Shown here piece by piece: positions 1 to 64,000 of a DNA stretch of 64,000 nucleotides. The position numbers and the translations under genes are program-made. This DNA comes from Xanthobacteraceae bacterium (GTDB lineage: Bacteria; Pseudomonadota; Alphaproteobacteria; Rhizobiales; Xanthobacteraceae), in contig JAMLIK010000002.1 of the NCBI GenBank assembly GCA_023954195.1, forward strand, positions 558,001 to 622,000, written 5' to 3'. Position 1 is the stretch's first letter; each line of letters starts with the position of its first letter. The notes under the pieces were generated by a model, which was not told the DNA's origin, made no database searches, and saw nothing but the letters and a program-made list of their open reading frames with translations.

Positions 1-117
1 CGAAATTCGGGCTGTGAGCGCCGCGAAGCCGCGCCTTTTGGTCGCTTGCGTGAAACTTCCCGTTGCGCGAAACTGTTGAAAGACGGGCTGATGATCGTGA
101 ACCAGAAGGATCGACCG
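1..117. other. Window edge, possible end of an upstream gene
   Basis: A plus-strand reading frame entering from the left edge ends at a TGA at 15-17, after codons reading Lys-Phe-Gly-Leu. It could be the tail of an upstream gene, but too little is visible to identify it. The rest of the stretch up to the small gene at 118 shows no recognisable element except the AAGGA ribosome-binding sequence just before 118. Confidence 0.3.
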
Positions 118-309
118 ATGCCGCCATTCGTAGCCTTTGCCGGCGCCCTGGGTGGGCTGGCCGTGGTCCGTTGGGCGTATCGCACCGCCCGCCGGATCAA
201 CGAAGAACTGGAAGAAGCGCGCCGCCTCAGAATGGCGGAAGCTGCCCCGGTGCGGGAAATCCCGACCTTGCGGCGCGACCCGCGGACCGGAACCTACCGG
301 CCGGGATAG
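118..309 (+). CDS. Small hypothetical membrane protein (63 aa)
   Basis: I do not recognise a named family. The N-terminus is a short hydrophobic stretch (about residues 3-17), followed by an Arg/Glu-rich amphipathic helix and a C-terminal basic tail with the motif RRDPRTGTYRPG. This suggests a small inner-membrane-associated protein. I chose the ATG at 118 because an AAGGA sequence lies about seven bases upstream and because the hydrophobic segment then begins at once; an in-frame ATG at 91 is possible. It lies 5' of glyQ in the same direction, separated by nearly 300 bases, so co-transcription is uncertain. Confidence 0.65.
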   Translation: MPPFVAFAGALGGLAVVRWAYRTARRINEELEEARRLRMAEAAPVREIPTLRRDPRTGTYRPG

Positions 310-605
310 GGTTTTCCGACATTCGCACTCGCCCGGCGGTCGAGGTGGGGCATCACCTCGAAACCGGCGAGCGGAGCTTTTCGAGCAAACCTTGAAGTCG
401 CGGAAGCCGCGCGGCCACCATCGGCCGGCGCGCCTTAACGGCTGCTTGCTTCACCGCGCCGTCAAGGCGGCGTGGTGAACGGATTTCGTATCAAATTGCC
501 GGCATTGCGCGGATTGGATTTTCCGGCCGTCGCCTTGATTCCCGAGGAGCCCGCCGATACGGTCCCGCGCGACTCGTGACCTCCGCTCCAATCCAGAAGC
601 CAGCC

Positions 606-1535
606 ATGGACTCCATGCCGCCTCATATGCGTCCCGAACGCTCGTTCCAGGGACTGATCCTGACGTTGCAGCGCTATTGGGCCGACCATGGCTGCGTCAT
701 CCTGCAACCCTACGACATGGAGGTGGGCGCGGGCACCTTTCACCCGGCGACGACCTTGCGGGCGCTGGGACCGAAGCGCTGGAACGCGGCTTACGTGCAG
801 CCGTCGCGGCGGCCGAAGGACGGGCGCTATGGCGAGAACCCGAACCGCTTGCAGCACTACTACCAGTTTCAGGTGATCCTCAAACCCTCGCCGCCGGACA
901 TTCAGGATCTCTATCTGAAGTCGCTCGCCGCCATCGGCGTCGATTCCGCGCTGCACGACATCCGCTTTGTCGAGGACGACTGGGAAAGCCCGACGCTCGG
1001 CGCGTGGGGGCTCGGCTGGGAATGCTGGTGCGACGGCATGGAAGTGTCGCAGTTCACCTACTTCCAGCAGGTCGCAGGCGTCGAATGCGCGCCGGTGGCG
1101 GGCGAACTCACCTATGGGCTTGAGCGGCTGGCGATGTATGTGCAGGGCGTCGAGAACGTCTACGATCTCAACTTCAACGGCCGCGACGGCGCGGAGAAGG
1201 TGACCTATGGCGACGTGTTCCTGCAAGCTGAGCAGGAATATTCGCGGCACAATTTCGAGCATGCCGATACCGCGATGCTGTTCGAGCAGTTTCGGATGGC
1301 GGAGGGCGCGTGCCGCAAGTATCTCGACGCCGGCTGGGAAGGTGGCAAGAAGGAGCGCCACCTGATGGCGCTGCCGGCCTATGACCAGTGCATCAAGGCA
1401 AGCCACGTCTTCAACCTGCTGGACGCGCGCGGCGTGATCTCGGTGACCGAGCGGCAAAGCTACATCCTGCGCGTGCGCGAACTGGCGAAAGCCTGCGGCG
1501 AAGCCTGGATCCACACCGAAGCGGGCGGAGTGTAA
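606..1535 (+). CDS. glyQ: Glycine--tRNA ligase alpha subunit
   Basis: This is the catalytic alpha chain of the bacterial alpha2-beta2 glycyl-tRNA synthetase, which charges tRNA-Gly in the cytoplasm. At 309 residues it has the usual family length and almost every conserved block: the FQGLILTLQ start, [18 protein letters not shown], the [20 protein letters not shown] substrate-binding stretch, and [19 protein letters not shown]. An in-frame GTG at 576 would add ten residues, but the ATG at 606 fits the usual family start better. The beta-subunit gene follows after three bases, so the two are surely co-transcribed. No glycine riboswitch is visible upstream. Confidence 0.97.
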
Positions 1536-1538
1536 GCG

Positions 1539-3614
1539 ATGCCCGATCTTCTGCTCGAACTGTTCTCCGAGGAAATTCCGGCGCGGATGCAGGCGAAGGC
1601 CGCCGAGGATCTGCGCAAGCTGGTCACCGACAAGCTGGTCGCCGAGGGGCTGGTCTATGACGGCGCGAAATCCTTCGCCACGCCGCGCCGCCTGGCGCTG
1701 ACCGTTCACGGCCTGCCGGCGCGGCAGCCCGACCTCAAGGACGAGCGCAAGGGGCCGAAGGTCGGCGCGCCCGAGGCCGCCGTGCAGGGCTTTCTCAAGG
1801 CCACCGGATTGAAGTCGCTCGATGAGGCTAAAATCCAGAAGGATCCGAAGAAGGGCGATTTCTATGTCGCGCTGATCGAGAAGGAAGGCCGTCCCGCCAT
1901 CGACGTGATCGCGGAGATCATTCCCGTCATCATCCGCACCTTCCCGTGGCCGAAGGCGATGCGCTGGGGCGAACGCTCGGCCAAGCCCGGCGCGTTGCAA
2001 TGGGTGCGGCCGCTGCATTCCATCGTCGCGACCTTCGGCATGGAGACCGAGGAGACGGACGTGGTGACGTTCGACGTCGCCGGCATTCAAGCGGGACAAG
2101 TGACGCGCGGTCATCGCTTCATGGCGCCCGCCGAATTCAGCGTGCGGCGCTTCGAGGACTACGAGGCGAAACTGTTCGCCGCGAAAGTCGTGCTCGACGC
2201 GCAGCGCCGCAAGGACATCATCCTCGCCGACGCCAAGGAACTGGCCTTCGCGCAGGGGTTCGAACTGGTCGAGGATCTGGGGCTGCTCGACGAGGTCGCC
2301 GGCCTTGTCGAATGGCCGGTGGTGCTGATGGGATCGTTCGACGAATCCTACCTCGCGATTCCGGCCGAGGTGATCCGCGCCACCATCCGCAACAACCAGA
2401 AGTGCTTCGTCGTTCAGGATGCGAAGACAGGCAAGCTCGCCAACCGCTTCATCCTGGTCGCCAACATCGAGGCCAGCGACGGCGGCAAGGCGATCGTCGC
2501 CGGCAACGAGCGCGTCATCCGCGCGCGGCTGTCGGACGCCAAGTTCTTCTACGAGACCGATCTGAAAACCAAACTCGAAGACCGGCTGCCGAAGTTCGAG
2601 GGCATCGTGTTTCACGAGAAGCTCGGCTCGCAGGCCGAGCGCATCGCGCGCATCGAGCGCTTGGCCGCCGAAATCGCGCCGCTGGTCGGGGCCGATGTGG
2701 AGAAGACCAGGCGCGCCGCGAAGCTGGCGAAGGCTGATCTGCTCACCGAGGTCGTCGGTGAGTTTCCCGAAGTGCAGGGCCTGATGGGGAAATACTACGC
2801 GCTGGCGCAAGGCGAGGACTTAAGCGTCGCGCGGGCGATCGAGGATCACTACAAGCCGCAGGGCCCGAACGATCGCGTGCCGAGCGATCCGGTGGCCATC
2901 GCGGTGGCGCTGGCGGACAAGATCGACATCCTTACCGGCTTTTGGTCGATTGACGAAAAGCCGACAGGCTCAAAGGATCCGTTTGCCTTGCGTCGCGCGG
3001 CGTTGGGCGTTGTCAGGCTCGTTGCCGACAACGCCATTCGCTTGCCGCTGCTTGCGACCTTTGCAAAGGCGGCGAAGCCGCACGATAGCAACGACCTGCT
3101 GGCCTTCTTCGCCGACCGCCTGAAAGTGCAACTGCGCGAGCAGGGTGCGCGGCACGATCTGGTGGACGCGGTGTTCGCGCTCGAAGGCCAGGACGATCTT
3201 CTGATGATCGTTCGCCGCGTCGAGGCGCTGGCGAAATTCCTCGACACCGACGACGGCAAGAATCTGCTCGCCGGCGCCAAGCGCGCGTCGAACATTCTTG
3301 CCATCGAGGAGAAGAAGGACAAGCGCGCCTTCGACGGCGCGCCGGATGCGGCGCTGTTCGTCGCCGACGAGGAGAAGCAACTCGCTCGCGCCATCATTGA
3401 TGTGAAGCGCGAGGCCGGCGAGGCGGTCGCGAAGGAAGACTTCGCGCGCGCGATGGCGGCGATGGCGAAACTGCGTCCCGCCGTCGATGCGTTCTTCGAC
3501 AAGGTGAAGGTCAACGACGACGATCCGAAGGTGCGCGAGAACCGCCTGAAGCTCCTGAACGAAATCCGCGCCGCCACCCGCGCGGTCGCGGATTTTTCGA
3601 AGATCCAGGATTGA
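1539..3614 (+). CDS. glyS: Glycine--tRNA ligase beta subunit
   Basis: The 691-residue beta subunit partners GlyQ and carries tRNA recognition. It starts with the family-typical [18 protein letters not shown] and contains FATPRRLAL, the RWG...WVRPLHSI region, the TIRNNQKCF block, and the HD-like and anticodon-binding (DALR-type) C-terminus around residues 560-680. The start is three bases after the glyQ stop, consistent with translational coupling. The stop codon is followed directly by a truncated copy of a palindromic intergenic repeat, which may act as an RNA-stabilising hairpin; there is no T-run, so it is not a clear terminator. Confidence 0.97.
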
Positions 3615-3648
3615 GGATGAATGCCCGGATCAAGTCCGGGCATGACGG
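3615..3648. repeat. Half copy of palindromic repeat family A
   Basis: The sequence reads ATGCCCGGA, a five-base loop, then TCCGGGCAT, flanked by GATGA and GACGG. It is one arm of the roughly 75 bp repeat found complete at six other places in this window, and it begins one base after the glyS stop. Confidence 0.85.
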
Positions 3649-3681
3649 CGTACGAGGTCGGACTGTCCATCGCTCGTCAAG

Positions 3682-4050
3682 CTACTCCACTACTTGCATG
3701 ATCCGCCGCGTGCGTGGATTGACCAGCACCGGCTGCTCGTTGATGATGGTGAAACGGTACGGCGTCGCGCCGTATCGTTGCGGCACGTCGTAATAGGTGA
3801 CGCCGATCTCCGGCAGCACCGACCCGACCTCGACCGGCACATCGACCATATAGGACGGGATGCGCTCCTGCACGACGTATTCGCGGAACCGCGACACCTG
3901 CTCGCGCGGGATGCCGATATAGGGACCGCCGACGGTGCCGCTGTCCTCGACGATGATCGCACCTTGCGCTTGCGCGGCGGACGGCGCGCTGAGGGTCGCG
4001 GCGCCGACGGATGCTGTCAGCGCGGTGACGACGATGAAGGCGTTGCGCAT
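3682..4050 (-). CDS. DUF1236 domain-containing secreted protein
   Basis: This 122-residue protein has a clear Sec signal peptide (MRNAFIVVTALTASVGAATL, cleavage near AQA-QG) followed by one DUF1236-type domain with the family hallmarks YVVQERIPSYMVDVPVEVGSV and IGVTYYDVPQRYGATPYRFT. DUF1236 proteins are small periplasmic proteins of unknown function, frequent in rhizobial genomes. I chose the start because GGAGGA lies just upstream of this ATG; longer upstream reading lacks a signal peptide. It is transcribed convergently to glyS. Confidence 0.85.
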   Translation of the reverse strand: MRNAFIVVTALTASVGAATLSAPSAAQAQGAIIVEDSGTVGGPYIGIPREQVSRFREYVVQERIPSYMVDVPVEVGSVLPEIGVTYYDVPQRYGATPYRFTIINEQPVLVNPRTRRIMQVVE

Positions 4051-4272
4051 GAAATCCTCCTCACTACATTTTCCAAAAAGCGCCGCCGCGGGGCGGCGCG
4101 TGAGTGCGGTCAATGCCGGGAGGCCATTCGCGTTCCGCGGCAAATACGGCGCGGGAGCGGTCATTCGATGAAGCTTTTCGGATCGTCGCGCCGCTGTCGC
4201 GGCGCTCACGGCGATGATAAAAACCGATATGATTCGTGAAGGCGGCTTCAAAACCGTCGGGAGCCAGCAGCC

Positions 4273-4428
4273 ATGACCATCACCGCCGCCCATTTGCCAG
4301 CCATCGTCGCGTTGGTCGCCGGCATCTTGATTCTGCTGATGCCGCGCTTGTTGAACTTCATCGTGGCGATTTACTTGATTTTCGTGGGGTTGGCGGGGCT
4401 CGGCGTTCTGAGGATGTTCCACCTGTAG
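4273..4428 (+). CDS. DUF3096 small membrane protein (51 aa)
   Basis: This short gene encodes an almost wholly hydrophobic protein starting MTITAAHLPAIVALVAG and ending GLGVLRMFHL. Two membrane spans (about residues 7-23 and 29-47) are separated by MPRLLN. Sequence and length match the DUF3096 family of small proteobacterial membrane proteins as I remember it. The function is unknown. It stands alone between the divergent DUF1236 gene and ppdK. Confidence 0.8.
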   Translation: MTITAAHLPAIVALVAGILILLMPRLLNFIVAIYLIFVGLAGLGVLRMFHL

Positions 4429-4579
4429 CGGCGGGCCGTCGCGGCCACGAGGTCGGGCATGGAGCCGCCGGTTGGCGACGGTGCGCCTCGGCCGTCACCG
4501 GCCTCGCGGCTTGCGCGGGTGCGGCAAAACGTGGTGTAAGGCGGGCAATATTTCCCCTCTTACATGACGTTTGGAAGCC

Positions 4580-7492
<2,913 letters not shown>

Positions 7493-7518
7493 GACACCGG
7501 CCTTTCTGAACGATGCGA

Positions 7519-7549
7519 AATGCCCGGAGCCTGCTCCGGGCATTTTTGT
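7519..7549 (+). terminator. Rho-independent terminator of ppdK
   Basis: A ten-base-pair stem AATGCCCGGA / TCCGGGCATT with loop GCCTGC runs into TTTTTGTT. It lies about 27 bases after the ppdK stop. Confidence 0.85.
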
Positions 7550-7623
7550 TGTCGCCTATCGCGCCGTCGTTGGCGCATGATTTGCCTGGATGGAAATGTT
7601 CGCCGTCATCTGCAACACGAAAA

Positions 7624-7746
7624 CCGTCATGCTCCGCGCAGGCGGAGCATCCAGTATTCCGTGCTGGATCAAGTTTCCCACGAACGCGCGCGGACTACTG
7701 GATCGTCCGCCTTCGCGGACGACGACGCTTCGTTTCGCGATGACGG
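7624..7746. repeat. Palindromic intergenic repeat family B (single copy)
   Basis: The element starts CCGTCATGCTCCGCGCAGGC and ends CTTCGTTTCGCGATGACGG. It contains internal hairpins such as GCTCCGC/GCGGAGC, and GTCCGCC facing GGCGGAC-like sequence. Architecture (outer inverted ends, GATC-containing loops) resembles families A and C, but the sequence differs. Confidence 0.6.
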
Positions 7747-7958
7747 TTGAGCGCTTCTCGGACAATCATCCGTTAGCATTTCTTAACCACCGGCGTTGAC
7801 CGGACGTTTACCTGCTTTCGTGACGCGCGATTCAGGGTGTTTCGAGAAAGCCTTGCGCGCCAATGACAACCGGCTTGCCTGTGTCTCGCGCGCATCGCCG
7901 ATTAACTCCCCCGCAACTTTAATGGGCTACTAACGGCAAGGATCGAATTGCATCGAAG

Positions 7959-9401
7959 ATGCGCCTCGATCTGGTGTGTGCGTATGTGTGGCGTTGCGTG
8001 AGCGTATCGATGTTTGTCATGCGTAACGGGCCGAGGGGCGCACGGTTTGCGTCCTTCGGCCTCGGTCTTTGCGTCTTCGCATTGTTGCCGACGGAAGCCG
8101 GATATCAGGACATTGCCTCACTGCTGGCGCGCCAGCCGGGCGTCGCCGAACGCTGGCAGCAGCGGGTGTTCTCGCCGACCGTCGAGACCATTCAGGTCGC
8201 GACCTTCAACTTCGTCCGCCCGATCGGCACGTCGTTGCCGCGCAGCGCCGCCGCCTTGCTGGCGAGCTTTGAAAGCCAGGGCAACAATCTCGTCGGCGCG
8301 ATCACGCGCAATCCGCTGCTGGCGCCGCCACGCCGCTATGAGGCGTCCGACTTTCCCCGCGTCGATCGCAGCATGAAGGGCGATCGGCTGCACGTGGCCG
8401 CGCCGCCGGCCGAGACGCCGGAGGGCGCGCCGCCGCGCGAGCCGGCCGCGCGTTTCGTCGCGCCGGAGAAGACCGCCGCCACGCCGCAACGCGCGCTCGA
8501 TCCCGAACTCGCCGAGGCGCTCAACGCGCCGCCGCTCGCGCAATATGACGCGGCCGCGCCGGTGGATGTCGGTCCGTTCGAGGACAAGGCCGCGGCGTCT
8601 GGCTTCGATCATCCGTCGACGTTGACGCCGTCGCCCGATCCGTTCACGGTCAAGACGGCGAGCCTTTATTTCGGCAGCGACTCCCTCGGCTCCAGCGGCG
8701 AGACGTTGCGAAGCTGGCAGCCCGGCGAGGCGCCGATGATTCTGAGCCCCGCCGTGCCCGATTCCGATCTCAAGGCCACGGCGCCGGGCGGCCCTGCGGC
8801 GGCCTTGAGCGCCGGCGAAAATGTGGCCGGCAAGGGCGAGGTCAACGCCGATCACAAGGCTCGTCCCGCGGCTCATCTCGAGACGCCGGCGGAACGGCTC
8901 GGCCTCGAAGGCAAGGCGCGCGCCAAACAGGAGAAGTGCCTTGCCGAGGCGGTCTATTTCGAGGCGCGGGGCGAGGCGGTGCGCGGCCAGATCGCGGTGG
9001 CGCAAGTGGTGATGAACCGCGTGTTCTCCGGCTTCTATCCGACCACGGTGTGCGGCGTGGTCTATCAGAACGCCAACCGGCACCTGGCCTGTCAGTTCAC
9101 CTTCGCCTGCGACGGCATTCCCGACGTGGTGCGCGAGCCCGACATGTGGGACCGCGCCAGGAAAATCGCCAAGGCTACCCTCGATGGCCAGCTCTGGCTG
9201 CCGGAAGTGGCGAAGTCGACGCATTACCACGCCTATTGGGTGCATCCGTCGTGGGTGCGTGAGATGCGCAAGATGTATCGCACCGGCGTGCATACCTTCT
9301 ATCGCCCGCGCGCATGGGGTGACGGCAGCGAGGCGCCGAGCTGGGGCTCGTCGGCATCGACCGCCGAGATTTCAGCGAAACTGGCCCTGGTCAAGAACTG
9401 A
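7959..9401 (+). CDS. SleB-type cell wall hydrolase
   Basis: The 480-residue protein has an N-terminal hydrophobic segment (about residues 27-47) and a long low-complexity Ala/Pro-rich linker (about 50-310). Its C-terminal SleB domain (hydrolase_2, about 320-445) opens with CLAEAVYFEARGE, carries the presumed catalytic Glu, and continues with AQVVMNRVFSGFYP, CQFTFACDG and THYHAYWVHPSW. SleB-family enzymes cleave glycan strands of peptidoglycan, so this is probably an envelope-anchored hydrolase used in wall remodelling. An internal ATG at 8010 would shorten the N-terminus by 17 residues and still keep the hydrophobic segment. It is monocistronic by spacing. Confidence 0.88.
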   Translation: MRLDLVCAYVWRCVSVSMFVMRNGPRGARFASFGLGLCVFALLPTEAGYQDIASLLARQPGVAERWQQRVFSPTVETIQVATFNFVRPIGTSLPRSAAALLASFESQGNNLVGAITRNPLLAPPRRYEASDFPRVDRSMKGDRLHVAAPPAETPEGAPPREPAARFVAPEKTAATPQRALDPELAEALNAPPLAQYDAAAPVDVGPFEDKAAASGFDHPSTLTPSPDPFTVKTASLYFGSDSLGSSGETLRSWQPGEAPMILSPAVPDSDLKATAPGGPAAALSAGENVAGKGEVNADHKARPAAHLETPAERLGLEGKARAKQEKCLAEAVYFEARGEAVRGQIAVAQVVMNRVFSGFYPTTVCGVVYQNANRHLACQFTFACDGIPDVVREPDMWDRARKIAKATLDGQLWLPEVAKSTHYHAYWVHPSWVREMRKMYRTGVHTFYRPRAWGDGSEAPSWGSSASTAEISAKLALVKN

Positions 9402-9519
9402 GCGGCGGCTCTGGAAGGTTGCCGGGCCTCGCCGCATTGGATAAGTTCGCCGCGTTGGCGGCACGGCGGCGACCGTTCGCTCGACATTCCTTTTTTGCAG
9501 CGGTGACGGGATATCTGAC

Positions 9520-10506
9520 GTGGGCACATTCAAGGCGGTACGGATCGACAAGGCGGAGAAGGGCACCACGGCGGCGCTGACCCAGTTCGACGAGGCGGAG
9601 CTGATGGATGGCGACGTCACCGTCCGCGTCGAGTGGTCCACCCTGAACTATAAGGACGGGCTGGCGCTCACCGGCAAGTCGCCGGTGGTGCGGCGCTTTC
9701 CGATGATCGCCGGAATCGATTTCGCCGGCACCGTCGAGCAGTCCTCGCACCCGAAGTGGAGGGCCGGCGACAAGGTGGTCTGCAACGGCTGGGGCATGGG
9801 CGAGACCCATCTCGGCGCTTACGCCGAAAAAGCGCGCGTCAAGGGCGACTGGCTGGTGCGGCTGCCGGACGGCATCTCGGCGCGCGACGCCATGGCGATC
9901 GGCACCGCCGGCTATACCGCGATGCTGGCGGTGCTGGCGCTGGAGAAGCACGGTTTGACGCCGCAGGACGGCCCCGTGGTGGTGACCGGCGCGGCCGGCG
10001 GCGTCGGCTCGGTGGCCGTCGCGGTGCTGTCGAAGCTCGGCTATCACGTCATTGCCTCGACCGGCCGCGCGGCGGAAGGCGATTACTTGCGCAAGCTCGG
10101 CGCCGCCGAGATCATCGACCGCAACGAACTTTCCGGCCCCGCCAAGCCGCTCGCCAAGGAACGCTGGGCCGGCGGCATCGACAGCGTCGGCTCGACCACG
10201 CTCGCCAATTTGCTGGCGATGACGAAGTATCGCGGCGCCATCGCCGCCTGCGGCCTGGCCGGCGGCATGGACCTGCCGTCGTCGGTCGCGCCGTTCATTT
10301 TACGCGGGGTGTGTCTTCTCGGCATCGATTCGGTGATGTGCCCGCTGGCGCTTCGCGAAGCGGCATGGAACCGGTTGGCGAGCGATCTCGATCCTTCGAA
10401 ACTTGCTGAAATCACTCATGAAATCAGCCTTGACGAGGTGATCGCGGCGGGGCCGAAAATTCTTGGCGGGCAGGTGCGGGGTCGCATCGTGGTGAAGATT
10501 TCCTGA
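9520..10506 (+). CDS. acuI: Acrylyl-CoA reductase (NADPH) / YhdH-AcuI family oxidoreductase
   Basis: This 328-residue zinc-less medium-chain dehydrogenase belongs to the YhdH/AcuI group, which reduces acrylyl-CoA to propionyl-CoA with NADPH (3-hydroxypropionate or DMSP-acrylate detoxification). Hallmarks are [24 protein letters not shown], the [17 protein letters not shown] block, the Rossmann motif [13 protein letters not shown] near residues 154-166, and [13 protein letters not shown]. The frame begins at a GTG; no nearby ATG fits the family start. No DMSP genes lie nearby, so general removal of toxic acrylyl-CoA is the likelier role. Confidence 0.9.
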
Positions 10507-10625
10507 GCCGCGTTCAGACTTTACCAACCAAGCTGATCCATTCTCGCCATGATTGGTATGGTAAGCAGCGGGTAAAGGTGAGGCGATCGCCTCCTTTGTC
10601 CGCGCTCGGTTGTGTGGAGTTCAGC

Positions 10626-11201
10626 ATGTTCGCGCGTTTTGTGTTGGGTGCCTTGACCATCGGCGCGTTGATCGCGCCCGCCGTCGCCGGCGAAATGAAC
10701 GCCACCGAGGCGCGCAAGTTCGTCATCGGCAAGATCTTCTCCTTCACCTGTTTCGACGGCACGCGCGGCGCCGGACGGATCTTCGACGACGGTTCGGCCT
10801 CGGGCTCGATTCAGTTCAGCGGCTCCGGCCCGACGCGCTATATGCGGCTTCCGGTCAATACCGTGCAGACACGCGGCGAGTCGGTGTGCGCCTCGCTGAA
10901 GGGATTGCCGTTCTCGCCGTGCTTCAACCTCGACAAGCGCGACGAGCGCAGCTTCCGCGGCGCGGTGTCGGGGATGGGCTTCGCTTATTGCGATTTCCAG
11001 CACAAGGGCGCCGGGCACATTCTGATGGCGCGGGCCGTCTCCGGCAGGGGGCCGCGCTCGCTGCATCCGCGCCACGTCAGGTCGGCGGACGCCGCGCCGG
11101 CGGAAGTGGCGACGCGCGTGGAAACGCCGAGGGTCGAGCGCCATAACATCGATCCGGTAAACACCGGCTCGGTGTCGGAACTGCGCCGCTCGACCGACTG
11201 A
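10626..11201 (+). CDS. Hypothetical secreted protein (191 aa)
   Basis: I do not recognise a named domain. The start MFARFVLGALTIGALIAPAVAGE is a good signal peptide with cleavage at AVA-GE. The mature part has four cysteines (in FTCFDG, SVCASL, SPCFNL and YCDFQ), which could pair as disulfides in the periplasm, and a basic, low-complexity C-terminus ending in TGSVSELRRSTD. It runs convergently towards the phosphatase gene, with ten bases between the stops. Confidence 0.75.
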   Translation: MFARFVLGALTIGALIAPAVAGEMNATEARKFVIGKIFSFTCFDGTRGAGRIFDDGSASGSIQFSGSGPTRYMRLPVNTVQTRGESVCASLKGLPFSPCFNLDKRDERSFRGAVSGMGFAYCDFQHKGAGHILMARAVSGRGPRSLHPRHVRSADAAPAEVATRVETPRVERHNIDPVNTGSVSELRRSTD

Positions 11202-11211
11202 TTCTCGCCCT

Positions 11212-11718
11212 TTATTCCAGATCGATCCTGAACGGACGGCCCTCGATCGACAGATCGCCCGGCCCGATCGCGTCGAGCGCGCGCAGCATGCGGCCGTCAC
11301 GGCCGAGCGCGCGGTCGGCCAGCGAGACGATGAGACGATTGGGGTGGGCGCTGGGCGACGCCTCCCGGATTTGCCGCGCGATACTCACCTCGTCGCGATG
11401 CGGATTCAGCGCGCAGACGGTGGCGAAGGCGCTGGCGGTCGAGCGGCTGATGCCGGCATAGCAATGCACCACCAGCGGCGCCCGCCGGTCCCAGCCGCGC
11501 ACGAAGGCCAGCACGCGGTCGACGTGATCCTGCGACGGCGCGACGAAGCCGTCGGCGGGTTCGTTGATGTCGTCCATCGAGATCATCAGGTGGTGGGCCT
11601 CCCGCACCGAGACGGGCCGCCGCACGCGGCTGATGTCGCCCATCACGGTGAGGATGTGGCTGGCGCCGGTCGCTTGCACGGTGGAGGCCAGCGCGGCGAG
11701 CGAACACACGTGAATCAT
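11212..11718 (-). CDS. Tyrosine/dual-specificity phosphatase-like protein
   Basis: This 168-residue protein carries the cysteine phosphatase signature C-x5-R as VHCYAGISRSTA (about residues 83-94) and an upstream Asp-rich loop (MDDINEP) in the position of the general acid. That fits the small protein-tyrosine phosphatase group common in alphaproteobacteria. The substrate is unknown. It lies downstream of the tag/HD group on the same strand with a gap of about 70 bases. Confidence 0.8.
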   Translation of the reverse strand: MIHVCSLAALASTVQATGASHILTVMGDISRVRRPVSVREAHHLMISMDDINEPADGFVAPSQDHVDRVLAFVRGWDRRAPLVVHCYAGISRSTASAFATVCALNPHRDEVSIARQIREASPSAHPNRLIVSLADRALGRDGRMLRALDAIGPGDLSIEGRPFRIDLE

Positions 11719-11787
11719 GCTGAATTTCCCTGTCGTTCGCCCGAATTATAGTCGCCGCGTTCCAGCGGCGAAAGCGGCGGGACCGGG

Positions 11788-12405
11788 TTAGACGTGCAAC
11801 GTCTCGAACCGCGTCAGAAACCGCTTGCCGGCCTTGCCGGCCGACCATGGCGTCAAATAATCCTGTTCGGTGGCGGCGGGCAGCGCCGGGTCGCGGCCGA
11901 ACAGCCGCTTCGCCTCGCTTTCGGAAAAGCCTGCGAGCCGCGTCGCTTCGAGATAGGCGGCGCCGCGATCGGCGGCCTTGATCGCCTGCGTGAAGTCCTC
12001 GGGCAGCACGGCCGGCAGACCGAAGCGGACATGAATCGCGCCGAGCAGGCGCTTCTCGACGGTCTTGTAGGAGCCGCCGATCACCGCCTTGAACGGCGAG
12101 ATCATGTCGCCGATGACATATTCCGGCGCGTCGTGCAGCAAGGCCGCCAGCCGTAGCGACTGGCCGGCGCGCGGCAGTGCCTGGCGCAGCACGGCCTCGA
12201 CCAGCAGCGTATGCTGCGCCACCGAGAAGATGTGCGTTCCCCCGGTCTGGCCGTTCCAGCGGGCGACGCGGGCGAGGCCGTGGGCGATGTCGGCGATCTC
12301 GATATCAAGCGGCGAGGGGTCGACCAGGTCGAGCCGCCGCCCCGACAGCATGCGTTGCCAGACACGGGTGTCGGCCTTCGCGGCACGTACCTTGGATTGC
12401 GTCAT
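11788..12405 (-). CDS. HD-domain phosphohydrolase
   Basis: The 205-residue protein has the HD fold metal ligands: His in THIFSVAQHT, then the paired HD in LAALLHDAPEYVIGDM, then Asp in KAADRGA. It resembles the YfbR/5'-nucleotidase-like HD hydrolases, which act on nucleotides, but the substrate cannot be told from sequence. The start codon overlaps the stop of tag in an ATGA, which fixes the start and points to translational coupling. A longer frame upstream lies inside tag and is ignored. Confidence 0.85.
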   Translation of the reverse strand: MTQSKVRAAKADTRVWQRMLSGRRLDLVDPSPLDIEIADIAHGLARVARWNGQTGGTHIFSVAQHTLLVEAVLRQALPRAGQSLRLAALLHDAPEYVIGDMISPFKAVIGGSYKTVEKRLLGAIHVRFGLPAVLPEDFTQAIKAADRGAAYLEATRLAGFSESEAKRLFGRDPALPAATEQDYLTPWSAGKAGKRFLTRFETLHV

Positions 12406-13025
12406 GGCGCCGCGAGGCGGCGGGCGCGCGGCCTGCCGCCGCAGACCGCGTGGCAATGGCAACTCACCAGATGATCGTTGACCATGCCGGTCGCCTGCAT
12501 GAAGGCGTAGACGATGGTCGGGCCGACGAACTTGAAGCCGCGCGAGACGAGGTCCTTCGAGATCTTCACCGACAGCGGCGTCGAGGCCGGCACGGTGGCG
12601 GTGGTCTTGAAGGCGTTGACCTTGGGCTTGCCGTCAACGTAGTCCCACAGCAGTTTCGAGAAGCCGGGACCTTGCTCCATGATCGTAAGATAGGCTTGCG
12701 CGCTTTTCACCGTGCCCACGATCTTGGCGCGATTGCGCACGATGCCGGCGTCCTGCATCAGCGCGTGGATTTTCGCCTCGTCGTAGCGCGCGATCCGCGC
12801 CGGCTCGAAGTCGTCGAAGGCGCGGCGGAAATTGTCGCGCTTGCGCAGGATGGTGATCCACGACAGCCCTGCCTGGAAACCGTCGAGGATCAGCTTCTCG
12901 TAGAGCGCGCGGTCGTCGTATTCCGGCACGCCCCATTCGGTGTCGTGATAGGCGACGTACAGCGGATCCTCGCCGGGCCATGGGCAGCGGACGAGACCGT
13001 CGGCATGGGTGACGGCGCGGCTCAT
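12402..13025 (-). CDS. tag: DNA-3-methyladenine glycosylase I
   Basis: Tag removes 3-methyladenine from alkylated DNA to start base-excision repair. The 207-residue protein shows the family sequence CPWPGEDPLYVAYHDTEWGV, the FQAGLSWITILRKRDNFR block, and the C-terminal HLVSCHCHAVC. The expected zinc ligands (an early Cys and His, and a late His and Cys) are present. It overlaps ygfZ upstream and the HD hydrolase downstream, each by four bases (ATGA), so the three genes form one tightly coupled operon. Confidence 0.95.
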   Translation of the reverse strand: MSRAVTHADGLVRCPWPGEDPLYVAYHDTEWGVPEYDDRALYEKLILDGFQAGLSWITILRKRDNFRRAFDDFEPARIARYDEAKIHALMQDAGIVRNRAKIVGTVKSAQAYLTIMEQGPGFSKLLWDYVDGKPKVNAFKTTATVPASTPLSVKISKDLVSRGFKFVGPTIVYAFMQATGMVNDHLVSCHCHAVCGGRPRARRLAAP

Positions 13026-13903
13026 GCGACGGTCTTCTTTTGCAGGCCGCGCACGGCGTCCGGATCGGCGAGGCGGACCGTGACGTTGCCGGCGGTCAGC
13101 CGCGTGCCGGCGTCGAGCGCGTCGGACACCTTGTCGATGCGCACCGTCGCGAGGCCGTAGCCCTGCGCGGACGATCCCACGGCGCCGACCTGTCTGTCGC
13201 CGGCGAGGATCGGCGCGCCGGCTTGCGGCGCCGCGCCGTCGAAGGCGACGCGCACGGTGCGGGTGCGCGCGGTGCCGCGATGCTGCATCCGCGACACCAC
13301 CTCCTGGCCGATATAGCAACCCTTGTCGAAATCGACGCCGTTGAGGCGGTCCATGTTGGTCTCATGCGGAAAGGCGTCGCCGTAGTGGAAATCAATGCCG
13401 CCGCGCGGCACGCCGCAGGCGATGCGGTGCGCCTCATAGGCGGCCTCGGTCGTCATCTCCGCCCCGGCGGCGGCGGCGACGCTCGCGGCGGCGTGCGATG
13501 GGCTCAGGATGCGCCATCCCAGTCCCTCGGCGCGCGGATCCCGGAAGGCGAGGCCGGGCGTGGAGGCCGGTTCGCCGCCCCACAGCGCGAGCACGCTGAC
13601 CGAGTCCGACAGGTTCTCCACGCTCACCTTGGCGCGCAGCTTGTAGAAGCCGAGCTTGGTGGCGAGCGGGGCGGCCAGCGCGCTCGGGCAGTCGAGCAGC
13701 AGGCTGCCGCCATCGCTTGCGGGGGCTTCGGTGACCAGGAAGTCGGCGACGATCTTGCCTTGCGGGGTCAGCAACGCGCCGAACCGTCCCGCGCCCGGTT
13801 GCAGCCGGGTGGCGTCGGTGGTGACGAGCCCGTTGAGGAAGGTTCGCGCATCCTCGCCGCTGAGCTTGATGACGCCTCGGTCGGAAAGGAATGCTGCGTA
13901 CAT
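13022..13903 (-). CDS. ygfZ: Folate-binding protein YgfZ (iron-sulfur cluster assembly/repair)
   Basis: YgfZ/IBA57-type proteins bind folate and help build or repair [4Fe-4S] enzymes. The 293-residue protein has the GcvT-like fold and the diagnostic motif KGCYIGQEVVSRMQHRG near residues 195-211, plus LNGLVTTDATRL at the N-terminus. It is the first gene of the ygfZ-tag-HD unit, overlapping tag by four bases. About 150 bases without a gene lie upstream, room for the operon promoter. Confidence 0.93.
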   Translation of the reverse strand: MYAAFLSDRGVIKLSGEDARTFLNGLVTTDATRLQPGAGRFGALLTPQGKIVADFLVTEAPASDGGSLLLDCPSALAAPLATKLGFYKLRAKVSVENLSDSVSVLALWGGEPASTPGLAFRDPRAEGLGWRILSPSHAAASVAAAAGAEMTTEAAYEAHRIACGVPRGGIDFHYGDAFPHETNMDRLNGVDFDKGCYIGQEVVSRMQHRGTARTRTVRVAFDGAAPQAGAPILAGDRQVGAVGSSAQGYGLATVRIDKVSDALDAGTRLTAGNVTVRLADPDAVRGLQKKTVA

Positions 13904-14050
13904 GGTCGAAGGCTCGGGGAATGATGTCCGGCCGTGCCGGAACAGATGTCGAACCTAAGCCGACCGCGGCGAAACGACAAGGCCGGCGCGTGCATGGCGG
14001 CCGTCGCGTGACGCTGCGATGTCTGAAAGGAGCCGGCGACGGGAGGCGGC

Positions 14051-14317
14051 TTACTGTCTCGCCAGCATCAGCGAGAATTCGCCGTTGCGGATCCGGTTCG
14101 GCAGACCTTCGACGAACTTCGCCACGGCGTCCTCGCCATAGGTGGACACCAGTTCGGCGAAGGCGGTGAACAGGCTGGCTTGCGCCAGGCAATCGCCGTC
14201 GATGCCGTCGTGCAGCGCCTCCGCCCATGCCTCGTTGAGATAACCCAGCGCCGCCTGCTTCTGTTCCTGGTCGGGCATCAAGTGGCTGGCGGCGAAGGAG
14301 GACAAGGACTGGCTCAT
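14051..14317 (-). CDS. Conserved hypothetical protein (88 aa)
   Basis: I do not recognise a characterised family. The predicted product is helical and acidic (ALGYLNEAWAEALHDGIDGD; FAELVSTYGEDAVAKFVEGL) with no membrane segment. I preferred the ATG giving MSQSLSSFAASHLMPDQEQ over a TTG 17 codons upstream. It stands alone on the minus strand between ygfZ and the TIGR02301 gene, with nearly 300 bases upstream that hold a 17 bp inverted repeat. Confidence 0.65.
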   Translation of the reverse strand: MSQSLSSFAASHLMPDQEQKQAALGYLNEAWAEALHDGIDGDCLAQASLFTAFAELVSTYGEDAVAKFVEGLPNRIRNGEFSLMLARQ

Positions 14318-14506
14318 GCAATTTCCGACGGCGAGGGCGATCCGTCGGAACGCCGCGAACAGGTGCAAGGTTTAACATGCTCCGGCGCGTCGGCGAGCCG
14401 CATCTTTAGGAAAGGTTAACGGCGCGATCCAAATCCGCGCGATTGTTCCCGACTGCGTCCCCGCCGCAACGCCCGAACCTGGTGAGTTCAGGCTCGACGG
14501 CTCCGT

Positions 14507-14556
14507 CATTGCGAGCGCTCGGACAATGCGAAGCGTTGATCCGAGCGCTCGCAATG
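14507..14556. repeat. Perfect 17 bp inverted repeat
   Basis: The left arm CATTGCGAGCGCTCGGA (14507-14523) and right arm TCCGAGCGCTCGCAATG (14540-14556) are exact reverse complements separated by 16 bases. It looks like one more intergenic palindromic element. It has no T-run and lies upstream of the minus-strand gene ending at 14317, so it is not an obvious terminator. Confidence 0.8.
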
Positions 14557-14614
14557 GCGCCTCGACATCAATGTATCTCGCTCCGGTCGCGGTGGAACCG
14601 GATCGCGGCGCGGG

Positions 14615-15004
14615 TCAATTGGCGTAGCGGGCGGTGAGGTCGCGGGAGATTTTCGCGCCCTCGTCGATGGCCCGCTTGATGGCGATGTGGGCCGCCGGCG
14701 TGCAGGTCCGGTAGGTCTGCTGAAAGCCGTTGTAGCCGCGGTTGAAGCTGGCGATCAGTCGCGCGCGGCGTTCGCCGGAGGGGGTCTCGGCATCAATCAG
14801 CGCCTGCATCTCGTTGCGCCACTTCGCGCCTTCGTTGGCGCCGCAGAGGCCGCGCAGATAGTGCAGCGTCCCGAGCAGTTCGGCGAGTCGTTGCAGGTCG
14901 CCGTCGAACGGCGCGGCGGCGTCTTGCGCCCGCGCGGGGGCGGCTTGAAAGGGCGCGCTACATGCCGCCAGAAGCAAGGTTGCCGCTAAAAGTCGTTTCC
15001 GCAT
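14615..15004 (-). CDS. TIGR02301 family secreted protein or lipoprotein
   Basis: This 129-residue protein starts with a signal sequence MRKRLLAATLLLAACSAPF. LAAC could be a lipobox, but an Ala-rich Sec cleavage site also lies near residue 27. The mature part matches my memory of TIGR02301, an alphaproteobacterial family of unknown function: LGTLHYLRGLCG, WRNEMQALIDAE, RLIASFNRGYNGFQQTYR and CTPAA. The start sits just after the Nudix gene in the same direction with about 70 bases between. Confidence 0.8.
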   Translation of the reverse strand: MRKRLLAATLLLAACSAPFQAAPARAQDAAAPFDGDLQRLAELLGTLHYLRGLCGANEGAKWRNEMQALIDAETPSGERRARLIASFNRGYNGFQQTYRTCTPAAHIAIKRAIDEGAKISRDLTARYAN

Positions 15005-15072
15005 CGTCGGGTCCGGATTTCGGCTGATATGCCTCGTCGAGCTTGCCGGCGCAAGCCGCGGCGCGGCGGATG

Positions 15073-15528
15073 TTATGGCGCGATCAGCCGCCGGGCGGCG
15101 TCGACGATCCCGGCCAGTCCCTGGGTGGTTCGCAACGCGCGGAGCCCCCCTGGCGCGATCCAGCGGAAATCGTCGAGTTCCCCGTTGAGCGTCACCTCGC
15201 CGGCGCGCCAGCGCGCGGCGAAGGAAATCACCACATAATGACCCGCGCGCCCGGCGAAGGGGTCGGGCAGCACCTCGCGCCAGCCGGCGAAGCCGACGAT
15301 GTCGATGGCGAGCGCGGTTTCCTCGCATACCTCGCGCTCAACCGCCTGATGCAGCGTCTCGCCATGCTCGACGCGGCCGCCGGGAACCGAATAGAGCCCG
15401 CGCCCCGGCGCGTTGGCGCGGCGCGCCACCAGGAACCGGTCGTCGCGAAAAATCACCGCGCTGACCGCGAGTTGCGGGCGGCCGCCCGGCGGCGGTTGTG
15501 GATGGCTGTGTCGGGTGGCGGAGATCAT
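15073..15528 (-). CDS. Nudix hydrolase
   Basis: This 151-residue protein has a complete Nudix box, G-x5-E-x7-REVCEE, in GRVEHGETLHQAVEREVCEE (about residues 51-70). It is preceded by the typical AVSAVIFRDDRFLVARR strand. Nudix enzymes cleave nucleoside diphosphates linked to other groups. ADP-ribose or oxidised nucleotides are common substrates, but nothing here decides among them. The SVPGG before the box and the general length favour the NUDIX group annotated as ADP-ribose pyrophosphatase-like. Confidence 0.88.
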   Translation of the reverse strand: MISATRHSHPQPPPGGRPQLAVSAVIFRDDRFLVARRANAPGRGLYSVPGGRVEHGETLHQAVEREVCEETALAIDIVGFAGWREVLPDPFAGRAGHYVVISFAARWRAGEVTLNGELDDFRWIAPGGLRALRTTQGLAGIVDAARRLIAP

Positions 15529-15595
15529 CGACCGCAGTTTTAGCGCGCCGGGTTAAAAGATGTTGAGATATTTTGCGTGGGGCAGGCGGGAAATC

Positions 15596-16348
15596 ATGTG
15601 CGGTCGTTTCGTCATCACCTCGCCGCCGGCGGCGATTCGCGCGGCGTTCGACTTTCGTGAGCAGCCGAACTTTCCGGCCCGCCACAACATCGCGCCGACC
15701 CAGCCGGTCGGCGTGGTGCTGGTGGAGAGTAGCACGCGTCACTTCCGCCTGATGCGCTGGGGATTCATCCCGAGCTGGGTCAAGGACCCGCGCGGCTTTC
15801 CGCTGCTAATCAATGCGCGCGCCGAGACGGTGCGCGACAAGCCGGCGTTTCGCAACGCCATCCGGCGGCGGCGTTGCCTGCTTGCCGCTGACGGTTATTA
15901 CGAATGGCGTACCGAAGGCGGCCAGAAACATCCGTATTTCATCTATCCTCGCGTCGGTGGCCCGATCGGCTTCGCCGGCATCGCGGAGACCTGGAGCGGG
16001 CCGAATGGCGAGGAGGTCGACACGGTCGCGATCGTCACCGCCGCCGCCAAGGGTGGTCTCGCGATGCTGCATCATCGCGTGCCGGTGACGATCCCGCCGG
16101 GAGACTTCGCGCGCTGGCTGGATTGCGCCTCGGTCAACGCCAATGACGTCGCGCCGCTGATGGCTGCGCCTGACGACGATGCATTTGCGTGGCATCGCGT
16201 CTCGCGCGATGTCAACAGCGTCGGCAACGACGACGCGTGGCTGATCCAGCCGTTGTCCGAGCAGCAGATCGCCGACGAGGCGGCCACACCGAAAGCGAAG
16301 TCCGCGCCGCGCAAACCGGATGACGACGGGCAGAAGTCGTTGTTTTGA
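15596..16348 (+). CDS. yedK: SOS response-associated peptidase / abasic-site crosslinking protein YedK (SRAP family)
   Basis: SRAP (HMCES/YedK) proteins trap abasic sites in single-stranded DNA by a thiazolidine bond to the N-terminal Cys. That Cys is residue 2 here (MCGRFVITSPP), which also fixes the start at 15596 rather than upstream codons. Other conserved blocks are ARHNIAPTQPV, WGFIPSWV, NARAETV, the DGYYEW glutamate, and the LHHRVPVTI histidine. The C-terminus is a Lys/Ala-rich tail. The gene is divergent from the Nudix gene; no LexA box is recognised in the short gap. Confidence 0.93.
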   Translation: MCGRFVITSPPAAIRAAFDFREQPNFPARHNIAPTQPVGVVLVESSTRHFRLMRWGFIPSWVKDPRGFPLLINARAETVRDKPAFRNAIRRRRCLLAADGYYEWRTEGGQKHPYFIYPRVGGPIGFAGIAETWSGPNGEEVDTVAIVTAAAKGGLAMLHHRVPVTIPPGDFARWLDCASVNANDVAPLMAAPDDDAFAWHRVSRDVNSVGNDDAWLIQPLSEQQIADEAATPKAKSAPRKPDDDGQKSLF

Positions 16349-16380
16349 CGCGTGCGGCAACTGCTACGGCGATAGCCGCG

Positions 16381-17799
16381 TCACAACACCTTGCCCGGAT
16401 TCATGATGTTGAGCGGATCGAGCAGCGCCTTGATGCCGCGCATCACCTCGATCGCGACCTTGTCCTTCACTTCCGGCAGTTCGTCGCGTTTCATCACGCC
16501 GATGCCGTGCTCGGCCGAGATCGAGCCGCCCATCCGCAGCACGATCTCGAACACCACGGCGTTGACGTCGTGCCAGCGCGCGAGGAACGCTTCCTTGTCG
16601 CCGCCGACCGGCTGGCTGACATTGTAGTGAATATTGCCGTCGCCGAGATGGCCGAACGGCACCGGCCGGCAACCGGGCAACAGCTTCACCACGGCGGCGT
16701 TGGCTTCCGCGATGAAGGCCGGCACGGCGGCGACCGGCACGGAGACGTCGTGCTTGATCGAGCCGCCCTCGGGCTTTTGCGCCGGTGAAATCACCTCGCG
16801 CAGGGTCCAGAACGCGGCGCGTTGCGCCAGCGTGTCGGCGATCGCGGCGTCGTCGATGACGCCGCCCTCGAACGCGCGCGTCAGAATGGATTCGAGCGTG
16901 GCGCGCGCGTCGTTGCGCGCGGAGGAGATTTCCATCAGCACGTACCACGGATGACGCGAGGTCAGCGGATCGCGAATCGAGGGACCGTGCCTGACGGTGA
17001 AATCGATGCAGATTTCCGCCATCAGCTCGAAACTGGTGAGATTGTCCGCCGCCTCGCCTTGCGCGATCGCCAGCAATTTCAGCGCCTGCGCCGGCGAGGC
17101 CAATCCGATAAACGCGGCGTCGACGCTGCGCGGCTTGGGAAACAGCTTTAAGCTTGCGGCGGTGATGACGCCGAGCGTGCCTTCGGCGCCGATGAACAGG
17201 TTATGCAGGTTGTAACCGGTGTTGTCCTTTTTCAGCTTCGACAAGGTGTCGAGCACGCGGCCGTCGGCGAGCACCACTTCAAGGCCGAGCGCCATTGCGC
17301 GCGCCACGCCGTAGGCCAGCGCGCCGGTGCCGCCGGCATTGGTGGAGAGGTTGCCGCCGATGGTGCAGCTTCCTTCCGCGCCGAGCGACAGCGGAAACAG
17401 CCGGTCCGCTTCATCGGCCCGGCGCTGCAAGTTTTGCAGCACGCAGCCGGCTTCAACGGTCATGGTGTTGGATTGCGTATCGACGTCGCGGATCTTGTCG
17501 AGCCGGCGCAGCGACAGCACCACCTCGCCATGATGCGGCGTCTGGCCGCCGACCAGGCCGGTGTTGCCGCCTTGCGGCACCAGCGCCGTGCGCGTCTCGG
17601 TCGCCAGCTTGCAGATCGCCGCGACTTCGGCGGTGGTGTCGGGCCGCAGCACCAGCGGCGAGTGCCCTTGGTAGAGATTGCGCTCCTCGGTGACGTAAGG
17701 CGCGATCTCGTTCTGATCGGTGACGCCGTAATTGTCGCCGACAATCGTCTTGAACCGCGCGATCAGTTCAGGCGCAAGCGGCGATGGAGCGATGGTCAT
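16381..17799 (-). CDS. FAD-binding oxidoreductase, D-2-hydroxyacid (D-lactate / D-2-hydroxyglutarate) dehydrogenase family
   Basis: This 472-residue flavoprotein has the PCMH-type FAD domain (VPQGGNTGLVGGQTP near 74-88; LFPLSLGAEGSCTIGGNLSTNAGG near 133-156). Its C-terminal FAD-oxidase/GlcD-like domain carries the metal/substrate motifs GHLGDGNIHYN and GGSISAEHGIGVMKR. That is the D-2-hydroxyglutarate/D-lactate dehydrogenase group. Electrons probably pass to an ETF or the quinone pool. The exact hydroxyacid cannot be told. It follows the Sua5 gene by 27 bases, so the pair may be co-transcribed. Confidence 0.88.
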   Translation of the reverse strand: MTIAPSPLAPELIARFKTIVGDNYGVTDQNEIAPYVTEERNLYQGHSPLVLRPDTTAEVAAICKLATETRTALVPQGGNTGLVGGQTPHHGEVVLSLRRLDKIRDVDTQSNTMTVEAGCVLQNLQRRADEADRLFPLSLGAEGSCTIGGNLSTNAGGTGALAYGVARAMALGLEVVLADGRVLDTLSKLKKDNTGYNLHNLFIGAEGTLGVITAASLKLFPKPRSVDAAFIGLASPAQALKLLAIAQGEAADNLTSFELMAEICIDFTVRHGPSIRDPLTSRHPWYVLMEISSARNDARATLESILTRAFEGGVIDDAAIADTLAQRAAFWTLREVISPAQKPEGGSIKHDVSVPVAAVPAFIAEANAAVVKLLPGCRPVPFGHLGDGNIHYNVSQPVGGDKEAFLARWHDVNAVVFEIVLRMGGSISAEHGIGVMKRDELPEVKDKVAIEVMRGIKALLDPLNIMNPGKVL

Positions 17800-17814
17800 G
17801 GTGCGCCTCGTGTA

Positions 17815-17835
17815 ACTTGTGACTTGTTACTTGTG
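17815..17835. repeat. Heptamer tandem repeat (ACTTGTG x3) at the Sua5 stop codon
   Basis: Three consecutive seven-base units read ACTTGTG, ACTTGTT, ACTTGTG. On the coding (minus) strand they read CACAAGT, AACAAGT, CACAAGT. The stop TAA of the tsaC/Sua5 gene at 17827-17829 lies inside the array, so its last codons (His-Lys-stop) are part of the repeat. Confidence 0.85.
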
Positions 17836-18828
17836 AATTGGATCGGCCGGCACGGCGGCGCGGCGCAGCCGGTCGTTGATGGCTTCGCCGAGATCGTGTT
17901 CGGGGACGGGCATCACCGCGATGGCGCGGGCGCGGGCCTCATCGAGCGCGCGCAGATGGCCGAACAGGTTGGCGGCGGCCTCGGTGAGATCGCCGCGTTC
18001 CGAGAGGTTGAGGATTGTTGCGGCGACATCGTGTCCGGGGATAGCGACGGCCCCGAACGCCAGCAGCGCCTCGCCGGGTTCGATCCGGGCCGCGTCGAGC
18101 CGGACCAGGGTGCGCGGCGCGTAATGCGAGGCCAGCATGCCGGGAGCCATCGGCTGGCCTGCCGCGTCGGGTCGCGGGGGCGGCCGACGCAGCGGGTGAC
18201 CCAGCACCTGTTCGATGGCGGCGCGCGGCAGCCCGCCCGGCCGCAGCAGCATCGGCCGGTCAAAACAGCCGACGATGGTGGATTCGACGCCGACCGAAAC
18301 CGCCCCGCCGTCCACGATCAGGTCGATGCGGCCGTCGAGGTCGCTCGCCACATGGGCGGCGGTGGTCGGGGAGACGTGACCGGAGCGGTTGGCGGAGGGT
18401 GCGACGATCGGGCGGCCGAGCGCGCGCAAAATATCCCGCGCCACGGGATGGGCAGGCATGCGCACCGCGACGGTGTCGAGCCCGGCGGTCGCGAGGTCGG
18501 CGACGGGGCAACGAGGGGTCTTCGGCAGCACCAGGGTCAGCGGACCGGGCCAGAACGCTTCCGCCAGCTTGCGCGCGGTGGCGTCGAAGCGGGCGATTCG
18601 TTCGGCGCCGGCGAGATCGGCGACATGGGCGATCAGCGGGTTGAACGACGGCCGGCCCTTGGCCCGGTACAGCCGGGCGATCGCCTCGGCATGGGTGGCG
18701 TCGGCGCCGAGGCCGTAGACCGTTTCGGTGGGAAACGCCACCAGGCCGCCGTCGGCAAGGCAGCGTGCGGCCTCCGCGGCCGCGATTTCGCTCGCCGGGA
18801 TGATTTTTGTGGTCAGTTCGACGGCCAT
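17827..18828 (-). CDS. tsaC: L-threonylcarbamoyladenylate synthase (Sua5/YciO/YrdC)
   Basis: This enzyme makes threonylcarbamoyl-AMP from Thr, bicarbonate and ATP for the t6A37 modification of ANN-decoding tRNAs. The 333-residue length and the C-terminal Sua5 domain (from about residue 215, with APGMLASHYAP linker) mark the long Sua5 form. The catalytic domain shows GGLVAFPTETVYGLG, KGRPSFNPLIAHV, and APSANRSGHVSPT. I chose the ATG at 18828; an upstream ATG at 18846 would add six residues. Its 3' end runs into a heptamer repeat. Confidence 0.93.
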   Translation of the reverse strand: MAVELTTKIIPASEIAAAEAARCLADGGLVAFPTETVYGLGADATHAEAIARLYRAKGRPSFNPLIAHVADLAGAERIARFDATARKLAEAFWPGPLTLVLPKTPRCPVADLATAGLDTVAVRMPAHPVARDILRALGRPIVAPSANRSGHVSPTTAAHVASDLDGRIDLIVDGGAVSVGVESTIVGCFDRPMLLRPGGLPRAAIEQVLGHPLRRPPPRPDAAGQPMAPGMLASHYAPRTLVRLDAARIEPGEALLAFGAVAIPGHDVAATILNLSERGDLTEAAANLFGHLRALDEARARAIAVMPVPEHDLGEAINDRLRRAAVPADPIHK

Positions 18829-18895
18829 TCGGTTCCGATCTTCCATTCGCTGTCTTGCGGTGGCCGAAAGCGGAGGCTATAAGCCGCCCCATCGT

Positions 18896-18972
18896 CGGAG
18901 TGTGGCTCAGCCCGGTAGAGCACTGCGTTCGGGACGCAGGGGTCGCAGGTTCAAATCCTGCCACTCCGACCA
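18896..18972 (+). tRNA. tRNA-Pro (anticodon CGG)
   Basis: These 77 bases fold as a complete cloverleaf. The acceptor stem is CGGAGTG / CACTCCG, with an encoded ACCA end and a D-arm containing GGCTCAG. The anticodon stem CTGCG / CGCAG encloses loop TTCGGGA (anticodon CGG, reading CCG proline codons). The T-arm is GCAGG-TTCAAAT-CCTGC. A first base C rather than G is normal for bacterial tRNA-Pro. Confidence 0.96.
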
Positions 18973-19149
18973 GCTTTCTCGCCATCGATGCCCCGAATTT
19001 CGATGTCCTTGCGGTTCCGGCGCTTCGTCGCGATCTCAGCCGCCGATACACATCTTTTTGGCCTCGCGGTCAAATTTCCGGCGATGATTGCGGTGCGTGA
19101 ATCGATTTTTGCCGGCGCGCGGGCGGCAATCGGCCGGCGGGTCTAAAGC

Positions 19150-20877
19150 ATGCACGATCTCATCAGCGACATCGCGCTCAGCATTCTGTTCGCCTGGGTG
19201 TTGGGGGTTCTGGCCCATCTCGCGCGCCAGCCGCTGATTCTGGCCTATCTGGTCGGCGGTTTCCTGATCGGCCCCCACGGCGCGGGCCTGGTCAAGTCGG
19301 ATCAATCGATCGCCATCATTTCCGAACTCGGCCTGATCTTCATGCTGTTCATGATCGGGCTGGAGATCGACCTGAAGAAGATCGTCCGCGCCGGCCGCGT
19401 CATCCTGATCGCGGCGGGCGGGCAGTTGCTCGGCGGTTGCCTCATCGGCGTCGTGGTGTTCATGGCGGCGGGGCTCGGGCTCGGCGCCGGGCGGTTCGAC
19501 GCGCTCTATCTCGCGGTCGCCTGCGCGTTGTCGAGCACGGTCATCATTGTCAAGGTGCTCTACGAGCGGCGCGAACTGGATACGCTGCCGGGCCGCATCA
19601 CGCTCGGCGTGCTGGTGGTGCAGGACATTTTCGCGATCCTGTTCCTGGCGATCGAGCCCAGCCTCGACAATCTTCAGCCGGGCGTCGTGCTGCTGTCGGT
19701 GATTCGTGTCGGTGCGCTGGTGGCGACGGCGTGGGGCATCAGCCGCTACGTGCTGCCAAAACTGTTTCACCAGATCGCGCGGCGGCCCGAACTGGTGCTG
19801 CTCGGCGCGCTGGCGTGGTGCTTCCTGATCGGCCAGATCGCCGAACTGCTGCATCTGTCGCGCGAGATGGGCTCGCTGGTGGCGGGCGTCTCGCTCTCGA
19901 CTTTTCCCTATGCGCTCGATGTCACCGCCAAGGTCACGACGCTGCGGGACTTCTTCATCACGCTGTTCTTCGTGACGCTCGGCATGACCATTCCGGTGCC
20001 CGACCGCTCGGTGATCGGACTGGCGCTGGCGATCGCGGCGTTCGCGTTTGTCAGCCGCCTCGTCACCACCTTCGTGCCGCTCTACCTGATGCGGCAGGGT
20101 CTGCGCACCAGCCTGCTGCCGGCGGTCAACCTGGCGCAGATCAGCGAGTTCTCGCTGGTGGTGATCCAGACCGGGGTGCTCGCCAAGCATGTCTCGACCC
20201 AGACGGCCAACGCCGCCTCGTTCGCCTTCGTGCTGCTGGCGGTGATCTCGACATTCCTGATCGGGCGCAGCGACCGCATCGTGCGCGCCGCCATCGCGCC
20301 GCTGAAGCGGCTCGGCCTGCGCGACCTCGACGCCACTGAGCTGGCCGCGACCGAGGCCGGCGAGGGGTCGGGCGCGGCGCGGCGCATCGTCATCCTCGGC
20401 TTCTACCGCGCCGCCAGCGCGCTGCTCGGCGAGATGGAGCGGCAGGACTCCTCGATGCTCGACCAGATCACCGTGGTCGATTTCAACCCGAACGTGTTCC
20501 GCAATCTCACCGCGCGCGGGGTGCATGTGATCTATGGCGACGTCAGCAATGTCGAAACGCTGGTTCACGCCGGCGTCGGCCGTGCCGGCGTCGTCATCCT
20601 CAGCGTGCCGGACGCGCTGCTCAAGGGCACCGACAACGCCAGGCTGGTCCGCCACGTCCGCGCGCTGAACCCCAAGGCCAGGATCATCTCGACCGCCGAC
20701 GTGCTCGCCACCGTCGCCGATCAGTATGCCGCCGGCGCTGATTATGTCGCCGTGCCGCGCTTCTCCGACGCGCAGGAACTGTTTCACGCCATCGAGGCCG
20801 CCGATAACGGCCTGCTCGGCGCCAAGCGCGCCGAAATCGACGCGCGGCTCGCCGAGGGCGGCGAGGTGCTGCCGTAG
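19150..20877 (+). CDS. CPA2-family cation:proton antiporter with C-terminal RCK domain (YbaL/KefB-like)
   Basis: The 575-residue protein has about twelve membrane spans in residues 5-385 (LILAYLVGGFLIGPHGAGL, LGLIFMLFMIGLEIDL and the VVIQTGVLA region). A cytoplasmic RCK/TrkA-N domain follows at roughly 411-530 (DQITVVDFNPNVF, VHVIYGDVSNVETL, ADYVAVPRFSDAQ). CPA2 members with an RCK domain export K+ or exchange cations for protons, under nucleotide control. The usual Rossmann glycine motif of the RCK domain reads GFYRAAS here, so nucleotide binding may be altered. It is monocistronic, downstream of tRNA-Pro. Confidence 0.88.
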   Translation: MHDLISDIALSILFAWVLGVLAHLARQPLILAYLVGGFLIGPHGAGLVKSDQSIAIISELGLIFMLFMIGLEIDLKKIVRAGRVILIAAGGQLLGGCLIGVVVFMAAGLGLGAGRFDALYLAVACALSSTVIIVKVLYERRELDTLPGRITLGVLVVQDIFAILFLAIEPSLDNLQPGVVLLSVIRVGALVATAWGISRYVLPKLFHQIARRPELVLLGALAWCFLIGQIAELLHLSREMGSLVAGVSLSTFPYALDVTAKVTTLRDFFITLFFVTLGMTIPVPDRSVIGLALAIAAFAFVSRLVTTFVPLYLMRQGLRTSLLPAVNLAQISEFSLVVIQTGVLAKHVSTQTANAASFAFVLLAVISTFLIGRSDRIVRAAIAPLKRLGLRDLDATELAATEAGEGSGAARRIVILGFYRAASALLGEMERQDSSMLDQITVVDFNPNVFRNLTARGVHVIYGDVSNVETLVHAGVGRAGVVILSVPDALLKGTDNARLVRHVRALNPKARIISTADVLATVADQYAAGADYVAVPRFSDAQELFHAIEAADNGLLGAKRAEIDARLAEGGEVLP

Positions 20878-20905
20878 GAGATAGGGCGGCGCTATTGAAC
20901 GGAGG

Positions 20906-20980
20906 CGTCATTGCCGGGCTTGACCCGGCAATCCATCATTTTGAAGAAGATGGATGCCCGGATCAAGTCCGGGCATGACG
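20906..20980. repeat. Palindromic repeat family A
   Basis: A complete copy with two hairpins, TTGCCGGG/CCCGGCAA and ATGCCCGGA/TCCGGGCAT, joined by ATCCATCATTTTGAAGAAGA and flanked by GTCA/TGAC ends. It lies between the antiporter and ribB genes. Confidence 0.9.
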
Positions 20981-21059
20981 ATGGTCAACGACAGTGCCAG
21001 AGTTGCGTTGCCTCTCGCGCTGCGCCATATGAACGGGGTCATTTGTCAGAGTATCCCGC

Positions 21060-22136
21060 ATGGCCCATCCGATACCCGAAGTGTTGCAGGCGTTCGCCGC
21101 CGGCGAAATCGTCGTCGTCACCGATGACGACGACCGCGAGGGCGAGGGCGACCTGATCGTCGCGGCCTCGCATTGCACCGCCGAGAAAATGGCGTTCATC
21201 ATCCGCCACACCTCCGGCATCGTCTGCGCGCCGCTGACCACCGACGAGGCGCGGCGGCTGCGGCTCGACCCGATGGTGGCGCAGAACGACTCCAACCACA
21301 CCACCGCCTTCACCGTCTCGATCGACTACAAGCCCGACGGCGGCACCGGCATCTCCGCCGACGAGCGCGCCTCGTGCTGCCGGGCGCTGGCCAACCCCAA
21401 CGCCGGCGCCAGCGATTTCGCCCGGCCCGGCCACATCTTTCCGCTGATCGCGCGCGACGGTGGCGTGCTGCTGCGCTCCGGCCATACCGAGGCCGCGGTC
21501 GATCTGTGCAAGCTCGCCGGGCTGCCGCCGGTCGGCGTCATCAGCGAACTGATGAACGACGACGGCACCGTGACCAAGGGCGAACAGGTGGTGCGCTTCG
21601 CCGCCGCGCACAACCTCAAGCACGTCACCATCGCCGATATCATCGCCTATCGCCAGGCGCGCGAGAAACTGATCGAGCGGGTCTCGACCTTTCATGTCGA
21701 CAGCCCGATCGGGCCGCTGCAAGGCTTCGCCTATCGCTCGCCGTTCGACAGCATCGCCCACGCCGCCTTCGTCTACAACGGCATCGGCGACGGCCACAAC
21801 GTGCTGACCCGCTTTCACAAGCCGAACATCGTGCGCGACATCTTCTCAGGGCCGGCGCGGATGCGCGAGGTGCTGGAGAAGTTCAAGGACGCCGGCCGCG
21901 GCGTGCTGGTTTACCTGCGCGACGGCGCCGCCGGCGTGCCGGTCGCGCCGATCGATCAGCCGCGCACCGCCGAGGCCGACCGCAACCGGCAATGGCGCGA
22001 GGTCGGCGTCGGCGCGCAGATCCTGCGCGATCTCGGCGTCACCTCGATCCGCCATCTGACGTCGTCGACCCACGACTACAAGGGCCTGTCGGGTTTCGGC
22101 ATCGAGATCATCGCGACCGAGCGCCTTGAAGGCTGA
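21060..22136 (+). CDS. ribB: 3,4-dihydroxy-2-butanone-4-phosphate synthase with degenerate GTP cyclohydrolase II domain
   Basis: The N-terminal domain (about residues 8-205) is a standard DHBP synthase, making the four-carbon riboflavin precursor from ribulose 5-phosphate. It has VTDDDDREGEGDLIVAA, FIIRHTSGIVCAPLT, DARPGHIF-type FARPGHIFPL, RSGHTEAAVDL and CELMNDDGT-type SELMNDDGT. The C-terminal half aligns in position with RibA but lacks the three zinc-binding cysteines (normally in C-x10-C-x-C) and reads SIAHAAFVYNGIGDGHNVL in that region. So GTP cyclohydrolase II activity is very unlikely, and a separate ribA must exist elsewhere. No FMN riboswitch is visible upstream. Confidence 0.9.
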   Translation: MAHPIPEVLQAFAAGEIVVVTDDDDREGEGDLIVAASHCTAEKMAFIIRHTSGIVCAPLTTDEARRLRLDPMVAQNDSNHTTAFTVSIDYKPDGGTGISADERASCCRALANPNAGASDFARPGHIFPLIARDGGVLLRSGHTEAAVDLCKLAGLPPVGVISELMNDDGTVTKGEQVVRFAAAHNLKHVTIADIIAYRQAREKLIERVSTFHVDSPIGPLQGFAYRSPFDSIAHAAFVYNGIGDGHNVLTRFHKPNIVRDIFSGPARMREVLEKFKDAGRGVLVYLRDGAAGVPVAPIDQPRTAEADRNRQWREVGVGAQILRDLGVTSIRHLTSSTHDYKGLSGFGIEIIATERLEG

Positions 22137-22196
22137 CGGTCAAGGATTTAGACTCGGTCTTTCTCACTGAGACGGCTGCGATGTGAAAGGAATCCC

Positions 22197-23411
22197 ATGG
22201 GCGTGCGTCCGCAAGGCAAGGACAAGTCGGGTCTGGCGAGCTTCAAATGGGACGATCCGTTCCTGCTCGACGAGCAACTGACCGAGGACGAGCGGCTGAT
22301 CCGCGACACCGCGCGCGCCTACGCGCAGGACAAGCTGCTGCCGCGCGTCTCGCAAGCCTATCTGGAGGAGAAAACCGACCGTGAGATCTTCAACGAGATG
22401 GGCGAACTCGGGTTGATCGGCATCACGCTGCCGGAGGAATACGGCTGCGCCAACGCCAGTTACGTCGCCTACGGTCTGGTGGCGCGCGAGATCGAGCGGG
22501 TGGATTCCGGCTATCGCTCGATGAACTCGGTGCAGTCCTCGCTGGTGATGCATCCGATCTACGCCTACGGCGACGACAATCAGCGCAAGAAATACCTGCC
22601 CAAGCTCGCCAGCGGCGAATGGGTCGGCTGCTTCGGCCTGACCGAGCCGGACGCCGGCTCCGATCCCGGCGGCATGAAGACCCGCGCGGAAAAAGTCGCC
22701 GACGGCTATCGGCTGACCGGCTCCAAGATGTGGATCTCCAACGCGCCGATCGCCGACGTGTTCGTGGTGTGGGCGAAGTCGGCCGCGCATGACAATCAGA
22801 TCCGCGGCTTCATTCTGGAGAAGGGCATGAAGGGCCTCTCCGCGCCGAAGATCGGCGGCAAGCTGTCCTTGCGCGCCTCGATCACCGGCGAGATCGTGCT
22901 GGACGGCGTGGTGGTGCCGGAGAGCGCGCTGTTGCCCAACGTCTCGGGCCTGAAAGGTCCGTTCGGCTGCCTCAACCGTGCCCGCTACGGCATCTCCTGG
23001 GGGGCGATGGGGGCGGCGGAGGACTGCATGCACCGCGCCCGGCAATACACGCTGGACCGCAAGCAGTTCAACCGGCCGCTGGCGGCGAACCAACTGATCC
23101 AGAAGAAGCTCGCCGACATGGAGACGGAAATCGCGCTCGGCCTGCAAGGCTGCCTGCGCGTCGGCCGCCTGATGGACGAGGGCAAGATGGCGCCGGAGAT
23201 GATCTCGCTCATGAAACGCAACAATTGCGGCAAGGCGCTGGATATCGCGCGTCAGGCGCGCGACATGCACGGCGGCAACGGCATCCAGATCGAGTATCAC
23301 GTGATGCGTCACGTCCATAACCTGGAGACCGTGAACACCTACGAGGGCACCCACGACGTCCACGCCCTGATCCTCGGCCGCGCCATCACCGGCATTCAGG
23401 CGTTTTCGTGA
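22197..23411 (+). CDS. gcdH: Glutaryl-CoA dehydrogenase (acyl-CoA dehydrogenase family)
   Basis: This FAD enzyme oxidises and decarboxylates glutaryl-CoA to crotonyl-CoA in lysine/tryptophan and aromatic (benzoyl-CoA) breakdown, feeding electrons to ETF. The 404-residue sequence is very close to mitochondrial GCDH. It has the substrate-gripping Arg in [21 protein letters not shown]-like context, [17 protein letters not shown], and the C-terminal catalytic Glu in [23 protein letters not shown]-like GGAAT precedes the ATG. It is 60 bases after ribB on the same strand, with no evident functional link. Confidence 0.92.
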
Positions 23412-23433
23412 AGCGAGACGAAGCATCTGTTGC

Positions 23434-23510
23434 CGTCATGCCCGGGCTTGACCCGGGCATCCATCTCTCTTGAAAAAGGATGGATTGCCGGATCAAGTCC
23501 GGCAATGACG
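23434..23510. repeat. Palindromic repeat family A
   Basis: A complete copy with hairpins ATGCCCGGG/CCCGGGCAT and TTGCCGGA/TCCGGCAA. An open frame through it can be joined to the next gene, but this is an artefact of the repeat. Confidence 0.9.
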
Positions 23511-23531
23511 CTTCGAACCGAGCGAGCGACC

Positions 23532-24455
23532 ATGGCCGACGACAACGACGACGTTCCCTTCAATCGCGATTTTCCGCTCAAGCCCGGTGTGGTCGAGGAG
23601 GTCATGCCCGGCGTGCGCCGCGTGCTGTGTCCCAACCCGTCGCCGTTCACCTTCACCGGCACGGTGAGCTACATCGTCGGGCGCGGCAAGGTCGCGATCA
23701 TCGATCCCGGCCCGGACAACGCCGCGCACGCGCAGGCGCTGTTGGAGGCGGTGCGCGGCGAGACGGTGACCCATATCGTGGTCACCCACACCCATAACGA
23801 CCATTCGCCCAACACCCCGCGCATCAAGGCCGCGACCGGCGCGCCGGTCTATGCCGAGGGCGCGCATCGCGCCTCGCGGCCGCGCTACGAGAGCGAGAAG
23901 CACAATCCGGAGTCCGGCGCCGACCGCGATTTCAAGCCTGACGTGACGGTGGGCGACGGCGACGTGATCGAGGGCGACGGCTGGCGCCTTGAGGCGGTGG
24001 CGACGCCGGGCCACACCGCCAATCACATGGCGTTCGCCTGGGCGGAACGCGAGTTGACCTTCATCGGCGATCACGTCATGGGCTGGTCGACCTCGATCGT
24101 CGCGCCGCCGGACGGCTCGATGGTCGATTACATGGCCTCGCTGGAGCGGCTGACGCAACGCCCCGAGCATCTGTATTTCTCCGGCCACGGCCCGGAGATT
24201 CCGAACGCGCGGAAATTCGTGCGCTTCCTGATGCGCCATCGCCAGGCGCGCGAGGCGTCGATCCTGCATCGGCTCGGCAAGGGCGAGGCGGATATTCCGA
24301 CCATCGTGCGCGCCAGCTATATCGGCATCGATCCGCGGCTCTTGAATGCCGCCGGCTATTCGGTGCTGGCGCATCTGGAGGATCTGGTCGCGCGCGGCGT
24401 GGTGGCGACCGACGGCGATCCGGTGATCGGCGGCCGTTACAGGCTGAGCGAGTAG
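23532..24455 (+). CDS. Metallo-beta-lactamase-fold hydrolase (LACTB2/glyoxalase-II-like)
   Basis: The 307-residue protein has the binuclear metal motif HTHNDH in VVTHTHNDHSPN (about residues 83-94). The later ligands are His in ATPGHTANH, Asp in FIGDHVMGW and His in FSGHGPEI. A C-terminal winged-helix-like segment (residues 240-305) fits the LACTB2/BLACT_WH type. The substrate is unknown: thioesters, RNA or lactones are all known in this superfamily. I chose the ATG at 23532 because the sequence upstream is repeat DNA. Confidence 0.85.
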   Translation: MADDNDDVPFNRDFPLKPGVVEEVMPGVRRVLCPNPSPFTFTGTVSYIVGRGKVAIIDPGPDNAAHAQALLEAVRGETVTHIVVTHTHNDHSPNTPRIKAATGAPVYAEGAHRASRPRYESEKHNPESGADRDFKPDVTVGDGDVIEGDGWRLEAVATPGHTANHMAFAWAERELTFIGDHVMGWSTSIVAPPDGSMVDYMASLERLTQRPEHLYFSGHGPEIPNARKFVRFLMRHRQAREASILHRLGKGEADIPTIVRASYIGIDPRLLNAAGYSVLAHLEDLVARGVVATDGDPVIGGRYRLSE

Positions 24456-24461
24456 TAAGTA

Positions 24462-24580
24462 GCGAATAGCGAATAGTCGGTTGACACGGAGCAACGTGTC
24501 ATTTCCTTCCTATTCGCTATTCGCTATTCGCTATTCGCTATTCGCTATTCGCTATTCGCTATTCGCTATTCGCTATTCGC
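24462..24580. repeat. Heptamer tandem array (TATTCGC)10 with inverted partner
   Basis: Ten perfect head-to-tail copies of TATTCGC occupy 24511-24580. Two copies of the reverse complement GCGAATA lie at 24462-24475, so the two parts can pair. Between them, TGACACG (24482-24488) and CGTGTCA (24495-24501) form a further inverted repeat. The array lies between two convergent genes and touches the stop codon of the minus-strand gene. Confidence 0.95.
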
Positions 24581-25416
24581 TATTTCTTCGCCTTCGCCGG
24601 CGGCATCGGCGGCGCTTTCGCGGGCGCGACGTTGTCGTCGGACACGGTGTTGAGGTCGGCGATCAGCTTGGCGATGCGCGCGGCGTTGCTGCCGAGATCG
24701 CTGTCGAAATGGCGCGACGAGGAGCGGATGTCGATCCGCGCGCCGTCGCCGTCCGGCGCCACGCGGATCGCGATGTCCTCGCGCAGGCCCATCACCGGCG
24801 TGCGCGCCACCGCCTCGATATGGCCCTCGCGGCGCGGCGGCTGCGGCGACCGCGCGTCGACGATGCGCCATTTGCGCCGCGTCACGAAGTTCAGCGTCGC
24901 GTCGTAGGCGCGCCGCACCGGCACGTCGAGGCGCACCGGCGCGATGTCCGGATAGGCCCGGCGCTGCTGCTCGGCCGAATAGAGCCCGGCATAGACGGCG
25001 GGATTGGTGTCGTCGCCGGTGCGCAGCCGCGCCAGCACGTCGAAGCGCGGCGGATCGATCGGATCGGTGGTGATGTCGTGGATTCGCGGCAACTGGCGGT
25101 ACTGGAGCGCGAGATAGGACGGATAGGCCAGCACCGCGACGGCGATAAACAGCGCGGCAGCGATGCGTCCGAGGCCGCGCGCCCCGCTGCGCCAGATCGC
25201 GGCGAAGCCGGCGAGCGCCAGCAGAATCGCCAGCACCGCGCAGGCCAGCGCGCCGGCGAAGGTGGTGAGCGCCGGGCGGACTTCGAGAAAACCGAAGCGC
25301 ACCACGATGATCGACATCACCGCGACGACGGCGGCGAACACCGCGAGCCGCCGCGCCCAGGTGGCGAGCGACGAATAGGGCTCGGCTGAATAAGGGGCGC
25401 GAAATCGGCGGGCCAT
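24580..25416 (-). CDS. DUF1499 domain membrane protein
   Basis: The 278-residue protein has three hydrophobic helices in the first 105 residues (LAVFAAVVAVMSIIVVRF; FAGALACAVLAILLALAGF; RIAAALFIAVAVLAYPS). A DUF1499-type soluble domain follows (VLARLRTGDDTNPAVY, PVRRAYDATLNFVTRRKWRIV, RVAPDGDGARIDIRSSSRHFDSDLG). The function of DUF1499 is unknown. The C-terminus is Ala/Lys/Pro-rich, and the stop TAG is the first of many TAGs supplied by the adjoining heptamer array. Confidence 0.82.
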   Translation of the reverse strand: MARRFRAPYSAEPYSSLATWARRLAVFAAVVAVMSIIVVRFGFLEVRPALTTFAGALACAVLAILLALAGFAAIWRSGARGLGRIAAALFIAVAVLAYPSYLALQYRQLPRIHDITTDPIDPPRFDVLARLRTGDDTNPAVYAGLYSAEQQRRAYPDIAPVRLDVPVRRAYDATLNFVTRRKWRIVDARSPQPPRREGHIEAVARTPVMGLREDIAIRVAPDGDGARIDIRSSSRHFDSDLGSNAARIAKLIADLNTVSDDNVAPAKAPPMPPAKAKK

Positions 25417-25454
25417 GAGGGCTTCCGGTGCGGCGGATCGGGGGCGCCGATCAC

Positions 25455-26396
25455 CTACCGCATTTTTCCGTGGGTTGAAACGCCGCTTTCGGCGGCATCG
25501 AGGGCGGCGAATTCGGCGACCAGGAAATCCAGCAGCGCCCGCACCGAGGGCAGCAGCCCGCGCCGCGAGGAGAACACCGCGTGGACAATGCCGGCGCGGG
25601 GTTTCCAGTCGGGCAGCACATCGACCAGCGCGCCCGATTCGAGATCGGCCTTGACCATCATGGTCGGGAACTGGCCGACGCCGATGCCCTTGAGCGCCGC
25701 GAACCGCAACGCCACCATGTCCTCGGTCATCAGGCGCGGGATGTAGGGGATCGATGCGGTGGCCTCGTCGGGGCCGTCGAGGCACCACTCATGGCGCTGG
25801 TGCGGCGGACCCCAGCCGATCGCGGGCAACCGGGCGAGGTCGGCGGGAACCGGCGCGCGGTCGAGGCTCTTGATTAGCGCCGGGCTGGCCACCAGCCGCT
25901 GCGTACTCTCGGCCAGCACCCGCATCACCAGTTCGTCGTCCGCGAGCGGCGGAAACCGCACCCGCAACGCGATGTCGAAGCCCTCGGCGATGACGTCGAC
26001 CCGGCGCGGCGTGCTTTCCAGATGCACCTCGACGTCGGGGCACTCGGCCATGAAACGGGCCACCATTTCGCCGACCTGAAAATACAACAGCGGCGGCGGG
26101 CAGCTCAGCCGCACCACGCCGCGCGGCTTGCTGTGGGCGCGCGCGATCAATTCGTCCGCCGCCCGTGCCTCCACCAGCATCGCCACGCAGTGGTGGTGAT
26201 AATCCTGCCCGATCGGCGTGACGCTGAAGCGGCGGGTCGAGCGCTGGATCAGCCGCACCCCGAGGCGGTCCTCCAGCGCGGCGATGCGGCGGCTCAGCCG
26301 CGAGCGCGGCATCCCCAGCGCGCGGGCGGCGCTGGCGAACCCGCCGTGATCGACCACTTGCACGAAATAATAGAGGTCGTTGAGGTCCTGCATCAT
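25455..26396 (-). CDS. LysR-family transcriptional regulator
   Basis: This 313-residue protein has the winged helix-turn-helix at residues 3-62 (DLNDLYYFVQVVDHGGFASA, MPRSRLSRRIAALEDRLGVR) and a LysR substrate-binding domain (about 90-295). It looks like the AaeR/DmlR-type subgroup. It is divergent from the pirin gene, with about 117 bases between, which is the usual arrangement for a regulator acting on its neighbour. Two adjacent ATGs could each be the start. Confidence 0.92.
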   Translation of the reverse strand: MMQDLNDLYYFVQVVDHGGFASAARALGMPRSRLSRRIAALEDRLGVRLIQRSTRRFSVTPIGQDYHHHCVAMLVEARAADELIARAHSKPRGVVRLSCPPPLLYFQVGEMVARFMAECPDVEVHLESTPRRVDVIAEGFDIALRVRFPPLADDELVMRVLAESTQRLVASPALIKSLDRAPVPADLARLPAIGWGPPHQRHEWCLDGPDEATASIPYIPRLMTEDMVALRFAALKGIGVGQFPTMMVKADLESGALVDVLPDWKPRAGIVHAVFSSRRGLLPSVRALLDFLVAEFAALDAAESGVSTHGKMR

Positions 26397-26513
26397 TGTC
26401 TCGTTTTCAGGACAGTGAAGCGCGATATTGCCAGCTACCGGGCTGTTTGTCTCGTTCTTATCCTCCATGCCAACAGGGCGGCCGATCCCGGCCGCGCAAT
26501 GATGGAGGTTTTC

Positions 26514-27395
26514 ATGCGCAAGGTTCTCGGTGTTTTCAGCGGTCCCCGGCCGCATTGGGTCGGCGACGGCTTCCCGGTCCGTTCGCTGTTCTCGCACTTC
26601 AGCCACGGCGATCATGTCAGCCCGTTCCTGCTGCTGGACTACGCCGGCCCGGCCGACTTCACCCCGGCCGACAAGCCGCGTGGCGTCGACACCCATCCCC
26701 ATCGCGGCTTCGAGACCGTCACCATCGTCTATCAGGGCGAGGTCGAGCACCGCGATTCCACCGGCAATGGCGGGCTGATCGGGCCGGGCGACGTGCAATG
26801 GATGACGGCGGCCTCGGGCATTCTGCACCAGGAGTTCCACTCGCGCGCCTTCACCCGGAAGGGCGGCACCTTCGAGGTGGTGCAGCTCTGGGTCAACCTG
26901 CCGGCGAAGCACAAGAACGCGCCCGCCGGCTACCAGACCCTGCTCAACGCCGACATTCCGGTGATCGATCTGCCGGACGGCGCGGGCAAGCTGCGGGTGA
27001 TCGCGGGCGCGTTCGACGGCCGCAAGGGCCCGGCGAAGACCTTCACGCCGATCGACATCTATGACGTGAAGCTCAACCGCAATGGAGTGGCCACGCTCAA
27101 TCCGCGCGACGGCCATACCGTGGCGGTGGTGGTGCTCAAGGGCACGGTGCTGGTCAACGGCGGCGAGATCGCCCGCGAGGCGCAGTTCGTGCTGCTCGGT
27201 CGCGACGGCGGCGAGGTGACCGTCGAGGCCAACACCGAGGCGTCGGTGCTGGTCCTCTCCGGCGAGCCGATCGACGAGCCGGTGGTGATGCACGGTCCGT
27301 TCGTCATGAACACGACGGACGAAATCCGCCAGGCCATGGTCGATTTCCAGAGCGGCCGCTTCGGCAGCCTGGAGCCGGTCGCGGCGGAGGCTTGA
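26514..27395 (+). CDS. Pirin family protein
   Basis: The 293-residue bicupin has the pirin metal ligands HPHRGFETVT (with the two His), the later His in SGILHQEFHS and Glu in FEVVQLWVNLP. Bacterial pirins have been described as quercetinases or as modulators of metabolic enzymes; the role here is unknown. I chose the ATG at 26514 because TGGAGG lies five bases upstream; ATGs at 26499 and 26502 overlap this ribosome-binding site. The divergent LysR gene probably controls it. Confidence 0.9.
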   Translation: MRKVLGVFSGPRPHWVGDGFPVRSLFSHFSHGDHVSPFLLLDYAGPADFTPADKPRGVDTHPHRGFETVTIVYQGEVEHRDSTGNGGLIGPGDVQWMTAASGILHQEFHSRAFTRKGGTFEVVQLWVNLPAKHKNAPAGYQTLLNADIPVIDLPDGAGKLRVIAGAFDGRKGPAKTFTPIDIYDVKLNRNGVATLNPRDGHTVAVVVLKGTVLVNGGEIAREAQFVLLGRDGGEVTVEANTEASVLVLSGEPIDEPVVMHGPFVMNTTDEIRQAMVDFQSGRFGSLEPVAAEA

Positions 27396-27415
27396 AGTCT
27401 TAAGTGCATCACCCG

Positions 27416-27492
27416 CCGTCATGCGCGGACTTGATCCGCGCATCCATCTTCTTGAAAAATGATGGATTGCCGGGTCAAGCCCGGCAATGACG
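27416..27492. repeat. Palindromic repeat family A
   Basis: A complete copy with hairpins ATGCGCGGA/TCCGCGCAT and TTGCCGGG/CCCGGCAA. The first hairpin carries a compensated change (CGCGGA with TCCGCG) relative to other copies, which supports selection on, or origin through, the folded form. Confidence 0.9.
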
Positions 27493-27523
27493 CCTCACTG
27501 AGCGGCAATTCCGCGCGGCAAAC

Positions 27524-27555
27524 AAAAATGCCCCGGTCATCGACCGGGGCATTTT
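27524..27555. terminator. Bidirectional Rho-independent terminator
   Basis: The stem AAAATGCCCCGGT / ACCGGGGCATTTT with loop CATCG carries an A-run on one side and a T-run on the other. It can serve both the pirin gene (plus) and the acyl-CoA ligase gene (minus). Confidence 0.85.
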
Positions 27556-27573
27556 CATTTCAGCGCGCGCGCG

Positions 27574-29202
27574 TCACGCCGCCGCGGTCGGCAGGGTGTA
27601 ATCCTTGAACTGGTCGCGCAGCGAGGTTTTCAGGATCTTGCCGGTGGCGGTGTGCGGGATCGCCTTCACGAAGGCGACGTCGTCTGGCATCCACCACTTG
27701 GCGATCTTGCCGTCCATGTATTGCAAGATGTCCTCGCGGGTCGCGTTCTCGCCGTCCTTGAGCTGGACGATCAAGAGCGGCCGCTCGTCCCACTTCGGAT
27801 GGTAGACGCCGATCACCGCCGCTTCCGCCACCTTGGGATGGCCGACCGCGAGATTTTCCAGATCGATCGAGGAAATCCATTCGCCGCCGGACTTGATGAC
27901 GTCCTTCGAGCGGTCGGTGATGCGCATGTAGCCGTGCTCGTTCATGGTCGCGACGTCGCCGGTGTCGAAGTAACCGTTGTCGTCGAGAATGCTGGAATCG
28001 AGCCGGTAGTAGGCGCCGGCGATCGCCGGTCCCTTCACCTTGAGGCGGCCGAAGGTCTTGCCGTCCCACGGCAGTTCCTTGCCGGCGTCGTCGGTGATCT
28101 TCATCTCGACCATGAACGGCGGGTAGCCCTGCATTTGCAGGATGTCGAGCTTGTCCTCGCCGGTGAGGTCGGCGTAGGGCGCCTGCAACGAGCCGACGGT
28201 GCCGAGCGGCGACATCTCGGTCATGCCCCAGGCGTGACGGACCTCGATGCCCATGTCGACAAACGCCTTAATCATCGAGCGCGGCATCGCCGAGCCGCCG
28301 CAGATCACCACCTTGAGGTAAGGCAGCGTCAGCTTGTTCTTCTCCATGTGCTGCAACAGCATCAGCCACACCGTCGGCACGCCGGCGGTGTAGGTGACCT
28401 TCTCGGTGGAGAGCAGTTCGTAGACCGACTCGCCGTCGAGCTTCGGCCCCGGCATCACCAGCTTGGTGCCCATCGCCGGCGCCGAGAACACGATGCCCCA
28501 GCTATTGGCATGGAACAACGGCACCACGGGCAGCATTGTGTCCTTGGATGTAGCGCCTAGCGCGTCGCCGTTGTTGGCGATCAGCGAATGCAACACGTTG
28601 GAGCGATGCGAATACAACACGCCTTTCGGATCGCCGGTGGTGCCGGAGGTGTAGCACATCGCCGCGGCGGTGTTCTCGTCGAACTCCTTCCATTTGAAAT
28701 TGCCGTCGACCTCCGCGATCCAGTCCTCGTAGGCGATGGCGTTCTTCAGCGTGGTCTGCGGCATGTGCGCCTTGTCGGTGAGGACGACGTAGCGCTCGAC
28801 GCTCGGCATCTGGTCGGCGAGTTTCTCCAGCAGCGGCACGAAGGTCAGGTCGGTGATGACGATGCGGTCCTGGGCGTGGTTGACGATCCAGGCGATCTGC
28901 TCCGGGAACAGCCGCGGATTGACGGTGTGGCACACCGCGCCGATGCCCATGATGCCGTACCAGCATTCCATGTGGCGGGCGGTGTTCCATGCGATGGTGG
29001 CGACGCGGTCGCCGAGCTTGATGCCGTCGCGGTCGAGGCGTTGCGCCACCCGGAGCGCGCGGGCGCGCACCTCGCGGTAGTTGGTGCGGACGATCGGGCC
29101 TTCGACCGACCGGGTGACGATCTCGCGATCGCCGTGGACCCTCGCCGCATGATCGATGATCCGATGGGTCAGCATGGGCCAGTCTTGCATCAAACCGCGC
29201 AT
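27574..29202 (-). CDS. Fatty-acid--CoA ligase (AMP-forming)
   Basis: The 542-residue adenylate-forming enzyme activates a fatty acid to its CoA thioester. Motifs: the P-loop [18 protein letters not shown] (about 184-201), [21 protein letters not shown], the hinge region [35 protein letters not shown], and the catalytic Lys in [13 protein letters not shown]. This subgroup is usually annotated as long- or medium-chain fatty acyl-CoA synthetase; the chain length cannot be read from sequence. GGAGGAAAT lies seven bases before the ATG. It is divergent from the extensin-like gene with only 55 bases between. Confidence 0.92.
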
Positions 29203-29257
29203 TCGAATTTCCTCCTGGTCGCGTTTTCGCGTAGCAATACCCCGAAAAGGGATTGGC

Positions 29258-30412
29258 ATGGACATTAGCGCGCGGAACGCGGCGGGGGAATGCCATTGTG
29301 GCCCAAACCGCTGCGGCGAAAGGCCAATATGGTTTCTCGCGGCATCGCTGGCGGGGCTGCTTGCGCTCACCGCGTCGGCTCTCGCGGTGCCGATGCCGCG
29401 TCCCCGCCCGCAGCTGCCCGCCGATGCAGCGCCGGCGCAAGAGCCGCCGCCGGCGGCGGCCGATTCGCCCGCCGCGCCGTCGCCCTGCCGGTTGGCGCTG
29501 ACCGAGGCCGTCGCCATCGCGCCGAGCATTCCGCCGGTGCGGGGGCCGGGGGCTTGCGGCGGCGACGATCTGGTGCGGCTGGAGGCGGTGGTTCTGCCCG
29601 ACGGCCGCCGCGTCGCGGTGAAGCCGCACGCCACGCTGCGCTGCACGATGGCGACCGCCGTCGCCGGCTGGGTGCGCGAGGACGTCGCGGCGCTGGCGGC
29701 GGGGCTCGGCACCACGGTCAGCGAGCTGGACAATTTCGATTCGTTCGAATGCCGTGGCCGCAACCGGGTCGCGGGTGCCAAACTGTCCGAGCACGGCCGC
29801 GCCAACGCGCTCGACGTGCGCGGCGTCAAATTCGCCAACGGCAAAACGCTGTCTCTGACCGACCGCGACGCGCCGCGCGAGGCGCGGGAGAAGGCGATGG
29901 CGTCGGTCTGCGCGCGATTCACGACAGTGCTCGGTCCGGGCTCGGACGGCTATCACGAGGACCACATCCATCTCGATCTGGCGGAGCGCCGCAACGGCTA
30001 TCGCATCTGCCAGTGGATGATTCGCGACACGGCGACGGAGATCGCGACGCCGCTGCCGCCGCCGCGCCCGCCGGAAGCGCCGCCGCGCGAACTCGCCAGC
30101 CGCGAGGAGGAGGCGCCGCGTGCGGATACGAGACAGGTCGAGGAGGTCAAGGTGCAACCGACCGCGCCGCCGCCCGCGCTGTCATTGTCGCCGGTGCCGC
30201 TGGCGCGACAGCCGGCGGATGTCGCCAAGCCCGTCGCGCCAAAACCCGTTACCGCCAAGTCGGTCGCGTCGAAGCCAGCGCCGCCGCCGATGCGGATCGC
30301 GCCCGATCCGAAGCCGTCCGCGCAACCGGCAGCCCGCCCCAAAACCGCGCGGGCAAAATCGCGGCGCGGCGAGCCGGACCTGCCGCGCGCGCTGCGCCGG
30401 ATTTTTCAGTAG
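29258..30412 (+). CDS. Extensin-like C-terminal domain protein
   Basis: The 384-residue protein has an N-terminal hydrophobic segment (about 23-45: WFLAASLAGLLALTASALAV) and a Pro/Ala linker. The extensin-like domain at about 72-252 (ECRGRNRVAGAKLSEHGRAN, ALDVRGVKFANG, and the His/Asp-rich YHEDHIHLDLAERR) resembles zinc peptidases of the LAS type. A Pro/Lys/Ala-rich C-terminal tail of about 130 residues follows. It is probably periplasmic and may act on peptidoglycan. The function is inferred only. Confidence 0.82.
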   Translation: MDISARNAAGECHCGPNRCGERPIWFLAASLAGLLALTASALAVPMPRPRPQLPADAAPAQEPPPAAADSPAAPSPCRLALTEAVAIAPSIPPVRGPGACGGDDLVRLEAVVLPDGRRVAVKPHATLRCTMATAVAGWVREDVAALAAGLGTTVSELDNFDSFECRGRNRVAGAKLSEHGRANALDVRGVKFANGKTLSLTDRDAPREAREKAMASVCARFTTVLGPGSDGYHEDHIHLDLAERRNGYRICQWMIRDTATEIATPLPPPRPPEAPPRELASREEEAPRADTRQVEEVKVQPTAPPPALSLSPVPLARQPADVAKPVAPKPVTAKSVASKPAPPPMRIAPDPKPSAQPAARPKTARAKSRRGEPDLPRALRRIFQ

Positions 30413-30460
30413 GGCATCACCGGAAATGCGTCTTGTGCGTGGGTTTACAACACGACAATC

Positions 30461-30585
30461 GTCGTCCCCGCGCAGGCGGGGACCCATACGCCGCAGCGGT
30501 TCGGCTCTGTTCCCTGAGACCAAAACAAGGTCGGGTTAAAATCACCAACGCCAGGGATTATGGGCCTCGCCTGCGCGAGAACGAC
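30461..30585. repeat. Palindromic repeat family C
   Basis: A complete copy bounded by GTCGTCCCCGCGCAGGCGGG and CCTCGCCTGCGCGAGAACGAC. The interior contains CGCCGCAGCGGTTCGGCT and CCAGGGATTATGGG, which recur in the other copies. Confidence 0.9.
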
Positions 30586-30649
30586 ACCGGGATTGCGGCA
30601 TCCCGCGTGCCATCTTTCGAATCAAGATTCCCGAGGCTGCATCGCAAAC

Positions 30650-30677
30650 AAAAAGCGCCGGCGAACCGGCGCTTTTG
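30650..30677 (-). terminator. Rho-independent terminator of the first L,D-transpeptidase gene
   Basis: The stem AAAAGCGCCGG / CCGGCGCTTTT with loop CGAA lies about 27 bases downstream of the minus-strand stop. On the minus strand the stem is followed by a T-rich run (TTTTTGTTTG). Confidence 0.8.
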
Positions 30678-30703
30678 GTGTCGAAAATGAAAGGCGCGGC
30701 GGC

Positions 30704-31381
30704 TCAGTAATTGCCGTTGCCGCCGCCGCCCATGGCGAGCTGGGGCTTGTAGGGCGAATCGCCGTGCTTCGGCTCCAGCACCACCACCGGCGCGTTCGGC
30801 TTGACGCGGTTGTAGAGGTCGATGACGTCCTCGTTGAGCATGCGGATGCAGCCCGAGGAAATCGACGCGCCGATATATTCCGGCTGGTTGGTGCCGTGGA
30901 TGCGGAACAGGGTGTCCTTGTTGCCCTGGTACAGATACAGCGCCCGCGCGCCGAGCGGATTGTCCGGCCCGCCCGCGACGCGCGCCGGAAGCCCCTCGAT
31001 TCGCTTGTGGATGTCCGCGGTCGGAATCCAGTCCGGCCACTCGCGCATGTTGCCGACCCGCGCCACGCCGGAGAAGGCCAGCGCCTCCTCGCCCACGGTG
31101 ACGCCGTAGCGGATCGCCTTGCCGCCTTCGAGCACGTAATAGAGGTAGTGGTTGTCGGAATCGACCATGATCGAGCCCGGCGCTTCCTTGCGGTGATAAT
31201 CGACGATGGCGCGGCGATACGGCTGCGGCACCGGGCTGTTGACGTAGCGAATCTTGGCCAGCAGTTCCTTGTCGCGCGGCTTGAACTGATTGGTGTTGGT
31301 GGCTTCGAAGTGGGTTGCGGTCTGGCAGCCCGCCAGCATCAGTCCGGCGGCGAGAAGTCCCAATCTGGTAAACAACGACAT
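30704..31381 (-). CDS. L,D-transpeptidase (YkuD), lipoprotein, paralogue 1
   Basis: This 225-residue protein begins with a lipoprotein signal peptide ending in LMLAGC. Its YkuD catalytic domain carries the HGTNQPEYIG histidine and the active-site Cys in ISSGCIRMLNEDV. Such enzymes make 3-3 peptidoglycan cross-links or attach proteins to the wall. It is one of two adjacent copies; the next gene upstream is closely similar along its whole length. The tail GDSPYKPQLAMGGGGNGNY is shared in pattern. I prefer the ATG at 31381 over the preceding TTG. Confidence 0.9.
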   Translation of the reverse strand: MSLFTRLGLLAAGLMLAGCQTATHFEATNTNQFKPRDKELLAKIRYVNSPVPQPYRRAIVDYHRKEAPGSIMVDSDNHYLYYVLEGGKAIRYGVTVGEEALAFSGVARVGNMREWPDWIPTADIHKRIEGLPARVAGGPDNPLGARALYLYQGNKDTLFRIHGTNQPEYIGASISSGCIRMLNEDVIDLYNRVKPNAPVVVLEPKHGDSPYKPQLAMGGGGNGNY

Positions 31382-31422
31382 CAACGTGATCCAATCTGCT
31401 TGATACGCAATTCCATTCTACC

Positions 31423-31445
31423 AAACGCCGGTTAAGCCGGCGTTT
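31423..31445. repeat. Hairpin between the two L,D-transpeptidase genes
   Basis: AAACGCCGG / CCGGCGTTT with a five-base loop TTAAG. It has no following T-run in either direction. It may be a processing or stabilising hairpin in a bicistronic transcript, or a weak terminator. Confidence 0.6.
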
Positions 31446-31469
31446 ACCCTGAACGACATCAGTCCGTTC

Positions 31470-32162
31470 TCAATAATTGCCGTAGGCGCCGCCCTGTAAT
31501 GCCAGCTTGGGATTGAAGGGCGAATCGCCGTGCTTCGGCTCCAGCACCACCACCACCGTTCCCAGCTTGACGCGGTTGTAGAGGTCGATGGCGTCCTCGT
31601 TGGTCATCCGGATGCAGCCCGAGGAGATCGAGGCGCCGATATATTCCGGTTGGTTGGTGCCGTGGATGCGGAACAGCGTGTCCTTGCCGCCGGAATAGAG
31701 GTAGAGCGCCCGCGATCCCATCGGATTGTCCGGGCCCGGAGCCACGAATTTCGGCACGCCCAGCCGCTCGATCTCGCCCGGCGTCGGGTGCCATGCCGGC
31801 CACTCGGTCATCGCGCCGACCTTGGCGATGCCGGACCAGGCCATTGCTTCCTCGCCGACGGTAATGCCGTAGCGGATCGCCTTGCCGCCATCGAGCACGT
31901 AATAGAGGTAGTGATTGTCGGAATCGACCACGATCGATCCCGGCTCCTCCTTGCGGTGATAGGTGACGATGGCGCGGCGGAACGGCGCGGCCACCGGCGT
32001 GTTGACATACCTGACCTTGGCCAGCAGTTCCTTGTCATGCGGCTTGAAACTGGCGGTGTTGGTTGCCTCGACCTGGGTTGTGGTCTCGACGCAGCCCGAC
32101 AGCAGGAGGCCCACGGCCAGCAGGCTCAATCTCACGAGCGGCGACTTCACAAGCGGCGACAT
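31470..32162 (-). CDS. L,D-transpeptidase (YkuD), lipoprotein, paralogue 2
   Basis: This 230-residue protein is the tandem partner of the gene at 30704. The signal peptide ends LLLSGC (lipobox). The shared core includes FKPHDKELLAKVRYVNTPV, GSIVVDSDNHYLYYVLDGGK, FRIHGTNQPEYIGASISSGC and IRMTNEDAIDLYNRVKLG. By eye about two thirds of positions are the same as in paralogue 1. The unequal part is the linker between about residues 120 and 145. It is upstream of paralogue 1 and separated by about 88 bases with a hairpin, so the two may be one transcript. Confidence 0.9.
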   Translation of the reverse strand: MSPLVKSPLVRLSLLAVGLLLSGCVETTTQVEATNTASFKPHDKELLAKVRYVNTPVAAPFRRAIVTYHRKEEPGSIVVDSDNHYLYYVLDGGKAIRYGITVGEEAMAWSGIAKVGAMTEWPAWHPTPGEIERLGVPKFVAPGPDNPMGSRALYLYSGGKDTLFRIHGTNQPEYIGASISSGCIRMTNEDAIDLYNRVKLGTVVVVLEPKHGDSPFNPKLALQGGAYGNY

Positions 32163-32537
32163 GACCTAATCCATAATTTGGCGCGGGAGCCTGTTTTGAC
32201 GACAAAGCCCGCTGAACCCTGGGCGGCGTCCCGAAGTCGACGCGGCCACGGACGCTTCCGCTGCCAATTACTATCGCCAAAATGCGCAATAATTCCAGCG
32301 GTTAGACTCGAACTTCGCCATGCAGCACGGCGTTGTGATATTTTTGCCGCAACGCGGGGTGGGTTCCGCCGGTTGTCGTTCGCGGCGGCGCGGCGCCGGT
32401 CACGCCGCCGTCACGCCGCGATGCCAACGCTGCCGGGAAAAGCTTGCCAGAATCGGCCGGATCGGCGCACTCAGGCGAACGGGTCACGCCATTTGATCGT
32501 TTCACGCATTCGTCCCCCGCCGCACCGGAGCTTATCC
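32163..32537. other. Divergent intergenic region, no recognised element
   Basis: These 375 bases separate the minus-strand transpeptidase from plus-strand corA and should hold both promoters. I see GC-rich stretches with short dyads (GCGGCGCGGCGCCGG), but no riboswitch, repeat-family copy, terminator or convincing small gene. No M-box-like structure is recognised before corA. Confidence 0.5.
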
Positions 32538-33518
32538 ATGCTGACGATCTTCGTGCCGACCGGTTCAGCCCTGAAGAAAGTCGTGGCCGCGGATTTGGCG
32601 GCGCTGCCGGAGAATGCGGCGTGGCTCGACATGGTCAATCCGACGACGGAGGAAGATCGCGCCGTCGAGAAACTGGTGCGGATCGCGGTGCCGACCCGCG
32701 AGGAGATGCAGGAGATCGAGATTTCCAGCCGTCTCTATGTCGAGAACGGCGCGCGCTACATGACCGCGATCCTGATGTGCGGATCGGAGACCGATGCGCC
32801 GCGCACCACGCCGGTCACCTTCATCATGTCGGACCGCCGGCTGGTGACGGTGCGTTACGACACGCCGCGCCCGTTCGCCGCCGTCGAGCACAAATTGCAG
32901 CGCACCGCGCCGCCGGAAGTCAACGGCGAGACCATCATGCTGGAGCTTCTGGAAGCGGTGATCGACCGCTGCGCCGACATTCTGGAGCGCGCCGGCGCCG
33001 ACGTCGATGCGGTGAGCCGCGAAATCTTCGAGCCGGAAGTCTCCGCGCGCACCGGCCACGCCAAGCGCTATTCCGACATCCTGATCGCGATCGGCCGCAA
33101 GGGCGACCTCACCTCGAAGGTGCGTGAGAGCCTGGTGTCGATCGGCCGCGTCGTCACCTTCGTGGTGGCCGAGGCCGACAACGTCAAATGGTCGAAGGAG
33201 CGGCGCGCGCAGCTCAAGACCATGCAGCGCGACGTTCTCTCGCTGTCGGACCACGCGACCTATCTGTCGAACAAGATCACCTTCGTGCTCGACGCCATGC
33301 TCGGCGTCGTCAACCTCGAACAGAACAACATCATCAAGCTGTTCTCGGTGATGGCGGTGGTGCTGATGCCGCCGACCCTGATCGCCTCGGTCTACGGCAT
33401 GAATTTCCGGGCGATGCCGGAGCTGGACTGGCCGCACGGCTATCCGGTGGCGCTGTTCGCGATGCTGTGCGCGGCGATCGGGCCGTACATGTTCTTCAAG
33501 TGGAAGAAGTGGCTGTAA
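32538..33518 (+). CDS. corA: CorA-family magnesium/divalent metal transporter
   Basis: The 326-residue protein has a long cytoplasmic N-terminal part and two C-terminal membrane helices (about 270-290 and 300-318). The ion-pore signature GMN sits at the end of the first, in ASVYGMNFRAMPELDWPHGYP. The last residues are basic (FFKWKKWL), as usual for CorA. CorA forms pentamers that let Mg2+ (or Co2+/Ni2+) in. I chose the ATG at 32538; the open frame extends far upstream but without family similarity. Confidence 0.93.
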   Translation: MLTIFVPTGSALKKVVAADLAALPENAAWLDMVNPTTEEDRAVEKLVRIAVPTREEMQEIEISSRLYVENGARYMTAILMCGSETDAPRTTPVTFIMSDRRLVTVRYDTPRPFAAVEHKLQRTAPPEVNGETIMLELLEAVIDRCADILERAGADVDAVSREIFEPEVSARTGHAKRYSDILIAIGRKGDLTSKVRESLVSIGRVVTFVVAEADNVKWSKERRAQLKTMQRDVLSLSDHATYLSNKITFVLDAMLGVVNLEQNNIIKLFSVMAVVLMPPTLIASVYGMNFRAMPELDWPHGYPVALFAMLCAAIGPYMFFKWKKWL

Positions 33519-33562
33519 GTTCGCGCGTTGCGTCTGGCGTTTTTCGTTTTTGACAGGATCAT

Positions 33563-33638
33563 CGTCATGCCCGGACTTGATCCGGGCATCCATCATTTTG
33601 AAAAGTGATGGATTGCCGGGTCAAGCCCGGCAATGACG
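33563..33638. repeat. Palindromic repeat family A
   Basis: A complete copy: ATGCCCGGA/TCCGGGCAT, spacer CATCATTTTGAAAAGTGATG, then TTGCCGGG/CCCGGCAA. It lies downstream of corA. Confidence 0.9.
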
Positions 33639-33771
33639 CCTTTAGTTGTTATGAGCCGTGGCTGTAGCCGGGCCGCTCCGCCACAATTTCTCCCGTAAAA
33701 TTTGAGCGTTGCGCTGAACGATTGATCCAAGGGTTTTTGCGATAACGCCTCACCGACACGAGAGGACTGCC

Positions 33772-33978
33772 ATGGCTGGACAACCCATCGCCCGCGGACG
33801 CAACGTCATCGATCTTTCGGCCTGGCGGCCGCGCGCCGATCCGGCGGCCGCCCGGCCGTTGCGCGCCGGCCGCAACTTTTGCGCGCACTGCGGCGCCTGG
33901 ATGGCCGAAGGCGAATCCGAGGACGAGTGCTCGGCCCGCGACGCTGCCCCCGCCTTCCGCGCCGTCGCCGTGCAGTAG
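33772..33978 (+). CDS. Small CxxC protein (68 aa), hypothetical
   Basis: I do not recognise a named family. The start is supported by AGAGGA eight bases before the ATG. The protein reads MAGQPIARGRNVIDLSAWRP, then an Arg/Ala-rich stretch, then NFCAHCGAWMAEGESEDECS. The C-x2-C pair plus a later Cys is like half of a small zinc ribbon. It might bind metal alone or as a dimer. It is flanked by two different repeat families and has no obvious operon partner. Confidence 0.6.
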   Translation: MAGQPIARGRNVIDLSAWRPRADPAAARPLRAGRNFCAHCGAWMAEGESEDECSARDAAPAFRAVAVQ

Positions 33979-34027
33979 CAGGATGAGTCGGGGTTTCGTG
34001 TTTCGCACGGTTGCGCAATACGAACAT

Positions 34028-34146
34028 CGTCGTCCTCGCGCAGGCGAGGACCCATACGCCGCAGCGATTCGGCTCAATCATCGGGGCGCGATTATTCCGT
34101 CATAACCACCGCCAGGGGTTATGGGTTCTCGCCTGCGCGAGGACGA
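34028..34146. repeat. Palindromic repeat family C
   Basis: A complete copy bounded by GTCGTCCTCGCGCAGGCGAG and CTCGCCTGCGCGAGGACGAC, which are perfect reverse complements. The end stem has CTCG/CGAG where other copies have CCCG/CGGG, again a compensated difference. Confidence 0.9.
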
Positions 34147-34189
34147 CCCCCAAGGGCAAGGCGATACGCAAAAGATCGCCGACGGCCGC

Positions 34190-34942
34190 TCAAACGTGCT
34201 GGCCGCCGTTGATGTGGATCTCGGCGCCGTTGACGTAAGACGAGGTTTCCGAGCACAGCACGTAGATGATTTTCGCCACCTCGTCCGGGGTGCCGAGGCG
34301 GCGCAGCGGGATCTGGCTGTCGACGATCTTCTCGGTGCCTGGCGACAGGATCGAGGTGTCGATCTCGCCCGGCGCGATGGCGTTGACGCGGATGCCGAAG
34401 CGGCCGAAGTCCGAGGCCATCTCGCGGGTCAGCGCGGCGAGCGCGGCCTTCGAGGTGGCGTAGGCGGCGCCGGCGAACGGATGCACCCGCGATCCGGCGA
34501 TCGAGGTGACGTTGACCACCGAGCCCTTCGCCGCCTTCAATTCGTCGAGCAGGCCGCGCGCCATCATGATCGGCGCGAAGAAGTTGACCCGGAACACATG
34601 GCTCCAGGTGTCGGTGTCGGTTTCGATCGAGCCGAGCCGGCCGCCGTCCGGAGCCTTCGGCGAGATCGCGGCGTTGTTGACGAGGGCGTGCAGCGCGTGG
34701 CCTTCGAGCCGCTCGCGGATGTCGGCGATCGCCCGCCGTGTGTCGTCGTGGCTGGCGAGGTCGACCTGGATGTGGTCCTCCGGCCCCGCGCCCCACGGGC
34801 ACTCCTCCGGGAACGGATGGCGCGAACAGGTCAGCACCCGCCAGCCGGCGCTGGAGAAGCGGATCACCGTGGCGTGGCCGATGCCGCGGCTGGCGCCGGT
34901 CAGCAGTAGGGTTCGTCGCGGCGCGTTGCTCAGGTTCTGCAT
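34190..34942 (-). CDS. Short-chain dehydrogenase/reductase
   Basis: This 250-residue SDR has the cofactor motif LTGASRGIGHATV (about residues 13-25), the NNAA motif in ALVNNAAISPK, the catalytic Ser in SIAGSRV, and the YxxxK pair in AAYATSKAALAALT. The substrate is unknown. I chose the ATG giving MQNLSNAPRRTLLL; an upstream extension has no family support. pdxH lies upstream on the same strand with about 47 bases between, so the pair is probably co-transcribed. Confidence 0.88.
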   Translation of the reverse strand: MQNLSNAPRRTLLLTGASRGIGHATVIRFSSAGWRVLTCSRHPFPEECPWGAGPEDHIQVDLASHDDTRRAIADIRERLEGHALHALVNNAAISPKAPDGGRLGSIETDTDTWSHVFRVNFFAPIMMARGLLDELKAAKGSVVNVTSIAGSRVHPFAGAAYATSKAALAALTREMASDFGRFGIRVNAIAPGEIDTSILSPGTEKIVDSQIPLRRLGTPDEVAKIIYVLCSETSSYVNGAEIHINGGQHV

Positions 34943-34989
34943 CGAGGGTTCTCGGTCTTCGGCATGCCGGCGGCCATGACGGCGCGACG

Positions 34990-35631
34990 TTATGGATACA
35001 TCCGCGTTTTGGTCCACGCCATGTCGGGGTTGTCGCGGCGGAATTCAACGCGGTCGTGCAGCCGGAACGGGCGGTCGTGCCAGAACTCGATGCGCAGCGG
35101 GGTGAGGCGCCAGCCGCTCCAGCCGGGCGGGCGCGGCACCTCGCCGAGGACGTGGCGGGCGGCGACCTTGGCGATGGCCTGCTCGAACGCGAAACGGCTT
35201 TCCAGCGGCTGCGACTGCTTGCTGGCCCAGGCGCCGATCTGCGCCTGCTTCGGCCTTGTGGCGAAATAAGCGTCGGCCTCGGCGTCGCTCACCGGCGTCA
35301 CGGACCCGCGAATCCGCACCTGCCGGCGCAGCGATTTCCAATGAAACAGCAGCGCCGCCCTGGGATTGCCGGCGAGTTCGCGGCCCTTCTGGCTGGCGAG
35401 GTGGCTGTAGAACACGAAGCCGGCGGCGTCGAAACCCTTCATCAGCACCATGCGCACGTCGGGCAGGCCGTCGGCGTCGACGGTGGCCAGCGCCATGGCG
35501 TTGGGATCGTTCGGTTCGCTCGCCTGCGCCTCGCTGAGCCATCCGGCGAACAGGCCGAACGGTTCCTCCGCGGCGGTGAAATCACCGGACGTTAACTCTA
35601 TTGGGTGTTTCATGGAGGCCTGATCGGTCAT
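34990..35631 (-). CDS. pdxH: Pyridoxine/pyridoxamine 5'-phosphate oxidase
   Basis: This FMN enzyme makes pyridoxal 5'-phosphate. The 213-residue length is standard. Key blocks are [40 protein letters not shown], the FMN/PLP region [35 protein letters not shown]-like [17 protein letters not shown], and the C-terminal PxxWxGxR-type [17 protein letters not shown] ending RMYP. It lies upstream of the SDR gene and is divergent from the surface-protein gene. Confidence 0.95.
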
Positions 35632-35748
35632 GTTCGGAGTTCCACGTTGTTGCCGCCCTCAGCCCGGAGTCCCTCGGGATCCTCGCACCGGCTCACCCTA
35701 TATAGGGGAAGGCGGCGTTTTGGCCTAACGGCGATCCGCCCGGCGGCC

Positions 35749-36183
35749 ATGCTGATGACAGCAATTCTAATCGGCGTGGCGCTGGGCGGATGCAGCGTCG
35801 GCCGGCTCGATGCCCTGTCGCCGACCAACAATGGCGGGGCTGATAGCGGCAACGATGTCACCGGCTCGATCGCGCCGTCGCCGGCCGGGATCGGCGGCGA
35901 CCAGCCGACCGCCGCCGATCTCGCCTTCGCCCGCCTCGCCGTCTCCGACGTGCTGACCAGGGGCGACAAGGATTCCAGCCAGCCGTGGGAAAATCCCGCG
36001 ACCGGCGCGCGCGGCTCGGTGACGCCGCTCGCCAGCGCCTATTCGACCGAGGGGCGTACCTGCCGCGACTTCCTCGCCAGCTATGTCAACGGCACCTCGG
36101 AAAGCTGGCTGCACGGCGCCGCCTGCCGCGCCGAGGGCGGGCCATGGGAAATCCGCCGTTTGAAACCGTGGAAACAAAGCTGA
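35749..36183 (+). CDS. RT0821/Lpp0805-type surface protein, putative lipoprotein
   Basis: The 144-residue protein begins with a short hydrophobic stretch ending LGGC (Cys about residue 15), a plausible lipobox. Its C-terminal half has the family block [33 protein letters not shown] and [16 protein letters not shown], as seen in alphaproteobacterial outer-membrane surface antigens of the RT0821/Lpp0805 group. The function is unknown. The N-region of the signal is poor in positive charge, so the true start may be a different codon upstream. The dnaJ-like gene follows about 115 bases later. Confidence 0.75.
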
Positions 36184-36298
36184 TCGAGGGGGTCGATCGC
36201 GGCAAGGCCCGTTGCAAAAATGCCACGAACCTCCCAGATGTAGCAGCGAACACCACCGGCCGTTCGGCCACATCCCGACTTTCAAGGAGACGACACGG

Positions 36299-37291
36299 AT
36301 GCGCGACCCCTATGAGGTCCTGGGGGTGCAGCGAAACGCAAGCGCGGCGGCGATCAAGAGCGCCTATCGCAAGCTTGCGAAGAAGCATCACCCCGACAGC
36401 AACAAGAACGACCCCAAAGCGGCGGCCCGTTTTTCCGAACTGAATTCGGCCCACGAGATTCTCGGCGACGAGGACAAGCGCAAGCAGTATGACCGCGGCG
36501 AGATCGACGCCGAGGGCAAGCCGCGCTTCCAGGGCTTTCCCGGCGGCGGCGGGCCGCGCGGCGCGCCGGGCGGCGGTTTCGAGCAATACAGCTTCCGCAC
36601 CGGCGGCGGCCCCGGCGGCTTTGGCGGCGGAACGGGCGGCGGCGGGGCGTTCGAGGACATCCTCAACAGCATGTTCGCGGGCGCGGCGAGCGGAGCCGCG
36701 CGCGGGCGCGGCGGCCGTGGCGGGGGCCGGACTTTCGAGTTCGACGGCGGCGGCTTCGGGGCGCCCGACCTCGACCTCAGCGTGGCGATGACGGTGTCGC
36801 TGGAGGAGGCCGTCAACGGCGGCGAGAAGCGGGTGCGGCTGCCGACCGGCAAGGAACTGAACGTCAGGATCCCGGCGGGCGTCACCTCGGGCCAGCAGAT
36901 CCGGCTGAAGGGGCAGGGCGAGACCGCGCCCGGCCATCCGCCCGGCGACCTGTTGATCGCCATCACCATCGCGCCGCATCCGCTGTTTCGGATCGACGGC
37001 GACGACCTGCGCGTCGACCTGCCGGTGACGCTGTACGAGGCGGTGCTCGGCGGCAAGGTGCGGGTGCCGACGCTGGGGGGCGCGGTCGAACTGACGCTGC
37101 CGAAAAATACCTCGGGCGGCCGCATTTTTCGCCTCAAGGGCAAGGGCCTGCCGAAAAGCGGCGGCGGCCGGGGCGATCAGTTCATCACCACCCGCATCAT
37201 GCTGCCCGACGGCCACGACGCCGAACTGGAAGCCCTGATGCAGAAATGGCGCGACGACCACCCCTATCACCCGCGCGGCGGGATGGGGTGA
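36299..37291 (+). CDS. DnaJ-class (type B, CbpA-like) co-chaperone
   Basis: The 330-residue protein has an N-terminal J-domain (1-70) with the HPD motif in [14 protein letters not shown] Gly/Phe/Arg-rich linker follows (about 75-150, [20 protein letters not shown]). The substrate-binding C-terminal domains lie at about 155-325 ([40 protein letters not shown]). There is no zinc-finger, so it is class B rather than DnaJ proper. It would stimulate DnaK ATPase. ACAAGGAGACG precedes the ATG. Confidence 0.9.
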
Positions 37292-37359
37292 CGGCCGTGT
37301 GTTGTTCTGAGCCTTCTTGTGACCCGCTGAAGTCTCGCGAAGTGCTCAAACAACCACGG

Positions 37360-37480
37360 CGTCGCCCCCGCGCAGGCGGGGGCCCATAACCCCTGGCATT
37401 GGTTGTTATCGATAACCTCGCCTTGGTCGATCCAACTGAATCGCTGCGGCGTATGGGTCCCCGCCTGCGCGGGGACGACG
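37360..37480. repeat. Palindromic repeat family C
   Basis: A complete copy in the orientation opposite to those at 30461 and 34028: GCGTCGCCCCCGCGCAGGCG at the left, CCCATAACCCCTGGC inside, CGCTGCGGCGTATGGGTCCC at the right. Confidence 0.9.
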
Positions 37481-37514
37481 GTTTGTCGGGCGGCGCTGGC
37501 GTGCGCTCACCCAG

Positions 37515-38333
37515 CTATTGCACGTCGTCCACGAACGCCCCGATCAGCGCGTTGAACTTGTCCGCCTGCTCCCAATGCGGCAAGTGGCCGGCGTCGTCGA
37601 TCACCTGCACCTTGCCGCGCCACAGCGTCGGCATCGTCAAGGTGTCGAAGTAAACGCCGTTGATCAGTTGCTCCTGCGCGCCGTGCAGCACCGCCAGCGG
37701 TTGCTTGAGATTTGCGACGATCTCGACTTCGTCGCGGAACCCACTCGTGGAAATTTGTGCGGCGAGTTGTTCGCGGGCGCGGCCATCGGTGCGCAGCACT
37801 TCGTCGATCATCTCGCGCGGCAAATCGGTGACGCCGGGCTTGAACGCCGACGCCACAAAGGCGCGCGCCTGCTCCTCCGTAAGGTCGCGCGTAAAGATGT
37901 AGGCGTTCGTCTTGCTGGGCAGGAAGGCGTTTTCCATCACCGGTGGAAATGGAAGCGGCGGCGTGCCGAAAATGACAAAACCTTTCGCGCGCGGCAGGTC
38001 CGGCGCGGCTTCCAGCACGATGTGGCCGCCGAGGCTCCAGCCGGCGAACACCGCGTCCTCGACGCCGAGTTGCGCCGCCACCTCGCGCAGCACCCGCGCG
38101 TAGCCCGGCATGTTGTAGGTCGCGGCGGGATCGCGCGCGTCGTCGGAGGCGCCATGGCCGGGCAGGTCGAACGCGATGACGCGATGCGTCTTGCCCAGCG
38201 TGCCGCCGAGTTGTTTCGCGAAGGCTTGCGACGAGGCCGAATTGCCGTGCACCAGCACGAGCGCGGGACCGGTGCCTTCCGAATCGTGGCAGACGATCTT
38301 TCCGGCTTGGCTTTGAAGCGTAGTGGTTTTCAT
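37515..38333 (-). CDS. Alpha/beta-fold hydrolase
   Basis: The 272-residue protein has LVLVHGNSASSQAF (oxyanion region), the nucleophile elbow GWSLGGH (Ser about residue 97), and a C-terminal His in DDAGHLPHWEQ. The Asp is probably within the VLHGAQEQLI region, where the usual Asp looks replaced. The substrate is unknown; esters or C-C bonds are possible. GGAGGAC lies just before the ATG at 38333. It is downstream of gmhB on the same strand. Confidence 0.85.
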   Translation of the reverse strand: MKTTTLQSQAGKIVCHDSEGTGPALVLVHGNSASSQAFAKQLGGTLGKTHRVIAFDLPGHGASDDARDPAATYNMPGYARVLREVAAQLGVEDAVFAGWSLGGHIVLEAAPDLPRAKGFVIFGTPPLPFPPVMENAFLPSKTNAYIFTRDLTEEQARAFVASAFKPGVTDLPREMIDEVLRTDGRAREQLAAQISTSGFRDEVEIVANLKQPLAVLHGAQEQLINGVYFDTLTMPTLWRGKVQVIDDAGHLPHWEQADKFNALIGAFVDDVQ

Positions 38334-38397
38334 GAGCGTCCTCCTGCGCGGCGACAGTGGCCTGAAAATCGCGGCGGCGGAAGGGGGATGCTTCGCG

Positions 38398-38919
38398 CTA
38401 CCGCGCCATCTCCCGCAGCACCCGATCGATAAAATCCGCGAGGTCGCCGCCTTCGAACAGAAACCCCGGCAGCCCCGCGGCTTGCGCCGCCGCGATGTCG
38501 CTCGCCTTGTCGCCGATAACAAAACTGCCTTGCGCGCGCACCGGCCACGTCGCCATCAGCGCGCGCAGCATGCCGGGCTTCGGCTTGCGGCAGTCGCAAG
38601 CGATGGCGTGAGCGGCGACTGAGCCCGCCTGGTGATGCGGGCAGAAGCGGATATCGTCGATGCGCGCGCCGTCGCGCCGCAATTCATCGCGCATCCAGTC
38701 GTGCAGAGCGCGGACGTCCTGCTCGCTGAACATGCCGCGCGCGACGCCGGACTGGTTGGTGACGACGAACACGAAGTAATTCGCGTCGTTGAGGGCGCGG
38801 ATCGCGGGCGCGACGCCGGGCATCCAGCGGATGCGGTCGCGGGTGCCGATATAGCCGTCGTCGAAATTGAGCACGCCGTCGCGGTCGAGGAACGCGGCCG
38901 GCCGCGGCGTCCCGTTCAT
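38398..38919 (-). CDS. gmhB: D-glycero-beta-D-manno-heptose 1,7-bisphosphate 7-phosphatase
   Basis: This HAD-family phosphatase acts in ADP-heptose synthesis for the LPS inner core. The 173-residue protein has the nucleophile motif FLDRDGVLNFDDGYIG, motif II VVTNQSGVARG, the zinc-loop CPHHQAG...CDCRKPKPGM typical of GmhB, and motif III GDKASDIAAAQAAGL. Its start overlaps the stop of waaF by four bases (ATGA), so both are in one operon. Confidence 0.93.
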   Translation of the reverse strand: MNGTPRPAAFLDRDGVLNFDDGYIGTRDRIRWMPGVAPAIRALNDANYFVFVVTNQSGVARGMFSEQDVRALHDWMRDELRRDGARIDDIRFCPHHQAGSVAAHAIACDCRKPKPGMLRALMATWPVRAQGSFVIGDKASDIAAAQAAGLPGFLFEGGDLADFIDRVLREMAR

Positions 38920-39965
38920 GGCCGCAGCGCCGCGCGCACCGCGTCCCAGACGTCGGCCGCCGGAATGCTGGCGATGTAGGAGGCGTCGTCGCGCTTGGCG
39001 ATCGAGTGATAGGGCATCTCGACGCCGCGCAGGCTGGCCGGCTGCACCGCGGCGGCGAGCGGATTGAGCGGCGCCCAGTGCCACGGGCTGGTCGGGCCGA
39101 AGATGCCGATGGTCGGCGTGCCGGTGGCCGCCGCCACGTGCATCAGCCCGGAGTCGTTGGACACCGCCAGCGCCGCGCCGGCGATCGCCAGCACCCCCTG
39201 GCGCAGGTCGGTCCCGGTGAGGTCGCGGGCGCGGGGACCGGCGGCGGCGGCGATAGCGCGCCCCGCCTCGCGCTCGCCGGGGCCGCCGACCACCCAGACC
39301 TGAAAACCCTCCGCCGTCAGCGCCTGCGCCAGCTCCGGATAGAACGGCCAGCGCTTGTGCGCGCCGACCGAGCCGGGGGCCAGCGCCACCGCCGGTTCAA
39401 GGCCGAAGCCGCCCGCCTGCCGCCACGCGGCGACCTCCGGGGCGGGAAGGCGCAATTGCGGTTCCGGCCAGCGCGCGGGCCGCGCCGCGCCCGGCGGCAG
39501 CGCCAGCATGGCGTTCTTGTCGATCAGCCGGGGCAGCGCCCGCTCGCCCCAGCGCCAGCGGTTGATGAGGCCGAAGCGGACCTCGCCGACGAAGCCGACC
39601 CGCTCCGGGATGCCGGCCAGCGCCGGGGCCAGCGCCGATTTCCAGGTGCGCGGCATCACCAGCGCGGTGCCGTAGGATTCCGCGCGCAATCGCCGGGCCA
39701 GTTGCCGCTGACGGTCCAGCGCGAGGCGCGAGCGCGGCAGGTCGTGGACGATGGCGTTGCGGACGCCCGGCATGTAATCGACCAGCGGCGCGCAGAGCGG
39801 CGTCGTCAGGATGTCGACCGGCCGGTTGGGCCACCGTTGCCTCGCGACCCGGACCACGGTATGACCGCGCACGAAATCGCCGATCCAGTTATAGGGCACG
39901 ATCAGCAGCGGCCGTGTATCCGCGGCGTCGACCGGGCCGAAAGATGGATCGGAATCGATGTTCAT
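38916..39965 (-). CDS. waaF: Lipopolysaccharide heptosyltransferase II (glycosyltransferase family 9)
   Basis: This enzyme transfers heptose from ADP-heptose to the LPS inner core on the cytoplasmic face of the inner membrane. The 349-residue protein has the N-terminal LLIVPYNWIGDFVRGHTVVR, the ADP-heptose-binding blocks VALAPGSVGAHKRWPFYPELA and SNDSGLMHVAAATGTPTIGIFGP, and SPWHWAPLNP, all typical of WaaF. It is first in the waaF-gmhB unit and divergent from hldD across 112 bases. Confidence 0.93.
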   Translation of the reverse strand: MNIDSDPSFGPVDAADTRPLLIVPYNWIGDFVRGHTVVRVARQRWPNRPVDILTTPLCAPLVDYMPGVRNAIVHDLPRSRLALDRQRQLARRLRAESYGTALVMPRTWKSALAPALAGIPERVGFVGEVRFGLINRWRWGERALPRLIDKNAMLALPPGAARPARWPEPQLRLPAPEVAAWRQAGGFGLEPAVALAPGSVGAHKRWPFYPELAQALTAEGFQVWVVGGPGEREAGRAIAAAAGPRARDLTGTDLRQGVLAIAGAALAVSNDSGLMHVAAATGTPTIGIFGPTSPWHWAPLNPLAAAVQPASLRGVEMPYHSIAKRDDASYIASIPAADVWDAVRAALRP

Positions 39966-40077
39966 GGCTTGATCTGGTGCGACCGTCGGGTCGGGAGGTA
40001 GTGGTTAGCCGCTCCCCGCCATCAGGTAAAGCGTTGCGGCGGCAATCGGTGTGTTGGCCGCGTCGGCGAGGGGAACA

Positions 40078-41058
40078 ATGCTGCTGGTGACCGGAGGCGC
40101 CGGATTTATCGGGTCGAACCTGGTCGCGGCGCTCAATGCGGCCGGGCGCGCCGATGTCGTGGTCTGCGACTGGCTGGGCAGCGAGGGCAAGTGGCGCAAC
40201 CTCGCCAAGCGGCAGCTCGCGGACATCCTCCCGCCCGAGCAATTGATGGCGTGGCTCGACGGCCGCAAGCTCGACGCGGTGTTTCATCTCGGCGCGATCT
40301 CGGAGACCACCGCGACCGACGGCGATCTGGTGATCGAGACCAACTTCCGGCTCTCGATGCGGCTGCTCGACTGGTGCGCCGCCCATCCCACTCCGTTCAT
40401 CTACGCGTCGTCGGCGGCGACCTACGGCGACGGCGAGCGGGGATTCGTCGACGACCCCTCCCTCGCGGCGCTGAAACAGTTGCGGCCGATGAATCTCTAC
40501 GGCTGGAGCAAGCACCTGTTCGATCTCGCCGTGGCCGAGCGGGTGGCGCGCGGCGAAAAGCTGCCGCCGCAATGGGCGGGCCTGAAGTTCTTCAACGTGT
40601 TCGGCCCCAACGAGTACCACAAGGGCGCGATGATGAGCGTGCTGGCGAAGAAGTTCGCCGACATCAAGGCCGGGCGCGCCATCCAGTTGTTCAGGTCGCA
40701 CCGCGACGGCATCGCCGACGGCGACCAGCGCCGCGACTTCATCTCGGTCGATGACGTGACGCGGGTGATGCTGTGGCTGTTCGCTTCGCCGAACGTCAGC
40801 GGGCTGTTCAACGTCGGCACCGGCCACGCGCGCAGTTTTCGCGAGATGATGCTTTCGGCCTACGCCGCGCTGGGCGCGCAACCGCGTATCGACTATATCG
40901 ACATGCCGGACAGCATTCGCGGCAGCTACCAGTATTTCACCGAGGCCGATGTGACGCGGCTGTGCGCGGCCGGCTACAACGGCGGTTTCACCCCATTGGA
41001 GGACGCGGTCAACGCCTATGTCAGGGATTTCCTTGACCGCGCCGACCCGTTCCGCTGA
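40078..41058 (+). CDS. hldD: ADP-L-glycero-D-manno-heptose 6-epimerase
   Basis: HldD converts ADP-D,D-heptose to ADP-L,D-heptose, the donor for WaaF. The 326-residue extended SDR has the NADP motif MLLVTGGAGFIGSNL, the catalytic YGWSK (Tyr/Lys) in RPMNLYGWSKHLFDL, ASSAATYGDGERGF, and the HldD-typical KFFNVFGPNEYHKGAMMSV. I chose the ATG at 40078, since the Rossmann motif follows at once. hldE starts nine bases after the stop. Confidence 0.95.
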   Translation: MLLVTGGAGFIGSNLVAALNAAGRADVVVCDWLGSEGKWRNLAKRQLADILPPEQLMAWLDGRKLDAVFHLGAISETTATDGDLVIETNFRLSMRLLDWCAAHPTPFIYASSAATYGDGERGFVDDPSLAALKQLRPMNLYGWSKHLFDLAVAERVARGEKLPPQWAGLKFFNVFGPNEYHKGAMMSVLAKKFADIKAGRAIQLFRSHRDGIADGDQRRDFISVDDVTRVMLWLFASPNVSGLFNVGTGHARSFREMMLSAYAALGAQPRIDYIDMPDSIRGSYQYFTEADVTRLCAAGYNGGFTPLEDAVNAYVRDFLDRADPFR

Positions 41059-41067
41059 GCGACGACG

Positions 41068-42540
41068 ATGCTGGATTTCGACAACCTGTCGCGGACCATT
41101 GCCGACAAGACGGTGCTATGCGTCGGCGACATCATGCGCGACGAATTCGTCTACGGCGAGGTCTCGCGCATCTCGCCGGAGGCGCCCGCGCCGGTGATCG
41201 CGGTCCAGCGCAGCGAAAGCAACGTCGGCGGCGCCGGCAACGTCGCCCGCAACATCGCGGCGCTCGGCGCGCGCTGCATCTTCGTCGGCCTCATCGGCGA
41301 CGACGAGGCAGGCCGCGCGCTGCAAGCGGCGTTGGCGGAGGAGCCGCGGATCGAGCCGGTGCTGGTGATCGATTCCTCGCGGCCGACCACGCGAAAGGTG
41401 CGGTTCGTTTCCGAGCATTTCTCCACCCACATGCTGCGCGCCGACTGGGAGCACGCCGCGCCCGCCGCGCCCGAGATCGAGCAGCGCCTGTGCGAGGCCA
41501 TCGCGCCGCTGCTCGCGCGCGCCGACATCGTGCTGCTGTCGGACTACGCCAAGGGCGTGCTGACGCCGCGCGTGATCCGCAACGTCATCGACGCGGCGCG
41601 CGCGCGGGGCGTCCCTGTCATCGTCGATCCGAAAAGCCTGCACTTCGAGCTTTATCGCGGCGCGACCTTGCTGACGCCGAACCGCAAGGAGTTTTCCGAG
41701 GCCACCCGCAGCCGCGCCGAGACCGCCGCCGAGATCGCCGCGTCCGCGCAGGACGTGCTGCGTCTCGCCGAGTGCGACGCGCTGCTGGTGACGCAGAGCG
41801 AGCGCGGCATGACGCTGGTGCCGCGCGACGCCGAGGCGATCCACGTGCCGGCGCATCAGGTCAAGGTGCGCGACGTGTCCGGCGCGGGCGACACGGTCGC
41901 CGCCGTCATCGCCGTGCTGCTGGCCTGCGGCGCCGACTGGGACGTGGCGCTGCGCGCCGCCAACGCGGCCGCCGCGGTCGCGGTCGGCAAGCAGGGCACC
42001 GCGACGGTGACGCTGGACGAGTTGCGCCGCAAGCTGTTGCCGGAAGCCTCGCTCGCCGCCGAGGAAAAGATCGTCGCCGGTCTCGAATCGCTCGACGCCC
42101 GCGTCCGCGCCTGGCGCGAGGAAGGGCTCCGCATCGGCTTCACCAACGGCTGCTTCGACATCCTGCATCCCGGCCACGTCAAGGTCATCACCGAGGCGCG
42201 CGCGACCTGCGACCGGCTGATCGTCGGGCTCAACAGCGACGCCTCGGTGCGACGCCTCAAGGGGCCTGACCGTCCGGTGCAGAACGAACGCGCCCGCGCG
42301 GAAGTGCTGGCGGCGCTGGAGGCGGTCGATCTGGTGGCGATCTTCGAGGAAGACACGCCGCTGAACCTGATCGCGCGCATCAGGCCGATGGTGCTGGTGA
42401 AGGGCGGCGACTACACCCGCGAGGAGGTGGTCGGCCACGAACTGGTGACGGCGCAGGGCGGCGAGGTGGTGCTGGTCAACATTCTGCCGGGTTTCAGCAC
42501 CACATCGCTGGTCGCGCGCGCCCGCGAGGGCGGCGGATAG
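41068..42540 (+). CDS. hldE: Bifunctional D-glycero-beta-D-manno-heptose-7-phosphate kinase / heptose-1-phosphate adenylyltransferase
   Basis: The 490-residue fusion has an N-terminal PfkB-type kinase (about 1-318; [17 protein letters not shown], and catalytic [14 protein letters not shown]) and a C-terminal nucleotidyltransferase (about 350-485; [17 protein letters not shown]). It carries out two steps of ADP-heptose synthesis, with GmhB acting in between. It is co-transcribed with hldD. The first enzyme of the pathway, the isomerase GmhA, is not in this window. Confidence 0.96.
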
Positions 42541-42570
42541 CAGGTTTCCGCTTTTGACGGAATCATCACA

Positions 42571-42645
42571 CCGTCATGCCCGGACTTGATCCGGGCATCC
42601 ATCTTCCTGAAAATGATGGATTGCCGGGTCAAGCCCGGCAATGAC
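42571..42645. repeat. Palindromic repeat family A
   Basis: A complete copy: ATGCCCGGA/TCCGGGCAT, spacer CCATCTTCCTGAAAATGATGG, TTGCCGGG/CCCGGCAA. It lies about 30 bases after the hldE stop. Confidence 0.9.
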
Positions 42646-42816
42646 ACCTCGGAGTGACTCCATCAAAACAGGAAACGAATGCCGCCCCTGTAATCGTTTG
42701 AATCAAAACGTGTTTGTTACCGCCATTCTGACGTTCCCGCGCGCGGCGGCGGCGTGATACGAACACGATGACGCGGCTCGCTGCATGAGTCGCCTTCGGA
42801 ATTGAGGTTGTCGAGC

Positions 42817-43827
42817 ATGAGTTTCGTGGAACCGGATTCGCCGTCGGCGGCGAACAGCGGCGATGTGCTGCGTGTCGGCGTCATCGGCGCCGGGGTGATG
42901 GGCACCAATCACGGCCGCGTTCTCGCCGGGTTGCCGCATGTCGAGCTGGTCGGCATCGTCGATCCGCTGGACGATCACCGCAAGCGGGCCGACGAACTGA
43001 TCGGCTGCCCGGTGTTCGCCGAACTCGATGGCCTGCTCGAGGCCGGCGTCGATGCGGTGACGATCGCGGCTCCCACCCACCTGCATCACGAAATCGCGCT
43101 GAACTGCATCGCGCATGGCGCGCATGTGCTGGTCGAGAAGCCGATCGCCTCCACCGTCGAGGAAGGCCGCGCCATCGTCGCCGCCGCGCAACGCGCCAAT
43201 GTCACGCTGATGGTCGGCCATGTCGAGCGCTTCAACCCGGCGGTCGCGGCCATCAAGCGGGCGATCGCGGGCGAGGATATTCTGTCGATCGCCATCACCC
43301 GCGTCGGTCCGTTCCCGCCGCGCATGTCCAATGTCGGCGTGGTGATCGATCTCGCCGTCCACGACATCGACCTGATCCGCTGGTTCACCGAGTCCGACAT
43401 CGTCGACGTGCAGCCGCAACTCTCCAGCGCGGTGGCCGAGCGCGAGGACATCGCGCTCTTGCAATTCCGCACCGCGTCCGGCGTGCTGGCCCACATCAAC
43501 ACCAACTGGCTGACGCCGTTCAAGGCCCGCAACGTCACCGTCGCCACCCGCCACAAATACGTGCAGGGCGATCTGCTGACGCGGCAGGTGACCGAGTGCT
43601 TCGGTTTCCAGCGCGACGGCAGCTATTCGATGCGGCATCTGCCGGTCGGCCACGACGAGCCGCTCCGCGCCGAGCTGATTTCCTTCGTCGAGGCGGTGCG
43701 TAGCGGCGGCGCGCCCGCCGTCACCGGCGAGCAGGGCGTGGCCAGCCTGGAAATCGCCACGCAATGCCTGGCCGCGCCGGCCAATTCCGTTCATGCCGCC
43801 GAAGGCGTACGCCGCGCCGCCAACTGA
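42817..43827 (+). CDS. Gfo/Idh/MocA-family oxidoreductase
   Basis: The 336-residue NAD(P)-dependent enzyme has the Rossmann motif VGVIGAGVMGTNHGRVLAG (about 20-38), the EKPIAST motif with the conserved Lys in VLVEKPIASTVEEGR, and the dehydrogenase motif VHDIDLIRWF. The substrate is unknown. Members near sugar-nucleotide genes often act on UDP-sugars or inositols, and the neighbourhood (heptose genes, murJ) hints at an envelope sugar. It is followed by murJ after about 43 bases on the same strand. Confidence 0.88.
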   Translation: MSFVEPDSPSAANSGDVLRVGVIGAGVMGTNHGRVLAGLPHVELVGIVDPLDDHRKRADELIGCPVFAELDGLLEAGVDAVTIAAPTHLHHEIALNCIAHGAHVLVEKPIASTVEEGRAIVAAAQRANVTLMVGHVERFNPAVAAIKRAIAGEDILSIAITRVGPFPPRMSNVGVVIDLAVHDIDLIRWFTESDIVDVQPQLSSAVAEREDIALLQFRTASGVLAHINTNWLTPFKARNVTVATRHKYVQGDLLTRQVTECFGFQRDGSYSMRHLPVGHDEPLRAELISFVEAVRSGGAPAVTGEQGVASLEIATQCLAAPANSVHAAEGVRRAAN

Positions 43828-43870
43828 GACCCGTGTTTCTCCCCGCCGCGGGATACTGTAGAAGCCGCTG

Positions 43871-45400
43871 ATGCTCAGGCGAATCTTCACCGTCGGCGGC
43901 TTTACCCTGTTGTCGCGCGTCACCGGGTTCGCGCGCGACATCATGCTCGCCGCCATTCTTGGCGCGGGGCCGGTGGCCGACGCCTTCTTCGTGGCGTTGC
44001 GGCTGCCGAACCATTTTCGCGCGATTTTCGCCGAGGGCGCGTTCAACGCCGCGTTCGTGCCGGCCTATGCCCATGTCGGCGGCCACGGCGGCGAGGCGGC
44101 CGCGCGGCTGTTTGCGGGCCGCATCTTCACCCTGCTGCTCGCCTCGCAGGTCGTTCTGCTGGCGCTGGCATGGGCGTTCATGCCGCAGGTGATCGCGCTG
44201 CTGGCGCCGGGCTTCGTCGGCGATCCGGTGCGCGGCGATCTCGCGGTGGAACTTACGCGAATCACCTTTCCCTACCTGCTGCTGATTACGCTGGTGACGC
44301 TCTATGGCGGCATGCTGAACGTCGCGCAGCGCTTCGCCAGCGCCGCCGCCGCGCCGATCCTGCTCAATTTGTCGATGATGGCGGCGCTGGCGCTGGCGGC
44401 GTTTTTTCCCGACGCCGGGCACGCGGCGGCGTGGGGCGTGCTGATTTCCGGCTTCCTGCAATATTTTCTGCTGGCGGGCGACGTCGCGCGGCAGGGGCTG
44501 CTGCCGCGCCTGACGCGGCCGAGGCTCGACGACGACGTGCGCGGCTTCTTCCGCGCGCTCGGCCCCGCCACCATCGGTTCGATGGGGACGCAGGTGGCGA
44601 TGTTCGCCGACACCATCATCGCGACGTTTCTCACCGCCGGCGCGGTCTCGGCGTTGTACTACGCCGAGCGACTCTATCAACTGCCGATCGGCGTCATCGG
44701 CATCGCCATCGGCACCGTGCTGCTGCCGGAGATGGCGCGGCGGCTCACCGATGGCGATCACCGGGGCGCGCAGGCGGCGCAGCTTCGCGCCTTCGAATTC
44801 TCGCTCTTGTTCTCGGTGCCGTTCGTCGCCGCGTTCCTCACCGTGCCGGACATCATCATGCGGGCGATGTTCGCGCGCGGCGCGTTTTCGGCCGCCGACG
44901 CCGCCGCCGCCGGCGCGACGCTCGCCGCCTACACCATCGGGCTGATCCCCGTGGTGACGATCCGCAGCGCGGTGGCGACGTTTTACGCGCGCAAGGACAC
45001 CGCGACCCCGGTGAAAGCCTCGCTCACCGGGCTCGCGGTCAATCTGGCGCTCAAGGTCGCGCTGATGGGGGCGCTGGCGCAGGTCGGGCTGGCGCTGGCC
45101 ACCGCCGTCGGCGCCTGGGTCAACCTGCTGCTGGTGCTCGGTTTCGCCGCGCGGGCGGGTTATCTCGCGTTCGACCGCCGCTTCGCCCTGGCGCTGTTGA
45201 AGTTCGCGGTGGCCGGCGGCGTGCTCACCGTGGCGTTCTGGCTGACGCCGCTGGCTATGGGCGGTTATGTCGCGCGGTTGAGCGCGCTGCGCGACGAGGC
45301 CCTGCTGCTGATTCTGATGGTCACCGGTGCCGTCGTCTACGGCGCCACGGTGTTGGCGCTGTTTGGTCGCGGCGGATTGCGCGCCCTGATCCGGGCCTGA
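43871..45400 (+). CDS. murJ: Lipid II flippase MurJ
   Basis: MurJ moves the peptidoglycan precursor lipid II across the inner membrane and is essential in most bacteria. The 509-residue MOP-superfamily protein has about 13-14 membrane helices. Conserved parts are FTLLSRVTGFARDIMLAAIL (with the essential Arg), ALRLPNHFRAIFAEGAFNAAFVPAY, and YYAERLYQLPIGVIGIAIGTV. Many relatives have trpS next downstream; here a molybdenum hydroxylase gene follows instead. Confidence 0.95.
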   Translation: MLRRIFTVGGFTLLSRVTGFARDIMLAAILGAGPVADAFFVALRLPNHFRAIFAEGAFNAAFVPAYAHVGGHGGEAAARLFAGRIFTLLLASQVVLLALAWAFMPQVIALLAPGFVGDPVRGDLAVELTRITFPYLLLITLVTLYGGMLNVAQRFASAAAAPILLNLSMMAALALAAFFPDAGHAAAWGVLISGFLQYFLLAGDVARQGLLPRLTRPRLDDDVRGFFRALGPATIGSMGTQVAMFADTIIATFLTAGAVSALYYAERLYQLPIGVIGIAIGTVLLPEMARRLTDGDHRGAQAAQLRAFEFSLLFSVPFVAAFLTVPDIIMRAMFARGAFSAADAAAAGATLAAYTIGLIPVVTIRSAVATFYARKDTATPVKASLTGLAVNLALKVALMGALAQVGLALATAVGAWVNLLLVLGFAARAGYLAFDRRFALALLKFAVAGGVLTVAFWLTPLAMGGYVARLSALRDEALLLILMVTGAVVYGATVLALFGRGGLRALIRA

Positions 45401-45467
45401 CGCGAAATTGAAGTTGCCAGCGCGGCGGCACAATGTAGATTCAATCTAAATCGCAACGGGAGCGACC

Positions 45468-47795
45468 ATGGTTCGGATCAACACGGCCCCGGTGAAATTT
45501 GGCGTCGGTCAAAGCGCGCGCCGCAAGGAAGACGACGCGCTGGTGCGCGGCCACGGCCGCTACACCGACGATCACGCTCCGATGCCGGCGCTGCACGCCC
45601 TGATGCTGCGCTCGCCCCATGCCCACGCCACATTCAAGATCGACGCCACCGTGGCGCGCGGGCTGCCCGGCGTGGCGCTGATCCTGACCGCCGCCGACAT
45701 CACGGATCTCGGCGGCCTGCCGTGCCTGTTCAACCTGCCGGATACGCCGTTCACCGCGCCGCCCTATCCGATCCTCGCGGATGGCGAGGTGCGCCATGTC
45801 GGCGACGCGGTCGCCTTCGTGGCGGCCGATACGCTGGCGCACGCCCGCGACGCGCTGGAGGCCGTCGCGGTGGAGTGGACGCCGCTGCCGGCCGCGGTCG
45901 GCGCGGCCAACGCGGTGAAGAAAGGCGCGCCGGCGGTGTGGCCGCAGTTTCCCGACAACGTGCTGTTCGACGTCGATATCGGCGACAGGGCGAAGGCCGA
46001 GACCGCCTTCGCCGGGGCCGACGCGGTGGCGGAGATCGCCATCGTCAATCCACGCATCGTCACCAACTACATGGAGACCCGCGCGGCGGTCTGCGAATAC
46101 GACGCCAAAGGCGACCGCCTGACGCTGACCGTCGGCAGCCAGGGCAGCCATCGCCTGCGCGATATCCTGTGCCAGAACATCCTGCACATCCCGGTCGAGA
46201 AGATGCGGGTGATCTGCCCCGATGTCGGCGGCGGTTTCGGCACAAAACTGTTTCCCTATCGCGAATACGCACTGCTCGCGGTCGCGTCGCGCAAGCTGAA
46301 AAAGGCCGTGCGCTGGACCGCCGAGCGCGCCGACCATTTCATGGGCGACTCGCAGGGCCGCGACAACGTCACCACCGCGCGGATGGCCTTGCGCAAGGAC
46401 GGCAAGTTCCTCGGCATGGACGTCGACCTGATCGGCGACATGGGCGGTTATCTGTCGACCTTCGGCCCCTACATCCCCTATGGCGGCGCCGGGATGCTGC
46501 CGGGGCTCTACGACATTCAGGCGTTCCACTGCCGCATCCGCACCGTGTTCACCAACACCGTTCCGGTCGACGCCTATCGCGGCGCGGGGCGGCCGGAAGC
46601 GGCTTACGTGGTCGAGCGGCTGGTCGACGCGGCGGCGCGAACACTCGGCATGACGCCGGAGGCGATCCGGCTGAAGAATTTCATCGCGCCGCGCGCGCTG
46701 CCTTACACCACCGCGACCGGCAAGGTCTACGATTCCGGCGACTTCGCCGCCCACCTCAGGCGGGCGATGGAACTCGCCGACTGGAAGGGATTTGCGCAAC
46801 GCGCCAGGGCGGCGAAAAAGCACGGGCGGGTGCGCGGCATCGGGCTCGCCAGCTACGTCGAGGTGTGCGGCACCATGGGCGAGGAGACCGCCAACGTGCA
46901 GCTCGATCCCAACGGCGACGTCACCGTGCGGATCGGCTCGCAATCGAGCGGGCAGGGCCACCAGACCGCCTATGCCCAACTGGTCAGCGAGCAGTTCGGC
47001 CTGCCGCTGGAGCGCATCCATGTCCTTCAGGGCGACACCGATCAGGTCAAGACCGGGCTCGGCACCGGCGGCTCAAGTGCTATTCCCTCCGGCGGCGTCA
47101 GCGTCGAGCGCGCCACGCGCGGCCTCGGCCTCAAGCTGAAGGAGATCGCCGCCGAGGCGCTGGAAGCCGGCGCGGCCGATCTGGAAATCGACGCCGGCGT
47201 GGTCCGCGTCGCCGGCACCGACCGCGCGATCGCGTTCGCCGATCTGGCGCAGCGCCCCGATGCCGATCCGTCGAAGCTGAACGCCAGCGCGGCGTTTTCC
47301 AGCGCCGACGGCACCTATCCCAACGGCACCCATGCGGTGGAGGTCGAGATCGATCCGGCGACCGGCGTCACCCGGCTGGTCAATTACGTCATCGTCGACG
47401 ATTTCGGCGCGACGCTCAATCCGCTGCTGCTGGCGGGGCAGGTGCATGGCGGCACCATGCAAGGCATCGGGCAGGCGCTGATGGAGCGCGCGGTCTATGA
47501 CGCCGATGACGGCCAACTCGTCACCGGCACCTTCATGGACTACGCCATGCCGCGCGCCGGCGACGGCACGACGATCACCTTCGAGACCCATAACGTGCCC
47601 TGCGCCACTAATCCGCTGGGCGTGAAGGGCGCGGGCGAGGCCGGCGCCATCGGCTCCTGCCCGGCGGTGGTCAACGCCATCGTCGATGCGCTGTGGCGCG
47701 AATACGGCGTCGAGCACATCGACATGCCGGCGACGCCGGAGCGGGTGTGGGCCGCCATCCGCGAGGGGCGGCGGCGGCGTGACGCGGCGGCATGA
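45468..47795 (+). CDS. Molybdenum hydroxylase large subunit (xanthine dehydrogenase / CoxL form II family)
   Basis: The 775-residue molybdopterin-binding subunit has the family domains in order: the a/b hammerhead (about 18-140) followed by MoCo-binding domains. Motifs include the form-II active-site AYRGAGRPEA (about 369-378), which differs from the AYRCSFR of true CO dehydrogenase, QGHQTAYAQLVSEQFG, GGSSAIPSGG and the catalytic Glu in GVKGAGEAGAIG (about 724). The substrate is therefore probably an aldehyde or N-heterocycle rather than CO. No [2Fe-2S] small subunit or FAD medium subunit gene is adjacent. Two c-type cytochrome genes follow in the same direction. CGGGAG lies upstream of the ATG. 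Confidence 0.9.
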   Translation: MVRINTAPVKFGVGQSARRKEDDALVRGHGRYTDDHAPMPALHALMLRSPHAHATFKIDATVARGLPGVALILTAADITDLGGLPCLFNLPDTPFTAPPYPILADGEVRHVGDAVAFVAADTLAHARDALEAVAVEWTPLPAAVGAANAVKKGAPAVWPQFPDNVLFDVDIGDRAKAETAFAGADAVAEIAIVNPRIVTNYMETRAAVCEYDAKGDRLTLTVGSQGSHRLRDILCQNILHIPVEKMRVICPDVGGGFGTKLFPYREYALLAVASRKLKKAVRWTAERADHFMGDSQGRDNVTTARMALRKDGKFLGMDVDLIGDMGGYLSTFGPYIPYGGAGMLPGLYDIQAFHCRIRTVFTNTVPVDAYRGAGRPEAAYVVERLVDAAARTLGMTPEAIRLKNFIAPRALPYTTATGKVYDSGDFAAHLRRAMELADWKGFAQRARAAKKHGRVRGIGLASYVEVCGTMGEETANVQLDPNGDVTVRIGSQSSGQGHQTAYAQLVSEQFGLPLERIHVLQGDTDQVKTGLGTGGSSAIPSGGVSVERATRGLGLKLKEIAAEALEAGAADLEIDAGVVRVAGTDRAIAFADLAQRPDADPSKLNASAAFSSADGTYPNGTHAVEVEIDPATGVTRLVNYVIVDDFGATLNPLLLAGQVHGGTMQGIGQALMERAVYDADDGQLVTGTFMDYAMPRAGDGTTITFETHNVPCATNPLGVKGAGEAGAIGSCPAVVNAIVDALWREYGVEHIDMPATPERVWAAIREGRRRRDAAA

Positions 47796-47898
47796 ACGCG
47801 GCCGCGCGGCGGACGACCTCATCGTTGTTATCTCGGACATCGTTATCGCAGACAGGCCGTCGCGGTCGCGACGGATCAGCCAGGGAGAGACTGGGTTC

Positions 47899-48348
47899 AT
47901 GAAACGGATATTCGTCACAATGGCGGCGGTGCTGCTCGGAGCGGGCGCGGTTTTCGCGCAACAGGACATTGTCAATCAGCGCCAGACCGAGATGAAGAAC
48001 AACGCCAAAAACCTCGGCGGCGTTCTCGTCGCCATGGTCAAGGGCGAGAAGCCCTACGATCAGGCGGCGGTCGATGCCGCGCTCGGCGTTCTCGTCGCCA
48101 ATGCCAAGGTCTTGAGCACGCAATTTCCCGACAGCACCAAGGGACTGAGGTCGGGGGACAAATACAGCGCGTCGCCGAAAATCTGGGAAAACCGCGCCGA
48201 TTTCGAATCCCATCTCGCCAGTTTCGCGAAAGTGGTCAATGAGGCGAAAGCCAGCGTCAAGGACCTCGACACGCTGAAGGCCACCGTGCCGCTGATCGGC
48301 AAGCAGTGCGCCAACTGCCACGAAACCTATCGCCTGAAGGACGGTTAG
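47899..48348 (+). CDS. Cytochrome c' / c-556-type monohaem cytochrome
   Basis: The 149-residue protein has a signal peptide MKRIFVTMAAVLLGAGAVFA (cleavage FA-QQ). It is mostly helical and has a single haem motif CANCH close to the C-terminus in GKQCANCHETYRLKDG. That is the cytochrome c' / c-556 four-helix-bundle pattern. It is probably periplasmic, binding NO or carrying electrons. It starts about 100 bases after the molybdenum hydroxylase stop, with AGGGAGAG as the ribosome-binding site. Confidence 0.9.
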   Translation: MKRIFVTMAAVLLGAGAVFAQQDIVNQRQTEMKNNAKNLGGVLVAMVKGEKPYDQAAVDAALGVLVANAKVLSTQFPDSTKGLRSGDKYSASPKIWENRADFESHLASFAKVVNEAKASVKDLDTLKATVPLIGKQCANCHETYRLKDG

Positions 48349-48365
48349 GGTCGGGCCGCGAACAG

Positions 48366-48486
48366 CGTCGTCCCCGCGCAGGCGGGGACCCATGACCCTT
48401 GGCGTTGGTTGTCATAGATAACGTCGCCTTGTGTGATTGAGCCGATCCGCTGCGGCGCATGGGTCCCCGCCTGCGCGGGGACGACG
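48366..48486. repeat. Palindromic repeat family C
   Basis: A complete copy with left end GCGTCGTCCCCGCGCAGGCG and right end CGCCTGCGCGGGGACGACG, which are reverse complements. It separates the two cytochrome genes. Confidence 0.9.
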
Positions 48487-48518
48487 ATGGAATATGTTTT
48501 GAAAGCACGACCAAGCCC

Positions 48519-49445
48519 ATGACGCGACGACTTTCCATTCTGGCCGCCATCGTTATCGTCGCGGGCTTTGCGATCTATTGGTGGCTGACGATGCCGGTGG
48601 TGATCGCCGCGAGTGCGTTGCCGGCGCGCACGCCGGATCTCGCCAACGGCAGGACCGCGTTCAATATCGGCGGCTGCGCCTCCTGCCACGCCACGCCGAA
48701 CCAGCCGGACCGCACGAAACTCGGCGGCGGCCTGCCGCTTTCGACCCCGTTCGGCGCCTTCCACGTCCCCAACATCTCACCCGACCCGAAGGACGGTATC
48801 GGCGGCTGGAGCGAAGCGCAGTTCGTCACCGCCGTGATGGAGGGCGTGTCGCCGCACGGCGCGCATTTTTTCCCGGCGTTTCCTTACCCCTCCTATCATC
48901 GCGCCAGGCTTGCCGACATCCGCGACATGTTCGCCTACATCAGGACGCTGTCCCCGGTGAGCGGACGCGCGCCCGATCACGACATCGCCTTTCCCTACAA
49001 TATCCGGCGCAATGTCGGGATCTGGAAATGGCTGTTCATGGAGCGGCGGCCGTTCGCCGACGTCGCCGGACAATCGCCGCAGTGGAATCGCGGCGCCTAT
49101 CTGGTCAACACGCTCGGCCATTGCGCCGAATGTCACTCGCCGCGCAACGCGCTCGGCGGCATCATCGCGGCGCAGCGCTTCGCCGGCGGGCCCAATCCCG
49201 AGGGCAAGGGCTGGGTTCCGAACATCACGCAGAAGAACCTCGGCGACTGGAGCGAGAAGGATATCGCCTATTTCCTCGAAAGCGGGCTGACGCCGGACGG
49301 CGATTCCGCCGGCGGCTCGATGGCCAGCGTCATCAAGAACACCGCGCAATTGAGCGCGGAGGACCGCGCGGCGATGGCGGTCTATCTCAAGTCGCTGCCG
49401 CCGGTGGACGGCCCGCCGCGCGTGAGGGCGCGCCCGTCTAACTGA
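48519..49445 (+). CDS. Membrane-anchored dihaem cytochrome c
   Basis: The 308-residue protein has an N-terminal membrane anchor (about 5-27, LSILAAIVIVAGFAIYWWLT) and two haem domains: CASCH (about residue 53) with a later Met, and CAECH (about 205). Conserved parts are YHRARLADIRDMFAYIRTLSP and WNRGAYLVNTLGHCAECHSP. This two-haem arrangement is like the cytochrome subunits of periplasmic dehydrogenases. Its position after the hydroxylase large subunit and another cytochrome makes it a possible electron acceptor of that enzyme (inference). The reading frame upstream is repeat DNA, so the start is the ATG at 48519. Its stop overlaps the convergent gene by eight bases. Confidence 0.88.
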   Translation: MTRRLSILAAIVIVAGFAIYWWLTMPVVIAASALPARTPDLANGRTAFNIGGCASCHATPNQPDRTKLGGGLPLSTPFGAFHVPNISPDPKDGIGGWSEAQFVTAVMEGVSPHGAHFFPAFPYPSYHRARLADIRDMFAYIRTLSPVSGRAPDHDIAFPYNIRRNVGIWKWLFMERRPFADVAGQSPQWNRGAYLVNTLGHCAECHSPRNALGGIIAAQRFAGGPNPEGKGWVPNITQKNLGDWSEKDIAYFLESGLTPDGDSAGGSMASVIKNTAQLSAEDRAAMAVYLKSLPPVDGPPRVRARPSN

Positions 49446-49683
49446 CGCCGAACGCCTTGAAGGTGATGATGGTGCGGGTGTCCTGGATGCCGGGAATGAT
49501 CTGCACCTTCTCGTTGACGAAATGGCCGATGTCGGTGTCGTTCTCGACGTAGAACTTCACCAGCAGATCGAAATCGCCCGCCGTCGAATAGATTTCCGAG
49601 GCGATCTCGGCCTCGGCCAGCGCGTTGGCGACGCGGTAGGACTGGCCGAGCTTGCACTTGATCTGCACGAAGAAGGGAACCAT
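49438..49683 (-). CDS. Stand-alone AsnC/Lrp ligand-binding (RAM) domain protein
   Basis: The 81-residue protein is an effector-binding domain of the Lrp/AsnC family without its DNA-binding helix-turn-helix: MVPFFVQIKCKLGQSYRVAN, EIYSTAGDFDLLVKFYV, IGHFVNEKVQIIPGIQDTRT. Such stand-alone RAM proteins assemble as dimers or higher rings, bind amino acids, and can co-assemble with full-length Lrp proteins. The target is unknown. An upstream extension lacks family similarity, so the ATG at 49683 is the start. Confidence 0.88.
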   Translation of the reverse strand: MVPFFVQIKCKLGQSYRVANALAEAEIASEIYSTAGDFDLLVKFYVENDTDIGHFVNEKVQIIPGIQDTRTIITFKAFGVS

Positions 49684-50037
49684 CGCGATTGTCTCCGAAC
49701 GGCGCGTTGTTCTGCTCACTAAAGCCGGAAACGCCGCGCCGATGCAAGGCGTCTGGCATGGCGCGTCGTTGCCGGACTTGACCCGGCGAACCATCTGTCT
49801 TCAGAGTTGGACTCGAAATGTCGCACGTCGGATCAAACAACCTCGGCGTCGTCCCCGCGCAGGCGGGGACCCATAACCCCTGGGGCTCGCGGTTTTAAAC
49901 GATTTCGCCTTGGTTGATCGAGCCGAAGCGCTGCGGCGTATGGGTCCCCGCCTGCGCGGGGACGACGATTTTCGGGTTTTGCATCCGTGCAAAACACGAA
50001 TTTCCAGGCAGGCTCTCAGAAGTTGGGCACGATATTC
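49684..50037. other. Intergenic region upstream of thiD
   Basis: These 354 bases contain one copy of repeat family C (49847-49968) and an unremarkable leader. I see no TPP riboswitch (no CTGAGA core) before thiD, and no additional gene. Confidence 0.55.
49847..49968. repeat. Palindromic repeat family C
   Basis: A complete copy: GCGTCGTCCCCGCGCAGGCG at the left, CCCATAACCCCTGG, the inner TGATCGAGCCGAAGCGCTGC, and CCCGCCTGCGCGGGGACGAC at the right. Confidence 0.9.
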
Positions 50038-50850
50038 ATGACCATTCCGATCGCGCTGACCATCGCCGGCTCGGATTCCGGCGGCGGCGCCGGCATTCAG
50101 GCCGACCTCAAGACGTTTGCCGCCTGCGGCGTCTATGGCGCGTCAGCGATCACCGCGCTGACCGCGCAGAACACGAAAGGCGTCACCGGCATTCATGACG
50201 TGCCGGCGGCGTTCGTCACCGCGCAGATCGACGCGGTGTTCGACGATCTCGATGTGGCCGCGGTGAAGATCGGCATGGTGTCGCGACGTGACGTGATCGA
50301 GGCCATCGCTGTCGCGCTGGCGCGCTGGTCGCCGCGCCATGTGGTGGTGGATCCGGTGATGGTCGCGACCTCCGGCGACCGGCTGCTGGCTCCCGATGCC
50401 GTCGAGGCGGTGCGGCGGTTTCTCATTCCACGCGCGGGAATTATCACGCCGAACCTGCCGGAGGCGGCGGCGCTGCTCGACGAGCCGGTTGCGACCGCCG
50501 AGGCCGGCATCGTCCGGCAGGGCGAGCGGCTGCTGACGCTGGGTTGCGCGGCGGTGCTCATCAAGGGCGGCCACGGCGACGGGGCGCAAAGCAACGACTA
50601 CCTGTTTCAGGGCGACCGCGTGGTGCGGCTCGACGCGCCGCGCATCGCCACCCGCAACACCCATGGCACCGGCTGCACGCTGTCGTCGGCGATCGCGGCG
50701 GGGCTCGCCAAGGGGCTGGCGCTGGAAACCGCGGTGCGCGAGGCCAAGGCGTATATCAGCGCCGCCATCGCCAACGCCGACCGGCTCGATGTCGGCCACG
50801 GCCACGGTCCGGTGCATCACTTCCACGCTTTTGACGCGGGCGGCGCCTGA
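50038..50850 (+). CDS. thiD: Hydroxymethylpyrimidine/phosphomethylpyrimidine kinase
   Basis: ThiD phosphorylates HMP and HMP-P to HMP-PP for thiamine synthesis. The 270-residue ribokinase-fold protein has ALTIAGSDSGGGAGIQADLK, YGASAITALTAQNT, the VVDPVMVATSGDRLL block, and the anion-hole motif NTHGTGCTLSSAIAAGLA with the catalytic Asp position replaced by the usual G-T-G-C form of ThiD. The C-terminus is His-rich (GHGHGPVHHFHAF). It is followed by the dehydratase gene after 45 bases. Confidence 0.93.
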   Translation: MTIPIALTIAGSDSGGGAGIQADLKTFAACGVYGASAITALTAQNTKGVTGIHDVPAAFVTAQIDAVFDDLDVAAVKIGMVSRRDVIEAIAVALARWSPRHVVVDPVMVATSGDRLLAPDAVEAVRRFLIPRAGIITPNLPEAAALLDEPVATAEAGIVRQGERLLTLGCAAVLIKGGHGDGAQSNDYLFQGDRVVRLDAPRIATRNTHGTGCTLSSAIAAGLAKGLALETAVREAKAYISAAIANADRLDVGHGHGPVHHFHAFDAGGA

Positions 50851-50895
50851 TCCGCGCCCTTGCCGGCGCGCGATCAAGCGCGTAGCACGGAGATC

Positions 50896-51882
50896 ATGGA
50901 CCCTTCGCCGCCGCTTGCCGTCACCGCCGCCGATATCGACGCCGCCGCGCGGGTGCTCGCGCCGTTCGCGGTGCGGACGCCGCTGTTGTCGTCGCCGACG
51001 CTGGATGCGGCGACCGGCGCGCGGGTGCTGTTCAAGGCGGAAGTCTTGCAGCGCACCGGGTCGTTCAAGTTTCGCGGCGCGTTCAACAAGATGTCGGCGA
51101 TTCCGCAAGCCGCGCGCGCGGGCGGCGTGGTGGCGTTTTCCTCCGGCAATCACGCCCAGGGCGTGGCGGCGGCGGCGCAACTGCTGGGGATGCGCGCGAC
51201 CATCGTGATGCCGGCCGACGCGCCGCTGGCCAAGCGCGAGCGCACCAAGGGCTATGGCGCCGAGGTGGTGCTGTACGACCGGCTGCGCGAGGACCGCGAG
51301 GCGATCGCGCGAGGGCTTGCCGCCGAGCGCGACGCGACGCTGGTGCCGCCTTACGACGACGCCGAGATCATCGCCGGGCAGGGCACCGTCGGCCGCGAGA
51401 TCGCCGACGATCTTGCCGCGCTCGGCCTCGCGCCGGATATCGTCGCCGCGCCGGCCTCCGGCGGCGGCCTGGTGGCCGGCATCGCGGTGGCGATCAAGGC
51501 GCGCTACCCGAACGCCATGGTGATGACTGCGGAGCCCGAGGGTTTCGACGATCACGCGCGGTCGCTGCGCGCCGGCCGGCGCGAGGCCCATGACGGCAAG
51601 GCGCAAACCATCTGCGACGCGCTGATGGCCGCCATGCCCGGCGAGATCACGTTCGCGATCAACCGCGTGCTTGGCGTTCGAGGCGTCGTCGCCTCCGACG
51701 CCGAGGTGGGCCGCGCGGTCGCGGCCGCGTTCGCCGAATTGAAGCTGGTGGTGGAGCCGGGCGGCGCGGTGGCGCTGGCCGCGCTGCTGGCGGGGCGGTT
51801 CGATGCGCGCGGCAAGACGGTGGTGATCGTGCTCTCCGGCGGCAATGTCGACGCCGATCTGTTCGCGCGGCTGATCGGCTGA
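50896..51882 (+). CDS. Threonine/serine dehydratase (PLP, fold type II)
   Basis: The 328-residue enzyme deaminates threonine or serine to the 2-oxoacid, or racemises serine. PLP-binding Lys is in QRTGSFKFRGAFNK (about residue 55). Other motifs are SSGNHAQGVA, the glycine loop ASGGGLVAGIA, and C-terminal LSGGNVD. Length without a regulatory ACT domain fits the catabolic or serine-racemase-like type rather than biosynthetic IlvA. A CGGAG sequence precedes the ATG at 50896. Confidence 0.9.
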   Translation: MDPSPPLAVTAADIDAAARVLAPFAVRTPLLSSPTLDAATGARVLFKAEVLQRTGSFKFRGAFNKMSAIPQAARAGGVVAFSSGNHAQGVAAAAQLLGMRATIVMPADAPLAKRERTKGYGAEVVLYDRLREDREAIARGLAAERDATLVPPYDDAEIIAGQGTVGREIADDLAALGLAPDIVAAPASGGGLVAGIAVAIKARYPNAMVMTAEPEGFDDHARSLRAGRREAHDGKAQTICDALMAAMPGEITFAINRVLGVRGVVASDAEVGRAVAAAFAELKLVVEPGGAVALAALLAGRFDARGKTVVIVLSGGNVDADLFARLIG

Positions 51883-51912
51883 AGACATTGCGTTTTTGAA
51901 GGAATTATCCAT

Positions 51913-51989
51913 CGTCATGCGCGGACTTGATCCGCGCATCCATCTTTTTCAAAAGATGATGGATTGCCGGGTCAAGCCCGGCAATGACG
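51913..51989. repeat. Palindromic repeat family A
   Basis: A complete copy: ATGCGCGGA/TCCGCGCAT, spacer CCATCTTTTTCAAAAGATGATGG, TTGCCGGG/CCCGGCAA. It has the same compensated CGCGGA variant as the copy at 27416. Confidence 0.9.
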
Positions 51990-52030
51990 TTCCCTGAAAA
52001 CATCAGCGCCATAGCCGCCGCAATCCGGAC

Positions 52031-52795
52031 TTACGAGAACAGCGCCACCTTCTCGGCCTGGCTCAGGCGCGAAATGGCGGCGAGGCGGCCGCCGCCGGAG
52101 CGCAGCGCGCCGCTGGCGATCACCGCGGCGCCGAGCGAGGCAGGCTCGCCCTTGTCGCGGGTGGGCATCGCGTCGGGCGTTTCCGGAGTTGCGGCCGCAT
52201 CGATCGCATCGTCATCGGGGGCCGGCGCGCCCATCTCCATCGCGACCATGTCGAGCAGGGCGAGATCGTGCGCCTCCTCGGCCTCGGTGATGGCGGCCGC
52301 GTCGCCGGATGACGGAGCCTGCGCGCCGCCGCCGGTCGCGAACTGATCGAGGCCGCGGTCGATGGCGTTGGCGTGGGCGTCGAGGGCGTCGCAAAGGCCG
52401 GCCTCCGCGCCGGATCCGCGCAGTGTCCAGGCGATTGCGCGGATGGCGCGCAGACTGCGATAGGCGAGCGCCAGTTGTTCAGCCGCGGGCGGTGCTTGCG
52501 TCGCCGCTCCCGTCTGTTGCCGGGCCTTTGCGGCGACATCTCCGGTCCCGGCCGGCTCGGCGGGCGGATCCGTCTCCGGCCGGCGCGAGCGTTCGATCCG
52601 CGCCACGGCGTCGAGCACCATGCGGATGTCGGCGTTGCGGTTGCGCCGGGCGAACTCGGCGAGAAACCAGCGCCCGCGCGCGGTCGCCGTGAAGGTGTCA
52701 AGGATCGCGTCAAAAGCCCGCTGGTCGGGCGTCGCCGCCTCAGTGGGCGGCGACGGTGTGCCTTGCAACGATGTGCCTTGCGCGTCGTCAGTCAT
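52031..52795 (-). CDS. Conserved hypothetical protein (254 aa)
   Basis: I do not recognise a named family. The best-conserved-looking part is residues 24-66, with FDAILDTFTATARGRWFLAE then FARRNRNADIRMVLDAVARI, a GRxFLxExARRNRxADxxxxLxAIxRIE pattern that I recall from several alphaproteobacterial proteins of unknown role. The rest is Ala/Asp/Pro-rich, low in complexity and helical, without membrane segments. A second patch at the C-terminus reads GGGRLAAISRLSQAEKVALFS. I chose the ATG at 52795 because the upstream extension is Arg-rich and unlike the body. It is convergent with the dehydratase gene. Confidence 0.7.
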   Translation of the reverse strand: MTDDAQGTSLQGTPSPPTEAATPDQRAFDAILDTFTATARGRWFLAEFARRNRNADIRMVLDAVARIERSRRPETDPPAEPAGTGDVAAKARQQTGAATQAPPAAEQLALAYRSLRAIRAIAWTLRGSGAEAGLCDALDAHANAIDRGLDQFATGGGAQAPSSGDAAAITEAEEAHDLALLDMVAMEMGAPAPDDDAIDAAATPETPDAMPTRDKGEPASLGAAVIASGALRSGGGRLAAISRLSQAEKVALFS

Positions 52796-52836
52796 GCGAT
52801 CTCGCTGCACCTGTCGGTCCGTGGGCCATCGCTGTG

Positions 52837-52848
52837 GAAACCGGTTTC
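52837..52848. promoter_or_regulatory. 12 bp palindrome GAAACCGGTTTC, operator-like
   Basis: This perfect palindrome, GAAACCGGTTTC, lies in the divergent gap between the hypothetical gene (start 52795) and the MFS gene (start 52959). Its form is like operators of LacI-family regulators. No such regulator gene is nearby, so this is only suggestive. Confidence 0.3.
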
Positions 52849-52958
52849 GGATCGCACCGGTTCCATGCCAATGTCCCTCCCGTTCCATGCGCCTGGCGCG
52901 ACGGATTCGTCCTCTCCGCAACGATCAACATGATCCGCCGCGAATCGCAATTGCTTTG

Positions 52959-54188
52959 ATGATGCCTGGCCCGGAAATCCCCACGTCGGCGACGCTGGAA
53001 GCGCGGCGGTTCGCGATTGGCCTGCGGCTGTTCTACGCCGCCGCGTTCGGCTTGATGGGCGTGCAACTGCCGTTCTTCCCGGTCTGGCTACAGGGCGTCG
53101 ACGTCGGTCCGGCCTGGATCGGCCTGATCGTCGCGGTGCCGGCGCTGACGCGCTTCACCGTGCTGCCGCTGGTGACCGCGCGGGCGCAGCGCCGGCGCTC
53201 GTTGCGGCCGGCGCTGATCGTCACGGCGCTGCTCACCGCCATCGGCTTTTCGACGCTCGGCCTGTTTCACGCGCCCGCCGCGATCCTGATCGCGTTCGTG
53301 CTGACGGCCTGCGCCTGGACGCCGATGCTGCCGCTGACCGACGCCTACGCGCTGCAAGGCGTCGCCCGCCACGGTCTGCACTACGGGCCGTTGCGGCTGT
53401 GGGGATCCGGGGCCTTCGTGCTCGGCACGCTGGGCGGCGGGTTGCTGGCCGATCGCCTCGACGCGGCGCATCTGATCTGGCCGATGGCGGCGCTGGCGGT
53501 TTTCGGCGCGATGGCCGGCTTGGCGTTGCGGCCGCTGGAGGTCGGCGACCTCGCCGTCGCCACGCGGCGCGGCGGGCCGCCGTTGCTGCGGCAACCGGCG
53601 TTTCTCGCCGTCATCCTCGCGGCGGCGCTGATCCAGGGCAGCCACGCCGCCTATTACGGCTTCGCCTCGATCGCGTGGCGGGCGTCCGGCCTCGACGGCG
53701 CCACCGTCGCCGGGCTGTGGACGCTGGGCGTGCTGGCCGAGATCGTGGCTTTCATGGCGTCGCCGCGCATCGCGATCGCGCCGGCCGGGCTGATCGCGAT
53801 CGGCGGGTCGTGCGCCGTGCTGCGCTGGATGGTGACGGCGCAGGCGCCGTCGCTGCCGGTGCTGGCCGCCGTGCAGGCATTGCACGGCGCGACCTACGGG
53901 GTGACGCTGTTGGGGACCATGGGGCTGTTGGCGCGGATCGCGCCGACACGGATGATGGCCAGCGCGCAAGGCTATCTGGCGGCGGCGTCGGGCATCGTCA
54001 TGAGCTGCGCGTCGGTTCTGGTCGGCATGATGTACGCGCGGCTCGGCGCGGAGGTCTACCACGCGATGGCGGTGATGGCGGCGGCGGGTGTCGGCGTCAT
54101 GTGGCTGGCGCGGCGCGGCCTGCCGCCGTCGAACGGGGCTCAGCCCCACAGCGATGCGTCGGGCGGATCAACGATGCTGCCGTCGTAG
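52959..54188 (+). CDS. MFS transporter (HcaT/YcaD-like)
   Basis: The 409-residue protein has about twelve membrane helices and looks like the MFS_1_like group. It has GLRLFYAAAFGLMGVQLPFFPVWL at the start and PLTDAYALQGVARHGLHYGPLRLWGSGAFV, a typical stretch of the HcaT/nucleoside-type subgroup. The substrate is unknown. Two adjacent ATGs (52959, 52962) could each be the start; there is no strong ribosome-binding site. The 3' end overlaps the convergent epimerase gene by 49 bases. Confidence 0.85.
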   Translation: MMPGPEIPTSATLEARRFAIGLRLFYAAAFGLMGVQLPFFPVWLQGVDVGPAWIGLIVAVPALTRFTVLPLVTARAQRRRSLRPALIVTALLTAIGFSTLGLFHAPAAILIAFVLTACAWTPMLPLTDAYALQGVARHGLHYGPLRLWGSGAFVLGTLGGGLLADRLDAAHLIWPMAALAVFGAMAGLALRPLEVGDLAVATRRGGPPLLRQPAFLAVILAAALIQGSHAAYYGFASIAWRASGLDGATVAGLWTLGVLAEIVAFMASPRIAIAPAGLIAIGGSCAVLRWMVTAQAPSLPVLAAVQALHGATYGVTLLGTMGLLARIAPTRMMASAQGYLAAASGIVMSCASVLVGMMYARLGAEVYHAMAVMAAAGVGVMWLARRGLPPSNGAQPHSDASGGSTMLPS

Positions 54189-55144
54189 CGCAACCCGTGA
54201 TCGCGGTCGGCGGCCAGCAGCAGCGGCCCGTCGAGATCGACATGGCGGGCGCGTGGCGTCAGCAGCATCGCCGGCGCCATCGCCAGCGATGTCGCCACCA
54301 TGCAGCCGACCATCACCTGCAATCCCATCCCCTCGGCCGCGTCCGCCATCGCCAGCGCCTCGGTCAGCCCGCCGGTCTTGTCGAGCTTGATGTTGACGGC
54401 GTCGTAGCGGCCGGAGAGGCCGGCGAGCGAGGCGCGATCGTGGACGCTTTCGTCGGCGCAGACCGGAATCGGCCGATCGATCGTCGCCAGCGCGGCGTCG
54501 CGGCCGGCGGGGAGCGGCTGCTCCACCAGCGTCACGCCGGCGTTGGCGCAGGCCGCGAGATTCGCGGCCAGATTATCGGCGCGCCAGCCCTCGTTGGCAT
54601 CGACGATCAGTTGGGCGTCTGGCGCGGCGCGGCGCACCGCCGCGATCCGCGACGCGTCGTCGTCGGTGCCGAGCTTGATCTTCAACAGCGGCCGGTGCGC
54701 GGCCCGGCCGGCGGCGTCCGCCATCGCCTCGGGCGAGCCCAGCGAGAGGGTGTAGGCGGTGGCGCGCGGTTGCGGCGGCGGCAGGCCGAGCAAGTCCCAC
54801 GCGCGCTTGCCCGCGGTTTTGGCTTCGAGGTCGATGAGGGCGCAGTCGAGCGCGTTGCGCGCCGCGCCGGCGGGCAGCAAGGCTTGCAGCGCCGCGCGGT
54901 CGAGGCCCGCCGCGAGGCGCGCCTGAAGCGACAGGATTTGCTTCAGCGCCGTCTCCGGAGTCTCGCCGTAGCGGGCGTAGGGCACGCATTCGCCGCGCCC
55001 GACATGATCGCCCGCGCGAATTTCGGCGACCACCACCACGGCCTCGGTCTTGCTGCCACGGCTGATGGTGAAGGATCCGGCGATCGGCCAGCGTTCGATC
55101 CGGGCTTCAAGGACGGGCGTCTGGTTCGGGATCATCTCGGACAC
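54140..55144 (-). CDS. Dipeptide epimerase (enolase superfamily, L-Ala-D/L-Glu epimerase-like)
   Basis: The 334-residue enzyme has the muconate-lactonizing/AEE subgroup signature: the catalytic KIKLG (Lys about 155-160), metal ligands in DANEGW, EQP and CADES, and the second catalytic Lys in NIKLDKTGG. AEE-type enzymes epimerise dipeptides such as L-Ala-D-Glu released from murein, which would fit the envelope genes nearby, though other dipeptides are possible. It overlaps the end of the MFS gene tail-to-tail. Confidence 0.88.
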   Translation of the reverse strand: MSEMIPNQTPVLEARIERWPIAGSFTISRGSKTEAVVVVAEIRAGDHVGRGECVPYARYGETPETALKQILSLQARLAAGLDRAALQALLPAGAARNALDCALIDLEAKTAGKRAWDLLGLPPPQPRATAYTLSLGSPEAMADAAGRAAHRPLLKIKLGTDDDASRIAAVRRAAPDAQLIVDANEGWRADNLAANLAACANAGVTLVEQPLPAGRDAALATIDRPIPVCADESVHDRASLAGLSGRYDAVNIKLDKTGGLTEALAMADAAEGMGLQVMVGCMVATSLAMAPAMLLTPRARHVDLDGPLLLAADRDHGLRYDGSIVDPPDASLWG

Positions 55145-55226
55145 GCGGTTTGGCGCCGTCGCGAATCGGGCGCTCGCGCCAAATTACAGCAAGGCGAGTG
55201 TCGCGCGCATGGCGAAACACCTTCGG

Positions 55227-55345
55227 CGTCGTCCTCGCGCAGGCGAGGACCCATAACCCCTGGCGTCGGTGATTTTGAACGATTCCGCCCGTTGATCGAG
55301 CCGAAGCGCTGCGGCGTATGGGTCCCCGCCTGCGCGGGGACGACG
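55227..55345. repeat. Palindromic repeat family C
   Basis: A complete copy: GTCGTCCTCGCGCAGGCGAG at the left and CCCGCCTGCGCGGGGACGACG at the right. The ends mismatch at two places (CTCG against CCCG), unlike the copies at 34028 and 48366. Confidence 0.9.
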
Positions 55346-55392
55346 TTTTTCGTGTTGAAAAGCCGTGCATGGAACGGCTTTCGGTCAAATGC

Positions 55393-58300
55393 TCAGTTCA
55401 GCCGGCCGGCGGCGTGCGCCAGCAGGGTGTAGACCAGCCCGGTCTCCGAGGTCAGGTGGCTGCGCAGCAGCGCCGGGCCGCGCTCGTCACGCGCGACCTC
55501 GTCCAGGAGCCGCTCGAACTCGACGATGTAGCGGTCCACCGTTTGCTTGAAGTTGCGGTCCGCGCGATATTTTCGCGCCACCTCGTCGAAGGTCTTCTGG
55601 CCCGCCGGCGCGTACAGCCGCTTGGAGAACGCCTTGTTCTCGCCGCGCTGGTAGCGGTCCCACATCTCGGCGGCGAGGTCGCGATCGACCAGGCGGCCGA
55701 TATCGAGCGTCAGCGTCTCCAGCGGATCGCTCGCGGCGGCCGGCTGCGAAGCCCGCGTCCGCGCGCTCTCGCGCTCCTCGGCGACGGAATCGTCGGCACG
55801 GCTGAGCAGGTCCGACAGCCAGGCGTCGCGGTCCTCGGCGGGCTCGCCGATATTCGGGCTGACCGGGGGCGCCTCGGTTCGCTGCGGCGCCGACAGTCCG
55901 AGATCCGGCGGCGGCAAGGTCGATGCGCTGCCGTTGCCGCTGTCGCGGCCGCGGGGCGCGGCGCGAACCGGGGCCTCAGCGTGACCGACGCCGGCGGCGG
56001 CCATCTGCGGTTCCTCGCGTCGGCGCGGCGCGGCGGCGCGGGGCGCCTCGACCACGTCGACCCCGCGTCCGTGGCGCGCGACGATCCGGTTCAGTTCGGC
56101 CAGCGCCTCGATCTGGTCGACGATCACCTTGCGCATCTGCGCGGTGTTTTCGGCGGCCTCCTGCGGCAGTTCGAACACGCCGCGCCGCAGTTCCTCGCGG
56201 GTCATCTCCAGTTCCTGGTGCATCTCCGCGGCCATCTGCTTCATGCCCTGCACCATCGAGGTGAACTTGTCGGCGGATTGCCGGAAGATCGTCTCGGTTT
56301 CCCGCGTGCTCTGCTGGTAGAGCGCGTGCAGCGTCTCGGCGGTGGCCGCGCGCTGCTCCTCGGCGGCGTTGCGCACCGCCTCGAACTGCCGGGTGATCGC
56401 GGTCGAGCCGCTGCCCGCGGTCTCCGCCACCACGCGGGCGATGTCGCGGGCGCGCTCCTCGGCGGCGGCCAGCGAATCGTCGAGCAGCGCGGTGAAGCGC
56501 GTCAGCCGCTGGTCGAGATCGAGGGTGCGCGCGTCGATGGTGCTCACCAGATCGGCGAGCGCCGCCTTGCGCTCCACGATCGAATGGTCGGTGTTGCGAT
56601 TGCTCTGCTCCATCGCCGCCGCCGCCGCGACCAGCGCGCGGCCATGCTCATCGAACTGGCTCGACAGCCCGGACAAGCCCTCGATGGCCTTCGAGGTCTT
56701 GGCGTGGAACATCGTCAACTGATCTTCCAGGCTCTGCGTGGCGTTGCCGCTGCGGGTGGAGACGTCGGTGATCGCCGACACGAATTCGGCGACGCGGGTG
56801 ACCATCGCGCGTTCGAGCGAATTGAGGTTGTCGTGCGCCCCGGTCAGCACCTCTTGCAGCAGGATGTTGCCTTCGCGCAGCCGCTCGAACAGCGCCACCG
56901 TGTCGGTGCGCAGCACCTTGCTGGTCTCCTGCATTTCGGTGACGGCCGCCATCGACACCTGACGCGACTGCTCGATGCTGGCGCGGGAGGTCTGTTCGAG
57001 GTCCTTCAGCGACTTGTTGACCGCGCCGGTGGCGAGTTCGCCGGCCGCCGTGATGGCGCGCGCCACCGTCGAGCCGTTGGTGGCGATCGACTGCGAGAAG
57101 TTCATGCCGCGGCTTTCGATCGCCTTCAGCGCCTCCGAGGTGACGCGTTCGATATCGACGATCAGCTGGTTGCTCTTACCGCCGATGGTTTCGACCAGCG
57201 AGCCGCGCTTGTCGTCGAGCGTCTGCGCCAGCCGGTCGGTCTGCTGCGCCATGTAGCCGACGATTTCATCGGCCTTGCCGCCGAGCACCGTCTCGAACCT
57301 GTCGCTGGCGCCGAGCACCGACTGTTCGATCTCCGCGGCGGTCGTCTTGGCCTTCTGGCCGGCCTCCCCCGCGGCGGCGATGAGCTTGTCGTGGACGGCG
57401 AGGGTGCCGCTGCGGATGGTCTCGACCGAGCTGGCGGCGGTCGCGGTGAGCGACTGCTCGATGCTCTCGCCGAGCGCGCGGATCTGGCTCGCGGCGTCGG
57501 AGGTGGTCGCGACCAGCGAGCCCGACAGCGCCTTCATCTGTTCGGTGGTCTCGGTGCTGGCGCCGGTCAGCGCCTCCTGCGCTTCCCGCGCGCTGCGCCG
57601 GATCTGCGCGGCGGTGTCGGAGCCGACGCTGGACAGCGTCCGCTCGACATCGGCGGACAGCGACCTGACCTGCTCCGCCGCGTTGCTGGAGGCGGCCATC
57701 AGCGTCGCCTGCGCCTCCTGCGCCCCGGTGAGCACGGCGCCGACGGCGGCGTTGCCGACCGTCGACAGGTTCTGTTCGAGATCGGCCGACAGCGCCTTGA
57801 CCTGACCCGAAACCTGATCGGTGAGGGCGATCAGCGTCATCTGCGCCGCGCGGGCGCTGGTCGACACGGCGTCGGCGGCGTTGCCGCCGGCCTGCTTCAG
57901 GGTGCGCTCCATCTCGTCGGAGGCGGCCGAAAGCGTCGCCTGGGCGTCGCGGGTGCCGCTGAGCAGGGCGGCGGTGGTCGAGGCGCCGGTGCCGGACAAG
58001 GTCTGTTCGATGGTCGCGGACAGCGATTGCATCTGCGCCGCCAACTCGCCCGACGTGCCGGTGAGAACGCTCTGGGCCTCGCGCGCGCTGGTCAGCAGCG
58101 TGCTGGCGGTGGCGCCGCCGGCCGAGGTCAGGATGCGCTCGACGTCGGCGGTGAGCGACTGCATCTGCGCCGTCAACTCGCCCGAGGTGCTGGTGAGGAC
58201 GCTCTGGGCCTCGCGGGCGCTGGTCAACAGCGCGCTGGCGGTGGCGCCGCCGGCCGAAGTCAGGGTGCGCTCGACGTCGGCGGTGAGCGACTTGATCTGG

Positions 58301-61300
58301 TCGGTCGCATCGCCGGAAACCGACAGCAGCATGGCGCGCGCCTCGGTGGCGCTGCCGAGGATGGCGGTCGCCGCGGTGGTCCCGACATTGCCGACCGTCT
58401 GCTCGACCTCGGTGGACGCCTGCCGGATCTGGGTGGTGATGTCGGCCGAGACCGCCAGCAGCGACTGCTGCGTGCTCCGCGCGCTGCTCTGAATGGTCTC
58501 GCTGGTGGAGAGCATCAGGCCGGTGAGCGACTGCTCGGCATCGTCGACATGCGACTTGATGCTCGACGACAGTTCCTCGGCGCGCGCCACCAGCGTGTCG
58601 CTGGCCTGGCGGCCGCTGGTCTCGATGCGGCCGGCCACCGCCTCGACGCGGGAGCCGAGCAGATCCTCGAACTGCGCGATGCGGGTGTCGATGTCGCTGG
58701 CGACCGCGTCGGCGCGGCTTTCCAGGCTCTGGTGGATGGTCTGGAAGCGCGCCGTGATGGTGTCGGCGAGATGCGCGGTCCGGCCGTCGATGGTCTGCGT
58801 GACGTTGGTGACGCGCTGGTCGATCGCCGCCAGCGCCTGCGTGGTGCCGTCGTTCAGGGTCGAGGACAGCCGGGCGAGGCGGGAATCGATGGAATGGATC
58901 GCCTCGGTCGCGCCTTCGGTCAGCGACGAGGTGAGCCGCGACAGCCGGGTGTCGATTTCGCCCAGCGTGTGCGTCGCGCCTTCGGTCAACGTCGAGGTGA
59001 GGTGCGAAAGCCGGCCGTCGATCTCGTCGAGCGTCTGCGTCGCGCCCTCGGTCAGCGACGAGGTGAGCCGCGACAGCCGGGTGTCGATTTCGCCCAGCGT
59101 GTGCGTCGCGCCCTCGGTCAGCGACAAGGTCAGTCGCGACAGCCTGCTGTCGATCTTGCCCAGCGTCTGCGTCGCGCCTTCGGTCAGCGATGCGGTGAGC
59201 TGTGTCAGCCGGCCGTCGATTTCGCCGAGCGTCTGCGTCGCGCCTTCGGTCAGCGATGTGGTGAGCTGTGTCAGCCGGCCGTCGATTTCGCTCAGCGTCT
59301 GGGTCGCGCCGTCGGTCAGCGACACGGTGATCTGCGACAGCCTGCTGTCGATTTCGCCGAGCGCCTGCGTCGCGCCCTCGGTCAGCGACGAGGTCAGGTG
59401 CGACAGCCGGCTGTCGATCCTGCCCAGCGTCTGGTTGGCGCCCTGCGTCAGCGACACGGTGAGTTGCGTCAGCCGACCGTCGATTTCGCCCAGCGTCCGT
59501 GTCGCGCCCTCGGTCAGCGACGACGTCAGCTCCGTCAACCGGCTGTCGATCTTGCCCAGAGTCTGGTCCGCATCTCCGGTGAGCGAGGAGGTGAGGTGCG
59601 TCAGCCGGCTGTCGATCTTGTCGAGCGTCTGGTTGGCGCCTTCGGTCAGCGACGCGGTGAGATGCGTCAGCCGGTTGTCGATCCTGCCAAACGTCTGGTC
59701 GGCGCCTTCGGTCAGCGAGGCGGTGAGATGCGACAGCTTGCTGTCGATCTCGCCCAGCGTCTGGGTCGCGCCGTCGTTCAGCGTCGTGGTGAGGTGCGTG
59801 AGCTTGGCCTCGATGCTGTCGATCGCGGTCTGGGTGCCGCCCGAAAGCGAGGCGGACAGCGCGCCGAGCCGCGAATCGACGGTCTCGGTCACGAATCTGG
59901 CGCGGGTGTCGAAGTTCTGTTCGAGCGTCCGCAGCCGGCTGTCCACGCTTTCGTCGAACGACTTGATCTTGGCGTTAAGGGCGCCGTCGAGATCGCCGAC
60001 GCGGGTGCCGAGCTGCACTTCGAATTGTTGCAGGCGCTGGTCGAGCGTCGCGGTGATCTGGCCGCTGTTGGAGGTGAAACGGGTGTCGAAGGTGTCGACG
60101 TAGGTCTTCAGGCTTTCGGCGATTTCGCCGGTGCGCTGGCCCAGACGCTCGACCACTTCGCCGCCATAGGTCTTCACGGTGCGGTCGAATTCGGAGATGT
60201 GCCGGGTAATCAGGGCGCCCAGCGTCGAGCTGTCGCGCGCGAACTTCTCGGCCAGTTCGGTGCCCTGCTGCCGGATCAATTCATCGAACGTGCTCATCTG
60301 GAGGCTGAGCGTGTCGTGCGCGGTTTCGGTCTGGCTCACCATCCGGGTCACCAGCGTGTGGACGGTGGCGTCGAGCGCGTCGCTGGCCCGGTCGCCGCTG
60401 GTCAGGACGCGATCCGCCAGCCGCCGGCCGGCTTCGTCGATCTTGCCGGCGATGTCGCCGCCGCGCAGTTCGAGTTCGAGCAGAAGCGAGTCGCCGGAAT
60501 TGCGCAGCGAGTCGTGAAGCGCCTCGGTGCGGTCGGAAATGCTGTCGACGATCGAGGCGGACTTCTGCTCGAACTCCGAGGTGATGCGGTCGAGCCGGTC
60601 GTTCAGCATGTCGTGGACGCGGTTGGCCAGATCGACGAATTCGTCATGGACGTGGCCGGTCTTGAAGTTCAGGCTGGCGGTCAGCCGCTCGCTGGCGTCG
60701 AGCACGGCGCGGGTGGTTTCGCCGCTGGCTTCCTCAAGGCGGTCGAGCAGGTCGCCGCCGCGCTCGCCGAGCGCAAGGATCATGTTGTCGCCGGCGCTGC
60801 CGAGCGCGCGCGTGATGTGCTCGCCGCGTTCTTCCAGCGCGCCGGTGATGTTCTTGGCGACCTCGTCGACGCGCGCCGCGATGGCGTCGCTAATCAGGGC
60901 GATGTCGTGGCGCAGGTCGATCTGAACGCCGGAAATGGCGCTGCGCACCTGCTCGGCCTGGCCGACCAGATTGTCGCGCTGGTGGGCGATGTCCTGCAAC
61001 AGCGCGCGGATCCGCACCTCGTTGTCGGAATAGGCGCGCTCCAGCGCCGAGACCTCGTTGGCGACCAGCGTTTCGAGTTCGCCGGCGCGCGCGATGGCGC
61101 GCTCCATGCCGTCGCCCATGGCGGCGACCTCGCGGCGGATCGCCTGGCCGACCGTCACCATGGAATCGCTGGCGGCGTGCTCGGGTTCGGAGAACCGCAT
61201 CGCCACCTGCGCCATCGACTGCGCGATCATCCGCAGTTCCTGGCCGCGCCAGGCGAGGCTGGCGAGGAAGTAGAACAGCAGGATCGGGGCCAGCAGCACC

Positions 61301-61722
61301 GAGGTCAGGCCGACGAAGGCCAGCGCGCCGCCGTTCTGGCCCAGCGATTGCAACGACGGATAGAAGGCGAACGCCAACAGGCCCGCGCCGATCAGCCAGA
61401 CCACGGTGAAAATGGTGGCGAGCGTGTAGATGTTGCGCGCCGGGCGGCCCTTCTGGATCGCTTGCAGGATCTGGCCGATGGTCTCGCGGTCGTCGTTGGC
61501 GGCGTCGCGATTGAACCGGGGCTCGTCGGACATCTCGTCCGGGAACGGCCGCGGGCTGAACGTCGCCTCGTCGCGCGGCGGTTCGGGGATGTTGACGGAA
61601 GGCGCGGCGGGCTGTGCGGTGGCGCTGTCCGGAGCCGGCGTCTCGCTGATGTTCAGGGCTTCCTGAATCGCGGAAAGCGCGACCTCGGTGGGGTCCTGAG
61701 TCTTCTTGGGACTGTTCGCCAT
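55393..61722 (-). CDS. Giant membrane-anchored coiled-coil protein (2109 aa), TipN-like
   Basis: The N-terminal 95 residues are polar. Two membrane helices follow (about 98-120 and 132-155), then roughly 1800 residues of predicted helix made of Ala/Ser/Thr/Gln/Glu with an 11-residue period. Residues about 584-1070 are 22-residue units, fifteen of them highly alike at 650-979 (type EGATQTLGEIDGRLTQLTAS plus LT). Residues about 1101-1450 are 44-residue units. The C-terminal 115 residues form a distinct domain (ENKAFSKRLYAPAGQKTFDE; DRYIVEFERLLDEVARDERG; LLAHAAGRLN). From memory the layout and C-terminal domain resemble TipN, the alphaproteobacterial pole-marking protein, though this is over twice as long. 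Databases often label relatives apolipoprotein-like because of the 22-mers. A CtrA-like site lies upstream. Confidence 0.85.
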   Translation of the reverse strand: MANSPKKTQDPTEVALSAIQEALNISETPAPDSATAQPAAPSVNIPEPPRDEATFSPRPFPDEMSDEPRFNRDAANDDRETIGQILQAIQKGRPARNIYTLATIFTVVWLIGAGLLAFAFYPSLQSLGQNGGALAFVGLTSVLLAPILLFYFLASLAWRGQELRMIAQSMAQVAMRFSEPEHAASDSMVTVGQAIRREVAAMGDGMERAIARAGELETLVANEVSALERAYSDNEVRIRALLQDIAHQRDNLVGQAEQVRSAISGVQIDLRHDIALISDAIAARVDEVAKNITGALEERGEHITRALGSAGDNMILALGERGGDLLDRLEEASGETTRAVLDASERLTASLNFKTGHVHDEFVDLANRVHDMLNDRLDRITSEFEQKSASIVDSISDRTEALHDSLRNSGDSLLLELELRGGDIAGKIDEAGRRLADRVLTSGDRASDALDATVHTLVTRMVSQTETAHDTLSLQMSTFDELIRQQGTELAEKFARDSSTLGALITRHISEFDRTVKTYGGEVVERLGQRTGEIAESLKTYVDTFDTRFTSNSGQITATLDQRLQQFEVQLGTRVGDLDGALNAKIKSFDESVDSRLRTLEQNFDTRARFVTETVDSRLGALSASLSGGTQTAIDSIEAKLTHLTTTLNDGATQTLGEIDSKLSHLTASLTEGADQTFGRIDNRLTHLTASLTEGANQTLDKIDSRLTHLTSSLTGDADQTLGKIDSRLTELTSSLTEGATRTLGEIDGRLTQLTVSLTQGANQTLGRIDSRLSHLTSSLTEGATQALGEIDSRLSQITVSLTDGATQTLSEIDGRLTQLTTSLTEGATQTLGEIDGRLTQLTASLTEGATQTLGKIDSRLSRLTLSLTEGATHTLGEIDTRLSRLTSSLTEGATQTLDEIDGRLSHLTSTLTEGATHTLGEIDTRLSRLTSSLTEGATEAIHSIDSRLARLSSTLNDGTTQALAAIDQRVTNVTQTIDGRTAHLADTITARFQTIHQSLESRADAVASDIDTRIAQFEDLLGSRVEAVAGRIETSGRQASDTLVARAEELSSSIKSHVDDAEQSLTGLMLSTSETIQSSARSTQQSLLAVSADITTQIRQASTEVEQTVGNVGTTAATAILGSATEARAMLLSVSGDATDQIKSLTADVERTLTSAGGATASALLTSAREAQSVLTSTSGELTAQMQSLTADVERILTSAGGATASTLLTSAREAQSVLTGTSGELAAQMQSLSATIEQTLSGTGASTTAALLSGTRDAQATLSAASDEMERTLKQAGGNAADAVSTSARAAQMTLIALTDQVSGQVKALSADLEQNLSTVGNAAVGAVLTGAQEAQATLMAASSNAAEQVRSLSADVERTLSSVGSDTAAQIRRSAREAQEALTGASTETTEQMKALSGSLVATTSDAASQIRALGESIEQSLTATAASSVETIRSGTLAVHDKLIAAAGEAGQKAKTTAAEIEQSVLGASDRFETVLGGKADEIVGYMAQQTDRLAQTLDDKRGSLVETIGGKSNQLIVDIERVTSEALKAIESRGMNFSQSIATNGSTVARAITAAGELATGAVNKSLKDLEQTSRASIEQSRQVSMAAVTEMQETSKVLRTDTVALFERLREGNILLQEVLTGAHDNLNSLERAMVTRVAEFVSAITDVSTRSGNATQSLEDQLTMFHAKTSKAIEGLSGLSSQFDEHGRALVAAAAAMEQSNRNTDHSIVERKAALADLVSTIDARTLDLDQRLTRFTALLDDSLAAAEERARDIARVVAETAGSGSTAITRQFEAVRNAAEEQRAATAETLHALYQQSTRETETIFRQSADKFTSMVQGMKQMAAEMHQELEMTREELRRGVFELPQEAAENTAQMRKVIVDQIEALAELNRIVARHGRGVDVVEAPRAAAPRRREEPQMAAAGVGHAEAPVRAAPRGRDSGNGSASTLPPPDLGLSAPQRTEAPPVSPNIGEPAEDRDAWLSDLLSRADDSVAEERESARTRASQPAAASDPLETLTLDIGRLVDRDLAAEMWDRYQRGENKAFSKRLYAPAGQKTFDEVARKYRADRNFKQTVDRYIVEFERLLDEVARDERGPALLRSHLTSETGLVYTLLAHAAGRLN
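58027..58290 (-). repeat. Two near-identical 132 bp coding repeats (44 residues each)
   Basis: Within the giant gene, residues 1145-1188 and 1189-1232 differ at only about four of 44 positions. Each starts SLTADVER and contains TSAREAQSVL and QMQ. Flanking units of the same 44-residue type are more diverged. Confidence 0.9.
58786..59775 (-). repeat. Array of fifteen 66 bp coding repeats (22 residues each)
   Basis: Residues 650-979 of the giant protein are fifteen consecutive 22-residue units with consensus EGATQTLGEID-GRLTQLTASLT, i.e. two 11-residue halves. At least two more diverged units precede and four follow in the same register. Confidence 0.93.
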
Positions 61723-62145
61723 GGTACTCTACGCCCTTGTTTACCCAGCCGGAAGTTTCGCCGCCGGGCCGACCGGAAGGCCCTCTTGGCCCTCGACGAT
61801 CGGCGGCGGCCGGAGCAAACGCCCGCGCCGCACGGTTGTGCGCGACTTCCCCCAACATCCTATTGGCTTGCAGGCGCGAATGAAATGGATGTGATTAATA
61901 CAATTTTAACGATCCTTAATCATCGTTAACGCGGAACCGGGCAAAAGCGCGCGGCGATGGAAAATCGCCCCGAACCGGCGCGGTCGCCGCTGAAATCGGC
62001 CTGATCGCCGGTTTTATCCGGTGTTCCGGCCCGCGCGGATCGTTAACCAAGTTGCTCGGTTGGCGTCGAACGGGTTCGCATTTTCGCGACGCGGCCGGAT
62101 CTGGCCATCGGGCCTGGCCGCCGCGTGAAAGGACCGAGGGGATCG
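61723..62145. other. Divergent intergenic region between the giant coiled-coil and Hpt genes
   Basis: These 423 bases should contain promoters for both divergent genes. They include an AT-rich patch (about 61888-61930) unusual for this GC-rich window, which carries the CtrA-like site, two further TTAA sequences at ten-base spacing, and a TTAACCA half-site at 62043-62049. I see no gene or repeat-family copy. Confidence 0.6.
61895..61910. promoter_or_regulatory. CtrA-box-like site (TTAA-N7-TTAAC)
   Basis: The sequence TTAATACAATTTTAAC exactly fits TTAA-N7-TTAAC, the consensus for the cell-cycle regulator CtrA. More TTAA sequences follow at 61916 and 61926, the last as GTTAACG. It lies about 175 bases upstream of the giant gene start and about 235 bases from the Hpt gene start. 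It matches the consensus but binding is not shown. Confidence 0.5.
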
Positions 62146-62487
62146 ATGCCGCCGTATTCCGCCGCCGCCGGGCCGCCGATCGATCTCGACCATCTCCGCG
62201 CGGTGACGCTGGGCGATCCGGCGCTGGAGCGCGAGGTGCTGCTTTTGTTCCTGGAGCAGACGGCCGCCCTGATGCGGAGGCTGGCGTCGCTGCCGGCGGA
62301 CGCCGCCGCGCTCGCGCACACCATGAAGGGATCGGCGCGCGCGATCGGGGCGTTCGGCGTGGCGGACGCGGCGACGGCGCTGGAGGCGGCGCTGGGCGAC
62401 GAGGCGGGGGCGCGCGCGGCTGTGCGGCGGCTCGACGCCGAGGCCGGACGGGCGCGGCGGGCGGCGACCGCGCGGCTTCGCCGGTAG
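62146..62487 (+). CDS. Hpt (histidine phosphotransfer) domain protein
   Basis: The 113-residue protein is a single Hpt helical bundle with the phospho-accepting His about residue 58 in LAHTMKGSARAIGAFGVADA, the expected H-x2-KGSA pattern. It would relay phosphate between a hybrid kinase and a response regulator. In this class of bacteria the relay to CtrA uses the structurally different ChpT, so the partner here is unknown. I chose the ATG at 62146 because GAGGGG precedes it at a good distance; a GTG at 62125 is possible. A 16 bp palindrome GCCGCGCCGGCGCGGC starts at the stop codon. Confidence 0.85.
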   Translation: MPPYSAAAGPPIDLDHLRAVTLGDPALEREVLLLFLEQTAALMRRLASLPADAAALAHTMKGSARAIGAFGVADAATALEAALGDEAGARAAVRRLDAEAGRARRAATARLRR

Positions 62488-62599
62488 CCGCGCCGGCGCG
62501 GCCGAAAATCGGCGGCGGACCGGCGTGGCGGCTGGCGCGGGGCGGAGCGAGCCGCTATAGGTCAGCGAGCATTCCTCTTTCCAGACAGCACGAGCAGCC

Positions 62600-62920
62600 A
62601 TGGCGAAGATTCACTATGTTGACCACACCGGCGAGACCCGCACCGTCGACGTCGAAAACGGCGCGACGGTGATGGAGGGCGCGATCCGCAACGCCATCCC
62701 CGGCATCGAGGCCGAGTGCGGCGGCGCCTGCGCCTGCGCGACCTGCCATGTCTATGTCGACGAAGCCTGGCGTGAGAAGGTCGGCGGTCCGACGCCGATG
62801 GAGGAGGACATGCTGGACTTCGGCTACGACGTGCGCCCGAATTCGCGGCTGTCGTGCCAGATCAAGGTCACCGACGAACTCGACGGGCTGATCGTCAGCA
62901 CACCGGAGCGGCAGGCTTAG
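62600..62920 (+). CDS. [2Fe-2S] ferredoxin, adrenodoxin type
   Basis: The 106-residue protein has the cluster ligands C-x5-C-x2-C-x36-C at residues 40, 46, 49 and 86 ([34 protein letters not shown]), with an extra Cys 44. This is the adrenodoxin/putidaredoxin/FdxB class, which supplies electrons to P450s or to iron-sulfur assembly. There is no hsc or isc gene nearby. An FNR-type reductase gene lies about 0.8 kb downstream and could be its partner. Confidence 0.93.
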
Positions 62921-62969
62921 GCAGGCCGACCGGAAATTCGTTTTATGCGCGGTTTTACAACACGAATAA

Positions 62970-63088
62970 CGTCGTCCCCGCGCGGGCGGGGACCCAGACT
63001 CCGCAGCGGTTCGGCTCGATCAATCCGGCGAAATCATTCAAACCGCGAACGCCAGGGGATCTGGGTCCTCGCCCGCGCGAGGACGACG
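62970..63088. repeat. Palindromic repeat family C
   Basis: A complete copy with GTCGTCCCCGCGCGGGCGGG at the left and CCTCGCCCGCGCGAGGACGAC at the right. CGCGGGC instead of CGCAGGC is compensated on the other side (GCCCGCG). Confidence 0.9.
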
Positions 63089-63093
63089 CCGGG

Positions 63094-63573
63094 TTAAGCC
63101 CCGGCGGCATCGCCGCGCAGCTTCCAGCGCTGGAATCCCTCGATGGTCGCGGGCGGCAGCGGCGTCGGCTTGCGGGTGCGGGCGTCGACCAGCACCGTGG
63201 TCGCCTGCGCCGAGGCGATGCACCGGCCCTGCGAGAACACCACCTGATCGAACGTCACCGAGGTTCGGCCCAGCCGCAGCACGCCGAGCCCGGTCTCGAT
63301 GGTGCCGGGCCAGTGCAGTTCGGCGCGGTAGTGAACGTCGAGGCGGACCAGCACCCAGCTTGCGCCCGCCGGCGTCAGTCCGTTCGCCGCGTCGCGCACC
63401 AGGATCACCCGGCCGGTCTCGAAGTAGCTGGCATAGACCGCGTTGTTGACATGGCCGTTGACGTCGAGATCGGCGAAGCGGACGTTGTCTTCGAGGCGAA
63501 GCGGGTAGTCGTCGAGACGCGGCGGCGTCGGGGCGGGATCGGTCACGGGCGGGCTTCCATGCGGTTGATCCAT
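63094..63573 (-). CDS. Acyl-CoA thioesterase (4HBT hot-dog fold)
   Basis: The 159-residue protein has the 4-hydroxybenzoyl-CoA thioesterase-type motif RFADLDVNGHVNNAVYASYFETGR (about 33-56) with the catalytic Asp and the HVNN block. It would hydrolyse an acyl-CoA of unknown chain. The ATG at 63573 is the best start. It is flanked by repeat C downstream and divergent from the FNR gene. Confidence 0.88.
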   Translation of the reverse strand: MDQPHGSPPVTDPAPTPPRLDDYPLRLEDNVRFADLDVNGHVNNAVYASYFETGRVILVRDAANGLTPAGASWVLVRLDVHYRAELHWPGTIETGLGVLRLGRTSVTFDQVVFSQGRCIASAQATTVLVDARTRKPTPLPPATIEGFQRWKLRGDAAGA

Positions 63574-63663
63574 GCAGTTACATGGAAATCGCGGGCGCCG
63601 GCAAGGGGCTCCCGCCGCCGGGCGGCGCGGCCGGTCGCGCGATGTCTTCCCACTTTGCGTTAA

Positions 63664-64000
<337 letters not shown>

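Follow-up and report, generated by a model that had tools for sequence, protein, structure and literature searches.

A gene for a long, probable GPR/RgsE-type polar scaffold in a Xanthobacteraceae bacterium and its kinship with TipN

RgsE of Sinorhizobium meliloti (SMc00190, 2,089 aa) and the growth pole ring protein GPR of Agrobacterium tumefaciens (Atu1348, 2,115 aa) are growth-pole proteins that share 42% identity (PMC7327166). Their loss leads to shape phenotypes and their overproduction to branching, and RgsE is important but dispensable in S. meliloti. GPR consists of two N-terminal transmembrane segments (TMs), a helical part of ~1,700 aa, and a proline-rich region that precedes the C-terminus. 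The relation of these proteins to TipN of Caulobacter has been treated briefly. In two papers, TipN is said to be specific to Caulobacter or missing from most Alphaproteobacteria, whereas two others each devote a single sentence to a similarity or analogy between GPR and TipN. The word TipN is absent from a 2021 paper on the domains of GPR. Here, we describe a gene in a 64-kb stretch of Xanthobacteraceae DNA (the whole stretch that was analyzed, hereafter the window) that, with a probability of roughly 90% as judged by sequence comparison, encodes the host's GPR/RgsE, a membrane-anchored polar scaffold.

The gene and its parts

The gene lies at 55393..61722 on the minus strand and is an open reading frame (ORF) of 2109 aa plus stop with an ATG start. 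ORF and sequence comparison identify it as the likely GPR/RgsE orthologue of a TipN-GPR family. Opposite the gene, the plus strand carries a 2203-aa frame (55318-61929), presumably an antisense by-product.

The protein starts with a poorly conserved proline-rich tail (aa 1-93, 61444..61722, minus strand) that is marked by its proline count (16 prolines in aa 1-150) and has no counterpart in RgsE, as aa 1-100 alone gave no significant match (best E 0.083). The tail is followed by the two N-terminal membrane helices that had been claimed in an earlier note on this DNA. Both were recovered as Kyte-Doolittle segments (aa 101-119, 61366..61422, mean hydropathy 2.23, and aa 134-152, 61267..61323, mean hydropathy 2.26, both minus strand). 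Directly C-terminal of TM2 lies a conserved neck (aa 153-286, 60865..61266, minus strand) that is common to RgsE and TipN and takes on, in alignment A5, the consensus EPE..A.D...TVGQAIRREVAAMGDG.ERA.ARAGELE.LV..EV..LER.YSDNE. The second half of the neck is covered by a weak stretch of the Pfam model PF01442 (E 7e-6).

The largest part of the protein is a PF01442-like, hendecad-periodic, and nearly proline-free rod (aa 287-1800, 56323..60864, minus strand), which was delimited by periodicity, proline count, and Pfam. A single proline occurs among the 1,650 residues of aa 151-1800 and none in aa 301-1800. In aa 281-1850, the strongly hydrophobic residues recur with a peak at 3.67 residues (11/3, the hendecad, power 74.2) and a second peak at 11.02 residues (power 12.6), compared to a power of at most 9.7 in 20 shuffles. 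Repeats of 22 and 44 residues are superimposed on this pattern, with an identity of 27% at lag 22 and 29% at lag 44 versus 8.6% expected. A DNA repeat scan additionally located a 66-bp (22-aa) tandem array of 13.5 copies (58907..59798) and a 132-bp (44-aa) tandem array of 2.1 copies (58022..58299), both on the minus strand within the rod. At the level of sequence, the rod consists of units of 11 residues, on which duplications of 22 and 44 residues are overlaid. The 11-residue periodicity described in the earlier note holds, but the rod spans ~1,500-1,650 residues and not ~1800.

The rod is joined by a proline-rich linker (about aa 1801-1980, 55783..56322, minus strand, 10 prolines in aa 1801-1950) to a C-terminal helical domain (aa 1981-2109, ~115-129 residues, 55396..55782, minus strand) that profile searches find in common with TipN. 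No Pfam or NCBIfam model matched this domain at E<=1.

Kinship with RgsE, GPR, and TipN

Aligned as a whole, the window protein is 25% identical to the 2089-aa S. meliloti protein over 2,247 columns (E 3e-129), a whole-length score that is inflated by the rod. Both ends were also compared alone, under a low-complexity filter. The N-terminal TM/neck region shares 40% identity over 264 aa (E 3.5e-52) and the C-terminal end 46% over 160 aa (E 5e-40). The S. meliloti protein was named RgsE by its organism, length (2089 aa), and description, and the link to A. tumefaciens GPR runs via this RgsE and the published RgsE-GPR identity. The GPR-type layout is found in the window protein as well: ~2,100 aa, two TMs, a long proline-free stretch, and a proline-rich region near the C-terminus. 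PF01442, for which multiple stretches have been reported in GPR, matches in 9 stretches with 241.8 bits against a cut-off of 90 bits (E 6e-72), in part through composition.

The earlier note had proposed a homology to TipN with the same order of parts, and both are borne out by profiles of the two ends that match in both directions. The lack of a profile match between the C-terminal domain and TipN had been set beforehand as a refuter, and the check returned a significant match. Profile A1, built from 29 of 39 C-terminal loci with none from the Caulobacteraceae-like family f54, was searched against the C. vibrioides genome G729, where a single gene scored at E<=0.1. This gene, tipN, encodes 882 aa (E 1.1e-9), and its product is identical to a protein of Caulobacter vibrioides DSM 9893. 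In the reverse direction, a TipN-only C-terminal profile matched the GPR gene as the sole one among 548 frames of the window (E 9e-9). A trimmed TipN-only N-terminal profile, in which the membrane position of L144 was guessed, matched aa 97-269 of the gene with filters off (E 4.4e-10, next best 0.51). The untrimmed profile gave no match in the 64-kb window under default filters, and blastp of aa 81-330 against TipN alone gave none at E<=1. With the forward N-terminal profile, 4 of the 12 Caulobacteraceae-like genomes searched gave a match to the gene, C. vibrioides not among them. Family f12 was also considered as Caulobacteraceae and rejected, since the 49 genomes drawn from it span 48 genera and it is probably another family.

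Profile-profile alignment of GPR with TipN by hhalign connects the TM/neck module (E 3.3e-11) and the C-terminal domain (E 3e-9), the latter being about 27-31% identical between the window protein and TipN. The TipN set comprised 12 of 13 full-length ORFs (L139 was dropped for its wrong frame), L162, L172, and L173 were dropped from the GPR set, and alignments A3 and A4 cover 15 of 21 TipN loci. AlphaFold2 models of the C-terminal domain (mean pLDDT 74.7 for the window protein, 88.4 for TipN) agree with the proposed likeness in that their helix order is similar, but the two models share alignment rows. Foldseek searches of the PDB with both models returned nothing at E<=0.001 and give no evidence for a new fold. 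One detail of the similarity given in the earlier note was wrong: the motif LLAHAAGR is absent from Caulobacter TipN, whose end reads ...LLSSDAGRAYLLLDAASGDLA. From the reciprocal profile matches at both ends, GPR and TipN appear to belong to a single family in which the length of the rod varies.

Distribution, neighboring genes, and MreB

The C-terminal domain (~129 residues), which the earlier note had described as separate, is conserved. Profile searches found it in 59 of the 61 genomes searched from this family and 146 of the 149 from this order, both counts including the own genome, and in 164 of 389 genomes of the class (for family f104, the search covered only 3 genomes of its order). 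The own genome holds one match, and so does each genome among the matches listed for the order. In about two thirds of the genomes of the order that carry the domain, it sits in a frame of at least 1,400 codons. The earlier note had raised the possibility of an oversized TipN homologue. The window protein is longer than the 882-aa TipN, but such a length is normal in this order and the protein already bears the name GPR/RgsE. It belongs, as expected, to a family that has already been studied, and is ordinary for its order.

The downstream neighbor, identified by family search, is an N-acetyl-D-Glu racemase DgcA (54140..55144, minus strand). Of the 6 loci examined, 4 have a DgcA relative within 3-5 kb on the downstream side of the GPR gene, one of them a Rhizobiaceae-like genome with a distance of 4.4 kb. 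It was not found at the other two, the S. meliloti (L079) and G298 loci. Upstream, a YbgC/FadM-like thioesterase is encoded (63094..63573, minus strand; above the Pfam cut-offs, under that of NCBIfam), and 3 of the 6 loci have a relative of it at 1-2 kb on the upstream side of the GPR gene. None of the tested neighbors from the window was found at the S. meliloti locus.

A PF06723 search did not find full-length MreB in the own genome, where the best match (E 1.1e-16) lies in a frame of 664 codons and covers positions 77-316 of the profile; full-length matches elsewhere reach E 5e-110 or better. This fits the expectation for a polar grower. Among 99 Rhizobiales genomes, a frame of at least 1,500 codons occurs in 0 of 14 with MreB and in 60 of 85 without it, in raw counts that are not corrected for ancestry. 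Outside the order, such frames occur in 18 of 22 MreB-bearing genomes, a self-chosen set mostly from long-frame families and likewise a raw count. Rod length as a substitute for MreB was rejected as a general rule, since the contrast is strong within the order and fails outside it.

Proposed role and comparison with known systems

As a GPR/RgsE, the window protein would take part with its long helical rod in a ring that organizes envelope and peptidoglycan synthesis at the pole of an organism apparently without MreB. The neck and the C-terminal domain may carry the conserved pole-marking contacts, and the rod may act as a length-variable spacer and assembly element. The C-terminal part would be required for function. 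It is likely not the ring-forming part, because GPR is reported to form paired polar foci without its C-terminal 332 residues.

The protein could alternatively act as TipN does, chiefly as a new-pole landmark that positions the flagellum, the segregation of origins by ParA, and the polarity of division, with a secondary role in the growth zone. The homology at both ends speaks for such a role, and so does the TipN literature, which describes TipN as a mark of the new pole that binds to or otherwise interacts with ParA and has an effect on the dynamics of MreB. However, the closer relatives RgsE and GPR are growth-pole proteins with shape and branching phenotypes, MreB as one reported TipN target was not found in the own genome, and the rods differ in their hydrophobic period (3.67 residues in the window protein, 3.59 in TipN). 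We consider this role unlikely, though worth keeping in mind.

Less probable still is a bacterial apolipoprotein-type lipid binder that covers membrane or lipid with its amphipathic rod. The PF01442 score is high, and GPR has been seen as apolipoprotein-like with a proposed lipid role (PMC8262873). The match, however, probably reflects the 11/22-residue amphipathic periodicity, as the antisense frame also scores (E 1.4e-4), and a PF01442 search of the genome pointed to no single place above the cut-off. The most conserved parts are moreover the C-terminal domain and the neck, the latter met by PF01442 only weakly. A generic coiled-coil of another family (a ZorA-like anti-phage stator, SpiroCoCo/LA_3659, or the "kinesin" annotated in the record of the S. 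meliloti homolog) is highly improbable despite matches to NCBIfam LA_3659_fam (44.5 bits, cut-off 36) and ZorA_1 (E 1e-6), as their best stretches (aa 872-1008 and 285-561, respectively) fall within the rod or at its beginning, ZorA reaches 27.3 bits of 190 and SpiroCoCo 44.5 of 75, no Pfam motor domain matches at E<=1, no ZorB partner occurs among the seven neighboring ORFs scanned, and both conserved ends match GPR/TipN.

With the window protein read as GPR/RgsE, a broader history can be sketched tentatively. TipN and GPR/RgsE may be one ancient new-pole scaffold that occurs through much of Alphaproteobacteria, rather than a protein peculiar to Caulobacter and a rhizobial apolipoprotein without relation to it. 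In the MreB-less Rhizobiales, its rod might have grown through duplications of 22 and 44 residues and shifted to a hendecad pitch, so that a landmark became a growth-organizing ring. The useful part is the tested bridge between the Caulobacter pole landmark and the rhizobial growth-ring protein, which have both conserved ends in common. Should this bridge hold, mutations in either system would best be aimed at the neck and at the C-terminal domain of ~115 residues, with the rod's length and pitch as the variable of interest.

Apolipoproteins A1/A4/E (PF01442) have 11/22-residue amphipathic helical repeats in common with the window protein, whose match exceeds the gathering score, whereas the window protein is membrane-anchored, comprises 2109 aa, and has its most conserved parts mainly outside of the PF01442 stretches. 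TipN (C. vibrioides, 882 aa) resembles it in the order of parts and in a homologous TM/neck module and C-terminal domain. The TipN rod is much shorter and has the period of 3.59 instead of 3.67, so neither a length near 880 aa nor the same rod is found in the 2109-aa window protein; Caulobacter also has MreB, in contrast to the genome of the window organism, in which none was found. RgsE is only 25% identical over the whole alignment and has different neighbors at the S. meliloti locus, but RgsE and GPR are alike to the window protein in length, the two N-terminal TMs, the PF01442-like rod, the proline-rich linker, and both ends.

Architecture and genomic setting

The GPR/RgsE-type open reading frame lies on the minus strand of the window at 55393-61722 and encodes 2109 residues from an ATG start. 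The protein opens with a proline-rich tail (aa 1-93) that is followed by two membrane segments (aa 101-119 and aa 134-152) and a strongly conserved neck, which extends from the membrane pair to about aa 286. A proline-free rod (aa 301-1800) is joined by a proline-rich linker to the conserved C-terminal domain (aa 1981-2109). The 11-residue periodicity noticed earlier is real, since the rod hydrophobics show a period of 3.67 (11/3) with a power of 74 versus at most 9.7 in 20 shuffles. Repeats of 22 and 44 residues are superimposed on it. A 2203-aa open frame on the plus strand (55318-61929) runs antisense across the entire gene and is probably a by-product of high GC and repeat composition; an antisense frame in this region matches PF01442 at E 1.4e-4.

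The gene for DgcA begins 0.25 kb downstream, in a stretch that also holds an MFS gene (52620-55144), and on the upstream side a thioesterase gene (63094-63573) lies 1.4 kb away; all three recur on the same sides within a few kb in same-family relatives. Enzymes of the DgcA type have L-Ala-D-Glu or N-acetyl-D-Glu as substrates, near wall-peptide turnover. Six loci were compared: that of S. meliloti and five from other genomes, which offered roughly 4-7 kb of flanking sequence. Four of them carry a DgcA relative 3-5 kb downstream of the GPR gene, and three have a relative of the thioesterase 1-2 kb upstream; neither was found at the S. meliloti locus or in genome G298. The 195-aa ORF at 62014-62601 (minus strand) is probably not a gene: at E<=1 it matches nothing in Pfam or NCBIfam, and tblastn against the loci of six relatives found no counterpart.

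Family membership and proposed function

As described in excerpts of PMC7327166, S. meliloti RgsE has 2,089 aa, 42% identity to GPR and a growing-pole location, and its homologues are present in every Rhizobiales family. When the C-terminal domain served as a tblastn query on plasmid records, five matched, four from Sinorhizobium and one from Shinella. The matching S. meliloti gene, annotated as "kinesin," consists of 2089 codons plus stop, and its product aligns with the window protein end to end. Taken alone, the N-terminal end still aligns over 264 aa with 40% identity (E 3.5e-52), and the C-terminal end over 160 aa with 46% (E 5e-40). The C-terminal domain of f163, a family in the window's order, shows 82% identity over 117 aa to that of S. 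meliloti, which would place the window in the Rhizobiales. The window protein belongs to a known family and is a normal representative of it. The S. meliloti record (CP090106.1), labeled pSymB, measures 3.72 Mb, carries petA and folP besides the rgsE-like gene, and looks like a wrongly labeled chromosome.

By orthology, the membrane pair would anchor the protein at the new pole, where it would most likely join the growth-pole ring. Its C-terminal part is predicted to be required for function and dispensable for paired foci: GPR lacking its last 10, 221, or 332 residues reportedly does not restore normal shape, and paired foci still form without the last 332. S. meliloti RgsE is reported to interact with TolQ, RgsA, and RgsS (PMC7327166).

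Spread, length, and MreB

With the own genome counted, the single C-terminal sequence found 59 of 61 family genomes and 109 of 289 in the class. A 29-row profile of the domain (A1) found 146 of 149 order genomes (G377, G404, and G456 had no match) and 164 of 389 in the class. Stop-to-stop frames carrying the domain reach 2,940 codons in the order, and a hand count gave frames of at least 1,400 codons in 96 of the 146 genomes; the short ones, down to 64 codons, include frames broken or cut at contig ends. The size of 2109 aa is therefore normal in the order, and of the "oversized TipN" of the earlier note the relation to TipN stands, while the unusual size does not.

The own genome holds no MreB-grade match, which fits polar growth; the best (E 1.1e-16) falls in a 664-codon frame that is probably DnaK, and full-length MreB in other genomes matches at E 5e-110 or better. 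Among 99 Rhizobiales genomes, hand-picked from the C-terminal matches and scored by stop-to-stop frames of which some are cut, frames of at least 1,500 codons occur in 0/14 with full-length MreB versus 60/85 without it (Mann-Whitney p 5e-6, ancestry uncorrected). Outside the order, however, MreB is present in 60 of 61 genomes, and long frames occur in 18 of the 22 MreB-bearing ones tallied, most of them from long-frame families. Loss of MreB is therefore not a general explanation for the length.

Relation to TipN

At a threshold of E<=0.1, profile A1, which contains no row from the Caulobacteraceae-like family f54, matched 47 of the 60 genomes of that family; in 42 the match reached E<=0.001. 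The five weaker matches, all in short frames, are unlikely to be the same gene; several genomes, e.g. G703, G716, and G687, had no A1 match. One 882-aa f54 protein has exactly the sequence of a Caulobacter vibrioides DSM 9893 protein that a named scan turned up. The annotation does not mention TipN, and we named this protein so by organism, length, and architecture; an excerpt of PMC13170164 gives TipN as 882 aa. Its gene is the single A1 match in the C. vibrioides genome (E 1.1e-9).

The reverse searches bear out the homology proposed in the earlier note. A TipN-only C-terminal profile matched the GPR-type gene alone among 548 window frames (E 9e-9), and a trimmed TipN-only TM-neck profile, with filters off, matched aa 97-269 of the window protein at E 4.4e-10 (next, 0.51). 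Profile-profile comparison of the GPR and TipN sides gave E 3e-9 for the C-terminal and 3.3e-11 for the N-terminal ends, compared to 0.25 and 0.12 for reversed profiles, at least 0.05 for each of 30 column shuffles, and 1e-4 to 6e-3 for coiled-coil stretches. The untrimmed TipN N-terminal profile had no match in the window frames, a search of 12 f54 genomes with the GPR-side N-terminal profile recovered the gene in 4 and missed it in C. vibrioides, and single-sequence blastp of the window protein's N terminus against TipN gave no match. The sequence evidence for homology is thus strong at the C terminus and good, at the profile level only, at the N terminus.

In the partial texts of the respective sources, GPR has "similarity to" TipN (PMC8546619), and TipN is called "analogous" (PMC13170164), Caulobacter-specific (PMC4460556), and missing from most alphaproteobacteria (PMC5182065). 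The word TipN is absent from the main text of the 2021 GPR paper, and a literature search for RgsE together with TipN found nothing. Compared with these partial sources, the bridge between GPR and TipN is documented better here, and the original 2019 GPR paper may state it fully. Despite the homologous ends, the rods differ: that of TipN (loci L137 and L174, aa 221-640) has a hydrophobic period of about 3.59, whereas the three GPR-type proteins tested have a hendecad period of 3.66-3.67.
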